DNA from: a virus
IMG/VR virus record: IMGVR_UViG_3300044991_001880
Coordinates: 1-44,928 of that record
Strand: one strand, 5' to 3'
Length of the DNA: 44,928 nt
Positions within the stretch are counted from its first letter, which is position 1. The number at the start of each line of letters is the position of its first letter. Made by a program: the position numbers and the translations under genes. Shown here piece after piece: positions 1-44,928 of the stretch. The notes under the pieces are model-generated. The model was not told where the DNA came from. It made no database searches and was given only the letters and a program-made list of their open reading frames with translations.

Positions 1-1
1 A

Positions 2-76
2 TTAAATGAGCTGGCGGTGACTACACCAAGCGGTAAATTGCTTCAAATCGAAGTCGGTCATTCTCCTTTCAAATAA
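2..76 (+). CDS. C-terminal part of a small ORF spanning the circular junction
   Basis: An open frame enters at the left edge and ends with TAA at 74-76, giving 24 residues that end in HSPFK. The right edge of the window leaves an open frame starting with ATG at 44873 and ending with the two bases AT. Adding base 1 makes an Ile codon and continues in exactly this frame, so joining the ends yields one intact 43-residue ORF. The next start, TTG at 78, follows the stop by one base, which suggests translational coupling to the methyltransferase. I do not recognise the peptide. That it is translated is an inference from frame continuity and an upstream GGAGAG at the right end. Confidence 0.5.
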   Translation, partial: LNELAVTTPSGKLLQIEVGHSPFK

Positions 77-77
77 T

Positions 78-1280
78 TTGAATGTCCAAAATATTTGTAC
101 TTTTTCGACTCGAATTAACGAGGTCTGGAAGTGGAAAAACAGAATCATTGAAACCGGTATCGCAAACCCGGCGGAGTTGATCGCCAATCCGGTCAATTTT
201 CGGAAACACCCGAAGCGGCAGAAGGAGGCCATTAACGGCAGTTTGGATGCTTTGGGGTGGATACAGAATGTTATTGTGAACAAGCGAACCGGCCGGATTA
301 TCGACGGGCATTTGCGGGTGGATCAGGCTATTGCTCATGGGGAAATGGCGGTGCCGGTGCAGTGGGTGGATTTGTCGGAAGATGAAGAAGGGCAGGCGCT
401 GTTGTCGCTGGACCCTATTGCTGCCATGGCCGATACGAACAAGCAGATGATGACGGATTTACTCAAGCAAATCCATGAAACGCAGGATATGCTGGAGCCT
501 TATCTGGAAGATATCGCCAAATCGAGCGGGATTGATGTTGGGGATATTTTGGGGAAGGATGAGGATGATCCGCCGGATGAGAATGAGGCGGAATCGTTTC
601 GGGCAAAGTGGGGGGTAGAGTCGGGGCAGTTGTGGGAGCTGGGGGAACATCGGGTGTTGTGTGGGGATTGTACGGATAAAACGTTTTTTGATAAACTGAT
701 GTATAAAGAGACTGCTGACTTATGTTTGACAGACCCGCCGTATGGAATTAATTATGGTAAAAGTGGCGGTCATAATGCGTTACATGGTTGGGGTAACTGG
801 AAGGATAAAGTTGAATGGGATGCTAACAGACCTGATAAAAGCATATTTGATTTTATCATAAATTCATCAAATGAACAGATAATCTGGGGTGGTAATTATT
901 TTACAGATTATCTACCACCTAAAATGGGGTGGCTTGTTTGGGATAAAGGACAAAGAAATTTCTCTTTAGCTGACTGTGAACTTGCATGGACTTCAAGAGA
1001 TAAAGCATCGAGAGTATTCACCTATTCAAGAGCTGAATCGCTCAAAGATAAGAAACAACATCCGACACAAAAACCGATTGCCTTAATGCAATGGTGTCTT
1101 GAAAAAAGTGAAAATGCTGTGATCATTCTTGACGTTTTTTTAGGCTCCGGCACCACATTAATAGCCTGCGAAAACCTCCGCCGCAAATGCCGCGGCATCG
1201 AAATATCGCCGGAATATGTCGCCGTAACCATCGAACGCTGGCACCGATTGACCGGCAAACAGCCCAGGTTGTTGAGCTGA
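78..1280 (+). CDS. ParB-like nuclease-fold domain fused to a beta-class DNA methyltransferase
   Basis: This 400-residue protein should methylate an exocyclic amino group in DNA (N6-adenine or N4-cytosine), probably to shield phage DNA from host restriction. Residues about 25-115 form a ParB/sulfiredoxin-like domain with the typical IIDGHLR segment. The catalytic motif IV DPPY is at 219-222 and HPTQKP near 328. The AdoMet-binding motif I, VFLGSGTT, is at 353-360. The order IV then I is that of beta-class enzymes. ParB-MTase fusions of this kind are common in phages. No restriction endonuclease gene lies beside it. The start is a TTG one base after the previous stop and has no clear Shine-Dalgarno, so the exact N-terminus is uncertain. 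Residues about 205-354 are encoded by visibly more AT-rich DNA than the flanks, suggesting recombination within the catalytic and target-recognition part. Confidence 0.9.
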   Translation: MNVQNICTFSTRINEVWKWKNRIIETGIANPAELIANPVNFRKHPKRQKEAINGSLDALGWIQNVIVNKRTGRIIDGHLRVDQAIAHGEMAVPVQWVDLSEDEEGQALLSLDPIAAMADTNKQMMTDLLKQIHETQDMLEPYLEDIAKSSGIDVGDILGKDEDDPPDENEAESFRAKWGVESGQLWELGEHRVLCGDCTDKTFFDKLMYKETADLCLTDPPYGINYGKSGGHNALHGWGNWKDKVEWDANRPDKSIFDFIINSSNEQIIWGGNYFTDYLPPKMGWLVWDKGQRNFSLADCELAWTSRDKASRVFTYSRAESLKDKKQHPTQKPIALMQWCLEKSENAVIILDVFLGSGTTLIACENLRRKCRGIEISPEYVAVTIERWHRLTGKQPRLLS

Positions 1281-1293
1281 TGTTGGGGCATGT

Positions 1294-1321
1294 GTAGGGG
1301 CAAAAGATTCAATGCCCCTAC
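1294..1321. terminator. Hairpin between the convergent methyltransferase and minus-strand cassette
   Basis: GTAGGGGCA at 1294-1302 pairs perfectly with TGCCCCTAC at 1313-1321 around a 10-base loop. It lies between genes that converge from both strands, where a bidirectional terminator would be useful. There is no long T tract, so it could instead be a dispersed host-type palindrome. Confidence 0.4.
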
Positions 1322-1332
1322 GGGTGATGGAT

Positions 1333-1527
1333 TCAGAATGGGAGTTTAAAAAAGTGTTTGCTGAGAATGTCGAAAATAACTTTCGACCTTTTTTTCGGGC
1401 CTGCATAAAAATCAATTTGTTCGAGCATCCAGAACGGTAACTGAATGCTGGTTTTGACCCGCTTGTCTAGCGGGTCTTTTTTTGGGGCACCTGCGCCGGG
1501 GCGGGCGCCGCCTCTATTTTTTTTCAT
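1333..1527 (-). CDS. Small basic ribbon-helix-helix-like protein
   Basis: This 64-residue protein has the N-terminal signature RGGARPGAGAPKK, typical of many small phage and plasmid DNA-binding proteins. A segment resembling a ribbon-helix-helix follows (VKTSIQLPFWMLEQIDFYA, then KKRSKVIFDIL). It is probably a regulator, by analogy only. Its start overlaps the end of the preceding minus-strand gene by 14 bases, so the two are likely translated from one mRNA. No target site is evident. Confidence 0.7.
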   Translation of the reverse strand: MKKNRGGARPGAGAPKKDPLDKRVKTSIQLPFWMLEQIDFYAGPKKRSKVIFDILSKHFFKLPF

Positions 1528-1702
1528 TTTCTACTCTCGAATTCCATAATGATATAGATTCTGATTTTGTATCAGATAATTTAGACGGGCCTATGCATCC
1601 ACAAGCCCTACACCTAACGCTGATAAATCCTGATAAATCCGGGTAAGGTTCAAATCCTAATAGATCAGTCCTCCCACAAAATGGGCATGGTTTCAGTTCC
1701 AT
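1514..1702 (-). CDS. Lar-like zinc-ribbon protein (restriction alleviation family)
   Basis: This 62-residue protein begins MELKPCPFCG and has a second CxxC knuckle (CRACGC), followed by GP and a C-terminal WNSR. That is the layout of the Lar/restriction-alleviation family of phage and prophage proteins. The family is named after Rac prophage Lar, which modulates type I restriction; many homologues have no tested function. The start at 1702 is preceded by AAAGGATT. An upstream in-frame extension to 1777 exists but would run through the structured RNA at 1738-1898, so I reject it. Pairing with the orphan methyltransferase would make sense for anti-restriction. Confidence 0.75.
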   Translation of the reverse strand: MELKPCPFCGRTDLLGFEPYPDLSGFISVRCRACGCIGPSKLSDTKSESISLWNSRVENEKK

Positions 1703-1737
1703 GTTTAATCCTTTTACTTGAATGATTAAAGAGAAGC

Positions 1738-1898
1738 GGCGGGCTGGCCGAATCGAACGGCCTTGAAGCGGTCTCAAGTTCTTGGGTGGATATCTGTATC
1801 GCTACCAGATATCAAATCCCCGCAGGTTCCCCGCTTTGTGTTCCTGAGCCGGTGCCCTTCCGGTCAGCGGCCCGCCATGGCGACCTCCTTGTCGCCAT
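1738..1898 (-). ncRNA. tRNA-like structured RNA, copy 1
   Basis: Read on the minus strand, this begins with a perfect 8-bp hairpin (1891-1898 with 1877-1884, loop AAGGAG). A closing helix follows, GGCGGGC (1870-1876) with GCCCGCC (1738-1744). Inside are a D-arm-like hairpin CTGACCGG/CCGGcTCAG, an inner helix AAGCGG/CCGCTT (1831-1836 with 1766-1771) and a hairpin GATATCTG/CAGATATC (1806-1813 with 1789-1796). Last is a textbook T-arm, GGCCG-TTCGATT-CGGCC (1746-1762). This looks like a tRNA with a greatly enlarged anticodon arm (139 nt core) and no encoded CCA. It is not a normal tRNA. A second copy at 2715-2873 keeps the helices with different bases. It ends about 35 bases before the Lar-like start, so it may be a 5' leader or a separate RNA. 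Confidence 0.65.
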
Positions 1899-1944
1899 TT
1901 GTTGATTCCTTGTGTTAACTCCGTCTTCACAAAAGTCTAGATTA

Positions 1945-2301
1945 TTAAACAATTTCCCAAAATTTCCCACCATTTTCCCCACCTGTTTGATGCTCTACTA
2001 TTTTTGGGCCTGATGGTAATTGTGAAAACCATCTATTTAAACCATCTCTTATGTGTTTATTTTTTAAATCGATAAATATTGAGTTGTCTTTGATATAAAA
2101 CGCCATATTCTCAATATACCCAAACGTATCGATTGATTCATCATTATGCAGACAATCCGGAACGGTGTCACCGGGGCCGTAGTCGTTTACACATGAACAT
2201 CCTTCGTGACGAACAACAGGAATACCATAATGACTTGAAGATGAGTATGTTGTTAGTTTCAAACTGCTTCCATTAGCATATTCTAAAAATATTGTGTCCA
2301 T
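1945..2301 (-). CDS. Uncharacterised 118-residue accessory protein
   Basis: I do not recognise this protein. It is acidic and hydrophilic, with no membrane segment, and has a short Cys pair in the region EGCSCVNDYG followed by PDCLHNDESID. The start at 2301 is supported by GGGAGAA just upstream. It is the second gene of a minus-strand cassette (115-residue gene, this gene, RNA copy 1, Lar-like, RHH-like) that runs against the late operon, as expected of an accessory (moron-type) insertion. The cassette is AT-richer than the surrounding structural genes. No function can be assigned. Confidence 0.65.
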   Translation of the reverse strand: MDTIFLEYANGSSLKLTTYSSSSHYGIPVVRHEGCSCVNDYGPGDTVPDCLHNDESIDTFGYIENMAFYIKDNSIFIDLKNKHIRDGLNRWFSQLPSGPKIVEHQTGGENGGKFWEIV

Positions 2302-2336
2302 AATCTTTTCTCCCTACGATGCCATGGTTTTAGTTA

Positions 2337-2684
2337 TTAAGATTCGCAATCGCCATAACAGACCGTACCACATTTATGGCAAATCATTTTGTCCATCTGC
2401 CCAATTCTTTCAGGTTTTCCAATCATGGCCTCAAATTTTACTTTTCGATCAGATTGTTCTTTAATGTCAATTTCTTCGTAATGGTCACGTATATCTTTAC
2501 ACATGGCTTCTGTTATTAGTTCGTTTCCTTTATACGCCGAACCGCATAATGGCCTATAAACAACATGATATCCAATATTTCCGTTTGTTGTGTCAGGGAG
2601 ATTGTAACGACTGCACGAAAGCCAAACATAGTCGCTATTATCTGTCATTATATCCCCATCATGCGTTTTAAAAAATCCTGACAT
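2337..2684 (-). CDS. Uncharacterised 115-residue protein with C-terminal Cys cluster
   Basis: The protein has a good start at 2684 preceded by AAGGAG. The C-terminus, MICHKCGTVCYGDCES, has two CxxC-like pairs that could bind one zinc ion. The rest is hydrophilic with no recognised domain. It is the first gene of the minus-strand cassette, lying about 30 bases downstream of structured RNA copy 2 and its promoter, so that RNA may be its leader. Function is unknown. Confidence 0.65.
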   Translation of the reverse strand: MSGFFKTHDGDIMTDNSDYVWLSCSRYNLPDTTNGNIGYHVVYRPLCGSAYKGNELITEAMCKDIRDHYEEIDIKEQSDRKVKFEAMIGKPERIGQMDKMICHKCGTVCYGDCES

Positions 2685-2714
2685 ATCAATTCTCCTTTTT
2701 TAATTGATTGTTAA

Positions 2715-2873
2715 GGCGGGCTGGCCGAATCGAACGGCCTTGATGCGCGTTACAGGTTGGGGAAGTTACCGGCAGGTGATATCCGGTCTCGAATCCCCGC
2801 AGGGTGCGCGCTTGTTCCTGAGCCGGTGCCCTTCCGGTCAGCGGCCCGCCATGGCTGACGTCCTTGTCGCCAT
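2715..2873 (-). ncRNA. tRNA-like structured RNA, copy 2
   Basis: This has the same architecture as the copy at 1738-1898. A 5' hairpin (2851-2873, one bulge) is followed by closing helix 2844-2850 with 2715-2721, the same D-arm-like hairpin, and a T-arm at 2723-2739. The inner helix is here GCGCG/CGCGC instead of AAGCGG/CCGCTT (2807-2811 with 2745-2749). The inner hairpin is ACCGG/CCGGT (2783-2787 with 2768-2772) instead of GATATCTG/CAGATATC. Both therefore change sequence while keeping pairing. A sigma70-like promoter predicts a transcript start within a few bases of the first hairpin. I know no named RNA family that fits. Confidence 0.65.
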
Positions 2874-2882
2874 TTATTGAGT

Positions 2883-2952
2883 ACTTTATTCTCTTGCTTT
2901 GAAAATGTCAAGCACTTTTTCAAATAAAATGCAGAAAAAAATACCCTGTCAA
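2883..2952 (-). promoter_or_regulatory. Tandem sigma70-type promoters for the minus-strand cassette and RNA copy 2
   Basis: On the minus strand, TTGACA (2906-2911) is followed after 17 bases by TAAAGT (2883-2888), predicting a start near 2876, right at the first hairpin of the structured RNA. A second TTGACA (2947-2952) has TTTTAT (2924-2929) after 17 bases. The perfect -35 hexamers and spacing make at least the proximal promoter convincing on sequence alone. Confidence 0.6.
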
Positions 2953-2966
2953 GAAGTTTATTGACC

Positions 2967-2999
2967 TGTTTCCATGTTGTTTCCATGTTGTTTCCATAC
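2967..2999. repeat. Three 11-bp direct repeats upstream of the cassette promoters
   Basis: The unit TGTTTCCATGT occurs at 2967-2977 and 2978-2988, with a degenerate third copy at 2989-2999. The 11-bp period is about one DNA turn, so a protein binding each copy would sit on the same face. The repeats lie directly upstream (on the minus strand) of the tandem promoters, so they may be an operator. This is an inference. Confidence 0.45.
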
Positions 3000-3040
3000 T
3001 GAATCCGTATCGAAGCAGTTTCCCGCCAAAAACCCATGAT

Positions 3041-3125
3041 AAAAAAAGTATGAATTATGAAGGATGAATTATGAAAAAAATCCATCCTTCAGCTTTCATC
3101 CTTCAAATTTCATACTTCATACTTT
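3041..3125. repeat. Heptad-repeat hairpin element 1
   Basis: A run of A is followed by heptads of the form GNATGAA, then a short centre, then complementary heptads TTCATNC ending in a T run. The two arms can pair into a long imperfect hairpin. It lies directly before the gpW-like start codon, which has no Shine-Dalgarno of its own. Related elements sit at 6914, 7993, 10290, 11698, 14463 and 38112, with half copies at 43699 and 44190. Confidence 0.75.
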
Positions 3126-3132
3126 GGGTATC

Positions 3133-3357
3133 ATGGCCATCAAAACCACCGCTGAACAACTCGAAGAAGTCCAGACCGCAATCACCGAATGTCTGAAAGC
3201 CCAGAGTGTGGGCGCTGGTGACAAAACCATTTTGCGCGCGACACTCGCCTCCCTGAATGCCCGAGAAGAAACCCTCCTGAAACGCTACACCGAAGAAACG
3301 GCGGCGGCATCCAATAAATCACCCTGGAATAAGGTGTCGTTCAATGACCCAGTCTAA
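3133..3357 (+). CDS. gpW-like head-tail joining protein
   Basis: This 74-residue protein has the pattern EQLEEVQTAITECLK followed by a helix containing LNAREETLLKRY, typical of the lambda gpW family. That family adds to the portal vertex after DNA packaging and before tail attachment. Its position immediately before the portal matches the lambda order A-W-B. The start at 3133 (MAIKTT) lies just after a heptad-repeat element; an upstream in-frame ATG at 3064 is inside that element and is rejected. The gene overlaps the portal gene by 14 bases. Confidence 0.75.
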   Translation: MAIKTTAEQLEEVQTAITECLKAQSVGAGDKTILRATLASLNAREETLLKRYTEETAAASNKSPWNKVSFNDPV

Positions 3358-4918
3358 ATCAACAACACCCATTTCCTTTTTGGACAGGATGATTGCAGTG
3401 GTTTTTCCATCGGCGGCCGTCAAGCGGATGCAGGCCCGGCGCATGCTGGAATTGACCGGATATTATCGGTCGGCATCCACATCCCGGATCCGGAGTAACT
3501 GGCTGTCGGGCGGCAATTCGGACGCAACGCCGCCTGCCTGGGAGCTGCAGGCATTACGGGCCAGGGCCAGAGACGCCAACCGGAATGACCCCGTCGCCAA
3601 AGGCGCCACTGAAACCCTGATACAAAACATTTTGGGCTCTGGTCTGCGGCCGCAATCGAGAATCCGGGGGGATCAGCTCGGTGTGTCCAAAGACCATGCC
3701 CGAAATTTACAAAAGCAGGTGGAGACCATTTTTTCCAATTGGGCAAAATGGTCTGATGCTGCCGGGATTCTGACGTTTGATGAAATGCAACAGCTATCCC
3801 TTAGAAAGATCATTGAAGATGGGGAAATTATTATTATCCCTACATGGTCGTCTGAGTCATGGAGGCCGTTGTCTCGCACCATCGAACTGGTGGAGGCCGA
3901 CAGGCTGGTGGCGCCGGGGGCCCGGTCAAACATGGCGGTGAACGGTATTGAATTCAACGCGGCCGGATGCCCCACGAAATACTGGATCAAGCAGGCGGCC
4001 AACAAAGGCAGCAACGCAGCGGCTGCGGATGCCTTTACCGGAATTGCTGCGCGGGATGCCGACGGTCGCCCGAAGATTATTCATGTTTTTCGTGTCGATC
4101 GGGTCGGGCAGACGCGGGGAGTGCCTTTCTTCGCCTCGGTGCTGAGCTATTTAAAAGACCTGGCTGATTACCTGGAGGCCGAAGTGATATCGGCCCGCGT
4201 GGCGGCATGTCTGGCGGTGTTCATTACCAAACAAGACCCCATGCAGACGGCATTCAATTTGAGCGGCACCACAGAATCCACCGGAGACCGGATTCAGAGT
4301 ATCGAGCCGGGGCTGGTGGGATATCTCAATCCGGGGGAGTCAATCAATGTTGTGGATCCGAAACGGCCGGGAGACGCCTTTCCCTCTTTTATCGAAACCA
4401 TGCTTCGCATTATCGGCGGAGCCCTGGGGATTCCTTATGAGCTTCTTGCGAAAGATTTTTCCAAAACCAACTATTCATCCGCTCGTGCCTCCATCCTCGA
4501 AGGGCGCCGGATGTTCATGCAATGGCGGACATGGTTCGCTGATAAATTCTGCCAGCCCATGCTCGAGCTCGTGCTTGAAGAAGCCTATTTACGGGGAGCG
4601 TTTACCTGTCCGGATTTCTACCGGAACAAAACCGAACTTTGCCGGGTGCAATGGTTGGGGGGCGGATGGGGATGGGTTGATCCGGTTAAAGAAATCAAGG
4701 CCAGCACATCGGCCGTTGATGCGAACCTGTCAACGCTTGCAGAAGAGGCGGCGAATCAGGGCCGCGACTGGGAAGAAATTTTGGAGCAGAGAGCGACCGA
4801 AAAAGGCAAGATCGATGAGCTGGGATTGAGTGTGGTGGAAGCGGCTCCGGCTGGAACGGCTGCGGGGACTGGCACGGACAAACAAAGACAGGCAGGGACA
4901 GACAAGGTGAAACAATGA
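3344..4918 (+). CDS. Portal protein, lambda gpB family
   Basis: This 524-residue protein has the lambda-type portal signature. The N-terminal basic region is followed by RARARDANRNDPVAKGATETLIQNILGSGL, near residue 75-100 (shown in pieces here: RARARDANRNDP, then LIQNILGSGL). Further on come EDGEIIII, VEADRL near 180, and IPYELLAKDFSKTNYSSARA near 370. The portal forms the dodecameric ring through which DNA enters and leaves the head. The Ala/Gly-rich, lysine-ending C-terminus may be flexible. The gene overlaps gpW upstream and shares ATGA with the protease gene downstream. Confidence 0.92.
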   Translation: MTQSKSTTPISFLDRMIAVVFPSAAVKRMQARRMLELTGYYRSASTSRIRSNWLSGGNSDATPPAWELQALRARARDANRNDPVAKGATETLIQNILGSGLRPQSRIRGDQLGVSKDHARNLQKQVETIFSNWAKWSDAAGILTFDEMQQLSLRKIIEDGEIIIIPTWSSESWRPLSRTIELVEADRLVAPGARSNMAVNGIEFNAAGCPTKYWIKQAANKGSNAAAADAFTGIAARDADGRPKIIHVFRVDRVGQTRGVPFFASVLSYLKDLADYLEAEVISARVAACLAVFITKQDPMQTAFNLSGTTESTGDRIQSIEPGLVGYLNPGESINVVDPKRPGDAFPSFIETMLRIIGGALGIPYELLAKDFSKTNYSSARASILEGRRMFMQWRTWFADKFCQPMLELVLEEAYLRGAFTCPDFYRNKTELCRVQWLGGGWGWVDPVKEIKASTSAVDANLSTLAEEAANQGRDWEEILEQRATEKGKIDELGLSVVEAAPAGTAAGTGTDKQRQAGTDKVKQ

Positions 4919-5931
4919 AAACTGTGAAGCGGAAACCGGTAATGCTGGCCAGTAATATCGTTTTCGGGCAGACCGAATGCGCGGAACATATCACAGACCC
5001 GCAAACCGATAAATTTTATATCAAAGCATATACCGGTGCTGTGATCGATACCTTTTTTGGAAATCTGGTATTCGATATTTCAGGAATGAGCAGCAAACCA
5101 ACAATTCCAATTTTGCGCGAACATGAGCGGGATCGTGTTGTCGGATATGGCTCAAGTGAATCCGGAATCACGAGTTTTGATGTGATCGGTAAATTCTCTA
5201 AACACACCAAAGACGCCATTGAATGTGCCCAACTGGCGGATGAAGGCTACCCCTGGCAGGCATCGGTCGGTGTGCGTCCGTGCAAAGTCCGTGTGTTGTC
5301 TAAAAACGAAACGGCCGAAGTCAACGGCGCCATGCTGAGCGGGCCCGCTGAAATCTGGCTGAAATCCGAAGTCGGCGAGGTGTCTTTTGTGTCTCTGGGC
5401 GCCGACAACAATACATCAATATCCGTGTTTGCAGATTCGGCGGTAGAGGTCGAGGCCGAAATCGAATCATTAGATGAAACCGAGCCTCAAGAAACAATCG
5501 AAGGAGGAAAGAGTATGACGAAAGAAGAATTTTTGACGCAGTATCCCGACATGGCCGCCGAGCTGAAAGCTGAAGGCATTAATGCAGAGCGGGAAAGAGT
5601 GATGGCCATTCTGTCTCATGAGACAGATCATTATGCCATCCTGAAGAGTGCCGTGGAATGCGGCACAGCGGCCGACGGCATTTTCAAGGCCCTGTATGAG
5701 GCCGAGCGCAATTTCAGAATGGGCGGCCTCCAGAAACTGGCCGACCAGGCGCCGCCTTCGGTGGGGCAGACCCGTGATGAAGTGATCGACACGCCAGTGA
5801 AGACCTTCATGGGTGAGGTCGAAAAGCTGAGCGCAGCGGGCATGACCCGAGCCCAGGCCCTGAAGAAGACAGCCGGAGATCATCCCGACCTGCATGACAA
5901 ATACATCAAAGACATCAACGAGAGGAGATAA
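4915..5931 (+). CDS. Prohead protease with C-terminal scaffold domain
   Basis: This is a 338-residue two-part protein. Residues about 30-185 resemble a head-maturation serine protease fold, with a His in PILREHERDRVVG and a Ser in PWQASVGV as plausible catalytic residues, and a conserved EVSFVSLGAD segment. Residues about 190-338 are Glu-rich and helical, as expected of scaffold. A strong internal ribosome site precedes Met201, so the scaffold part may also be made alone, as with lambda C and Nu3. The protease cleaves scaffold during capsid maturation. The gene overlaps the portal stop by ATGA. Confidence 0.8.
   Translation: MKTVKRKPVMLASNIVFGQTECAEHITDPQTDKFYIKAYTGAVIDTFFGNLVFDISGMSSKPTIPILREHERDRVVGYGSSESGITSFDVIGKFSKHTKDAIECAQLADEGYPWQASVGVRPCKVRVLSKNETAEVNGAMLSGPAEIWLKSEVGEVSFVSLGADNNTSISVFADSAVEVEAEIESLDETEPQETIEGGKSMTKEEFLTQYPDMAAELKAEGINAERERVMAILSHETDHYAILKSAVECGTAADGIFKALYEAERNFRMGGLQKLADQAPPSVGQTRDEVIDTPVKTFMGEVEKLSAAGMTRAQALKKTAGDHPDLHDKYIKDINERR
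5515..5931 (+). CDS. Internal in-frame scaffold gene (Nu3-like)
   Basis: An AAGGAGGAAA ribosome site at 5501-5510 lies 4 bases before ATG 5515, in frame with the protease gene (exactly 200 codons in). Initiation here would give a separate 138-residue acidic helical protein beginning MTKEEFLTQYPDMAAEL. In lambda the scaffold Nu3 is made the same way from inside gene C. The ribosome site is better than that of many genes in this window, so independent translation is likely, though not shown. Confidence 0.65.
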   Translation: MTKEEFLTQYPDMAAELKAEGINAERERVMAILSHETDHYAILKSAVECGTAADGIFKALYEAERNFRMGGLQKLADQAPPSVGQTRDEVIDTPVKTFMGEVEKLSAAGMTRAQALKKTAGDHPDLHDKYIKDINERR

Positions 5932-5935
5932 TCTC

Positions 5936-6913
5936 ATGCCTTATACCGACACCACCAAAGCATTTATCGCCGGGGAAGCACTGGCCGCCTATCGGCTGGT
6001 CAAAATCGAATCCGGCACCACCATGGACCCGCCCGAAGTCGTTTATGCCGATGCCGGAGAGGATGCCATCGGTTTTACCCAGTATGCAGCCGCAGACGGT
6101 GCATCTGTAAACGTGCAACTGCTGAACAAACCCGGTACCTGTGAGCTGCAATGTGTGGTGGATTCCGCCATTGCCAGGGGGACGGTGTTGTATGCCGCCA
6201 ATGACGGCAAGGTGAGCGACGCCTCCAGCGGATCGGCTGTCGGGGTATCGATGCAGGCGGCTGTGACGGGGGAAATTATCGAAGTGGCGGTAAACCCCAG
6301 AAAGCCGACCACGGCAGCCGGAACCAGTGTGGCCGACACGGGCAGTTTTACCGAGGCCGCCACGGTGGAGGCTGCCCTGGCAGAAATCTACCAGAACGCG
6401 GTGAGCGCACAGGCATTTATTCCGGTGCCGCTCAATACCCTGCGGGAGGCATCTTCTTTTGCCGTGGGCAATGCATCCGCCAATGGCGGGGTGCTGGCCA
6501 GCGATACGACACCGATTCTTGCGCCCATCAATGGTGCTACCGACGGGTGTCAGACATTGGCCTGGGCGGCATCCAACAACGACCAGGTGGTATTCCAGAC
6601 CCCGCTGCCTCCCGATCTGAATGATGCTGCGGATGTCGTGATTCATTTCCGTATCAAGTCCGCAGGCACCACCAATGCGGTTGGGTTTACGGTGGATTCG
6701 TTCTGGGATGAGGGAGACACAAAAATAACCGACACCAGCGAAACCAACCAGACGGCGACCTGGGCGGAGAAAATCGCCACCATTGCCGCAGCCGACGTGC
6801 CTACTGGCGCCCAGACATTGACGGTCGGGCTGACTCCGGTCGCCCATACCACCGACATTCTGTATCTGTCTGCGGTGTGGATTGAATACAAACGTAAAAT
6901 CGTAACCAGCTAA
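5936..6913 (+). CDS. Capsid decoration protein (DUF2190-like) with extra C-terminal domain
   Basis: This 325-residue protein starts at ATG 5936 after GAGAGGAGATAA. Residues 1-120 match the DUF2190/decoration type found between protease and capsid genes (FIAGEALAAYRLVKI, DAIGFTQYAAADGASVNVQL, GTVLYAANDGKV). Residues about 130-325 form an extra beta-rich, Thr/Ala-rich domain ending in a jelly-roll-like pattern, possibly displayed on the capsid surface. Ordinary decoration proteins are roughly 110-130 residues, so the added domain is unusual. Its function is unknown; surface binding is a guess. Confidence 0.75.
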   Translation: MPYTDTTKAFIAGEALAAYRLVKIESGTTMDPPEVVYADAGEDAIGFTQYAAADGASVNVQLLNKPGTCELQCVVDSAIARGTVLYAANDGKVSDASSGSAVGVSMQAAVTGEIIEVAVNPRKPTTAAGTSVADTGSFTEAATVEAALAEIYQNAVSAQAFIPVPLNTLREASSFAVGNASANGGVLASDTTPILAPINGATDGCQTLAWAASNNDQVVFQTPLPPDLNDAADVVIHFRIKSAGTTNAVGFTVDSFWDEGDTKITDTSETNQTATWAEKIATIAAADVPTGAQTLTVGLTPVAHTTDILYLSAVWIEYKRKIVTS

Positions 6914-6998
6914 AAAAAAAGTATGAAGTATGAAGGATAAATTATGAAATAAAAAATCCTTCAGCTTTCATACTTCAAACTTCATACTTCATACTTTG
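6914..6998. repeat. Heptad-repeat hairpin element 2
   Basis: It follows the decoration stop codon at once: A-tract, GTATGAA/GGATAAA heptads, centre, then complementary CTTTCATACTTCAAACTTC-type heptads ending in TTT. The next gene has its own ribosome site (TTAGGAGAA) after the element, unlike several other copies. Confidence 0.75.
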
Positions 6999-7015
6999 AA
7001 TTAGGAGAAACGACT

Positions 7016-7987
7016 ATGCCAAGACCTACATCAAGCACCACCATTCAACGCCCGGATTTGGGCGCCATGGCCTACGAATACAGCATGAATGCACCGCTCA
7101 GGGGATTTATCGGGCAGGAAATAATGCCGGTTTTTGAGACGCCGGAACAGGCGGCCGACTATCCGGTGATCCCGATCGAGAGCTTGCTCAAAAGCCCGGA
7201 CTCCATCCGGCGGGCCCCTCGGGGCGGGTATGTTCGGGATGATTACGAATTCGAAACCGCCACGTACTCCTGCGAAGAATACGGCATCGAGGCCCCCGTG
7301 GATGATACCGAGTCCCGGCTGTATGCCCGATATATCGACGCGGAATCTATCGCGGTGGAACGGGCGACCGATATCCTGCTGCGGCATCATGAAATGCGGG
7401 TGGCTGCGGCCGTGTTCAATGCCGGCAATATCACCAATACTGGCGCGGTATCTGTCGAATGGAGTACTCCGGCAACGTGTACCCCGTATGACGACGTGCT
7501 GGATGCCAAGTCCACCCTTCGGGCGGCGACTGGCGTCGATATCAATGCAGCGGCCATGTCGCTCAAGGTGTTCGAGAACCTGATTCAATCCAACGAAATC
7601 CAGGGGCTGATGCAATATACCAACCCCATCCAGATGACCGGCATGCAGGCCAAGATCGAAATGATGCGGCTGTATTTTGGGCTGGATCGTTTGTTGGTTT
7701 CGGGGGCCATGAAGGATACGGCCGGCAAAGGCATTTCGTTTTCCCTGTCTGATATCTGGGACGACGAATATGTGCTGCTGTTCCGGGCGGCTGCCAATGC
7801 CCGCAACCTGAGAGAGCCCACCCTGGGCCGCACCTTCCTGTGGACGGGAGACAGCCCCCAGATGGTGACCAGTGAGCAGTATCGAGATGAGACCGTGCGG
7901 TCTAACATTTACCGCGTGCGCCAATATACCGATGAGTGTTTCGTGTTTACCGGGGCTGCATATCTGTTGAGCAATATTACTGCCTAA
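7016..7987 (+). CDS. Major capsid protein, lambda gpE family
   Basis: This 323-residue protein is of the usual length for the phage major capsid protein E family, which adopts the HK97 fold and forms the icosahedral shell. Recognisable parts are the N-terminal FIGQEIMPVFETPEQAADYPVIP region, RAPRGGYVRDDYEFET near 65, GIEAPVDD near 90, and the central DVLDAKSTLRAATG. The start has a good ribosome site, TAGGAGAAA. The C-terminus ends in YLLSNITA. Neighbours (decoration before, head-tail joining after) fit the assignment. Confidence 0.92.
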   Translation: MPRPTSSTTIQRPDLGAMAYEYSMNAPLRGFIGQEIMPVFETPEQAADYPVIPIESLLKSPDSIRRAPRGGYVRDDYEFETATYSCEEYGIEAPVDDTESRLYARYIDAESIAVERATDILLRHHEMRVAAAVFNAGNITNTGAVSVEWSTPATCTPYDDVLDAKSTLRAATGVDINAAAMSLKVFENLIQSNEIQGLMQYTNPIQMTGMQAKIEMMRLYFGLDRLLVSGAMKDTAGKGISFSLSDIWDDEYVLLFRAAANARNLREPTLGRTFLWTGDSPQMVTSEQYRDETVRSNIYRVRQYTDECFVFTGAAYLLSNITA

Positions 7988-7992
7988 AAACG

Positions 7993-8078
7993 GAAGTATG
8001 AAGGATGAAGGATAAATTATTAAATAAAATCAATCCTTAATTTTTCATACTTCATACTTCAAACTTCATACTTTTTTT
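7993..8078. repeat. Heptad-repeat hairpin element 3
   Basis: GAAGTATGAAGGATGAAGGAT heptads (7994 onward) pair with CATACTTCATACTTCAAAC-type heptads, ending in eight T. The following start codon at 8083 lies only four bases past the T run, with no Shine-Dalgarno, so the element itself forms the 5' context of the gene. Confidence 0.75.
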
Positions 8079-8082
8079 TATT

Positions 8083-8394
8083 ATGAGCATAACAGACATC
8101 ATATCGCTTATGAACGCTGATATCTTCGATATCATGGGAGACCCGGTCAGCTATGTTCCGGTGATCGGGGATGCCGTTGAAACAACGGCGCTCATCATGT
8201 CCAGTTTGCAGACCCAGCCTTCGGGACTGGGCTCTGAAACCTGGGGGCAGATTACGACCATCGAGCTGATGGTTTCGGAACTGCCCGACGGGTGCCCCAT
8301 GATTGGCGATGTGGTGGTGTTTGGCGATGTGGAATATACCATTGCGGCTGTGACGGATAATGACGGGCGGATTGTCAAAACGATTGTGACATAA
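8083..8394 (+). CDS. Head-tail joining protein, gpFII-like
   Basis: This 103-residue protein sits directly after the capsid gene, where lambda-like phages encode FII-type head-tail connectors. It ends with a compact beta region (GCPMIGDVVVFGDVEYTIAAVTDNDGRIVKTIV), as connectors of this kind do (segments: GDVVVFGDVEYTI, then GRIVKTIV). The assignment rests on position and size more than on motifs. No ribosome site is visible, because the heptad-repeat element abuts the start. Confidence 0.6.
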   Translation: MSITDIISLMNADIFDIMGDPVSYVPVIGDAVETTALIMSSLQTQPSGLGSETWGQITTIELMVSELPDGCPMIGDVVVFGDVEYTIAAVTDNDGRIVKTIVT

Positions 8395-8475
8395 AAAAAA
8401 GGTTACAGGGTACAGGGTATAGGGTGCAGGTTTTTTTTCCTGCACCCTGCCACCTGCACCCTGCACCCTGAAGTC
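8393..8475. repeat. Variant heptad-repeat hairpin (CAGGGTA/CAGGGTG type)
   Basis: This has the same architecture as the other elements but a different heptad. An A run overlaps the stop codon, then GGTTACAGGGTACAGGGTAT-type units, a T8 centre, and the complementary CACCCTGC units. It occupies the same kind of position, between a late-gene stop and the next start (8488). An equivalent element built on an unrelated 7-mer suggests that structure or period, rather than sequence, is what matters. Confidence 0.7.
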
Positions 8476-8487
8476 TTTAGGAATTCT

Positions 8488-9015
8488 ATGCCAATAACTG
8501 GGACCGGAACTGTGACTGTCGATGGTTCGGCGCGGGTGTATGCAACGACGATTCGGGAGCAGATTATCACGGGGTTTGAGCTGTTGCTGGGCAGCGTGAC
8601 AACGGCCAACGGATATCACAGCGATGCCGGCCTGAATGTGGTTCGGTGCCGGAAATCGCTCGATCCGTCAGAGCTGCCTTGCATTGTGTTGTGGCCGGGG
8701 ATGGAAATTGCCGAGCGGGCCGATTATGGCGAGACGTTTTACAGCATGCGCATGGGGATTGCCTTCCATGAATTGCTGAATGGTGAAAACCCGTCGGTGG
8801 TTGTGGAGCGGATGCTGGGGGATTTGGTGCAATCGGTGTTTTCCAGCGGAGCAAACGGCACGCAGAAGATACTGCATGTCGATTCAATTCTGTACGAGAG
8901 CGGCGGGGCTGATACATATCCGGATACCGGAGCATTATCTGTATCCTGCATTATCAATTTACAAGTTAAATACAATTATCTGTACGGAAATCCGTATAGT
9001 CCATCAGGGGGATAA
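8488..9015 (+). CDS. Tail terminator/completion protein, gpU-like
   Basis: This 175-residue protein lies between head-tail joining and tail tube genes. The sequence TIREQIITGFELLLGSV followed by a short alpha/beta protein with IVLWPGMEIAER and a C-terminal ALSVSCIINLQVKYNYLYGNPYS segment (shown in pieces: ALSVSCIINLQV, KYNYLYGNPY) is typical of minor tail or tail-completion proteins that measure and cap the tube. The start is preceded by CTTTAGGAATTCT, a moderate ribosome site. The exact lambda equivalent is inferred from order. Confidence 0.6.
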   Translation: MPITGTGTVTVDGSARVYATTIREQIITGFELLLGSVTTANGYHSDAGLNVVRCRKSLDPSELPCIVLWPGMEIAERADYGETFYSMRMGIAFHELLNGENPSVVVERMLGDLVQSVFSSGANGTQKILHVDSILYESGGADTYPDTGALSVSCIINLQVKYNYLYGNPYSPSGG

Positions 9016-9017
9016 AT

Positions 9018-10040
9018 ATGCCATCTGCCGATAATGCGATTTTGTATTACGAGGCCGGTCAGTCGCTGGTGTCTATGACAGCGTTGACTGATTCCGGGGA
9101 TCATTTGACTTATAACAGCTCCGATTCTCTTTGGTCGGACAAGTCTGGCTATAATCCTGACATCAAACCCAATGGGGTCTTGACTGGGTTGGTGGTGACA
9201 CCGGCGGCAGCCGGCACCAATGACCTGGTTGATCTGTCGGGCGGAACGCTGAATTTGAATGGAGTTGAAACAACGATCACAGCCGATGCCGATTTGATCT
9301 GTCTGCGGGGAGCAACCACCGATGTTTGTCGGATCAATTCGATTACCATCACCAGTGCCGGGGAGATTGCTGTGCTTACTGGAGCGGATCATACCGCATT
9401 TTCCGAAACACGTGGCGCCAATGGCGGGCCGCCATGGATACCGACCGGGTCTGTGGAAATTGCTCAGGTGCGGTTTTCGGCCATTGCCAATGCAGCGGTG
9501 GCGGCAACGGAAATCAAGGCCATTCCGAATACTCATCGGGAGCTGGCGGCATTTCCGACCTATGAAACCAATTTCTCTACGGTGGAATCCGGTGTGCTCG
9601 GGTCGGCCGGGGTGGCCTTCAACAGTGCGTTGATGGCGGCGCATAGTGATGATTCCGGCAGCACGATCAAAACCAAAAAGGTTTATGCCCAGTATTATGA
9701 GCCGGAGTTTGCACAGATCCCCAAAACGAGTGACTTCAAACGACCAGCCAACAGCAAGAGTGTTTCAAGCACACAGATTTATGGCGGGGCGATTGGTTCG
9801 GTCTCCACCAGTCTGGGGCAGGGTAGTTTTAAGGCGTACCTGAATGATGGGGTGACCGACGGCCTGCTGAGTGAAGAGGGAAACAATCTGTGGTTTAAAT
9901 TCAAACCCGACCGGTTGAAAAACCCTTACGTGTTGACTCAGGGGTATCTCGGGATTGTGGAGCAGTATCCGGCCGGATCCTCGATTATGGCAGACTGCAC
10001 CATTTCGGCGGAAGTGTCGGGCGATAGAGTTTCCGGATAA
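9018..10040 (+). CDS. Major tail tube protein
   Basis: This 340-residue, Ser/Thr/Gly-rich beta protein is in the position of lambda gpV. Features include the N-terminal NAILYYEAGQSLVSM, a middle IPTGSVEIAQVRFS segment, and YYEPEFAQIPKTSDFKRP near residue 228, a pattern seen in phage tail tube proteins. It is longer than gpV, suggesting an added surface domain. It overlaps the next gene by one base (TAATG), so the two are co-translated. Confidence 0.7.
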   Translation: MPSADNAILYYEAGQSLVSMTALTDSGDHLTYNSSDSLWSDKSGYNPDIKPNGVLTGLVVTPAAAGTNDLVDLSGGTLNLNGVETTITADADLICLRGATTDVCRINSITITSAGEIAVLTGADHTAFSETRGANGGPPWIPTGSVEIAQVRFSAIANAAVAATEIKAIPNTHRELAAFPTYETNFSTVESGVLGSAGVAFNSALMAAHSDDSGSTIKTKKVYAQYYEPEFAQIPKTSDFKRPANSKSVSSTQIYGGAIGSVSTSLGQGSFKAYLNDGVTDGLLSEEGNNLWFKFKPDRLKNPYVLTQGYLGIVEQYPAGSSIMADCTISAEVSGDRVSG

Positions 10041-10291
10041 TGGCGACCCTGGGCGACATCGTGAAACAATTGCAGAGCGCCGATTCTGAAAAGGCGGCGC
10101 TCTTTGAGAGATGGCTGACCATCATGAACGGCGGGTCGATGATTGGTTTGGCAAAAATGACCGACGGCATGATGGGAATGCCAATTTCGAAGTTTGGGGC
10201 CGGGCGGTATGCGAGATCATCGGCCAACAAAATGATTGCATTTGAGCAGCAGAGGGCGACGTTGACGGTGGATTGGCCGAGACCTTATTGA
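10040..10291 (+). CDS. Small 83-residue tail-region protein
   Basis: I do not recognise this protein. It is short, helical at the N-terminus (IVKQLQSADSEKAALFERWL) and Met/Gly-rich in the middle. It is coupled to the tail tube gene by TAATG overlap and is followed by a heptad-repeat hairpin. A role in tail assembly is inferred from position only. Confidence 0.6.
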   Translation: MATLGDIVKQLQSADSEKAALFERWLTIMNGGSMIGLAKMTDGMMGMPISKFGAGRYARSSANKMIAFEQQRATLTVDWPRPY

Positions 10292-10373
10292 AAGGATGAA
10301 GGATGAAGGATGAAGGATGAAAAAAGGACTGACATGCTTTTTTCATAATTCATAATTCATACTTCATAATTTA
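10290..10373. repeat. Heptad-repeat hairpin element 4
   Basis: Four perfect GGATGAA units in the left arm (from 10293) are followed by a centre, then CATAATTCATAATTCATACTT in the right arm (shown as CATAATTCAT, then ACTTCAT). It begins on the stop codon of the 83-residue gene and ends four bases before the GTG start at 10378. Confidence 0.75.
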
Positions 10374-10377
10374 AGAA

Positions 10378-11013
10378 GTGGCGAAATTTGAGTTGAAAAT
10401 TGATGAGACGCAAATGGCTGATGTGAAAGCGGCGGTGAGTGGCATCAAGAACGGCTACGAAACTGTAATGAAGAATGCCATCAACCGGACGCTGTCAACG
10501 GTGCAGACACAGGCGGTGGCCCGGATTGCCAATGAGTTGAATTTGTCTTCGACGCGGATCAAGCAGAATTTTAGGATTTTGAATGCAACGCTGGCCAGGA
10601 TCGGCGGCGGGGTGTATTCGACGGGGTCTCCGATCGGGCTGTATTCGTTCGGGGCTGTGGAGAATATGAGCGGGGTGAAAGTTCGGGTAAAGAAGGCATC
10701 TTCGGCAGATATCATCAAACATACGTTTATCGCCACGACCAAGCACAAAAAGGCTGGTGCTGTAAAAAATGTTTATTGGCGAATGTGGAATCAATATCGG
10801 ACGCGGTGGGATATCAACAAGCGGTATGCCAAGTTGCCGGATCAATATCGGTTCAAGTTGGAACGGCGCACCGGCCCGCGTATCGAAGATATATATGCAG
10901 GTGACCTGGTGTTTGAGCCGGTGACGATTCAGGCGCAAACGCTGTTTGTGCAGCGGGTGGATGAAGAAGTGACAGAGCTTTTTCGAAAACTTGCGGCTGT
11001 TGGCAGTATTTGA
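10378..11013 (+). CDS. Minor tail protein Z (gpZ/GPZ family)
   Basis: This 211-residue protein starts at GTG 10378 directly after a heptad element. The pattern of an N-terminal helix with AVSGIKNGYETVMKNAINRT, then TRIKQNFRI, and a basic middle part (TTKHKKAGAVKNVYWRMWN) matches the prophage minor tail protein Z family. In lambda, gpZ acts at the tail end that joins the head. There is no ATG near this start; the GTG is supported by the preceding AAGAA and by the homology-like N-terminus. Confidence 0.75.
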   Translation: MAKFELKIDETQMADVKAAVSGIKNGYETVMKNAINRTLSTVQTQAVARIANELNLSSTRIKQNFRILNATLARIGGGVYSTGSPIGLYSFGAVENMSGVKVRVKKASSADIIKHTFIATTKHKKAGAVKNVYWRMWNQYRTRWDINKRYAKLPDQYRFKLERRTGPRIEDIYAGDLVFEPVTIQAQTLFVQRVDEEVTELFRKLAAVGSI

Positions 11014-11103
11014 CCCATACTTATATATGGATATTAAAGAGATCGTTCGTTCTGGCGCATTACAGCGAGCCAGGATGTAAACATCGATGAAATAAAGGGT
11101 GTC

Positions 11104-11568
11104 ATGGCATTTAAAGCAAAATCATTTGATAAGGCGAAATTTGAGCCCCGAACAACCGAAGTGAAGGTGCCGGGGCTGTCGGAATGGTTCGACGGGCCAG
11201 CGGTGTGGGTGGTGCGGGGGTTGTCGGGCAATGAATTGGGCCGGTGTAACGAACTGGCGGAGAAGAACCGAAAAAATATTTCGGATATTGTGCGGGCATT
11301 GATTGCCAATAAAGGCGGGGAGACAGCGGAAGCCATTGCCGGGCTGGTGAGTTTATCCGACGATGTTCCCCAGGATGTGGCCCGGCGGATCGAATATCTG
11401 ATTGCGGGCAGTGTGGATCCGGATTGTCCGCTGGAGCGGGCGGTGTTACTCAATCAAGCCTTCCCGATAGAATTTCGAATTATCACCGAAGAAATATTCA
11501 CGCTGACCGGCCAGGGACATGTGCCGGGAAAGCCGATACCCTCTGGGAACGAGACGACATCCAGTTAG
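11104..11568 (+). CDS. Tail assembly chaperone (gpG-like)
   Basis: This 154-residue soluble protein immediately upstream of the tape measure gene is in the position of lambda gpG. It begins MAFKAKSFDKAKFEPRTTEV and has the ALLNQAFP-like region near the end (AVLLNQAFPIEFRIITEE). At 11526-11532 the zero-frame sequence G GGA AAG is identical to the lambda G/T slippery heptamer, and an open -1 frame continues to 11705. A fraction of ribosomes should thus make a longer gpGT-like product. These chaperones coat the tape measure protein during tail assembly. Confidence 0.8.
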   Translation: MAFKAKSFDKAKFEPRTTEVKVPGLSEWFDGPAVWVVRGLSGNELGRCNELAEKNRKNISDIVRALIANKGGETAEAIAGLVSLSDDVPQDVARRIEYLIAGSVDPDCPLERAVLLNQAFPIEFRIITEEIFTLTGQGHVPGKPIPSGNETTSS

Positions 11569-11705
11569 ATTTGATGTTGTGTGATCTCAGGGGGAAACTC
11601 CTCTACGAAGTCCGCCCGGACATTTTCCCCTATCCGGGACTGTGCGACACCGAACGTGCCCTCTGGTCGATGTATTACGATAGGAAAAACAATCAGAAAG
11701 GATGA
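11104..11705 (+). CDS. Frameshift product of the tail chaperone gene (gpGT-like)
   Basis: A -1 shift at G GGA AAG (11526-11532) joins residues 1-143 of the chaperone to 57 residues in the -1 frame, re-reading G11532 and ending at 11703-11705 (about 200 residues in all). The extension (ADTLWERDDIQL, then VRPDIFPYPGLCDTERALW) has no start codon of its own with a ribosome site, which supports production only by frameshifting. In lambda, the T extension links the chaperone to tail tube subunits. Confidence 0.75.
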
Positions 11706-11778
11706 AGTATGAATTATGAAGTATGAAAAAGGACTCAAAACCATTTTTTCATAATTCATCCTTCATCCTTCATAATTT
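11698..11778. repeat. Heptad-repeat hairpin element 5
   Basis: GGATGAAGTATGAATTATGA heptads pair with the downstream TTCATAATTCATCCTTCATCC array (shown as TTCATAATTCAT and CCTTCATCC). It overlaps the stop of the frameshift extension and ends four bases before the tape measure start. It may also lie close enough to the slippery site to affect ribosome flow, though it starts about 165 bases downstream. Confidence 0.75.
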
Positions 11779-11782
11779 ATAC

Positions 11783-14464
11783 ATGGCCGATCTCGAAAAA
11801 ACAGTATCCATTCTCTTTAAGGGCGTCGATGAAGTGTCCACGACAATGGACAAGATCGGCGGGTCTCTCTCCAATCTGGGAACATCTCTTGAATCGGCTA
11901 CCCAGCCGTTTGCCAACATGGCGCTGGCGGTTGAAAAGTTTGAAGCTACTTTAGCGGTACTTGCAGCAGGCGGAATTGTGGCTGCGGTATCGGCGGCCGG
12001 AAAATTCCAGGCCGGACTAAACGAAATCCATACCCTCCTTCGGGAATCACCTGAAGATGTTGCGGCATTTGATGACGCGATAGAAAATTACGCACGCAAC
12101 TCCACCCAAAGCCTCGAAGACATTCAGGCCGCCATTTATCAGGCGCTGTCTGCCAACGTCGATTATAGAGATTCCATCCAATTCATTACCGAAGCTGAAA
12201 AGTTGGCGGTGGCCGGTCAATCAACACTAAAAGAATCGGTTGATCTCTTGACAAGCGTTATGTCTGCTTACGGTGCATCTTGGAGTGATGCCAATCAATA
12301 TTCAGACATATTTTTCAAAACTGTTGAAATAGGAAAGGTGAATGTACCACAACTGGCAAGCGCACTGGGGTTAGTAGCGCCAGCGGCGGCGATTTCAGGT
12401 GTATCCATAAAAGAAGTAAGTGCAGCATTGGCCGCGCTTACGGCCGGAGGTTTAACATCGAGTCAGGCTGCTGAATATTTACGGCAAGTCATTTCGGATT
12501 TGGTTAAGCCATCGGACAGTGCGGTAAGTGCATTTGAAAATTTAAAAATAAAGTTTGGATCTGCTGAACTTGCATCAGTAGGTTTATCTGGAAAGATGCA
12601 GGAAATTTGGGAAAAATCCGGAGGCAGTGCCGACTCAATAATAAAACTGTTTGGAAACGTAACATCTTTTAGCGCTGCATCGGTATTAGGTGCAGACAAA
12701 GCGGGTCTATATGCAAAAGCATTGGATGAATTAAATAAGGCTGCTGGGGCAACAGATCGAGCCTATCAAATAATGGTCGATAATATCGACAAGGTTAACA
12801 CCAGGCTAATTAACAGCATGAAATTAGCTTTGGTTGAAGCAGGGAAACCGCTGCTTGATGACTGGGAAAATATTGCAAACGCTCTTGGCAAAGTGTTTCA
12901 AGGGGTTCAATTTGGGCTGAAAGAGGGAGCCTTTTCTGAAATCTACACGGCCATTGAATCCTTTGCATCCGAGTTTGCCGATTACCTGCGGAAGGTGGCG
13001 GCCGCCATTCCTGAGGCTATGCAAGCCATCAATTTTGAGGGTTTGCTGGCGTCGGTAAAAGAATTGGGCGGTGCGGTCGGGGATGTTTTCAAAACCCTGT
13101 TTGGGGATCTGGATTTAACCAAACCCGAAGATATGGCCAAGGCCATGCAAAAAATCGTGGATGGCATCACCGCTATGAACAATGTCACAAAAGGCATTGT
13201 TGAAGGGCTGAAACCTTTTGTGACAGCGTTGGGCGAATTTGCCAATGATGCGCTGAACGCCGATGGAAAAACGGCGGAATTGACCGGTAAGATATTGGGT
13301 TTTGGGCAGGGAGTGAATACGGCGATATCGGCCGTCAACAGTCTGGCTCCGGCCATGGAAATATTTTCCGGATCCTTGATCTTGAAGGCCATCAGTAACC
13401 TGGGCGGTCTGGCATCTATTGTGGGTGCGCTGCCATTTGTGGCGGCGGGAGCTGCGGCAACGGGACTTGCTTATGCGGTGAATCAACTCAATCCACCGAT
13501 TGATCTGGCGAATGCCAAATTTGACGAATTCGGCAACCTGATGGGCGATTTCAACAATATGTATGCAGAGCCGGTCGTGGCGTCTGTGGGTGAAATCGGG
13601 CAAAGCCTGAAAGACATACCCGGTGTTACCGAGTTGATGTTTGAAACAGACATGGACTCGGCCATTAACCAGATTCAGGGGTTAAACGAAAACCTGCTGG
13701 AGTTTGAGGCCGGGGTATCTGTGCTGATCGATGCAGACCCGGAACCAGCTCAGATAAAAATCGGTGAGCTGTCCAACAAAATGGCGGATTATGATGGGCG
13801 GAAGTATTCGGCGGACTTTGAAATCAGCGATGAATCTTATGATAAAACAATGTACCGCATAATGGAAGTCACAAGCGCTGATGGATTTCCTATACAATTC
13901 AAGGTTCGCGTTGACGATGAATCGATAACGAAAAGCGAAAATAAGATCAAAGAAATTCCAACCGAAAAGATGCTTGAGATAAAGCTGCAAGGCGATATCG
14001 ATACAGAAATAGCCCTAATCAAGGCTGATGCAGAAATGATGCAGAAGGCCGTGGAGTGGTCGGCCAAACTTGAAATCGCAAACATCGAATCGCAGACCGA
14101 ACGGGTCAAGGCCATGTTCTCCAGCGTATCGGACACCATCGGAAGTGTATCGAGTGAAATCAGCGGGCTGTTTGGGAAAATACCAAAATCAGAATATGAC
14201 TTCGGGGCCAGGGAATGGCAGGCGGCCGTGAACCAGGCTATGCAAATACAGGATGAAGCATTCAGGCTGGAAAAGCAGTTGGTGGCTGAACAAATCAAGT
14301 TGATGGAAACCAAAGATGATTTGATGAAATCCGGAAAAGGATTGATCAAGATTGACTCCACCGGACTGGAACCGGCCCTTGAAATGATTATGTGGCAAAT
14401 TCTGCAGAAGGTGCAATTGAAGGCAAACGAGGACTCGGCATCCTTCCTGTTGGGGATAAATTGA
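11783..14464 (+). CDS. Tail tape measure protein
   Basis: This 893-residue protein sets tail length and occupies the tail lumen. It has long Ala-rich helices, an N-terminal phage-TMP segment with AGKFQAGLNEIHTLL, TLKESVDLLTSVMSAYG and a LVAPAAAISGVS core, hydrophobic patches near residues 540-570 (SLILKAISNLGGLASIVGAL, then PFVAAGAAATGLAYAV) and a coiled-coil C-terminus. The start MADLEKTVS at 11783 follows a heptad element; an in-frame ATG at 11723 inside that element is rejected. Codons for roughly residues 150-340 are more AT-rich than the rest. It is the longest gene here, as expected. Confidence 0.9.
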   Translation: MADLEKTVSILFKGVDEVSTTMDKIGGSLSNLGTSLESATQPFANMALAVEKFEATLAVLAAGGIVAAVSAAGKFQAGLNEIHTLLRESPEDVAAFDDAIENYARNSTQSLEDIQAAIYQALSANVDYRDSIQFITEAEKLAVAGQSTLKESVDLLTSVMSAYGASWSDANQYSDIFFKTVEIGKVNVPQLASALGLVAPAAAISGVSIKEVSAALAALTAGGLTSSQAAEYLRQVISDLVKPSDSAVSAFENLKIKFGSAELASVGLSGKMQEIWEKSGGSADSIIKLFGNVTSFSAASVLGADKAGLYAKALDELNKAAGATDRAYQIMVDNIDKVNTRLINSMKLALVEAGKPLLDDWENIANALGKVFQGVQFGLKEGAFSEIYTAIESFASEFADYLRKVAAAIPEAMQAINFEGLLASVKELGGAVGDVFKTLFGDLDLTKPEDMAKAMQKIVDGITAMNNVTKGIVEGLKPFVTALGEFANDALNADGKTAELTGKILGFGQGVNTAISAVNSLAPAMEIFSGSLILKAISNLGGLASIVGALPFVAAGAAATGLAYAVNQLNPPIDLANAKFDEFGNLMGDFNNMYAEPVVASVGEIGQSLKDIPGVTELMFETDMDSAINQIQGLNENLLEFEAGVSVLIDADPEPAQIKIGELSNKMADYDGRKYSADFEISDESYDKTMYRIMEVTSADGFPIQFKVRVDDESITKSENKIKEIPTEKMLEIKLQGDIDTEIALIKADAEMMQKAVEWSAKLEIANIESQTERVKAMFSSVSDTIGSVSSEISGLFGKIPKSEYDFGAREWQAAVNQAMQIQDEAFRLEKQLVAEQIKLMETKDDLMKSGKGLIKIDSTGLEPALEMIMWQILQKVQLKANEDSASFLLGIN

Positions 14465-14543
14465 AAGGATGAAGGATGAAGGATGAAGTATGAAAAATGA
14501 CGAACAGCCATCATTCATAATTCATCCTTCATAATTCATAATT
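14463..14543. repeat. Heptad-repeat hairpin element 6
   Basis: Three GGATGAA units and GTATGAA (14466 onward) pair with TTCATAATTCATCCTTCATA-type sequence. It directly follows the tape measure stop and precedes ATG 14550, which lacks a clear ribosome site. Confidence 0.75.
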
Positions 14544-14549
14544 GATACC

Positions 14550-14891
14550 ATGTTGATTACATTTTCATCGATCGAGCAGGGCGAATATGTAACGCTCAAT
14601 GTACCGGCGGCGCCCGTGCGGGAAAACACCCGGCGGCTGTCTCGCTCGGCCACGTTGGATGGCGGGGCGGTGATTACCGACAGCGGGTATTCGGATGCCG
14701 ACCGGACGTTTTCGTTTGCGGCGGTAAGTATCAGCCCATCGGCGGCCGACAGGTTATGGGCATTTTTCGAAAGCGAGAGCCTGGTGGGGCTGGCCTGCCC
14801 CGAGGGGTTTTTTGTAGGGTACATCGAATCGGTGAAAATCGATGGGGATACGGCGGATGTGTCGTTTTGGGTGTATGAGAAAATTACGTGA
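14550..14891 (+). CDS. Small minor tail protein (gpM position)
   Basis: This 113-residue beta-rich protein sits immediately after the tape measure, where lambda has gpM. It begins MLITFSSIEQGEYVTLNVPA and ends in a strand-rich region with FFVGYIESVKIDGDTADVSF. It probably belongs to the tail tip or distal tail complex. The call is by position; I see no diagnostic motif. Confidence 0.5.
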   Translation: MLITFSSIEQGEYVTLNVPAAPVRENTRRLSRSATLDGGAVITDSGYSDADRTFSFAAVSISPSAADRLWAFFESESLVGLACPEGFFVGYIESVKIDGDTADVSFWVYEKIT

Positions 14892-14910
14892 TGGGCGGGA
14901 TAATGTTTGA

Positions 14911-14940
14911 CACGGACAGACACGGACAGGCACGGACTTG
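14911..14940. repeat. Three 10-bp direct repeats (ACACGGACAG)
   Basis: ACACGGACAG occurs at 14911-14920 and 14921-14930, followed by GCACGGACTT at 14931-14940, in the 80-base gap between two tail genes. Related GGCACGGACA and GGGACAGACA tracts occur at the 3' end of the portal gene (about 4870-4905). This is a third short tandem repeat type at late-gene boundaries; no function is evident. Confidence 0.5.
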
Positions 14941-14971
14941 AATAGACAGGACAGGAAGGGGATTATAGATC

Positions 14972-15403
14972 ATGGCAGTTGTAGCGACAGTACCCAATCA
15001 TTTTAAATATTTGTTGGCCACCAAAGCGGTGGATTTGGCAAACGACACGTTTAAAATCATTTTGATGAATACGACGTTTGCATTCGACAAAGACAGTCAT
15101 GCGCTGCTGGCAGATGTGACTGCCGACCAGCTATCTACAGGCAACGGATATACCCAGGACAGCAAGACCCTGTCGGGGGTGACCGTAACGGAAAATGACA
15201 TCACAGACAAGGCAACATCAGTGTGGTCGGATGTAACGTGGACAGCATCGGGCGGATCGATCGGGCCGTCTGGGGCAGCCATCATTTATGATGATACTGT
15301 GGCCAATGACCCGGTAGTGATGTGCATCGACTTCGGGGCAGACTTCACCACCCCTGACGGGTTTTCCTTCCAAATCCAGGCGCCAGAAATTGATCTGGCA
15401 TAA
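14972..15403 (+). CDS. Phage structural protein, tail tip or fibre region
   Basis: This 143-residue protein begins MAVVATVPNHFKYLLATKAV, then LANDTFKIILMNTTFAFD. The pattern is familiar from small phage structural proteins encoded among fibre genes. The middle part contains GGSIGPSGAAIIYDD and ends in a beta segment. The ribosome site GGAAGGGG lies about 13 bases upstream. The protein is probably a component at the tail end; exact role unknown. Confidence 0.6.
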   Translation: MAVVATVPNHFKYLLATKAVDLANDTFKIILMNTTFAFDKDSHALLADVTADQLSTGNGYTQDSKTLSGVTVTENDITDKATSVWSDVTWTASGGSIGPSGAAIIYDDTVANDPVVMCIDFGADFTTPDGFSFQIQAPEIDLA

Positions 15404-15416
15404 GCGGGGGCGATAA

Positions 15417-17462
15417 ATGGGAACATTTTACATTGATCCGCTGCTGGGATCAGATGCCAACGATGGTTCGGCCTGGGGCGCAGGAAATGCCTGGAAGACG
15501 ATCAAGTCCGGCGCAACGGCGGCCAGGATTGCCCCAGGGGATGTGATCAAAATTGCCAAAAGCCCCGACCCAACATCAGTCGGCAACGCCACATGGAATC
15601 TGAACAGCAAAACGGTCACGCTGGCCACGGCCTGTACGCAATCCATTGAGGTCTGCGATACGTCGTGGGCGGCGGCGGCGAATGTGACGGCGACAGTGGC
15701 TGCCACGACAAGAAAAGAGGGCAGCAATGAGGTGACACTCACCATTGCGGCAGCTTTTGTTTCGGGGCTGATTGGATACAAGACGTTGGCCTCTTCTTTG
15801 GACTTGTCGGCTTATCAGCAATTGTCCTTTTGGTTCCGGGATAGTTTGGGCAGTGCGGCGTCACTTTACAAGCTCTGTCTTTGTTCGGATAATGCTGGGG
15901 CGGTAATAGTGGATGAATTCACAATCCCTGCGATTGAGGCGGCGTCCAAGGCGGTTTTTATCCCATTCACGTTGGACAAGGGTTCTGCCCTCGGATCAAA
16001 TATCAATTCCGTGGCGTTATATGCGTTGAGTGAGCCGGGCATCCCGGTATTGATGATTGACAATATCATGGCGGTCAAGGCACCGGGTTCTGCGGATTCT
16101 TTGTCTCTGACCAGCCTGATCAGCAAGAATTCGTTGGCCACCGGGGGTGATGAGTGCTGGTATCCCATTCAGAGTATTGTGGGGACAACGGTGCTTTTGG
16201 ATTGTGCAGCCGCCACCATTGCGACGGCGGGCAGGGGCGCAAATACGGCCACAGAAACAGTCAGCACGTACAAGCGGGAATGTCACAGAACATCAACCAC
16301 CACGGATTGCATTATTCAGGATTCAGGAACGGTGGGGAGTATTATTGATTTTCAGGGCGGGTATAATCCATCTGATGGTAATCAAGACGGGGAAACGTTT
16401 TTTGACGGGCTGTCCTCTTGGGGAAATGGGATAGATTTCACCAACAAAAACTATGTTAGAACCAATCGGCTGAACATGACTCGGGCGTTGTATGGGATTT
16501 TGTTTTCAGCGTCCACTTATTGTGAGGCAATTGGGCATACGGTGTGCGGTTGCGGTTACGGGCTGTATTGCACAAATTCCACCAAGTGTATCGGGAATTT
16601 TAAAGGTTCTGTAAACAATTCATCTCACGGATTGAATGTGTTAGGAACCAGTTATGCAAACTTTTTTACGGTTGATAATCTGTGCAATAATTTAGGTTCC
16701 GGATTTGCCATGGCAGCATCTTATTCATGGCATCGGTTTGTTTTCGGGAAAGTGAACAACAATAATGGGGATGGTTTGAATTTTTCAGCATTATCGTATG
16801 ACGCCATTTTTACCACATCTGAAATAAAAAATAATGGTGTGTATGGAATCAACACGGCGACGCTGACCAAAGGGTTGACGATCATCGGCGCCACGATCAG
16901 TGATAATACATCAGGGGGTTTAAATTATACCACGTTGGGAAATAATTACCTGCGTGGGTGTACACTGGGCGACACGACCAAAGTAACGGGGTTTGTGGCT
17001 TTCGGAGGTGCCCGGTTGGCATCGGACAAACAGGATGGTTCGGCGGATAATAATTATCTCTACACAGATGGGGGATATATTAAATCCCAAGCGGATATCC
17101 GGCACACCGCAGCGGACATTGCCTGGGCGTTGTACCCAACCAGTACCAACCGCAGCGTAAACTATCCATTGGTGATGTCTTTGGCAAAATTGGCGGTGAA
17201 CGCCAGCTCTCAGGTCACCGTCACGGCCTGGTTGTATCGAAGCAACGCCGGGCTTTCCGCCTATTTACGATGCCGGGGTTTGCAGATATCTGGCGTGGAT
17301 ACTGATGTGTTATCATCTGATATGACGGCGGATGGATCGTGGGAACAAAAATCCATCGTTTTCACCCCAACAGAAATAGGCGTGGTGGAAATTGAAGTCA
17401 TTGCTTATGGTGGCACAGCATATTTTGCCGTGGTGGACGACATTGACTACCTCCAGGCGTGA
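15417..17462 (+). CDS. Tailspike-like protein with right-handed beta-helix
   Basis: This 681-residue protein starts GTFYIDPLLGSDANDG..AWKTIKSGATAARIAPGDVI, the hallmark entry to a pectate-lyase-like parallel beta-helix (pieces shown). The middle (about residues 270-520) has successive short turns rich in Asn, Gly and Ser (INNNGDGLNFS-like segments). The last roughly 140 residues look like a beta-sandwich carbohydrate-binding module. Such proteins bind or degrade surface polysaccharide. Residues about 330-510 are encoded by AT-richer DNA than the flanks. No catalytic residues can be named with confidence. Confidence 0.7.
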   Translation: MGTFYIDPLLGSDANDGSAWGAGNAWKTIKSGATAARIAPGDVIKIAKSPDPTSVGNATWNLNSKTVTLATACTQSIEVCDTSWAAAANVTATVAATTRKEGSNEVTLTIAAAFVSGLIGYKTLASSLDLSAYQQLSFWFRDSLGSAASLYKLCLCSDNAGAVIVDEFTIPAIEAASKAVFIPFTLDKGSALGSNINSVALYALSEPGIPVLMIDNIMAVKAPGSADSLSLTSLISKNSLATGGDECWYPIQSIVGTTVLLDCAAATIATAGRGANTATETVSTYKRECHRTSTTTDCIIQDSGTVGSIIDFQGGYNPSDGNQDGETFFDGLSSWGNGIDFTNKNYVRTNRLNMTRALYGILFSASTYCEAIGHTVCGCGYGLYCTNSTKCIGNFKGSVNNSSHGLNVLGTSYANFFTVDNLCNNLGSGFAMAASYSWHRFVFGKVNNNNGDGLNFSALSYDAIFTTSEIKNNGVYGINTATLTKGLTIIGATISDNTSGGLNYTTLGNNYLRGCTLGDTTKVTGFVAFGGARLASDKQDGSADNNYLYTDGGYIKSQADIRHTAADIAWALYPTSTNRSVNYPLVMSLAKLAVNASSQVTVTAWLYRSNAGLSAYLRCRGLQISGVDTDVLSSDMTADGSWEQKSIVFTPTEIGVVEIEVIAYGGTAYFAVVDDIDYLQA

Positions 17463-17474
17463 TCTGATCTTGTT

Positions 17475-18836
17475 ATGACGCTACTGATAAGCACCGATTT
17501 AAAAGGTCTGGCTGTTTCGTTCGGTGGCCAACCATTTTCAGACGCTGCAATCAATATTTCTGGATTGCAAAGTCTGAAAGTTCCGTATCTGGGAGTGCCT
17601 TTTGCCGGGGCGGTGAATGTTCGGGGCCGAGACATTCCCTGCACGTGGGTGGATATCGCTATTCAGTCACAGACCGGATCGGTGTCGTTCTTCCCGGCAT
17701 CGACCACAGCGGTCACCCCCGTAATGAAACCGTTGGGGTTGGTGCGGGACGCTTTGCCATTCGTGGAAGATGCTGTTCAGTCGAGTATATCCACCAAAGG
17801 GTTGCAGTTATCCTTTCAAGGTCAGCCTTTTGTAGTCACCAGGGTGCTACAGCCGACGGTAACGGAAGTCTCTGTTCCGGCGGCTGTAATCTCTGCGGTT
17901 TCCGCAGGCGTACCCTGTTTTTCCATTCCTTCCGTTATCGGGCAAATAAATATTGTTGCTCGTGATAGTTCTGTGACCGTAAATGATCCTGGGGTTGAAA
18001 TCGAGGCTGCCCCTGCAAACTTATCCGCCATTTCTTCCGTGCTGGGCATAGTTTGTATCATCGGCGCAACACCGGCGCAATGCTGGGCCGAGTCTTCGGT
18101 TCTGGGTGTTTTTCGGGTCAGTTCGATTTTGTCTCCACCTGCGGTTGTTTCAGTCGCGCCAAATTACGATCAGATAGTATTGATATCCGCGCCAGCCACA
18201 CCGGGTGTGCTGTATGTGGACAGCCTGGCTGATGTGCTGATGGCTATTTCGCCCATCTCAGCGGAAATCTTTTTGACCAGTCTGGTTCAGGGAACGTCTT
18301 CTTTTGATTCCTTGCGCGGGTGCCGCCGGGTGTTCGAGTGTGTGTTGTCTTTGGGTGGCCAGTCGGATGCGGTGGTGCCCATATCATCCTTTACCTCCCG
18401 GCAGCGGGCGGGAGACCCAAGTTATTCCGAGGTGATCATTCCTGGGCTGGGTGCAATCGATACCGTGCTGGCCAGGCAGACCGGGACGTTTACGGTGTCA
18501 GCGCTGATTGTCAAATCCGGGGTGACACACCAGCGGGAAATCTTGTTTGCGTGCGACATATCATCTGTGTCGATCACCGGGAACAATCGGGATCAGCAGA
18601 TCATGTTATCGGGATACCGAACATCTGAGGCGGCCAGTGTTCCGGCTGTGATACCGGTATCGGGGGTGACTTATCGCTCGCTGAACAAGGGAATCACCAC
18701 ACTGAGAAAGCCGGAACCAGATTTATATCTGAAGCCAGGGGACACGGTGCAGTATGACGAAGATGAGTTTACGGCTGGATTGGTCACGTTTTCGTATTCG
18801 GCCATGTATGGGTCATCGATGGAGATATCAGGATAA
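17475..18836 (+). CDS. Tail-associated protein with internal repeats
   Basis: I do not recognise a named family in this 453-residue beta-rich protein. It contains an internal repeat: LKGLAVSFGGQPF near residue 9 and TKGLQLSFQGQPF near residue 107. Its C-terminal third (from about 285) contains DAVVPISSFTSRQRAGDPSY followed by IIPGL, which resembles the next small protein (18836-19123). Ser/Val/Ala-rich strands suggest a structural part of the tail tip. It overlaps the next gene by one base (TAATG). Confidence 0.6.
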   Translation: MTLLISTDLKGLAVSFGGQPFSDAAINISGLQSLKVPYLGVPFAGAVNVRGRDIPCTWVDIAIQSQTGSVSFFPASTTAVTPVMKPLGLVRDALPFVEDAVQSSISTKGLQLSFQGQPFVVTRVLQPTVTEVSVPAAVISAVSAGVPCFSIPSVIGQINIVARDSSVTVNDPGVEIEAAPANLSAISSVLGIVCIIGATPAQCWAESSVLGVFRVSSILSPPAVVSVAPNYDQIVLISAPATPGVLYVDSLADVLMAISPISAEIFLTSLVQGTSSFDSLRGCRRVFECVLSLGGQSDAVVPISSFTSRQRAGDPSYSEVIIPGLGAIDTVLARQTGTFTVSALIVKSGVTHQREILFACDISSVSITGNNRDQQIMLSGYRTSEAASVPAVIPVSGVTYRSLNKGITTLRKPEPDLYLKPGDTVQYDEDEFTAGLVTFSYSAMYGSSMEISG

Positions 18837-19123
18837 TGGTGTCACAGGTTTTATGCCGGTTGGTTTGCGACGGTTTTGATGACGTTGTCATTCCCATATC
18901 ATCGTTTTCGGTACAATTGAAAGACGGAGCCATATCGTATATCCAGGTCGTGATCCCTGGGCTGAGTTATGCGGACATTATTGCCGATAGAGCCGATGGA
19001 GATATCGGACTTTATTATCACACCTCTGGATCAGATATCGAAATTGGGATTTTGCCGATTACCGATATCCGGATCGATGAAGGCGGTAAAAATCAATCGA
19101 TAACCTTGCAGGCAAACGCATAA
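18836..19123 (+). CDS. Small tail protein paralogous to the C-terminus of its upstream neighbour
   Basis: This 95-residue protein contains DDVVIPISSFSVQLKDGAIS and VVIPGLSYADIIADR, clearly parallel to DAVVPISSFTSRQRAGDPSY and VIIPGLGAIDTVLARQ in the preceding protein. It looks like a duplicated domain made as a separate polypeptide. It is coupled on both sides by one-base overlaps (TAATG), so three proteins are likely made in fixed ratio. Role in the tail tip is inferred. Confidence 0.6.
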   Translation: MVSQVLCRLVCDGFDDVVIPISSFSVQLKDGAISYIQVVIPGLSYADIIADRADGDIGLYYHTSGSDIEIGILPITDIRIDEGGKNQSITLQANA

Positions 19124-21096
19124 TGGGTAAAGGACAAATCGTATCGGGCGGAACGGACGGTCAGTATTCCGTCAAGCTGTTGTATGACCGGACCAAGTCG
19201 CAAGCGGCATTGGATCAGGTCAACCGGTGGATCACGGCCAAAGAGGAGCAGATCGATAAATATTGGTACAGCAATCCTGAAAAACTGCCGGCGCTGAAAC
19301 TTGCTTTGGAATCGCTTAAAAAATGGAAAGCCTATTACGAATCGATCCCGGAAGACCCGACGGTGGATGCCTGGTGTGCCGACCTGAGCGAGGAGCTGAC
19401 CGGGGAAGTGGCCACCGTCGAAATAAACGGGGAACCGGATCAAGTGTTAGTTCGGCCAGGCTATACCGACCAGGCCGCTTTTGACATGAGCAGGGACGGC
19501 CAGTTACAACACATCAAAGCCATGACTCCCGAGCAATGGTTTTATAATGCCGCCATGGCGCCAGGCTGGAAAAAGTGGATGCCGACGTATCGGGTGGGGG
19601 AAATAACCAAACTGGATGCTGATAAATGTGATGTACTTCTGGACGATGCCACAACTGAGATTATAAATGCTGGCAGTCAGTCTATCAATGCCACTATGAC
19701 CCACGAAGACATTGATATCGAATACATGGATTGTAATGGGGAAGCGTTTGAGGTTGGTGACCGTGTGGTGGTGGAGTATCGTGACCGGTCGCCCAGCGGA
19801 GAGAATAAACCAGTAGTGATCGGGTTTGAAACTGAACCAAAACCATGCGGCCAATGTGTGATTATTTCTGGAAAAACAGCAACGGAATTCGTCACTCTTT
19901 TATGGGATTGTTCTGCAAATGATTATTCGAGCAATGGATATTGGATGGATAATGCTGGTAAAAAACATAAAATTGCAAAGACAGAATATCCATTTGTGTC
20001 GTTAATTAGTGATGGTGATCCTTTAGCTGAGTGGAAAGCCCAGTATGAATGTAAAGGATCACTGATGTATCGAATACAGACAAAAGCCCCAGAATATCCG
20101 ACGGAAGAGGATCTGACTTTTGATAGACTGTTCGATATAGTGACATCTCCTTCTGGTCTTGAATTTAAGGCTTATCATTTTCATAATGGAAGAAAAATAG
20201 TTCGGAACACTCCGATTGTTGGGCCTGAATTATTTGGTACATCCAACACGCGTGAAATTATTTCTGACCGTGAACCATCAGTTGAATTTGAAACGATAAT
20301 TGATCATACAGAGCATTTCCGAGTTGGCGGTTGCTTGTCCGGGACATGGGAACCATATAATCCATCTCCCATAACTAGGCACATGGACGGGGAATGGTTG
20401 GATTGGTATGAAGACGGACATGGGGTTGCTTGTGATCATAGAGCATGGAAATGGGATATAGTTTTGTATTGGGTGGTAAAAGCACGCTATGTTTCAATAT
20501 TTACATACACTTATGTTGGTTTCACTTATCTTTATACAGATGGCAACACCTGGCTGTCTTCAGGCAATTCCACCTTGGAAATTATATATCCATTTTATCC
20601 AGATATTTATTGCAATGGCAATAATGGTTATCAACAACTAGAAATGTCTGTGGGAATGGTTAGACAATATGTCAACGCTGTTCACGAAGTGGAAGCCATA
20701 TATAAAAAACAGGGCGCAACCAATCCTTTAGGCACGGCTTTTTGGGAATATAGGACATATCATGAGGAAAGTCGTGGAACACCGGCAGAACCATTTAAGC
20801 CAATGCGTGCTGAAGGGGATTGCGACATTTTTTCATCCGTGAATTACAACATGGCGAATGATCAATATGCAGTTCAAGTTTATGTGGATCGCAAATATGA
20901 AAGTAATGTGTTCGCTCAGTCCGCAAAAAGAGAAAAGCCAACATCACCATTTACCGCAGCCCGAAATTCAAAATTTGAGGGGTATATTAAAGATTTTCTT
21001 TCAGTTCTTTATGGCAAAATAGACGGTGGAAGCATGCCATGGAATGTTAATGTATCATTGTCTATTTCTGGAATTTGGGGAAAAAAACAGGAATAG
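19123..21096 (+). CDS. Large tail tip or receptor-binding protein
   Basis: This 657-residue protein has an N-terminal part (about 1-245) with a helical region and conserved-looking beta segments such as DGQYSVKLLYDRTKSQAALD and ALEVGDRVVVEYRD-like (EVGDRVVVEYRDRSPSGE). From about residue 245 the coding DNA becomes much more AT-rich and aromatic-rich (many Tyr and Trp), ending WNVNVSLSISGIWGKK. This two-part composition is typical of a conserved tail-attachment base with an exchanged tip. I cannot name a family; host recognition by the C-terminal part is an inference. Confidence 0.6.
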   Translation: MGKGQIVSGGTDGQYSVKLLYDRTKSQAALDQVNRWITAKEEQIDKYWYSNPEKLPALKLALESLKKWKAYYESIPEDPTVDAWCADLSEELTGEVATVEINGEPDQVLVRPGYTDQAAFDMSRDGQLQHIKAMTPEQWFYNAAMAPGWKKWMPTYRVGEITKLDADKCDVLLDDATTEIINAGSQSINATMTHEDIDIEYMDCNGEAFEVGDRVVVEYRDRSPSGENKPVVIGFETEPKPCGQCVIISGKTATEFVTLLWDCSANDYSSNGYWMDNAGKKHKIAKTEYPFVSLISDGDPLAEWKAQYECKGSLMYRIQTKAPEYPTEEDLTFDRLFDIVTSPSGLEFKAYHFHNGRKIVRNTPIVGPELFGTSNTREIISDREPSVEFETIIDHTEHFRVGGCLSGTWEPYNPSPITRHMDGEWLDWYEDGHGVACDHRAWKWDIVLYWVVKARYVSIFTYTYVGFTYLYTDGNTWLSSGNSTLEIIYPFYPDIYCNGNNGYQQLEMSVGMVRQYVNAVHEVEAIYKKQGATNPLGTAFWEYRTYHEESRGTPAEPFKPMRAEGDCDIFSSVNYNMANDQYAVQVYVDRKYESNVFAQSAKREKPTSPFTAARNSKFEGYIKDFLSVLYGKIDGGSMPWNVNVSLSISGIWGKKQE

Positions 21097-21109
21097 TAAA
21101 GGAGTAATC

Positions 21110-21505
21110 ATGCAATGCGTGAAAGCAAACATACCCATCACCATCATCGAAGGCGGCACCTACGACAAAACATTTCGCTGGGAATCCGGCGGTGTTGTGG
21201 TTGATCTGACCGGGTACACCGCAAAAATGAGCGTGCGAACCAAACTGACCAGTGCGGCGGCGGTGATATCCATTACCACGGCGGTGTCTCCCTGGTCGGC
21301 GGACGGGGACAGCGGCATCTATATCGATGACCCGGCAACGGGGGAATACCGGGTTTACATTAACGATGAGGATGCGGCCGATATCTTGATCGAGCACAAG
21401 GACACAGCCGGTGTATATGACCTGTTTCTGTATTCCGCAACCGGCGAGGCTGTCTTGAAGCAATATGGCAAAGCCACCCTTTTGGCGGCAGTGACGAGGA
21501 CATGA
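21110..21505 (+). CDS. Fibre-associated Ig-like or BppU-type N-terminal protein
   Basis: This 131-residue protein begins MQCVKANIPITIIEGGTYDK and contains VDLTGYTAKMSVRTK, DPATGEYRVYINDEDAADI and a final beta strand pair. The pattern GxTYxxxFxW...G...DLTGYTA..xxR is well known in small phage proteins near tail fibres (baseplate-attachment type domains). The start at 21110 has AAAGGAGTAATC upstream; a longer in-frame extension to 21026 is rejected because it overlaps the previous gene. Confidence 0.65.
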   Translation: MQCVKANIPITIIEGGTYDKTFRWESGGVVVDLTGYTAKMSVRTKLTSAAAVISITTAVSPWSADGDSGIYIDDPATGEYRVYINDEDAADILIEHKDTAGVYDLFLYSATGEAVLKQYGKATLLAAVTRT

Positions 21506-21506
21506 C

Positions 21507-21980
21507 ATGAGTGATGACGACGTGCAGGTGATCTATACCGATACCGATGATACGGTGGAGACCATAACGATTATCGAGGTTGGCCCGCAGGGGCCGCCGG
21601 GTGAGCAGGGCCTTCCGGGTGAATCGGTGGAAACCGGCTCAACCATCACATGCAGCACAGCGTTGACACTGAGCGGCCACCGGTTTGTCGTGCTCGATGA
21701 TGACAAGGCGGTGTATGCCGATTGCGAAACCGCTGATCATGCCCATCGGGTGCTCGGCATGACCACGGGGGCCAGTAATGCCGGGAGCGTGTCGGTGCAA
21801 ACCAGCGGAGAGCATGAAGAGCCGACCTGGAACTGGACGCTCGGGCAGCCTGTGTTTTTGAGCACGACGGGGCTGATGACACAGACTCCTCCGACAACTG
21901 GATTTGTGCTGATTGTCGGGTTTCCGGTATCGGCAACGAAATTGTTTATCAAAATTCATCAACCAATAATTCTATCGTAA
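21507..21980 (+). CDS. Fibre protein with a short collagen-like stretch
   Basis: This 157-residue protein has a short acidic N-terminus, then Gly-X-Y repeats (GPQGPPGEQGLPGE, residues about 28-41), which form trimeric collagen-like helices in phage fibres. A C-terminal domain of about 110 residues follows (LSGHRFVVLDDDKAVYADCE, then WNWTLGQPVFLSTTGLM). That domain recurs in phage fibre and capsid-decoration proteins. It probably forms a trimeric appendage. Confidence 0.65.
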   Translation: MSDDDVQVIYTDTDDTVETITIIEVGPQGPPGEQGLPGESVETGSTITCSTALTLSGHRFVVLDDDKAVYADCETADHAHRVLGMTTGASNAGSVSVQTSGEHEEPTWNWTLGQPVFLSTTGLMTQTPPTTGFVLIVGFPVSATKLFIKIHQPIILS

Positions 21981-21992
21981 AGGAAAAACACC

Positions 21993-22499
21993 ATGGCTGG
22001 AAATAAATACCTGAAGAACAACAGCGGAACCATTACCGAAGAAGCGGCTTTGCAGGCATCAACAGGGGTGACGGATGCAGGGAAGATTGTTGCATTGGAC
22101 TCTACTGGAAAATTGGACAACACCATGATGCCGACTGGTATCGGGGCGGATACGGCGTTAATCGCTGCGACAGAAGCGCTGGCGGCTGGAGACTTTGTGA
22201 ATGTCTATAATTCGAGCGGTGCAAAATGCCGCAAGGCCGATGCCAGCACGGCGGGAAAAGAGGCGCATGGATTTGTGCTTGCTGCTGTGGACAGCGGAAA
22301 TAATGCCACCGTGTATTTTGAGGGCACCAACACGCAGGTAACGGGGCATACCCCAGGCGTGGTGTTTTTGAGCGCAACGCCGGGGCTGGCCACAACGACC
22401 GCACCGAGTTCTGCAGGGAATGTCGTGCAGCGGATCGGGTTTGCGACGGGGGCAACGGCTATCAACTTTCAAAGCCAGGTTCCTATCGTTCTGGCATAG
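21993..22499 (+). CDS. Fibre-region structural protein with decoration-like fold
   Basis: This 168-residue protein begins MAGNKYLKNNSGTITEEAAL. It contains LAAGDFVNVYNSSGAKCRKADAS and a segment GFVLAAVDSGNNATVYFEG similar in pattern to the DUF2190/decoration proteins and to the domain of the preceding gene. It ends VQRIGFATGATAINFQSQ. Probably a structural component of a fibre. The ribosome site AAAGGAAA lies upstream. Confidence 0.55.
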   Translation: MAGNKYLKNNSGTITEEAALQASTGVTDAGKIVALDSTGKLDNTMMPTGIGADTALIAATEALAAGDFVNVYNSSGAKCRKADASTAGKEAHGFVLAAVDSGNNATVYFEGTNTQVTGHTPGVVFLSATPGLATTTAPSSAGNVVQRIGFATGATAINFQSQVPIVLA

Positions 22500-22508
22500 G
22501 GGATTATT

Positions 22509-23663
22509 ATGGCTCTGAAAAAACCCCTGGTGAATGTCAGCGGCCAGATACAGGAACTGGCCGCAACAGATGCCGTGTATGCCGTGCAGGTATATCACGG
22601 CATCGAGGCAATCGGCGCATTATCCTTTGACGACTCTACCCACGTGGTAACAGTTGCTTCCGGCACGAATACATACTGGTACAAAGGCGTGCGGTACAGC
22701 ACATCGAGTGCCATTACCTGCGACCTGGACGACTATGTGACGTTGGCTGCAAACACGCTGTACTACGTGGCGTTTGACGACGCTACAGGAACACTCAAGG
22801 CCAGTGCCACAGCCGTGAACCTGAAAAACCAGTGCCCTGTTGCGATGATTTACTGGAATGGATCAGCCGGAGCGCCCACCAAAGAACCCCACAACCATAC
22901 CAGGGATTTGGACTGGCATATCAATGCTCATAGGACAATCGGAACCAGATACTATTCAGGACTTGATCTAACCAAACCGACAACCGCAGATGATGCTACG
23001 CTGACTATCGCAGCAGGTATTATCTACGATGAGGACATTGCACACACCATTGCAGAGCAGACAACGTGCAGGGTGTTTTATCTGGCCAGCGCAGACAGCT
23101 ATACTTTTGCCAATTATAGCTTGCCGTACCCTGGCACAAGCGGTGCGCCGCAATATCTGGATACCGATACTTACGCATTGACTGCGGTTGGTTCGAATAA
23201 ATTCGCTTGTTATTGGGTGTATGCCACTGGGGACGCAAGCAGACCGATTTATATCATCCCATCTGCACTTAGTGCGCCGTATAACACTGTGGCTTTGGCG
23301 AGGGCTGAGACTCCTCCTGCGCTGGCTGGTTTTGGCTTGACGCCTGAGATGAAATTGATTTATCGGCTGATTTATAATGGGGATGGGCATTTTCAGGAAA
23401 GTGCTGATTATCGAACGTCGAGCAGTTTGCCGTCTGGATATATTGCGAGTACAACGGCGGGGGCTGTTTCTTTTACACCTTCTGGGAACATTGCTTCGAC
23501 AACTGTTCAGGCGGCTATTGAAGAATTAGATGCAGATATATCGGCTATGACCGGATTGTTTGAAGTTGATGTTGACGGCGGGCTGATGCCAGTAACGGAT
23601 AGTTTAACAGACGAATATTACGAGCTGGATGTTAATGACGATATTATGCCGATCGCGGTATAG
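22509..23663 (+). CDS. Tail fibre protein
   Basis: This 384-residue protein begins MALKKPLVNVSGQIQELAAT, a typical start of phage fibre subunits. It has long beta-rich stretches, including NTYWYKGVRYSTSSAIT and a His-containing turn HNHTRDLDWHINAHRTIGTR (shown up to 20 residues). It ends in helical and Asp-rich residues near ASTTVQAAIEELDADI, a motif often seen before trimerising fibre tails. The last 35 residues contain two copies of an ELDVNDDIMPI / EVDVDGGLMPV motif, which recurs in phage fibres. Confidence 0.6.
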   Translation: MALKKPLVNVSGQIQELAATDAVYAVQVYHGIEAIGALSFDDSTHVVTVASGTNTYWYKGVRYSTSSAITCDLDDYVTLAANTLYYVAFDDATGTLKASATAVNLKNQCPVAMIYWNGSAGAPTKEPHNHTRDLDWHINAHRTIGTRYYSGLDLTKPTTADDATLTIAAGIIYDEDIAHTIAEQTTCRVFYLASADSYTFANYSLPYPGTSGAPQYLDTDTYALTAVGSNKFACYWVYATGDASRPIYIIPSALSAPYNTVALARAETPPALAGFGLTPEMKLIYRLIYNGDGHFQESADYRTSSSLPSGYIASTTAGAVSFTPSGNIASTTVQAAIEELDADISAMTGLFEVDVDGGLMPVTDSLTDEYYELDVNDDIMPIAV

Positions 23664-23672
23664 GAGGGTTTA

Positions 23673-23915
23673 ATGGCTACAAGAGCAATTGTCCCCAGAG
23701 CAAATAACGAAGGTGGGATAGGAACTACAAGCAAGAAATGGGCGAGTGTGTGGGCGACTCTGATAAACGCTTTGACGCTTACATCTCAAACTACAGGCTT
23801 TACAATCGCAGGTGGAACAACCAGCAAAACGCTGACTGTTTCGTCTGACTTTAATACTTCGGACGCAGCAACCCAAGCGGATGCTATCGCCCTGGCGATT
23901 GCTTTAGGAGGATGA
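23673..23915 (+). CDS. Small fibre-region protein
   Basis: This 80-residue protein begins MATRAIVPRANNEGGIGTTS, then KKWASVWATLINALTLTSQT. The pattern of residues (RANNEGGIGTxxKKWxxxxATxIN) is seen in short segments of phage fibre proteins that mark variable features. A ribosome site AGGAGGG precedes the start. It may be a spacer protein of the fibre; function unknown. Confidence 0.55.
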   Translation: MATRAIVPRANNEGGIGTTSKKWASVWATLINALTLTSQTTGFTIAGGTTSKTLTVSSDFNTSDAATQADAIALAIALGG

Positions 23916-23920
23916 AATAA

Positions 23921-24250
23921 ATGGCTAATGTTTTCAAGAATTTTAAGGCTGCAATGACAACTGGCGGGGCAACGGCATATACTTGCCCTGCGGCAACAAA
24001 AGCAATTGTTTTGCATTGCCAGGTGGCTAATATTGATGGGACAAACTCGGCTGATGCAAGTGTCCACTGGACTGATGATAGCGATAGCGACACGGCGGTG
24101 TATTGGGCAAAGACTGTATCTGTTCCTGCTGATACATCGCTGTCTGTGATTACAGGGAAACCTGTGCTTGAGGCAGGAGATACTATAGTTGGTACTGCAA
24201 GTGCTGATGGTGATCTGTATCTGAGTGGTGGTGTTTTGGAGATAAGCTGA
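23921..24250 (+). CDS. Small phage structural protein
   Basis: This 109-residue protein begins MANVFKNFKAAMTTGGATAY and continues as an antiparallel beta protein (KAIVLHCQVANIDGTNSADAS, shown as KAIVLHCQVANIDG). The pattern matches short phage proteins that follow fibre genes in tailed phages. It has a strong ribosome site, AGGAGGATG, and overlaps the next start by ATGA-type coupling (TGATG). Function is not known. Confidence 0.6.
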   Translation: MANVFKNFKAAMTTGGATAYTCPAATKAIVLHCQVANIDGTNSADASVHWTDDSDSDTAVYWAKTVSVPADTSLSVITGKPVLEAGDTIVGTASADGDLYLSGGVLEIS

Positions 24251-24843
24251 TGAGCCTGCAACGAATACCTCATGACACGACTAAATATAAGATGAATCCG
24301 GTGGAGTTGGTGAATATTGGTAATCGGCAGAGAATCGGTGTTATTACAGGATCGGTAACAAAAGTCTCTCCAACAATGACAGCTAATAATGCGCCAAATC
24401 CTTATGTGGTAAGTTCTCAAAGTGACTATTCAGCTTCATATCCTGCATGGAAAGCAATGGATGGAGTTACCGATCAAGATTTAGGCATGTGGTCATCTGC
24501 TGATAATAGTATTTCTGTTCCTCCATGGTGGAAAATAGATTTTGGATCAAACGTTATGGTAGATGGGTATAAACTGATGGGATATTATACAAATTCAACG
24601 TATCCTACAGCATGGACGTTTTATGGCTCAAACGACGATTCGAATTGGACACAGTTAGACTCAAGAACGACACAAACACTACCGTCAGGAGTGCTCTCTG
24701 ATTTATATCAATTTTCGAACACCACCACACACAGATATTACAAAATAACTATTACAGCGATTTATGGGCCAGTGACAAGAGCTGTAATTGGAGAAATAGA
24801 ATTATATAAATCAATTGTTTATAATAACTATATAGGTGCATAA
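24250..24843 (+). CDS. Fibre protein with F5/8 type C (discoidin-like) carbohydrate-binding domain
   Basis: This 197-residue protein has residues about 60-195 with the discoidin/F5-8C pattern: YPAWKAMDGV, WWKIDFGSNVMVDGYKLMGY, then PTAWTFYGSNDDSNWTQLDS and HRYYKITITAIYG. These jelly-roll domains bind sugars on cell surfaces, so this is a candidate receptor-binding subunit. The N-terminal 50 residues may attach it to the fibre. It is coupled to neighbours by overlaps at both ends. Confidence 0.8.
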   Translation: MSLQRIPHDTTKYKMNPVELVNIGNRQRIGVITGSVTKVSPTMTANNAPNPYVVSSQSDYSASYPAWKAMDGVTDQDLGMWSSADNSISVPPWWKIDFGSNVMVDGYKLMGYYTNSTYPTAWTFYGSNDDSNWTQLDSRTTQTLPSGVLSDLYQFSNTTTHRYYKITITAIYGPVTRAVIGEIELYKSIVYNNYIGA

Positions 24844-25364
24844 TGTATCTTCAGTTTATAGACTTAGAAAATTTCAATCAGTATGACTCATTGCCAGTCA
24901 AAATCAGGCTGGCTGATGGATCAACCAGAACATCTTTGTTTGAATATACTTCAGATCAGCTTGCAGGATTAGGGCTGTATCATTACACAGAAGCAACTCA
25001 TGAATACAATTCCTTCACTCATCATACCACAAGCAACTGCACGTTCAATCATGAGTCAAGGACTTTTGTCCGGGAGATTGTTCCTTATGATGAATCAACG
25101 ATCAAGCAGCAACTAATTAATGCTATTCAGGTGTATCTCGATAATGAGGCTAAAGCACATTATTACGATGGTATCCTGAGTCTGTGTAGCTACGCAACCA
25201 GTATAAACCCAAAGTTCGGCCCGGAGGGACAGGCTGGGGTAGTCTGGCGTGATGCTTGTTGGTCTGTAGGATATGCAGTTTTGGCTGAGTGTGAGGCAGG
25301 AACGAGAACAATTCCGACTGTTGATGAACTGCTGGCCGAAATGCCGGTGATGGTGTGGCCGTAA
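24843..25364 (+). CDS. Fibre assembly-type protein (DUF4376-like)
   Basis: In this 173-residue protein, residues about 90-173 show the pattern typical of proteins following phage fibre genes: AIQVYLDNEAKAHYYDGILS, CSYATSINPKFGPEGQAGVV, WRDACWSVGYAVLAECEAGT and IPTVDELLAEMP. These often act in fibre assembly or form the tip domain. The one-base overlap with the discoidin-domain gene suggests the two products work together. Confidence 0.6.
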   Translation: MYLQFIDLENFNQYDSLPVKIRLADGSTRTSLFEYTSDQLAGLGLYHYTEATHEYNSFTHHTTSNCTFNHESRTFVREIVPYDESTIKQQLINAIQVYLDNEAKAHYYDGILSLCSYATSINPKFGPEGQAGVVWRDACWSVGYAVLAECEAGTRTIPTVDELLAEMPVMVWP

Positions 25365-25380
25365 AAAAAGGCTAAAAATA

Positions 25381-25785
25381 ATGGAACAACAGGAAGTATC
25401 AACCATCTGGACTATTGTGGCCGCAGCAATTGCGGCTGCAGTTTCGTGGGGCGGTAGTAAGCACGCCATCGACACTCTCAAAAATGACGTGCAGGATCAA
25501 AATAAAAAGATCACGTCCATCCAGGATGATATGAAAGAAGTTGTTCCATACAAATTTTGCCGTACCGAAAGAATTGACTGCAAGGATGAAAGAAAATCGC
25601 TGCATGATATGCTCGAAAAAAGATTTGATGAGTTGATTGCAAAGATTGATCTCCAGGATGAAAAACGACATGCTCATGCAAACAGAACTCAGGTTACTTA
25701 TGGGGAACTATTGGAAAAGATCACTGAACTAAAAACCAAGATTGACGAAAGGTCACGCAGGTTTAGGAAGGACGATATAGAGTGA
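25381..25785 (+). CDS. Single-span membrane protein with coiled coil (lysis region)
   Basis: This 134-residue protein has one hydrophobic N-terminal segment (IWTIVAAAIAAAVSWGG, residues about 8-24), then a long charged coiled coil ending RSRRFRKDDIE. It overlaps the endolysin gene. Such type II membrane proteins beside an endolysin may serve as a holin partner or inner-membrane spanin-like protein. There is no lipoprotein partner gene nested in it. Assignment by topology and position. Confidence 0.6.
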   Translation: MEQQEVSTIWTIVAAAIAAAVSWGGSKHAIDTLKNDVQDQNKKITSIQDDMKEVVPYKFCRTERIDCKDERKSLHDMLEKRFDELIAKIDLQDEKRHAHANRTQVTYGELLEKITELKTKIDERSRRFRKDDIE

Positions 25786-26246
25786 AATCTTCATTCAACA
25801 AAGCCTTTGAAATTGTGATTGGGCTTGAAGGAAAAGTATCTGATGACCCTCGTGACCCAGGAGGATTTACCAAGTGGGGGCTATCCAGTAAGTATAATCC
25901 TGAAGTCGGTATGTGGACGACACTCGATCAGGCCAAAGAAATATACTACGAAAAGTATTGGGTTCCTGCTGGGAGTGAGACAGCTCCCTTTCCTTTGGAT
26001 ATTTGCCTCTTTGACGCAAAGGTCAACCCCCAGGACAACAAAGAATGGCCAGGGAATGCAATGGATGAACTTATGAAATTTCATCCTGAGAACTGGCAGG
26101 AATATTTGATTCTCAGGATGTTGAGATACTCTAAATGTTCCAAGGAAATTTATGTTCGAGGACACCTTAATCGAATCATAAGACTTTATGTCAAAATAAA
26201 GGAAATACAGAATGGACAACTGGCTAATAGCGCAACTCAAAGATAA
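25782..26246 (+). CDS. Endolysin, glycoside hydrolase 108-type muramidase
   Basis: This 154-residue protein starts at GTG 25782, overlapping the upstream stop. Residues 10-35 (IVIGLEGKVSDDPRDPGGFT) match the family pattern E-G-x-x-S-x-D-x-x-D-x-G-G-x-T; Glu16 is the expected catalytic acid. PLDICLFDAKVNPQ near 70 is also typical. The protein should cleave peptidoglycan to release phage. It carries no signal peptide, so a holin is needed. The C-terminal half lacks the usual peptidoglycan-binding repeat pattern that I could name with certainty. Confidence 0.85.
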   Translation: MKSSFNKAFEIVIGLEGKVSDDPRDPGGFTKWGLSSKYNPEVGMWTTLDQAKEIYYEKYWVPAGSETAPFPLDICLFDAKVNPQDNKEWPGNAMDELMKFHPENWQEYLILRMLRYSKCSKEIYVRGHLNRIIRLYVKIKEIQNGQLANSATQR

Positions 26247-26406
26247 TTTAATAACCATCTGGGCAATCCTTGAACTCCTTCGTGGGGCCGCATGGTTGAC
26301 CCCAACAGTAAAGGATGACAAGGTCATTACTTTACTACAGGGGATATATTGGGGAATCAGGGAAAAAAGAGCGAATAAATCTACAGGAACAAAAGATGAG
26401 TCTTGA
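26212..26406 (+). CDS. Small protein of the lysis region
   Basis: This 64-residue protein has a moderately hydrophobic first half (NLITIWAILELLRGAAWLTP). It overlaps the endolysin 3' end by 35 bases. It could be a small holin-like or accessory lysis protein; the hydrophobic stretch is too polar to be sure it spans the membrane. Confidence 0.5.
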   Translation: MDNWLIAQLKDNLITIWAILELLRGAAWLTPTVKDDKVITLLQGIYWGIREKRANKSTGTKDES

Positions 26407-26629
26407 AGATCGTCCACCTTCACACGAAAAACGCTTTGCAATAACAGTTGATCTATTAAAACTTTGGCGAAAAATGATAGGAGAACCATATGGGACTAAC
26501 GGCAGCGAACATCCTTGCAGTGATTACTGCACTACCCGGCTTAGTGAAATTGATGCGAGAATTGATGCAGCAATTGCAGGAGCAAATGGGGCCAGGGACA
26601 GGGAAAGAGAAGAAACAGGCGGTGCTTGA
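26396..26629 (+). CDS. Possible overlapping ORF in the lysis region
   Basis: A 77-residue frame opens at ATG 26396 (MSLEDRPPSHEKRFAITVDL) and runs through the better supported gene at 26490. The first 30 codons fill what would otherwise be a non-coding gap and look protein-like; the later part reads as an out-of-phase shadow. It may be a genuine short overlapping gene or nothing. Confidence 0.3.
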   Translation: MSLEDRPPSHEKRFAITVDLLKLWRKMIGEPYGTNGSEHPCSDYCTTRLSEIDARIDAAIAGANGARDREREETGGA

Positions 26630-26738
26630 TGTGGTTGCAGGGATAGTTGGGGATGAAACAGTCTGGGACAAGGTCAAGGGGATATTTTCCTGGACGATCG
26701 ATTGCATCGCAATGTTCAAAATCAAGGAGGCGAAATGA
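26490..26738 (+). CDS. Small amphipathic protein of the lysis region
   Basis: This 82-residue protein has a strong ribosome site (ATAGGAGAACC). The N-terminus (ANILAVITALPGLVKLMREL) is hydrophobic or amphipathic, and a second apolar stretch sits near DKVKGIFSWTIDCIAMF. Two weak membrane segments around a polar loop would fit a class II holin, but the evidence is thin. Its stop overlaps the next start by ATGA. Confidence 0.6.
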   Translation: MGLTAANILAVITALPGLVKLMRELMQQLQEQMGPGTGKEKKQAVLDVVAGIVGDETVWDKVKGIFSWTIDCIAMFKIKEAK

Positions 26739-27055
26739 AAAGATTATTGATGGCGGTGATGTTCATGGCGTCAATGGCGGTATCGGCACATGCTGCCGGG
26801 GATGACGTCTGCGGGAACAGCTTCGGGTTTTTTTATGACGAGACGCTGTTTTTGATCAAATTCGAAAGCGTAAACCCTGATTTGCCGTGCGTTTCCGGAA
26901 CGGCGACATTGTACTGGCAGGACAGCAAGCGGGAGGGATCGTTTGTGGTCGATTCAAAAAAGATTGTGAAGGTTAATGGGATTGGGAAATTTGTTCTGGA
27001 TGGGTCGATGCTGTATTTTTTGGATTCGGCGACGATTATATTCGATGCTTATTAG
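26735..27055 (+). CDS. Small exported protein with signal peptide
   Basis: This 106-residue protein starts at 26735 after AAGGAGG. The first 21 residues (MKRLLMAVMFMASMAVSAHA) are a classic Sec signal peptide with an AHA cleavage site. The mature part is a small beta-rich domain with two Cys (DDVCGNS and DLPCVSG) that could form a disulfide in the periplasm. It is the last gene of the rightward late operon before attP, a usual place for a lysogenic-conversion or superinfection factor. Function unknown. Confidence 0.7.
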   Translation: MKRLLMAVMFMASMAVSAHAAGDDVCGNSFGFFYDETLFLIKFESVNPDLPCVSGTATLYWQDSKREGSFVVDSKKIVKVNGIGKFVLDGSMLYFLDSATIIFDAY

Positions 27056-27066
27056 CTGGATGACCT

Positions 27067-27086
27067 TTTTCGTGACACCACGAAAA
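27067..27086. terminator. Hairpin after the late operon
   Basis: TTTTCGTG (27067-27074) pairs perfectly with CACGAAAA (27079-27086) around a 4-base loop. It lies between the last rightward late gene and the leftward integrase gene, so it may end transcription from either side. The T-rich arm replaces a classical T tail. Confidence 0.4.
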
Positions 27087-27160
27087 TGGTTTTGATAAAT
27101 CAATTTACCGGAAAAAATGAGTGAACGTTCGGGAAATTTGGATAACGTTCTGTTTTTAAA

Positions 27161-27207
27161 TGGTCGGGACGACTGGATTTGAACCAGCGACCCCAGCGTC
27201 CCGAACA
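27161..27207 (-). other. attP core: 3' part of tRNA-Pro(CGG)
   Basis: Read on the minus strand this is a 47-base tRNA-Pro 3' segment. It has the anticodon loop TTCGGGA (anticodon CGG), the variable region, a T-arm GCTGG-TTCAAAT-CCAGT, and the 3' end TCGTCCCGACCA including CCA. The 5' half of a tRNA is missing. Identity that starts in the anticodon loop and runs to CCA is the standard core used by tyrosine integrases that restore the tRNA 3' end. Phage genes flank both sides, so this is attP, not attL or attR. Confidence 0.85.
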
Positions 27208-27233
27208 CAGTTCTTGACATTTATCCATCTGTT

Positions 27234-28334
27234 TTAATTTACTTTTTCATTGTCACTTTTTGATAAATCATTTGATTTATCACCCGGTAAATCATCTGAT
27301 TGACCATAATCCAGACCGGGCAAAAGGTCAACAACTGCTCGGTGCATATCTTGGTTGGTATGCTGGTAAATGCGCAATGTCGTGTCTGGCCGGGAATGCC
27401 CCAGGATTTCAGATGTCGATTTCAGGTCGGCATTGCTGGACAAAACAATCGATGCGAAAGCGTGCCGGAAGCTGTACAGCGGCAGCCGACGTGTTATCCC
27501 GGCCCTGCGTTTGGCTGATGCAAAAGACTTCTTCAGCGAGCTTATAGGCTGCCCATGATACTGGATGATTTCGTTTTCGTGGCCATCGAGCGCATGCCAT
27601 TTTCTCAATTGATCCAAAAACGATTCATGCAGAGGAACCACCCGAGACCGAATCCCACCTTTTTTTGCCGATCGAATCAATATCGTTCGGTTCTCCCATC
27701 CGATGTCTGCCCATTTTATCCCAAACAATTCACTGGCGCCTGGGCGAAGTCCGGTATAGTAGCAGATGCTCAATGCTCTGACCAAATGATCAGCGGCATG
27801 GGCCATGATTTTTTTTGATTCCTCGGAGCTGGGGGGGATGATTATTTCATCGTCACGTTTTGGTTTTTCGTACCCTGCCAAAGGATTTCTAAGAAGATAC
27901 CCGCGCTTAACACTCCAATTGAGGATCGCCATGATATCCGATAAATCACGGTGCACTGTGCTTTTGCTTTTGCCTTCGGACAGTCTTGATTGGACATATT
28001 TATCGATTCTGTCGGGGGTGATGTTGATTGCCTGCAACTGACCAAGATCGGGCAAAATGATTGCATTCAGTTTGTATTTGAGAGCGTTGATGGTTGATTG
28101 CTGCATGTGGATTGATCTCGAAGAGAGATAGGCGTTTATCAGTTCAAAAAAACATGGTGATAAATTCTGCCGGGGGTCGCTTTGCCGGTGGTATTCGTTT
28201 AGCCCGAGCTGTTCGTTTCGCTCACGGGCTTTTTTTTCGGCCTCGATGCCGCGACCGAAATACTCACGGAGATATTTTTTTCCGGATCGATAGGCGACGA
28301 TCCATCGGCCGTCTTTGAGTTGATGGACTGACAT
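27234..28334 (-). CDS. int: Tyrosine-type site-specific integrase
   Basis: This 366-residue recombinase inserts phage DNA into the host tRNA-Pro gene. It has an N-terminal arm-binding region, a core-binding SAM-like domain (about 60-150) and a catalytic domain with Arg197 (TGLRPG), Arg290, His313 (LGHS) and nucleophile Tyr323 (LRIYQH). The usual first His of the HxxR box is Tyr287 (YSFR), a substitution tolerated in the superfamily. Its 3' end lies 26 bases from the att core. TGATAAATCA motifs occur on both sides of the core and could be arm-type sites. It follows the repressor and a small exported protein on the same strand. Confidence 0.92.
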   Translation of the reverse strand: MSVHQLKDGRWIVAYRSGKKYLREYFGRGIEAEKKARERNEQLGLNEYHRQSDPRQNLSPCFFELINAYLSSRSIHMQQSTINALKYKLNAIILPDLGQLQAINITPDRIDKYVQSRLSEGKSKSTVHRDLSDIMAILNWSVKRGYLLRNPLAGYEKPKRDDEIIIPPSSEESKKIMAHAADHLVRALSICYYTGLRPGASELFGIKWADIGWENRTILIRSAKKGGIRSRVVPLHESFLDQLRKWHALDGHENEIIQYHGQPISSLKKSFASAKRRAGITRRLPLYSFRHAFASIVLSSNADLKSTSEILGHSRPDTTLRIYQHTNQDMHRAVVDLLPGLDYGQSDDLPGDKSNDLSKSDNEKVN

Positions 28335-28336
28335 AA

Positions 28337-28759
28337 TTATCTTCGTTTTCGGAATATTTTGGGGGTGTGGAACACTTTAGGTGGCCTGGAGCTTGTGTGA
28401 CTTCGATATCTGGACGACGGGGAGTGTCGATATGGTGATCCGATTATGACTTTGTTGGTATCATCTTTTTCGATTGATGGATTGTTGGTTTTTGGTGATA
28501 TCGGATATGCGTTTTCAGTTTTTGGAGTTATATCTTCAATTTTTGAGATATCTGATGTCGGAATTGATTTTTCCTGTTTATCAATCCAAAAGTTGGTATT
28601 TGATTTTTCTTTCCAGTAATGATGGGTAGTAAATGTCTCCCCATTTTTTGTTTTGATTTGATATTGCGGATCCGCAAAAACAGAAGTTGAAGCAATAAAT
28701 ATTGATAGAATCGAAATCGCTTTAAAAACCAATTTTAATTTCAACATCTGCATATTCAT
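28337..28759 (-). CDS. Small exported protein between repressor and integrase
   Basis: This 140-residue protein (start 28759 chosen because it begins a signal peptide, NMQMLKLKLVFKAISILSIF, ending ASTSVFA) has a mature domain with QIKTKNGETFTTHHYWKE and a Ser/Pro/Arg-rich tail. An in-frame extension to 28873 would put polar and aromatic residues before the signal and is less likely. Being expressed beside the repressor, it is a candidate lysogenic-conversion or superinfection-exclusion protein. It is two bases from the integrase start. No family recognised. Confidence 0.6.
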   Translation of the reverse strand: MNMQMLKLKLVFKAISILSIFIASTSVFADPQYQIKTKNGETFTTHHYWKEKSNTNFWIDKQEKSIPTSDISKIEDITPKTENAYPISPKTNNPSIEKDDTNKVIIGSPYRHSPSSRYRSHTSSRPPKVFHTPKIFRKRR

Positions 28760-28900
28760 CCCAGCAAGCATCAATCCAGTCATCCTGAAATAGTAAAATG
28801 ATAACGTTAAATATGGATTGGTAATCACCCCGATGTAACATGCGCATTTTTTGAATATGCGGGGCTCTTCCACAAAACCCTCCGATAAACCGTCTATATT

Positions 28901-29407
28901 TTACCCGGATGGATTGTTCACTGTTTTTTTCAGGTTTTCTATTTCCTCCTTCAATGACGATATATCTTGGTCTTTTTGATTCATTCTTATTTCCATTTCG
29001 ATAGTTTTACTGAACGCTTTCAGATTCATTTCGATGGCTGATTTCAGGCCGTCGTCACCGTGTTTGTAGATCATATTCAGATTTTCGTGCATGGATTCCA
29101 ACCGTTGGTCAACAGGAGGGGGACGGTATTCAATCGGGAACGCATAGACCTTAGCCGGTGTATTGTTTGGGATGTATTTAGGTTTTAATCCGATCATTAC
29201 GTCGTATTCGATGCCGATTATTGATGCAATTTTTCGTCTTGTTTCTTCGTCAGTTGGCTTTCTTTTACCAATTATGTTCGAAAGTTGAGGCTGAGAAATA
29301 CCAATCATTTTAGATAATTTTGTTATAAATCCCTTTTGATTTGGTGAATTTTCATCAACATATTTTTTTAAAGATTCACAAAATGTTTGTTCCAATTTAG
29401 TCAACAT
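28901..29407 (-). CDS. CI-like repressor with HTH and coiled coil
   Basis: This 168-residue protein has an XRE-type helix-turn-helix near residues 24-62 (FITKLSKMIGISQPQLSNII, then RKPTDEETRRKIASI). The C-terminal 60 residues form a helical coiled coil (MNQKDQDISSLKEEIENLKK) that probably dimerises it. There is no S24-type peptidase domain, so induction would not work by LexA-style self-cleavage. The start at 29407 is preferred over an upstream ATG at 29548, because that extension would overlap the divergent gene. It should repress early rightward transcription. Confidence 0.8.
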   Translation of the reverse strand: MLTKLEQTFCESLKKYVDENSPNQKGFITKLSKMIGISQPQLSNIIGKRKPTDEETRRKIASIIGIEYDVMIGLKPKYIPNNTPAKVYAFPIEYRPPPVDQRLESMHENLNMIYKHGDDGLKSAIEMNLKAFSKTIEMEIRMNQKDQDISSLKEEIENLKKTVNNPSG

Positions 29408-29488
29408 ATTTTCACCATGAAATATTTTATCATAATAAATCATTTTGAAGTTAAATAATTTCTTGACTTGTTCGTTTCGATGTGAAAT
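29408..29488. promoter_or_regulatory. Divergent operator/promoter region of the lysogeny switch
   Basis: This AT-rich 81-base gap separates divergent HTH genes. Rightward, TTGACT (29463-29468) is a plausible -35, with AT-rich sequence near the start codon at 29489; the spacing would make the transcript nearly leaderless. Leftward, TATGATAAAAT-like sequence is a plausible -10. The imperfect inverted repeat ATATTTTCACCATGAAATAT overlaps the repressor start codon and could be an operator. All inferred from sequence. Confidence 0.5.
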
Positions 29489-29719
29489 ATGAATTCCATG
29501 AAAAAAATATCTCAAAACGAAATTGCAATAAAAGCAGGAATCGCTCAACCATCCCTGTCTAATATTTTGATGGGCAGACGTAGGCCGTCATGGAATATTG
29601 CAAAGAGGCTTGCGATGGTTACCGGATCAACCCCCGACATCTGGATGGATGGGAATACCGAAATACTGCGCCAGATAATCAGCAACGTTGAACCACCACC
29701 CCAGCACCACCAGACATAA
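29489..29719 (+). CDS. Cro-like HTH regulator
   Basis: This 76-residue protein has a helix-turn-helix at about residues 8-45 (ISQNEIAIKAGIAQPSLSNI, then RRPSWNIAKRLAMVTG), similar in layout to the HTH of the divergent repressor. It should act as the opposing early regulator. No typical ribosome site precedes the ATG; a second in-frame ATG lies three codons on (29498). Confidence 0.75.
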   Translation: MNSMKKISQNEIAIKAGIAQPSLSNILMGRRRPSWNIAKRLAMVTGSTPDIWMDGNTEILRQIISNVEPPPQHHQT

Positions 29720-29772
29720 AAACAACAGGATGAAGCATGAATTGCAGTAAATGTTATTTAGGGGGGGAGGCA

Positions 29773-29973
29773 ATGAAGACAAACAACCAGTTGAATATCA
29801 AGGTTGATGACCGTCTTCTGAATATCATCAACCAAACGACAAATGATCTCGATTGTTCACTGTCTGAATTTATCAGGACGTGTATTGAGGTTGGAGCACC
29901 TATCATTCAAACCCACCCTGACCTGCTGCGATTATTGCCATTTCGGGCATCGAACGAAATAAAAAAAGCGTAA
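29773..29973 (+). CDS. Small ribbon-helix-helix-like regulator
   Basis: This 66-residue protein starts at 29773 after GGGGGGAGG. The strand-helix-helix pattern LNIKVDDRLLNIINQTTNDL followed by CSLSEFIRTCIEVGA is that of MetJ/Arc-type DNA-binding proteins. A 12-codon extension to ATG 29737 is possible but lacks a ribosome site as good. It may regulate early genes. Confidence 0.65.
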   Translation: MKTNNQLNIKVDDRLLNIINQTTNDLDCSLSEFIRTCIEVGAPIIQTHPDLLRLLPFRASNEIKKA

Positions 29974-30000
29974 CTTTCTGGTTATACCAAAGGGGTTATT

Positions 30001-30237
30001 ATGCTCGAAGTATCTCAAGCCCATTACCTTCTTCAGATCATTCACAAGTTCAAGCAAGATTTGACTTTGCTTGAACATGAAGTCGCTGCAACAATACCAA
30101 GAAGAAGCAAACCAAAGATGGTGTTGATCGATCCAGAAACAGGAAAACCTTTCGAGCTGAAACGAAAAACCCCCGCACCCCCTCGCAGAAAAACCCGCCA
30201 AATATCAAATGATCCGCAAGTGGCTGAAATAATTTAA
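30001..30237 (+). CDS. Small basic early protein
   Basis: I do not recognise this 78-residue protein. It has an N-terminal helix (QAHYLLQIIHKFKQDLTLLE) and a basic, Pro-rich tail (FELKRKTPAPPRRKTRQ), suggesting nucleic-acid contact. The ribosome site is weak (AAAGGGG). Confidence 0.55.
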   Translation: MLEVSQAHYLLQIIHKFKQDLTLLEHEVAATIPRRSKPKMVLIDPETGKPFELKRKTPAPPRRKTRQISNDPQVAEII

Positions 30238-30250
30238 GGTACTTTGAAAA

Positions 30251-30288
30251 GCCTTCATATCATACGGCGTGACAAGGCCCTTTTTTTT
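30251..30288 (+). terminator. Possible intrinsic terminator or attenuator before the helicase gene
   Basis: GCCTT (30251-30255) can pair with AAGGC (30274-30278), followed by CC and eight T (30281-30288). The 18-base loop and 5-bp stem make it weak, but the T tract is clear. It lies in the 96-base gap between small early genes and the helicase gene, so it might attenuate replication gene expression. Confidence 0.35.
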
Positions 30289-30333
30289 CGTCCGGGTGAT
30301 GGACGTTTTTGGAATGGAATATGGAAAAAATAA

Positions 30334-31803
30334 ATGAATGAACCATCGGGAGAAATAACCAGCGAGTTTATAACGCAATGTCTTCAGGCAAACGAGCTGG
30401 GGGATGCCATGATTTACATTGCCTTGAATCGCGGGAAAAGGCTCTACAACAAGGCATCAAATGAATGGATCAGGTGGGCCGGGCATCATTGGGAAATTGA
30501 TCAATGTTCGCTTGACGCAATATCTTCTGTCGCAGAAGTCAGCAACGAGTATCTCAATGAGGCAAAATTGCTTGTCGATAGGATTGCAGCAGCAGAATCA
30601 CAAGAGGCCAAGCAAACTTTGATAGACCGTCAGAAAAAAATCTATAACAGAGTCGATCGGCTCCGGTCAGTTCGAGGATCCACAAATTGCCTGACGTTTA
30701 CCACCAGATGTCACGACCGGCTGGTCACAACAACCGAATTGTTTGATGCCGATCCGTGGAAGCTCCCCGTGATCAATGGAGTTGTCGATTTAAAAAACGG
30801 AGAGCTTTATCCAGGAGAACCGCAACAACTTTTGATGAAATACTGTCCTCATAACTGGACAGGTATAGAAACACCCTGCCCGATATGGGAGAAATCTATC
30901 CTTGAAATCATGGATGAAAACCATGAAATGGTAAACTTCATCCAGTGTCTGCTCGGGTATGCTATTACCGGTCTTACGACAGAACACATTCTTCCGATTT
31001 TTTACGGGAAGGGCAGAAACGGAAAGACTCTGATCATCGAAACGATTCGATATGTCATGGGAGATATGGCATCCCCAATCCGGTCCGAACTGCTTCTTGA
31101 ACAGCGGTTCGGTAAGTCGTCTTCCGGCCCGACACCAGAAATAATGTCTCTGAAAGGTCTTCGCATCGCCTTTGCCAGCGAGACAGACGAAGGCGCAAAG
31201 CTGTCTGTATCGAATGCTAAAAAACTTACCGGCGGGGATACCCTCTTGGGTAGAAATCCCCATGATAAATACGAGACGAAATTCAACACCACCCACACCC
31301 TGTTTATGCTCACCAACAACATCCCATCCATGCCAGTTGATGACTTTGCACTATGGGAGCGCATTTTCCTGGTGCCATTCAACATCAGTTTTGTTACCGA
31401 CCCGAAACATCCGGATGAAAGAAAGATCGATAAAGACTTGGCGGATAAACTGAAAAGCGAAGCCTCCGGGATACTGGCATGGCTGGTTCGGGGGACGCTG
31501 CAATGGCAGATTGATGGACGGTTGGACTATCCGTCTTTGGTCAAGGAAGCTACGGGGGGCAAGCGAAGGGAATTTGATATTGTCCAGGACTTTATTGATG
31601 AGTGTTGTGTTGTCGGTAGTGAATATAGAGTCAATGCATCAGTAATCTATGATGTATTTTCCCGATGGTATGAGGATAACCATAGCAAAAGTGTTCCATC
31701 AATTAACAGGTTCGGCCGAACGATGGGAAAAAGATTCAAGGTTATAAAGAAGGGAATCAAAATTTATACAGGAATTGGGGTGCTTTCTAATGAAAACAGT
31801 TGA
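30334..31803 (+). CDS. D5/P4-type SF3 replicative helicase
   Basis: This 489-residue protein has a D5_N-like N-terminal region. An SF3 helicase core follows, with Walker A GKGRNGKT (residues 225-232), Walker B region RIAFASETDE (277-286) and the sensor FMLTNNIP (324-331), plus ALWERIFLVPF nearby. The C-terminal 100 residues resemble the winged-helix region of phage/plasmid P4-type proteins. It would unwind the phage origin as a hexamer. The primase part of a full P4 alpha protein is absent here and lies in the separate gene at 32529. The putative iteron origin starts at its 3' end. Confidence 0.9.
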   Translation: MNEPSGEITSEFITQCLQANELGDAMIYIALNRGKRLYNKASNEWIRWAGHHWEIDQCSLDAISSVAEVSNEYLNEAKLLVDRIAAAESQEAKQTLIDRQKKIYNRVDRLRSVRGSTNCLTFTTRCHDRLVTTTELFDADPWKLPVINGVVDLKNGELYPGEPQQLLMKYCPHNWTGIETPCPIWEKSILEIMDENHEMVNFIQCLLGYAITGLTTEHILPIFYGKGRNGKTLIIETIRYVMGDMASPIRSELLLEQRFGKSSSGPTPEIMSLKGLRIAFASETDEGAKLSVSNAKKLTGGDTLLGRNPHDKYETKFNTTHTLFMLTNNIPSMPVDDFALWERIFLVPFNISFVTDPKHPDERKIDKDLADKLKSEASGILAWLVRGTLQWQIDGRLDYPSLVKEATGGKRREFDIVQDFIDECCVVGSEYRVNASVIYDVFSRWYEDNHSKSVPSINRFGRTMGKRFKVIKKGIKIYTGIGVLSNENS

Positions 31804-32179
31804 ACAAATCTGGACGATATTAGCATTCTGGACGAATTTTCACGCTTTTAGAGTGGAAAGTATGAATCAATAACTGTTTGAGGGAAATCCCTATATAAAT
31901 CGTCCATAATAACAAAATCGTCCATAATAAAAAAAAAGAAAATAAAAAAATAAGAAAAATCAATATGTTACTATTTGGATTGAAAAAATCGTATGAACAA
32001 ATCTGGACGATATTAGCATTCTGGACGAATTTTCACGCTTTTAGAGTGGAAAGTATGAATCAATAACTGTTTGAGGGAAATCCCTATATAAATCGTCCAT
32101 AATAACAAAATCGTCCATAATAAAAAAAAAGAAAATAAAAAAATAAGAAAAATCAATATGTTACTATTTGGATTGAAAA
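31801..32179. repeat. 193-bp tandem duplication carrying TGGACGA iterons (putative replication origin)
   Basis: Two copies, 31801-31993 and 31994 to about 32179, are identical over about 186 bases. Each has two direct TGGACGA motifs 18 bp apart (31811, 31829; 32004, 32022) and two inverted copies TCGTCCA, also 18 bp apart (31900, 31918; 32093, 32111). Each also has an AGGGAAATCCCT palindrome and a long A-rich tract. Eight phased binding motifs, an AT-rich stretch and position between helicase and primase genes are what one expects of an iteron origin. The first base overlaps the helicase stop codon. Confidence 0.7.
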
Positions 32180-32194
32180 AACAGTAAAAAAAAA

Positions 32195-32336
32195 GAAATA
32201 GCCGCCGGTCTCCTCATCTTTCCCGGCGGCGGCGCCGAGTGCACCATGGCGCCTCAGTAATGGGCTCAGGAACTGCTACCATTGGCAACTCCATCCCGCG
32301 TGACCCCGGCGGGTGTTCCGGATACGGGGAATCTTT
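32195..32336 (+). other. GC-rich structured non-coding region
   Basis: Against AT-rich DNA this stretch holds successive hairpins: GCCGCCGG with CCGGCGGC, GGCGCC with GGCGCC around GAGTGCACCAT, AATGG with CCATT, and CCCGC with GCGGG. It also contains GGCTCAGGAAC (32263-32273), an 11-mer found in both tRNA-like RNAs (minus strand, 1840-1850 and 2814-2824). It may be a leader RNA or origin-associated structure. It precedes the small membrane protein and primase genes. Confidence 0.45.
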
Positions 32337-32374
32337 ACAGGCTGATCATGAATTTTAAAACGAAAGGGGCAAAT

Positions 32375-32542
32375 ATGATCGATACGGTGCTGGCAATTGT
32401 TAAGACGTGGGTGCATATCGGTATTGGATTGGCCTGCATGATGGCCGTGTTCGTATCGTTTTCGGCGGTGCTGTCCGAATACGATAAACATCTGGATCGG
32501 AAAGAAGCGGAGAAAGAAAGGAAACGCAATGAACGTGCTTGA
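32375..32542 (+). CDS. Small single-span membrane protein
   Basis: This 55-residue protein starts at ATG 32375 after AAAGGGG. One hydrophobic segment (VHIGIGLACMMAVFVSFSAV, residues about 12-32) is followed by a highly charged tail (KEAEKERKRNERA). It overlaps the primase start by 14 bases. The role is unknown; membrane tethering of replication is only a thought. Confidence 0.55.
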   Translation: MIDTVLAIVKTWVHIGIGLACMMAVFVSFSAVLSEYDKHLDRKEAEKERKRNERA

Positions 32543-33986
32543 TCTGGCCATGAATCACGGGCTCCAGCCGAAACACGTATCATCTGCGAAGGGCGGGGAG
32601 TTCGCTTCTGCCTGCCCGATGTGTGGCGGGAATGACCGGTTCCGGATTTGGCCAGAGCAGAACGCTGGCACCGGGTCGTACTGGTGCCGACAGTGCGGGG
32701 TGCATGGAGACCGGATTCAGTTCGTGATCGAGACAAAAGGCGTGAAGTATCCCGAAGCCTGCCGGATTACGGGCGACGTTCCGGCCGATCGAAAAACGGC
32801 ATCGTTTGGTTATAAGGCGCCTCCGGTGCTCAAGCCCATTGTTGAAAAGCCTGCTTATCATCCCAAAGAGAAATCCCAGGCATCGGGAGTGGTCGATGGG
32901 GACCGGTGGGCGGAGCATGCCGAGAAGCTGGTGGGCTGGGCGGCAAAACGGCTGCCTGGGTCGGATGGGGAAACACTGCTTCGGTCAAAGGGCATCGGGG
33001 CGGATACGGCCGAAAAATTCCGGCTGGGGTGGATATCCGAAGACATTTATCGGCAGCGGGATTCCTGGGGGCTGCCGGAAGTCATGAGCGAGAAGACCGG
33101 AAAGCCGAAACGGTTATGGTTTCCTGCCGGGCTGGTGATACCGAACATGGTTTCTCTTTTGGATGGGCGGCAAACGATCGATCGGATCCGGATTCGGCGT
33201 CCAGACGGCGAGCCCCGATATTACCGCATACCCGGACCCGATTCCCGGCAATTGATCACCGGAACACCCGGACGGTTTGCCCTGGTCGTGGAGTCGGAAC
33301 TGGATGCCATGCTGATGGATCAGCTTGTCGGCAACGTGATGGGCATTATCGCCATCGGAACCAGTCACGCCAAACCAGACAAACACGCGCAAGCGGTGCT
33401 GTCGGCGGCAAACAGCATCATTGTTGCGCTCGATAACGACGAAGCTGGCCAGTCTGCTTTCCCCTGGTGGCGAGAAAATTATCCAAGAGTTGTATGGCAC
33501 CCGGTACCTGCCGGAAAAGACCCCTCAGAGGCGCACCAGCAAAAAATTGATCTTCACGCATGGGCAATATCGGGTTTGCCATCCGGATTTCGCTCAGCGC
33601 TATCACAGGCGGCCAGACGGGCAAAATCTCAGTCGGTCAACACCGCCAAAACCGAATCACGGGAATTTTCAGAGCCGGATCATGACAGACATGATGCCAT
33701 CGATGCCGATGATCCAGCTCTGAAAACGTCTGTGACGGCGGCCGTATCTGCCCAGGAACCTATTGCAGAGCTTCAGTCTCTGCTCAGCAAAAACCGGGCG
33801 ATAACGATTACCGTGACGGCCAGCCGGTTGTCATTGTCGGCGCCTTCCGACTGGCGGAGGCGGCATGAACAGACATTTTCTCGGATATCCCGATTGATTT
33901 ATTTCGATTCGGACGTGTTTGGATATTTACACGCCCATGGAGCCAACAACATCAACGCAAACAATTTACTGGAGGCCAGACAATGA
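32529..33986 (+). CDS. Zinc-ribbon TOPRIM DNA primase
   Basis: This 485-residue protein makes RNA primers for phage replication. The N-terminal zinc ribbon has Cys29, Cys32, Cys53 and Cys56 (CPMC and CRQC), as in phage T7/P4-like primases. The TOPRIM domain is near residues 250-320, with VVESELDAMLMDQL and ALDNDEAG as metal-binding motifs. The C-terminal 130 residues are low in conserved features and may contact the helicase. It overlaps both neighbours. Confidence 0.88.
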   Translation: MNVLDLAMNHGLQPKHVSSAKGGEFASACPMCGGNDRFRIWPEQNAGTGSYWCRQCGVHGDRIQFVIETKGVKYPEACRITGDVPADRKTASFGYKAPPVLKPIVEKPAYHPKEKSQASGVVDGDRWAEHAEKLVGWAAKRLPGSDGETLLRSKGIGADTAEKFRLGWISEDIYRQRDSWGLPEVMSEKTGKPKRLWFPAGLVIPNMVSLLDGRQTIDRIRIRRPDGEPRYYRIPGPDSRQLITGTPGRFALVVESELDAMLMDQLVGNVMGIIAIGTSHAKPDKHAQAVLSAANSIIVALDNDEAGQSAFPWWRENYPRVVWHPVPAGKDPSEAHQQKIDLHAWAISGLPSGFRSALSQAARRAKSQSVNTAKTESREFSEPDHDRHDAIDADDPALKTSVTAAVSAQEPIAELQSLLSKNRAITITVTASRLSLSAPSDWRRRHEQTFSRISRLIYFDSDVFGYLHAHGANNINANNLLEARQ

Positions 33987-34210
33987 AAGCAGCGATCAAC
34001 GTAGATGGATTGTTATCAATCGAACGGGCAGGCATTTTACAGCGCCAATATTGCCCATATCATCCCACCGAAGGCCAGAACGAGTGCGGCGACTGGTGCC
34101 CGCAGTTCGGGGAGCCGGATATCCTGGAGCGGAGGCTGATATCGATATCGCTTTGCAATGGCAAACTGATCAAGTGTGAATCTCTGGACGACAAGCGCAT
34201 TCGGGGGTGA
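33983..34210 (+). CDS. Small Cys/His-rich protein
   Basis: This 75-residue protein has a possible zinc site formed by C-x2-H and two further Cys (YCPYHPTEGQNECGDWCPQF). It starts within the primase stop (ATGA overlap), so it belongs to the replication operon. No family is recognised. Confidence 0.6.
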   Translation: MKAAINVDGLLSIERAGILQRQYCPYHPTEGQNECGDWCPQFGEPDILERRLISISLCNGKLIKCESLDDKRIRG

Positions 34211-34213
34211 TGC

Positions 34214-34921
34214 ATGCCATATTTCGAAATCAACTGCGAAGTCTGCGGAAAATACAGCCGGGAATGGCGGGATTCAAAGCCTCATCGGTTCTGCTCGATC
34301 GGATGCCAGAAAATCGGGATGCGGGGCCAGGGCACCAAACCCAATAAGTACGTTATCGATCCCAGGCATCATGACCGGATACGCAGGGCATACCTGAACC
34401 CGACCGGCAATGGCGAAATCAAAGAGCTGGCCAGTTGGCTTGGGGTGCCTCGGTGGAAGCTGTCCCGGTTTGCTGTCACGATGGGATGGGTAAACAAAAC
34501 GGTAAAATCAAAACCGTGGACGAATGAGGAAGATCAGTTACTTGAAAACCTGTCCCGGTATTGTGTCGATAAGATATCGCAAAAATTCAAAGAGCATGGA
34601 TATCACAGAACGCCGACCGCGATTGCTATGAGACTGAAACGCAAACGATTGACGACGAATATCAGAGGATATTCCGCGTACAAATTATCAGAATGCCTGG
34701 GGATTGACGAAAAAGGAGTTACCCGGCTGATCAAGTTGGGAAAAATCAAGGCGGATCGTCGTGGCACCGATCGCACCGAACAACAGGGCGGGGATGCCTA
34801 CTACATCCAGCCATGGAATATCCGGCAATATGTGATCGACTACATCGGCGAAATCGACCTGCGGAAAGTCGATAAATACTGGCTGGTGGACATTCTACCG
34901 AATCAAACGGCGTTGGTATAG
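34214..34921 (+). CDS. Zinc-finger and HTH DNA-binding protein
   Basis: This 235-residue protein has an N-terminal treble-clef-like zinc finger (CEVCGKYSREW then FCSIGCQK, residues 8-32). A helix-turn-helix-like segment follows (IKELASWLGVPRWKLSRFAV, about 68-87), then a Myb/SANT-like helical region (WTNEEDQLLENLSRYCVDKI) and another HTH (YKLSECLGIDEKGVTRLIKL). Proteins with this mix occur in phage replication or late-control regions. It is probably a sequence-specific regulator. Confidence 0.65.
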   Translation: MPYFEINCEVCGKYSREWRDSKPHRFCSIGCQKIGMRGQGTKPNKYVIDPRHHDRIRRAYLNPTGNGEIKELASWLGVPRWKLSRFAVTMGWVNKTVKSKPWTNEEDQLLENLSRYCVDKISQKFKEHGYHRTPTAIAMRLKRKRLTTNIRGYSAYKLSECLGIDEKGVTRLIKLGKIKADRRGTDRTEQQGGDAYYIQPWNIRQYVIDYIGEIDLRKVDKYWLVDILPNQTALV

Positions 34922-34933
34922 GAAGGAGGCAAC

Positions 34934-35383
34934 ATGGCAGGACGCGGCACCCTCGAATCAAACGCCATCCTGGCGTTGACGGAAACATTTGTCGTGCAGT
35001 TTCTCGAACAAGTCACCATGACCGCCACCCTGCGGCCAATCATCGATGATATTCGAATTGAACTGAATGCGTCCTGGTTGGAATGGACTGAAAAGATCAC
35101 GATCAAAGACCATGCCCGCATCGAGCGCAAGATTACCAAACTGTCCGACCGGCTGCCGATGGACAGGCCCATCGATATGATCGAAATGGTGACGTTTGTC
35201 ATATCGACCCTGGAAGATTTCGCAAAAAAATTACAGCCACACAAACGGCTGGTGATCAATCGGCTCATTTTGGCAATACTGAAGCTGCATGAATATTATT
35301 CAGACCCCAACAACCATGATTTCGATTATCTGTTATCGGGGGCTCAGGCGGCCGATGCCTGGGAAATGGAGGCGATCGTTTGA
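34934..35383 (+). CDS. Uncharacterised helical protein
   Basis: This 149-residue all-helical protein starts after GGAAGGAGG and has no motif I recognise. LDHARIERKITKL-like helices (KDHARIERKITKLSDRLPMD) and a Lys-rich region are seen. It lies among zinc-finger proteins in the early operon and is followed one base later by the next start. Confidence 0.55.
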   Translation: MAGRGTLESNAILALTETFVVQFLEQVTMTATLRPIIDDIRIELNASWLEWTEKITIKDHARIERKITKLSDRLPMDRPIDMIEMVTFVISTLEDFAKKLQPHKRLVINRLILAILKLHEYYSDPNNHDFDYLLSGAQAADAWEMEAIV

Positions 35384-35384
35384 C

Positions 35385-35957
35385 ATGAAAACACGCAAAT
35401 TCGGAACCAGAAACTGTGAGATTTGCGGCCGTGAATTCGAAGCATTCCGCGATGGTCACCACCATTGCAGCAGGAATTGCTATCAAAAAGCGCTGTATAA
35501 AAAAGCCCGCCAGGCTGCGGGAGAAAAACCGCCGGTAATGTGTGACCAGTGCGGCGAAACGATTCCTCCCAGGCGCCGGATGACAAAAGGCAAACACTTC
35601 TGCTCGGCGACATGCAAACAGAGATATTACCAGGCGGAGAAAGATGCATCCAAAGAAACAGTAACCATGTCGCAGACCTGCTGCTGCTGCGGAAAGGTTT
35701 TCGAGTACGCATTCGACAGCCATTACCGGATTTATTGCAGTCGGGAGTGTCGAATCAAGAAAACCCGGCAGAATACATCCAGACACATAAAATTCAAACG
35801 TACTTCGGGCGCTGTAAAGGCCAATTGCCCGAGGTGCAAGCGGGATCATTACATCAATATCGAGTACATTGGCACCGGAACCCCCCGTTTTTTTTGTGTG
35901 GAGTGTGCGCATGTCAAAAACCATAACGAGTTTGAAGAGTCTCGGGTGATGGCATGA
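35385..35957 (+). CDS. Multi-zinc-finger protein
   Basis: This 190-residue protein carries four Cys-rich modules: CEICGREFEAFRDGHHHCSRNC (residues 10-31, shown as CEICGREF and HHHCSRNC), CDQCGETI with FCSATCKQ, CCCCGKVF with YCSRECRI, and CPRCKRD with FFCVECAH. Each resembles a treble-clef or FCS-type zinc finger. It is probably a DNA- or RNA-binding protein. Start 35385 is preferred over an upstream ATG overlapping the previous gene. Confidence 0.65.
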   Translation: MKTRKFGTRNCEICGREFEAFRDGHHHCSRNCYQKALYKKARQAAGEKPPVMCDQCGETIPPRRRMTKGKHFCSATCKQRYYQAEKDASKETVTMSQTCCCCGKVFEYAFDSHYRIYCSRECRIKKTRQNTSRHIKFKRTSGAVKANCPRCKRDHYINIEYIGTGTPRFFCVECAHVKNHNEFEESRVMA

Positions 35958-36118
35958 AAATGTGTCGATGCTGCGGCAAGCGTTATGCGGCCGGATATGT
36001 TGTCCGGCATGGCATCTATCTGGATAAATTATGTGTGAAATGCTGGAAAAAAGGGGATGTGGAGGGTGAAAACAAGCGAAATTACCAGCCAGGAAGTTTC
36101 AAACGTGGAAAATCTTGA
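35954..36118 (+). CDS. Small zinc-ribbon protein
   Basis: This 54-residue protein starts by ATGA overlap with its neighbour. It has CRCCGKRYAAGYVVRHGIYL followed by LCVKCW, a single C4 zinc ribbon. It is one of a run of small Cys-rich early proteins and is too short for many gene finders. Function is unknown. Confidence 0.6.
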   Translation: MKMCRCCGKRYAAGYVVRHGIYLDKLCVKCWKKGDVEGENKRNYQPGSFKRGKS

Positions 36119-36293
36119 ATTATACGAACGGATGGAGTCCGTATCGGATGAAATGTCATTTTTGGCATCTATTATGATCACATACAAGGGAAAAAACCGG
36201 AAAAAATACATTAAACATGGGCAGGAACTCTTGGGGGCATCGGTTGCGCTGAGGGGATGGGCGCTAAGCATCATGGAGGAACAAAACCAATGA
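36105..36293 (+). CDS. Small helical early protein
   Basis: This 62-residue helical protein with the GTG start at 36105 (AGGAAG upstream) gives only a 14-base overlap with the zinc ribbon gene; an ATG at 36057 is also possible. It contains MESVSDEMSFLASIMITYKG and a basic turn KNRKKYIKH. It shares ATGA with the following ATPase gene. No family recognised. Confidence 0.5.
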   Translation: MENLELYERMESVSDEMSFLASIMITYKGKNRKKYIKHGQELLGASVALRGWALSIMEEQNQ

Positions 36294-36865
36294 AAAAAAA
36301 CATTATCGCCTTTTCGGGGGCGCATGGCACCGGAAAAACAACATCGGTGTTTGAATTGGCCACGGCGCTCAAAAAAAGCGGTATCGATGTTGGTATCGTG
36401 CTGGAAGCCGCTCGGGAATGCCCATATCCGGTAATGTCGATTTATAAGGACAAGCCATCAGATCATGCGCAGCAATGGATTTTTGCCCGTCAAATGATGT
36501 GTGAGATCGAGGCCAGCGAAAAATACGATGTGGTGGTTACCGACCGTACGCCGGTGGACTGCATTGGATATACCAGATATGCTGGATATCATAATCTGGC
36601 CAATTCGATGGGTTCGTATATACAGCATCATGCGCCGAGATATCATTGTGTTCTGTTCAAGTTCGCTCACGATAACCCGTATTGTCATGAGGATGGATTT
36701 CGCAATACCGATATGGCGTCCAGGATGAAAATTGAGGAGTTGATTATGGACTCATACAATTATCAGAGGATAAAACTTGATATATGGAAACCGTCCATGT
36801 TGGAAACCCTGATTGGTACTGTGAAAGGTACCATTGCTGGATGTTCCGGTCGGCCTGTGAGCTGA
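36290..36865 (+). CDS. P-loop ATPase/kinase-like protein (AAA_28/NadR-like)
   Basis: This 191-residue protein has Walker A GAHGTGKTT at residues 10-18, a DR motif (VVVTDRTPVDCIGYTRY near 86-102) and a C-terminal helical lid. It resembles small ATPases and kinases of the NadR/AAA_28 type common in phages, which may phosphorylate nucleotides or cofactors. The start at 36290 is coupled by ATGA to the upstream gene. The substrate is unknown. Confidence 0.75.
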   Translation: MKKNIIAFSGAHGTGKTTSVFELATALKKSGIDVGIVLEAARECPYPVMSIYKDKPSDHAQQWIFARQMMCEIEASEKYDVVVTDRTPVDCIGYTRYAGYHNLANSMGSYIQHHAPRYHCVLFKFAHDNPYCHEDGFRNTDMASRMKIEELIMDSYNYQRIKLDIWKPSMLETLIGTVKGTIAGCSGRPVS

Positions 36866-37386
36866 GGCGGAAAATGGCCGTTCGAAGCGGCGCTAACCGG
36901 TATGAAAACGTTTATAGATTGGCCATGTGTAATAACTGCGAACAGGAGACAACAATTATGAAAACAGAAGAACCGAAAAAGAAATTATGCAATGGATGCG
37001 ATACGTGGAAAGAGCTGGAGGCATTCCATATCAACCACGCCAAAAAGGATGGGCGGGAATCGCAATGTAAAGATTGCCGGAACAAGACCAAACAGATCAA
37101 CAAAAGCCGGATGAAGGCCGCAGAGACAGAATTTATGGATCAAAAAAACGACCCGGCGCCAGTAACTCATCCGGTTGATGCGGCGCCGCAGTCGGTATCT
37201 TTGCCGATGGTGATGCCTGCGCATGATTTTTCTATGCAATACACCCTTACGCTTGATTTTTCCGAATATCCATATCTGCTGGAGAACCTCAAAAAAGATG
37301 CATTCAAGCAATTTCGAACCACAGAGAATCATCTGCTGTCTATTTTGGATGGGCATCTGAAAATGGTTGATTATTTGACAGCGTAA
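36784..37386 (+). CDS. Zinc-finger protein with two Cys modules
   Basis: This is a 200-residue protein if started at 36784 (82-base overlap with the ATPase gene). The N-terminal part has WYCERYHCWMFRSACELRRK and MCNNC, a phage-type zinc module. A second module, KLCNGCDTWKELEAFHINHA with CKDCRNK, is the kind found in phage regulatory proteins. An alternative start at 36958, with GGAGACAAC upstream, would keep only the second module. The C-terminal 70 residues are hydrophobic and helical. Probably a regulator. Confidence 0.6.
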   Translation: METVHVGNPDWYCERYHCWMFRSACELRRKMAVRSGANRYENVYRLAMCNNCEQETTIMKTEEPKKKLCNGCDTWKELEAFHINHAKKDGRESQCKDCRNKTKQINKSRMKAAETEFMDQKNDPAPVTHPVDAAPQSVSLPMVMPAHDFSMQYTLTLDFSEYPYLLENLKKDAFKQFRTTENHLLSILDGHLKMVDYLTA

Positions 37387-37388
37387 TC

Positions 37389-38129
37389 ATGACACAAGAC
37401 CTGCAAGACATTATCGACAAGAGCCGCTCCACCGATGTTACGGCCCTGGTATCCGCCAAAGAATCAGCCAAACGGCGCATGATGGAGGACGGCAGCCCGG
37501 CGAACATATCATCGTTTGAGCGGGCATCCGCTGCCCTGGAGAAGGCTCTTGAAAAGCAGAAGCCGCTGCCGGTGGAAGAGGCTCCAGCCGAAGTGGTGCC
37601 CCGTTTTCGAAACACGGCCGAGGTCATGAAATTTTTGCAGGCCGAAGGCTACAAGATCAAGAAAAGTAAGCTGTACAACGACGTGAAGGCCGGTTTTCTG
37701 GCCCAGTCTGAAGACGGCAGTTTCTCTCAGAATGACGTGCTGGCCTACGTGCACACGCAAAGTTTGGACAAGATAGCCGACAACAAGGCAGGAAAACTCG
37801 ATGCGTTGAGTGAAAAACGGCTGGAGAAAGAAGTCGAGAAGCTCACGGTTCAGGTTGAGAAATTGACCTGGGACATGAACCGAGACCAGGGGAAATATTT
37901 GCTCAAGGAAGATGTGCGGACGGAGCTGGCCATGAAGATCAGCGTATTCGAGGCCGGGTTCAAGCATGTTGTGGCGACATCGGCCAGTGACTGGTCGGCT
38001 GCCATCGGCGGGGAGCCGGGAAAGTATCAGATATTGATCGACCAGATCAACAACGCCATCGATGCGCTGCTGGGGGAGTTTGCGGAGTGTGAGGAGTTGG
38101 ATGTGGTAGTTGAGAAGTATGAAGTATGA
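37389..38129 (+). CDS. Terminase small subunit-like DNA-binding protein
   Basis: In this 246-residue protein, residues about 70-115 form a winged-helix-like DNA-binding segment (NTAEVMKFLQAEGYKIKKSK then LYNDVKAG). A coiled coil follows, RLEKEVEKLTVQVEKLTWDM, and a C-terminal region with AMKISVFEAGFKHVVATSAS. This layout resembles Nu1-type small terminase subunits that bind the packaging site. The large subunit lies 3.6 kb downstream rather than next to it, with the TIGR-Tas module between. Confidence is moderate because no enzyme motif exists. Confidence 0.6.
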   Translation: MTQDLQDIIDKSRSTDVTALVSAKESAKRRMMEDGSPANISSFERASAALEKALEKQKPLPVEEAPAEVVPRFRNTAEVMKFLQAEGYKIKKSKLYNDVKAGFLAQSEDGSFSQNDVLAYVHTQSLDKIADNKAGKLDALSEKRLEKEVEKLTVQVEKLTWDMNRDQGKYLLKEDVRTELAMKISVFEAGFKHVVATSASDWSAAIGGEPGKYQILIDQINNAIDALLGEFAECEELDVVVEKYEV

Positions 38130-38198
38130 AGGATAAATTATGAAATAAAATCAATCCTTCAGCGTTCATACTTCATACTTCATTTTTCATACTTTTTT
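38112..38198. repeat. Heptad-repeat hairpin element 7
   Basis: GAAGTATGAAGTATGAAGGA heptads overlap the 3' end and stop of the small terminase-like gene. They pair with CATACTTCATACTTCAT units ending in a T run. The next gene at 38213 has its own ribosome site (AAAGGAG) beyond it. This is the only full copy outside the structural operon. Confidence 0.75.
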
Positions 38199-38212
38199 AG
38201 AAAGGAGTGACA

Positions 38213-38410
38213 ATGGGAACCAAAATTGAAGATATCGCCTACGTTTCGCAATTAATTTACACAATCGGGGAGACTCATTTTACCCACCCCGACCCGGTGG
38301 CCCGCCTGTTTGCGGCTGGTATGGCTGTCGATCAGGCATTGATGTGTCTGATGCAAGATATGTTGCTGAGGCATCCCAGGGAGCCAGAAACAATATGCGC
38401 CGGTGGATAA
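38213..38410 (+). CDS. Small uncharacterised protein
   Basis: This 65-residue protein has a strong ribosome site and the start ATG at 38213. It is helical (ARLFAAGMAVDQALMCLMQD) with no recognised motif, and follows heptad element 7. Function is unknown. Confidence 0.55.
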   Translation: MGTKIEDIAYVSQLIYTIGETHFTHPDPVARLFAAGMAVDQALMCLMQDMLLRHPREPETICAGG

Positions 38411-38922
38411 CACGCCTGGCGGGTCTGGCAATGGTGCTATTGTCTGCCATCGATGCAGACAACGCATTTATTTCCACCGTACATGACGATTTGCCACGAC
38501 CGGTGATCGTAGATTTTGGAGTGATTTATATTTTGGAGGCGGATGAAACATGGAAAACGAGCGATTTATTGACCGATGGGCGGAACAAACTACCACTGGC
38601 GGGCTTAAAAGATGGCAGAAAATACGAATTTATCAAGGAGGAAAAATGGAAGACCAGAAACCGTACAAACCATTTGAATTCTGGGCGGAGGAAGCCGTCG
38701 AAACCCACCACGAAATTGACCGGGTACGGTTCATCGACGCGTGGGAAGAAATGGAAGCCGAAGTCCACCATATCGCAGTCACGAAAGGCTGGTGGGACTC
38801 CGACCGGTCGGATGGTGAAATCATTGCCCTCATCCACAGCGAATTGTCGGAATGCCTCGAAGCCTGCCGGAAAGGATACCCAAAAGACAAACACCTCCCG
38901 CACCGAATCAATAACGAAGTAG
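38395..38922 (+). CDS. Possible exported ORF overlapping the MazG-like gene
   Basis: The ATG at 38395 (AGGGAG upstream) opens with a signal-like stretch (WITRLAGLAMVLLSAIDADN). The first 80 codons fill an otherwise gene-less 235 bases and look protein-like. From 38646 on, the frame lies under the MazG-like gene and becomes a basic low-complexity sequence typical of a shadow frame. It may be a real short gene whose 3' end was lost by a frameshift, or a chance ORF. Confidence 0.35.
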   Translation: MRRWITRLAGLAMVLLSAIDADNAFISTVHDDLPRPVIVDFGVIYILEADETWKTSDLLTDGRNKLPLAGLKDGRKYEFIKEEKWKTRNRTNHLNSGRRKPSKPTTKLTGYGSSTRGKKWKPKSTISQSRKAGGTPTGRMVKSLPSSTANCRNASKPAGKDTQKTNTSRTESITK

Positions 38923-39050
38923 AACTTGCTGATGCCGTGATCCGTATTATGGATTTTGCCGGGGCGAAGGGGTGGGATGTGTGCGGGGCGCTCGCGGAGA
39001 AGGTGGAGTATAACCGGACGCGGCCGTTTAAGCACGGGAAACGGTTTTGA
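38646..39050 (+). CDS. MazG-like nucleotide pyrophosphohydrolase
   Basis: This 134-residue protein starts at 38646 after AAGGAGG. It shows the all-alpha NTP pyrophosphatase pattern: LIHSELSECLEACRKG (ExxE) and INNEVELADAVIRIMDFA (ExxxD), with a lysine-rich link between. Such phage enzymes hydrolyse (d)NTPs or alarmone-like nucleotides and may alter host stress signalling. An in-frame extension to 38550 (MENERFIDRWAEQ) is possible. It lies directly upstream of the hairpin and tas gene. Confidence 0.75.
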   Translation: MEDQKPYKPFEFWAEEAVETHHEIDRVRFIDAWEEMEAEVHHIAVTKGWWDSDRSDGEIIALIHSELSECLEACRKGYPKDKHLPHRINNEVELADAVIRIMDFAGAKGWDVCGALAEKVEYNRTRPFKHGKRF

Positions 39051-39062
39051 TGTGGAATAACA

Positions 39063-39085
39063 AACCGTGACGATGTGTCACGGTT
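39063..39085 (+). promoter_or_regulatory. Perfect hairpin just upstream of the tas gene
   Basis: AACCGTGAC (39063-39071) and GTCACGGTT (39077-39085) form a perfect 9-bp stem with loop GATGT. It ends about 15 bases before the tas start and just before its ribosome site (AAAAAGGAG). It could be an mRNA stem controlling ribosome access, a weak terminator of the upstream operon, or a dyad operator. Confidence 0.55.
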
Positions 39086-39100
39086 CAAAAAGGAGTGTTT

Positions 39101-40009
39101 ATGGAAATTTTTGATCCTAAAAAAATTGATGAAAACGTGATTCGTAACTTGAATTTTCTTTGCACGACCAATGACAGCTTAACAAAAATGACGACATCCA
39201 TTTCAAACAGGCTGAAAGCGTTGAATCCTGAGATGAATAAAAAACATGAGGAAGCGTATTCGGAGCTTGAAAAATTCAATGGTAAAATCGTTAGAAGAAT
39301 TGAAAAAGAAATTGAATACTTCCCTGTTTGGTCGGCCTGGATGAAAGATATCAAAGGCATTGGCCCATTTCTGGCCGGGAATTTGATACTGCTCTATTAT
39401 TACAAATTTATACCGGTGTGCAAATCATGCGGTGGTGATTTGGTAAAAGCCGAAATCAAAGATCAGCCTGAGAAGAAAGCGAAAAAAGCGAAGAAAGTTA
39501 TCATCGATGATTCGGATAATGGTGAAAGAAAGCAGTTTGTATGTGCTGCCTGTCATAAGGTTTCATCGGGTGATGGTGTTTTGAAGCATAGAATAGATGT
39601 TCGGGACTTTCCGAATGTGTCCGCCTGGTGGCATTACATGGGCGAGCATATTGTCGATGGCAAAAAGCCAAAAATGAGTAAAGGCGTGAAATGTACATGG
39701 TCGCCGAAGGGCAGGAAGATATCTTTTATGATCGGGGATCAGGTCAATCGCAGAGATGAAAATCATGATTACAAAAAATTCATGATTGAAACCAAAACCA
39801 AACTTCATTCTTATTACCCGGACAGGTCAGACATGCATATTCATAAAATGGCCAGGATGCAGACAAGTAAATTGTTTTTGAGCCATTTATGGCATGTTGC
39901 CAGAGAGATAGAGGGGAAAAGTACCCGTGGGATTTATGCAGATGTTATTTTGGGGCATACGGGGATTATTCCGCCTTATTATTGGGGTGGATGGGATAGC
40001 TTATTCTGA
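39101..40009 (+). CDS. tasA: Tas protein of a TIGR-Tas system, nuclease-less (TasA-like)
   Basis: This 302-residue protein starts at ATG 39101 after AAAAAGGAG. Residues about 80-103 (WMKDIKGIGPFLAGNLILLY) are the helix-hairpin-helix-type core shared by Nop-domain snoRNP proteins and IS110 transposases. A zinc ribbon is inserted after it (CKSC near 109, CAAC near 151). Further on are SAWWHYMGEHIVDGKKPK, a basic KGRKISFMIGDQV segment and a C-terminal helical region with HIHKMARMQTSKLFLSHLWH. I see no HNH or RuvC motif, so it matches the stand-alone form of Tas proteins. In known TIGR-Tas systems the Nop-type protein binds the dual-spacer guide RNA. Here the guide array begins two bases after the stop. 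Identity as Tas rests on this linkage and the Nop-like core. Confidence 0.8.
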   Translation: MEIFDPKKIDENVIRNLNFLCTTNDSLTKMTTSISNRLKALNPEMNKKHEEAYSELEKFNGKIVRRIEKEIEYFPVWSAWMKDIKGIGPFLAGNLILLYYYKFIPVCKSCGGDLVKAEIKDQPEKKAKKAKKVIIDDSDNGERKQFVCAACHKVSSGDGVLKHRIDVRDFPNVSAWWHYMGEHIVDGKKPKMSKGVKCTWSPKGRKISFMIGDQVNRRDENHDYKKFMIETKTKLHSYYPDRSDMHIHKMARMQTSKLFLSHLWHVAREIEGKSTRGIYADVILGHTGIIPPYYWGGWDSLF

Positions 40010-40011
40010 AG

Positions 40012-40630
40012 TAAAAACCAATAGAACTTTGCAAGACCATCAGTGTTATAAAAATCATAAAGACGTTGCAAGACTATCGTGCATATAAAAATCACGAGGG
40101 GAATGCAAGACCATGCTGAAAGTCAAAATCATTAAAGCAATGCAAGACCATGCTGGCCATCAAAACCAAAAAAAAATGCAAGACCAAGCGATAATTAAAA
40201 ATCATCAATATTATGCAAGGCCAGCGAAAGATTAAAAATCAACACTTGCATGCAAGACCAAGCAGGCTTTTAAAATCAAGATAGAAATGCAAGACCAGCT
40301 CTGTTTTTAAAACCAATAACACCATGCAAGACCATTGAAAACTTAAAAATTAAAAAATATATGCAAGACCGGCAGGTTAATCAAAATCAGCATAAAGATG
40401 CAAGACCAGTCTGAAAATCAAAATCATTGTGAAGGTGCAACACCAATTAAAAAATAAAAACCAATAGAACTTTGCAAGACCAAAGCTGCTGTTAAAATCA
40501 AAAATAGCATGCAAGACCATTGAAAACTTAAAAATCAAAAAATATATGCAAGACCATCGAGTAATTTAAAATCATTGAACGATTGCAAGACTAACGATTT
40601 CATTAAAATCAACCAAAGAATGCAGAAACA
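40012..40630 (+). repeat. TIGR array: 16 dual-spacer units of 37 bp
   Basis: Edge repeats TGCAAGACCA start at 40030, 40067, 40104, 40141, 40177, 40214, 40251, 40288, 40325, 40362, 40399, 40436, 40473, 40510, 40547 and 40584; a degenerate one is at 40621. Spacing is 37 except once 36. Each unit reads edge repeat (10 nt), spacer A (9), loop repeat T-H-AAAATCA (9; the T is invariant in 16 of 16, H is never G), spacer B (9, once 8). Eleven of sixteen edge repeats match exactly. Spacers are mutually unrelated, except that units 9 and 14 are the same pair and the leading half-unit (40012-40029) equals the loop and spacer B of unit 12. The region has no ORF on either strand that explains it. In TIGR-Tas, such arrays give about 36-nt guides with two 9-nt spacers. 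Confidence 0.9.
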
Positions 40631-40655
40631 ATTATAATTTGAAAAAGGAACGACT

Positions 40656-41426
40656 ATGATAACATTTGAAGAAATCGCCCAGAAGTACGATGGAAAGTCA
40701 ATAACGACCATCGAGACAATGATCAAGACCAGTGCAGACAAGCACTCATACCACAGGAAGGAATTCATTCTGGCGCTGTTTTACCTGGAGAGAACCAACA
40801 AATACAAGGAAAACAAGACATACAAAGATGAAACATTCAAACGTTACATTTCAGATATGTTCAACTTGTCATATTCCGGTTATAACAAGGAGCGGTTTGC
40901 TTTTATCACTGTTCCGGAAGCTGCTGAAAAATATGGTGTCGGTGTCATTGATAGGATTGCAAGCTCCTGTGGGAGTCATAAGGTAACGGATGTTGTCAAA
41001 CAGATCGATACTAAAAAATCGGTTAAACGTGCAGAAATCAACAAAATCATCGAAAAAAACGCCAAACCTAAACCCGCTCCGAAACCACGATTTAAACCTA
41101 TCATTATCGCCGCTCCAGAGCCTCAACCATTGCCTGTTGAAGATGTTCCTCCGGTTCCGAAGGTCAAAACACTGCCTGAAAAGCAAAAGGACGACCAAAT
41201 TGAAAAATTGAAAAAGACAGTGGTCGATCATAAAGAAACCATTGAAATTATGTCTCTTGAAATGTCTGATCTTAAAAAAGAAAACTATATCTTGAAACAG
41301 GAAAACGAAAAACTGAGAAAAGAAAACTTGGATTTAAAAAAACGCACATCATATCCAAGTATTCCAGGGTTTCCACCTATGCCTAAGCTCCCAAATTTTA
41401 ATAAACATTTACAGGAGCACGCATGA
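40656..41426 (+). CDS. Coiled-coil protein next to the TIGR array
   Basis: This 256-residue protein is 26 bases after the array. Residues 1-110 are a helical basic domain (FEEIAQKYDGKSITTIETMI then KERFAFITVPEAAEKYGVGV). A Pro/Lys-rich linker follows (about 135-180, KPKPAPKPRFKPI then PQPLPVEDVPPVPKVK). Residues 185-230 are a coiled coil (LKKENYILKQENEKLRKENL), and the tail is PMPKLPNFNKHL. I recognise no family. Its position suggests a possible partner of the TIGR-Tas module or simply an early structural-control protein. Ribosome site AAAAAGGAA. Confidence 0.6.
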   Translation: MITFEEIAQKYDGKSITTIETMIKTSADKHSYHRKEFILALFYLERTNKYKENKTYKDETFKRYISDMFNLSYSGYNKERFAFITVPEAAEKYGVGVIDRIASSCGSHKVTDVVKQIDTKKSVKRAEINKIIEKNAKPKPAPKPRFKPIIIAAPEPQPLPVEDVPPVPKVKTLPEKQKDDQIEKLKKTVVDHKETIEIMSLEMSDLKKENYILKQENEKLRKENLDLKKRTSYPSIPGFPPMPKLPNFNKHLQEHA

Positions 41427-41746
41427 TCCCCCAAGAACAACACCTCCAGCACATCCTCGATCTGAAACGAGAAAACCCGGAAATGGAAATTCACTTCTGC
41501 ATAGATTCAGATTTTATCAATGATTATGGATGGACAGATCACCAGATTGTTGATGTGAATATCATGCCATGGTATCGGGTCGGTGAGCGCATATCCACAG
41601 ACAAGAATCTCATCATAGAGATGATGTATGAAGGCATCCCAAACGAAATCAGTGATGAAGACGCGGACGCCATTGTCACCCGGAAATACGAAAAAGAAGT
41701 TAAGCAGGTGATATGCGTGTTTACAATTGCTGTGGATGAAGAATAG
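41423..41746 (+). CDS. Uncharacterised acidic protein before terminase
   Basis: I do not recognise this 107-residue acidic protein (EEQHLQHILDLKRENPEMEI-like start, QHLQHILDLKRENPEMEIHF). Its start overlaps the coiled-coil gene stop by ATGA and its stop lies three bases before the terminase start, so all three are co-translated. Confidence 0.6.
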   Translation: MIPQEQHLQHILDLKRENPEMEIHFCIDSDFINDYGWTDHQIVDVNIMPWYRVGERISTDKNLIIEMMYEGIPNEISDEDADAIVTRKYEKEVKQVICVFTIAVDEE

Positions 41747-41749
41747 CTT

Positions 41750-43699
41750 ATGCAACTATCTTTGATCGACACCCCCAACCGACCGCCAATAACCATCAAT
41801 CCATCATGGCTCCCCCCCCACCTGCGGGAGCCGGGCACCCGCCTGTCGGTGCGGTTTTCATCTGCCGACCGGCACGCGCTCCGGCGGAAAAAGCAGATGC
41901 CGGTATCTCTTTGGGCGGAGAAATACCGCACGATCCCCAAAGACGCCGCTTTGCCTGGGCCATGGCGCAATACCACGGTGCCATACATGGCAGGGGTTAT
42001 GGATGCCGCCATGTTCCCATCGGTGGAGCAGACTATTTTGTGTTGGCCTCCGCAGTGTGGAAAAAGCGATGGGGTGAATACCGTTATCGGGTATTTGGTG
42101 GATCGAAAGCCGGGGAATGTGCTGTATGTCTTCCCCGATGAGCTGACGGCCCGAGAAAACAACCGGGATCGCATCACTCCCATGTTTCAGGACAGCGACC
42201 TGCTGCGAAAATACTTTACCGGCTACATGGACGACGCCTCGGCTTTGTGTCTGCGGCTGCGGCATGTCAAGATTTACATGGCCTGGGCAAACAGTGCCTC
42301 CAGGCTGGCCAATAAGCCGCTGCCTTATGTGGTGCTCGATGAGGAAGATAAATATCCCGCAACGGCCGGCAACAAGGAGGGCAGCCCTGCCGACCTGGCC
42401 AAGAAGCGTACCCGAACATTTGCCCACATGAGAAAAGTATTTCGCATGAGCACACCGACCATCGAGACCGGGGCAATCTGGAAGGCCATCACCGAAGAGG
42501 CGGAGGTGGTGTTTGACTATTGGGTGCGCTGCCCGGCCTGCAATGCGCTGCAACTCATGGTGTTTTCGCAGATCAAGTGGCCGGAGAACATCCGGGATCC
42601 CCGAACGGTGGAAGCGGATAAACTGGCCCGGTATCATTGCAAGGATTGCGGGGATATCTGGGATGACGCCCGGCGTAATACCGCTGTGAGAAATGGTGAA
42701 TGGCGGGACCGGGAAAAGGGGCTGTCGGTGAATGCGGTGCTGAATTCCCGGCGCCCGAAGGCCATCGGGTTTCATTTGCGGGCTTATGTATCCCGGTTTG
42801 TGTCGCTGTCGGAATCTGCGGCGGCCTTCTTGTGGGGTCTCAAAGACCGGACCAAATTGCGGGATTTCAAAAACTCCCACGAAGCGGAGCCATGGCTGGA
42901 ATATTCGGTTGAGAAATCCGAGGACTCGATACTGGCGCTGAGAGACGGGCGACCGGCGGGGCTGGTGCCGGGCGGCGGAATTGTTGCGGCACTGGTGGCC
43001 GGTGTCGATACCCAGGATGATGGGTTCTGGTATGAGATACGGGCTTTCGGTTATGGGCTGGAGCAGGACTCATGGCAGATTCGGTCTGGCTTTGTGACCA
43101 GCCTGGAGGCATTGCGGCAGGTGTTGTGGGCGGACGCCTATGCCGACACCGACGGCAAGCAATATGTGGTTTTCCGAACGCTGATCGATGCCATGGGGCA
43201 CCGAACGGCGGAGGTGTATGACTTTTGCCGGTTGAATCCGGGGCGGATATTTCCGACCAAAGGCGAGCGCACCATGAGACAGCCCCATGTCTGGAGCCGG
43301 ATCGACAACTACCCAGGCACAAACAAGCCGATCCCTGGGGGCCTGCAATTGTTGCGGGTGAATACGACGCTGTTCAAAGATCAATTATCGGCCAAATTGG
43401 AAGTGTCGTTTGCGGATCCGGGAAGCTGGAAATTTCATGCCGATACGACCCATGAATGGGCCATCCAGATGACCAGCGAGTATGTGGATGAGAAAGGTTT
43501 CTGGGAAGTCAAGGGCGGCCGGGCAAACCATGCGTGGGACTGTTCGGTGCTGGCCCTTTGCTGTGCCGATTTGACGGGCATCCGGTTTTTGCCCAAACCC
43601 GGCCAGGTGGAACAGCGGGCAAAGAAGCGGGCGGATGTCGGGGTGAGAAAGCCGGGGGAGCAGCGGTGGGTGGAGACGGGCGGGTGGTTTAATCGGTAG
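41750..43699 (+). CDS. Terminase large subunit, lambda gpA family
   Basis: This 649-residue packaging motor and nuclease has Walker A PPQCGKSD (about 100-107), Walker B VVLDEEDKYP (194-203), and a zinc-type Cys set CPACN with CKDCG (about 263-305). A nuclease-domain acidic motif AGVDTQDDGFWYEI lies near residue 420. The N-terminal AEKYRTIPKDAALPGPWRNT is typical of gpA proteins. It pumps DNA into the prohead and cuts at the packaging site. It is separated from gpW/portal by accessory genes and the circular junction, an order altered from lambda. Confidence 0.93.
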   Translation: MQLSLIDTPNRPPITINPSWLPPHLREPGTRLSVRFSSADRHALRRKKQMPVSLWAEKYRTIPKDAALPGPWRNTTVPYMAGVMDAAMFPSVEQTILCWPPQCGKSDGVNTVIGYLVDRKPGNVLYVFPDELTARENNRDRITPMFQDSDLLRKYFTGYMDDASALCLRLRHVKIYMAWANSASRLANKPLPYVVLDEEDKYPATAGNKEGSPADLAKKRTRTFAHMRKVFRMSTPTIETGAIWKAITEEAEVVFDYWVRCPACNALQLMVFSQIKWPENIRDPRTVEADKLARYHCKDCGDIWDDARRNTAVRNGEWRDREKGLSVNAVLNSRRPKAIGFHLRAYVSRFVSLSESAAAFLWGLKDRTKLRDFKNSHEAEPWLEYSVEKSEDSILALRDGRPAGLVPGGGIVAALVAGVDTQDDGFWYEIRAFGYGLEQDSWQIRSGFVTSLEALRQVLWADAYADTDGKQYVVFRTLIDAMGHRTAEVYDFCRLNPGRIFPTKGERTMRQPHVWSRIDNYPGTNKPIPGGLQLLRVNTTLFKDQLSAKLEVSFADPGSWKFHADTTHEWAIQMTSEYVDEKGFWEVKGGRANHAWDCSVLALCCADLTGIRFLPKPGQVEQRAKKRADVGVRKPGEQRWVETGGWFNR

Positions 43700-43733
43700 A
43701 AAAAAAAGTATGAAGGATAAATTATGAATTATG
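43699..43733. repeat. Half heptad-repeat element
   Basis: An A8 run followed by GTATGAAGGATAAATTATGA overlaps the terminase stop. The complementary right half is absent; the sequence passes directly into the ribosome site GGAGGAGTG of the next gene. A shorter half copy (GTATGAAGGATAAAGG) occurs at 44197-44212. Confidence 0.6.
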
Positions 43734-43746
43734 CGGAGGAGTGTTT

Positions 43747-43968
43747 ATGAACAAATCTCAAATGATTAACATGATTTATGACAATATTTATGATGATTAT
43801 GACCAGAAACCCATACCCAAAAAAGATATCAAGACTGTGATCAATGAATTTATAGATGTGATTAGAAATTTACCAGTGTATGAGCCTGTGAAATTATCCG
43901 GATTAGGTCAGTTTGAATGGGTCGAAGAAGCGAAAAAAAACAAACTGACGTTTACGGCAGGTAAGTAA
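43747..43968 (+). CDS. Truncated HU/IHF-like DNA-binding protein
   Basis: This 73-residue protein resembles the HU fold start: MNKSQMINMIYDNIYDDYDQ, then KKDIKTVINEFIDVIRNLPV and the signature VKLSGLGQFEW (family pattern VxLxGFGxF). The usual long DNA-binding arm region (about residues 50-75 of HU) is replaced by VEEAKKNKLTFTAGK, so the protein is shorter. It may bend DNA for packaging, as IHF does in lambda. Start 43747 with GGAGGAGTG. Confidence 0.65.
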   Translation: MNKSQMINMIYDNIYDDYDQKPIPKKDIKTVINEFIDVIRNLPVYEPVKLSGLGQFEWVEEAKKNKLTFTAGK

Positions 43969-44189
43969 TGCCGCAACCCCCCCGACAAAACACCGGCGTG
44001 CTGATTGGGAAGAAGGCCATCATGGGTTATTTGCAGATTGGACAGGACAGTTTTTATGATTTCATCCGAATCGGCATGCCGGCGGCGGTGATCAACAACC
44101 GCTATTATGCCCACAAAGAAAATCTTGAGATGTGGTTTCAGGCGGTGACGAGAACGCAAACAAGGAATCCGCAGACGGAAGCGGACTGA
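43968..44189 (+). CDS. Small HTH protein (excisionase- or Nu1-like)
   Basis: This 73-residue protein has a MerR/excisionase-type winged helix (GKKAIMGYLQIGQDSFYDFI then YYAHKENLEMWF). It shares one base with the HU-like stop (TAATG). It is next to the large terminase, so it could be the true Nu1-like packaging subunit or a DNA-bending excisionase. Which it is cannot be decided from sequence. Confidence 0.6.
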   Translation: MPQPPRQNTGVLIGKKAIMGYLQIGQDSFYDFIRIGMPAAVINNRYYAHKENLEMWFQAVTRTQTRNPQTEAD

Positions 44190-44219
44190 AAACAAAGTAT
44201 GAAGGATAAAGGAATAGGT

Positions 44220-44417
44220 ATGAAGCCGTGTGATTGCCATGACAGACATACTGCAATGACCATGTTGAATGAACAGGGTATTAGCTTTGCCGACATAACT
44301 TTTAGTGTATTGCCCAGCTATGTGCGGCTTGAAGTAGGCCCTGTTCGTATAAAAATTAACCAAAAGCATTTTGAACGTATAGCAAGATGGTATTTTGAGG
44401 ACCAAACTATAACTTAG
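44220..44417 (+). CDS. Small uncharacterised protein
   Basis: This 65-residue protein begins MKPCDCHDRHTAMTMLNEQG and ends IARWYFEDQTIT; the start at 44220 follows AAAGGAATAGGT, inside a half heptad element. The N-terminal Cys and His residues could bind metal. No family recognised. Confidence 0.55.
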   Translation: MKPCDCHDRHTAMTMLNEQGISFADITFSVLPSYVRLEVGPVRIKINQKHFERIARWYFEDQTIT

Positions 44418-44463
44418 AAAATAGCTATGAGTGCACATAAAAGGAAAAACACAAGGATGAATT

Positions 44464-44628
44464 ATGACCGAAACGATGAAGGATTACCAGCGGATAGAGT
44501 ATAATCATTGGGTGGTAAAGGCTGATAAATGCCCGTGCTGTGATCATAACCTGGGGCGGTGTGCTTTTATTAATCGACCGTGTGCGTTTAATGCGTGCCC
44601 GTTTCGTTATTGGCTGGGTCAATCATGA
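44464..44628 (+). CDS. Small Cys-rich protein
   Basis: This 54-residue protein has six Cys in KADKCPCCDHNLGRCAFINR (residues 19-38) and CAFNACPFRYW, arranged CxCC and further pairs. It probably binds zinc. The start lies within AAGGATGAATT-like sequence, so heptad-type sequence supplies the ribosome site. It is missed by longer ORF cutoffs. Confidence 0.5.
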   Translation: MTETMKDYQRIEYNHWVVKADKCPCCDHNLGRCAFINRPCAFNACPFRYWLGQS

Positions 44629-44872
44629 AAAAAGAAAAAACGATGAAGTCAGACCTCGTTATTGCGCAATATTGCGCCTCTCGCTGAGATGCGCAAACAT
44701 TGGTTTTGCACGATCTTTGCTCGTCAATTGGACATTTAAAATTACCATTAATTGGACATTACTATATATAAATTAATGAAATAATGAAAAATAAGTATAA
44801 TAAATGTATTATTAATTGTTGACAAATTAATAATTTTGATTCATTCTCATCTCACCTATTTTCTGGAGAGAG
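44629..44872 (+). promoter_or_regulatory. AT-rich intergenic region with direct repeats and a promoter candidate
   Basis: This 244-base stretch has no convincing gene. It contains the palindromic stretch ATTGCGCAATATTGCGC, two direct copies of AATTGGACATT (44726-44736 and 44750-44760), a TATAAT (44796-44801) and TTGACA (44819-44824) with a weak -10 near 44842. It precedes the junction-spanning ORF and the methyltransferase gene. It could be the promoter for that operon or hold the packaging site; neither can be shown. Confidence 0.4.
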
Positions 44873-44928
44873 ATGACTATGCATCAACAAAGCTTCTTCA
44901 ACGAAATTCCAGTTCACGACAGCAACAT
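44873..44928 (+). CDS. N-terminal part of the junction-spanning ORF
   Basis: The frame from ATG 44873 (GGAGAGAG upstream) reads MTMHQQSFFNEIPVHDSN and is cut by the window end. If the window is circular it continues at base 1 as I-LNELAV and ends at 76, giving 43 residues. A second in-frame ATG at 44879 is possible. The peptide is not recognised. Confidence 0.5.
   Translation, partial: MTMHQQSFFNEIPVHDSN

What the first reader, a model, noticed from the sequence alone, without database searches (positions are those of the whole stretch)
39101..40630. A phage-borne TIGR-Tas system: nuclease-less Nop-type protein directly followed by a 16-unit dual-guide array
The array has two different repeats per unit and two unrelated 9-nt variable segments (A and B) in a 37-bp period, and it starts two bases after a gene with a Nop/IS110-like core. 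This is the defining layout of TIGR-Tas, a recently described class of RNA-guided DNA-targeting systems found in phages and some bacteria, whose guides carry two 9-nt spacers. The protein here is a 302-residue stand-alone form without HNH or RuvC. What such nuclease-less versions do (silencing, competition between phages, lysogeny control) is not established, so this locus in a temperate phage is a good model.
Basis: partly seen in the sequence, partly recalled or inferred. Interest (0 to 1): 0.97.

Follow-up and report, generated by a model that had tools for sequence, protein, structure and literature searches.

The report
Phage TIGR-TasA array with swappable slot
This temperate phage carries a genuine TIGR-TasA system, a recently described RNA-guided DNA-binding protein without a cutting domain plus a 16-unit guide array, and in close relatives the same genome slot holds a different programmable repressor used in phage-against-phage conflict, which suggests what the cutter-less form does.

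Summary
Window 39101-40009 encodes a 302-aa TasA. A half unit lies at 40012-40029, 16 full edge/spacer A/loop/spacer B units at 40030-40620, and a truncated edge at 40621-40630. Chance expectation for the unit pattern is 0.1 matches; 16 were found. By sequence and by fold the protein's best solved relatives are TIGR-TasR and TasH; IS110 comes only after them. No nuclease domain is present. This is a member of the published TIGR-TasA family (Faure 2025), not a new class.

New here. (1) A Zn-ribbon insertion in the Nop core, and a conserved helical/coiled-coil partner gene (40656-41426), recur in related TasA loci: five carry the ribbon and four of those the partner. (2) tasA, array and partner fill exactly one slot (39051 to about 41400). 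In a near-species-level sibling phage (L014) and a more distant one (L015) the same slot holds a VIPR or VIPR-like system. VIPR is published as a nuclease-less, RNA-programmed transcriptional repressor of competing phages. This equivalence of position and layout makes RNA-guided silencing of rival elements the best-supported role for this TasA. Native targets were searched for and not found, so that function is inferred.

The parts
39051..41400 (+). Exchangeable cassette (slot): everything between the stop of the MazG-like pyrophosphatase gene (38550-39050) and the 107-aa gene before the terminase large subunit; replaced in L014 by a VIPR-like cassette
   Evidence: blastn and junction alignment window/L014: homology stops at the mazG stop codon and resumes at about 41401
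39063..39085 (.). Perfect 9-bp inverted repeat AACCGTGAC-GATGT-GTCACGGTT just inside the cassette, upstream of tasA; function unknown
   Evidence: read directly in the sequence
39101..40009 (+). tasA, 302 aa solo Nop-domain protein
   Evidence: PDB phmmer to TasR 9mty E 1.5e-18 and TasH 21kl E 9e-7; profile A4 to 9mty E 8e-45; Foldseek to 9mty E 3.9e-8
39242..39394 (+). Nop coiled-coil / GIG motif region of TasA (residues 48-98)
   Evidence: aligned to 9mty 142-192
39419..39553 (+). Zn-ribbon insertion (CKSC...CAAC, residues 107-151) inside the Nop core, shared by L007, L010, L071, L072, absent in L003 and L008 and not at this place in L011
39596..39988 (+). C-terminal RNA-binding part of the Nop domain (residues 166-296)
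   Evidence: aligned to 9mty 195-322
40012..40029 (+). Half unit at the 5' end of the array: loop repeat TAAAAACCA + spacer B ATAGAACTT
   Evidence: direct reading
40030..40620 (+). TIGR array, 16 full units: edge TGCAAGACCA, spacer A 9 nt, loop T[ACT]AAAAYCA, spacer B 9 nt (unit 4: 8 nt)
40621..40630 (+). Truncated 3' edge repeat TGCAGAAACA
   Evidence: truncated terminal edge is a described trait of TIGR arrays (PMC12045711)
40656..41426 (+). Partner gene, 256 aa: N-terminal all-helical domain (about 1-134), linker, long C-terminal coiled coil (176-231)
   Evidence: homologues beside tasA in L007, L071 and L072 at 31-39% identity; AF2 model mean pLDDT 76

Best explanation
A TIGR-TasA system of the Zn-ribbon/partner subtype. 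The array transcript is cut into unit-length tigRNAs of about 36 nt, each loaded on a TasA dimer. Spacers A and B pair with opposite strands of an 18-20 bp DNA target and the complex stays bound, because TasA has no nuclease. The bound complex, probably helped by the coiled-coil partner, blocks transcription of genes of rival mobile elements (superinfecting phages, other prophages or satellites). The cassette is one interchangeable 'weapon' module of this phage lineage, equivalent to the VIPR module that its siblings carry in the same slot. Shown here: array, TasA homology and fold, absence of a nuclease, conserved partner, exact slot exchange with VIPR/VIPR-like cassettes. From the literature: tigRNA processing and dual-strand targeting for other Tas proteins, and VIPR silencing of competing phages. 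Inferred: that this TasA silences, and what its targets are.
For: TasA identity. Array. Same layout in independent loci: Microcystis phage Mvi-JY20, L007, L008, L010 and L011, L071 and L072. Partner beside tasA in four loci with partner identities of 31-39%. Slot exchange: L014, 90-96% nt identity in most shared blocks, carries a Vipr homologue (phrog_4652 E 1.4e-11; PDB 36pp E 0.0018), an NNGAC 5-nt array and a phrog_5926 gene between the same two flanking genes. L015 carries a Vipr homologue (36pp E 8.5e-10; E about 1e-9 to Felixounavirus-type phages), eight YNNGG-type vrRNA tracts with a repeated tail, and the same phrog_5926 gene. VIPR represses competing phages by RNA-guided DNA binding and uses an accessory protein (PMC13142463).
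Against: No target was found: none in the phage itself, none beyond the mispaired-spacer null in up to 0.56 Mb of related contigs, and only chance-like exact IMG/VR matches for two units. Slot sharing shows genomic equivalence, not biochemical equivalence; phage slots often hold unrelated accessory genes. Faure et al. saw no block of conjugation or plaquing with TasR in E. coli, and TasA itself was shown only to bind 36-nt RNAs. L014's 5-nt array uses GAC rather than GGY.
Confidence: 0.55

Rival explanations
1. Self-directed regulator: tigRNAs direct TasA to the phage's own operators or to host genes to control lysogeny or host take-over.
For: Temperate phage (integrase); nuclease-less RNA-guided proteins can act as repressors.
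Against: Best self matches of A+0-2 nt+rc(B) have 3-5 mismatches, no better than mispaired spacers; exact 9-mers in the phage occur at the shuffled rate (13 observed, 13.4 expected). The locus is absent from the near-identical sibling L014, which an essential regulator should not be. Host targets could not be searched.
Confidence: 0.15
2. Replicon partition or maintenance aid: TasA plus a ParB-like partner tethers or segregates the prophage, or drives loss of competing replicons.
For: Faure et al. report a ParB-like gene (TasParB) in tasA operons with arrays before, between and after the genes, the same arrangement as L007, L071 and L072; TasR drives plasmid loss.
Against: Pfam, PHROGs, PDB sequence and Foldseek searches of the partner give no ParB match; the phage has an integrase.
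Confidence: 0.12
3. RNA-guided DNA bending that assists the phage integrase.
For: Speculated for TasA by Faure et al.; the partner has a weak Tn916-Xis match (E 2e-4, just below cut-off, one of four members).
Against: 16 to about 33 different guides per array make little sense for one att site; no self matches; tas and integrase are about 11 kb apart.
Confidence: 0.06
4. A decayed, non-functional relic.
For: Loop repeats have lost the G of box D; one unit is 36 bp; one spacer is poly-A.
Against: 16 of 16 units in register, intact 302-aa ORF with all conserved Nop residues, intact conserved partner, identical copy in a second sample contig.
Confidence: 0.05

Closest known systems
TIGR-TasA (Faure et al. 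2025, PMC12045711; e.g. Flavonifractor plautii FpTIGR)
   Same: Solo Nop protein, dual-repeat array directly beside it, two 9-nt spacers per roughly 36-nt unit, truncated terminal edge, phage setting, no nuclease
   Different: 37-bp period with a 10-nt edge; loop repeat with a degenerate box D; Zn-ribbon insertion in the Nop core (the word zinc does not occur in the paper's main text); always-near partner gene in this clade
tasA-tasParB operons (Faure et al. 2025, fig. S14)
   Same: Second gene next to tasA, arrays before, between and after, C-terminal region suited to dimerisation, 10-nt repeats
   Different: ParB relationship of this partner could not be confirmed with the tools here; the sequences of TasParB were not available for comparison
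VIPR (PMC13142463, 2026 preprint)
   Same: Small phage cassette of guide-binding protein, repeat array and accessory gene in the very same genomic slot of sibling phages; no nuclease; repeat-encoded variable guides
   Different: Vipr is a RAMP protein and reads YNNGG repeats with a 1-nt skip rule; TasA is a Nop protein with two 9-nt spacers; no homology
IS110-family bridge-RNA recombinases (IS621, ISCro4)
   Same: Nop-like RNA-binding domain
   Different: No DEDD domain, no transposon ends, array instead of one bridge RNA; fold match weaker than to TasR/TasH

Membership tests
TIGR-TasA | Nop-domain protein homologous to Tas proteins | tested here: met
   phmmer/hmmsearch to 9mty and 21kl; Foldseek top hits TasR and TasH
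TIGR-TasA | No HNH or RuvC nuclease domain | tested here: met
   Pfam scan empty of nuclease domains; Nop coiled coil starts near residue 11 in the model
TIGR-TasA | Array of alternating 8-12 nt edge and loop repeats separated by about 9-nt spacers | tested here: met
   16 units, edge 10, loop 9, spacers 9
TIGR-TasA | Box C/D-like ends (UG...CCA) shared by edge and loop repeats | tested here: inconclusive
   Edge UG...CCA intact; loop U[ACU]...YCA: box D G missing in all 16 units, box C mostly UCA
TIGR-TasA | Truncated terminal edges and a rho-independent terminator after the array | tested here: inconclusive
   Truncated edge at 40621-40630 present; no terminator-like site found after the array; the partner gene follows
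TIGR-TasA | Processing to 36-nt tigRNAs bound to the protein | not testable with these tools
   Needs RNA sequencing
TIGR-TasA | Spacer A and B direct binding to opposite DNA strands | not testable with these tools
   Targets searched computationally, none found
tasA-tasParB subtype | Partner gene operonic with tasA and arrays around both | tested here: met
   window, L007, L071, L072
tasA-tasParB subtype | Partner matches ParB domains | tested here: inconclusive
   No match by HMMER or Foldseek; the published claim used HHpred, not available here
IS110 transposase | N-terminal DEDD catalytic domain | tested here: not met
   No such Pfam match and no residues before the Nop core to hold it
VIPR (sibling loci L014, L015, not the window) | Vipr RAMP protein, YNNGG-type vrRNA array, vap gene | tested here: met
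   L015 fully; L014 with a GAC-type repeat and a weaker Vipr match

The most novel reading that the evidence does not exclude
TIGR-TasA plus its partner and VIPR are functionally interchangeable modules: two unrelated inventions of a nuclease-less, array-programmed DNA-binding repressor with an accessory protein, exchanged in one 'programmable silencer' slot of a phage lineage for inter-phage conflict.
Probability: 0.45. Interest if true: 0.85.

Novelty: new member of a known kind. Interest (0 to 1): 0.66.

Why it matters
What nuclease-less TasA proteins do is stated as open in the paper that described them. An exact genomic swap between a TIGR-TasA cassette and a VIPR cassette, in phages that are otherwise nearly the same, is the kind of natural experiment that proposes a specific answer (programmable silencing of rivals) and makes it testable with reporters already used for VIPR. 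It also shows that two unrelated RNA-guided systems compete for the same niche in phages, and it ties TasA to a specific conserved partner protein.

Tried and rejected
Self-targets with published geometry (A + 0-2 nt + rc(B)): none better than mispaired spacers. Exact 9-mers in the phage: at the shuffled rate. Targets of the arrays in the window, L007, L003, L010 and L011 in 0.47 Mb, and of L071 and L072 in 0.56 Mb, of related contigs: at the null rate. Exact targets of units 2 and 6 in IMG/VR: one and two hits, none in phages resembling this one, judged chance. VIPR guides of L015 and L014 against the window and relatives with 0-3 nt skip: nothing convincing. ParB identity of the partner by Pfam, PHROGs, PDB sequence and Foldseek: no support. 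Rfam and tRNA scans: nothing. Promoter/terminator scan at chance level. IS110 transposase reading: rejected. L016 (TerL 68%) shows no array system before its terminase, so the slot can be empty.

Full report
OBSERVATION. The window is a 44,928-bp virus record. The ORF 39101-40009 gives a 302-aa protein. Two bases after its stop begins a half unit (loop + spacer B), then 16 full units from 40030 to 40620, then a truncated edge repeat at 40621-40630. The unit pattern matches 16 times against 0.1 expected by chance. The edge repeat TGCAAGACCA is almost invariant. The loop repeat is T[ACT]AAAAYCA, with position 2 never G. Spacer columns carry little information, except that spacer B is rich in A. 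One spacer B is 8 nt. One spacer pair occurs twice, and part of the half unit recurs in unit 12, so the array has been reshuffled by internal duplication.

PROTEIN. phmmer against all PDB sequences gives TIGR-TasR (9mty, E 1.5e-18) and TasH (21kl, E 9e-7); a five-sequence profile gives 8e-45 and 3e-23. A modest AF2 model (mean pLDDT 65) finds TasR and TasH as its first eleven Foldseek hits, followed by IS110-family recombinases. There is no HNH, RuvC or DEDD domain. A Zn-ribbon (CKSC...CAAC) is inserted between the GIG motif and the C-terminal half. The same insertion is present in L007, L010, L071 and L072, absent in the Microcystis phage (L003) and L008, and not at this place in L011. PHROGs labels this family 'transposase' (phrog_4285), which looks like a misannotation.

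RELATED LOCI. L002 is a 100% identical 12-kb contig. It shows no spacer turnover, and it has one copy of a 193-bp stretch that the window carries twice. Independent TasA loci with arrays: Microcystis phage Mvi-JY20, L007, L008, a Desulfobacterales MAG contig L010 and a Fervidicoccus contig L011, and two genomes of the Desulfobacterales class, L071 (about 33 units, the same edge TGCAAGACCA, order tasA-array-partner as in the window) and L072 (array-partner-array-tasA-array). In four of the five Zn-ribbon loci a homologue of the window gene 40656-41426 lies next to tasA (31-39% identity; L010 is cut by its contig end); no homologue was found in the other tas loci tested. The partner is predicted as a compact all-helical domain followed by a long coiled coil. 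It may be the TasParB of Faure et al., but no ParB match could be shown here.

THE SLOT. TerL search in IMG/VR gave close siblings. L014 matches the window at 90-96% nucleotide identity over most shared blocks. Homology stops exactly at the stop codon of the MazG-like gene (39050) and resumes at about 41401, just before the 107-aa gene ahead of terminase. In between, the window has tasA, array and partner. L014 has instead a Vipr homologue (phrog_4652 E 1.4e-11; PDB SUSP1 Vipr E 0.0018), an array of about 30 NNGAC units and a phrog_5926 gene. L015 (TerL 78%) has in the corresponding position a Vipr homologue (36pp E 8.5e-10, and E about 1e-9 to Felixounavirus-type phages), eight GGT-NN tracts with a repeated GGACTAAGG tail, and a phrog_5926 gene. 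VIPR is described in a 2026 preprint as a phage-encoded, nuclease-less RAMP system whose repeat-coded RNAs bind DNA and silence competing phages, aided by a vap accessory gene (PMC13142463). That paper does not mention TIGR, and no held paper links the two. L016 shows no array system at this place.

MECHANISM. From the literature for other Tas proteins, the array is expected to be processed into 36-nt tigRNAs, and spacers A and B to pair with opposite strands of an 18-20 bp site. With no nuclease, stable binding is the likely outcome. The slot exchange with VIPR, the parallel layout (guide protein, array, accessory gene) and the temperate lifestyle (integrase at 27234-28334) favour silencing of competing mobile elements. 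This last step is inferred. No native target was found in the phage, in related contigs, or convincingly in IMG/VR. Related TerL genes in 33 of 389 genomes of the Desulfobacterales class point to such a host, but the host is not established.

VERDICT. The kind is published, so this is a new member, with a Zn-ribbon and partner subtype. The most interesting evidence lies just outside the given coordinates: the exact exchange of this cassette with a VIPR-type cassette.

Noticed in passing
L014 3047-4293; L015 8083-9791: VIPR-type cassettes (Vipr homologue, 5-nt array, phrog_5926 accessory gene) in the same slot as the TIGR cassette; L014 uses NNGAC units rather than the published GGY/NN consensus.
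   Followed up: yes
window 3040-3125, 6912-7000, 7988-8080, 10285-10375, 11692-11782, 14458-14550, 38110-38172: Dispersed elements of about 85 bp made of heptamers (AAGGATG/AAGTATG/AATTATG ... TTCATAC/TTCATCC/TTCATAA) in inverted arms, mostly between structural genes; also in L014 at other places.
   Followed up: partly
window 31801-32181: Perfect 193-bp tandem duplication that is single-copy in the otherwise identical contig L002; recent event or assembly artefact.
   Followed up: partly
L003 3680-4740 (Microcystis phage Mvi-JY20): Unannotated TIGR-TasA in an isolated cyanophage: TasA of 241 aa, array right after the stop, intrinsic-terminator-like end, just upstream of terminase.
   Followed up: partly
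L006 2200-3590 (Rhodococcus phage Peregrin gp187): TasA-like protein (phrog_4285) flanked by long palindromes separated by short segments, resembling the published stem-loop TIGR arrays, in an isolated phage.
   Followed up: partly
L005 2674-3408 (Mycobacterium prophage prophiFSAT01-1 gp27): TasA-like protein (phrog_4285 E 1e-100) with no array seen in the short stretch read after it; PHROGs calls the family 'transposase'.
   Followed up: no
L011 359-1850: TasA-like protein and a dual-repeat array of about 16 units on a Fervidicoccus (archaeal) MAG contig.
   Followed up: partly
L071 3777-7440 region (G070:C476): Array of about 33 units beside a TasA and partner 50% and 39% identical to the window's; spacer B TTGATTGAA occurs three times with different spacer A.
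   Followed up: partly
window 78-1280: DNA methyltransferase with a ParB-like N-terminal domain.
   Followed up: no
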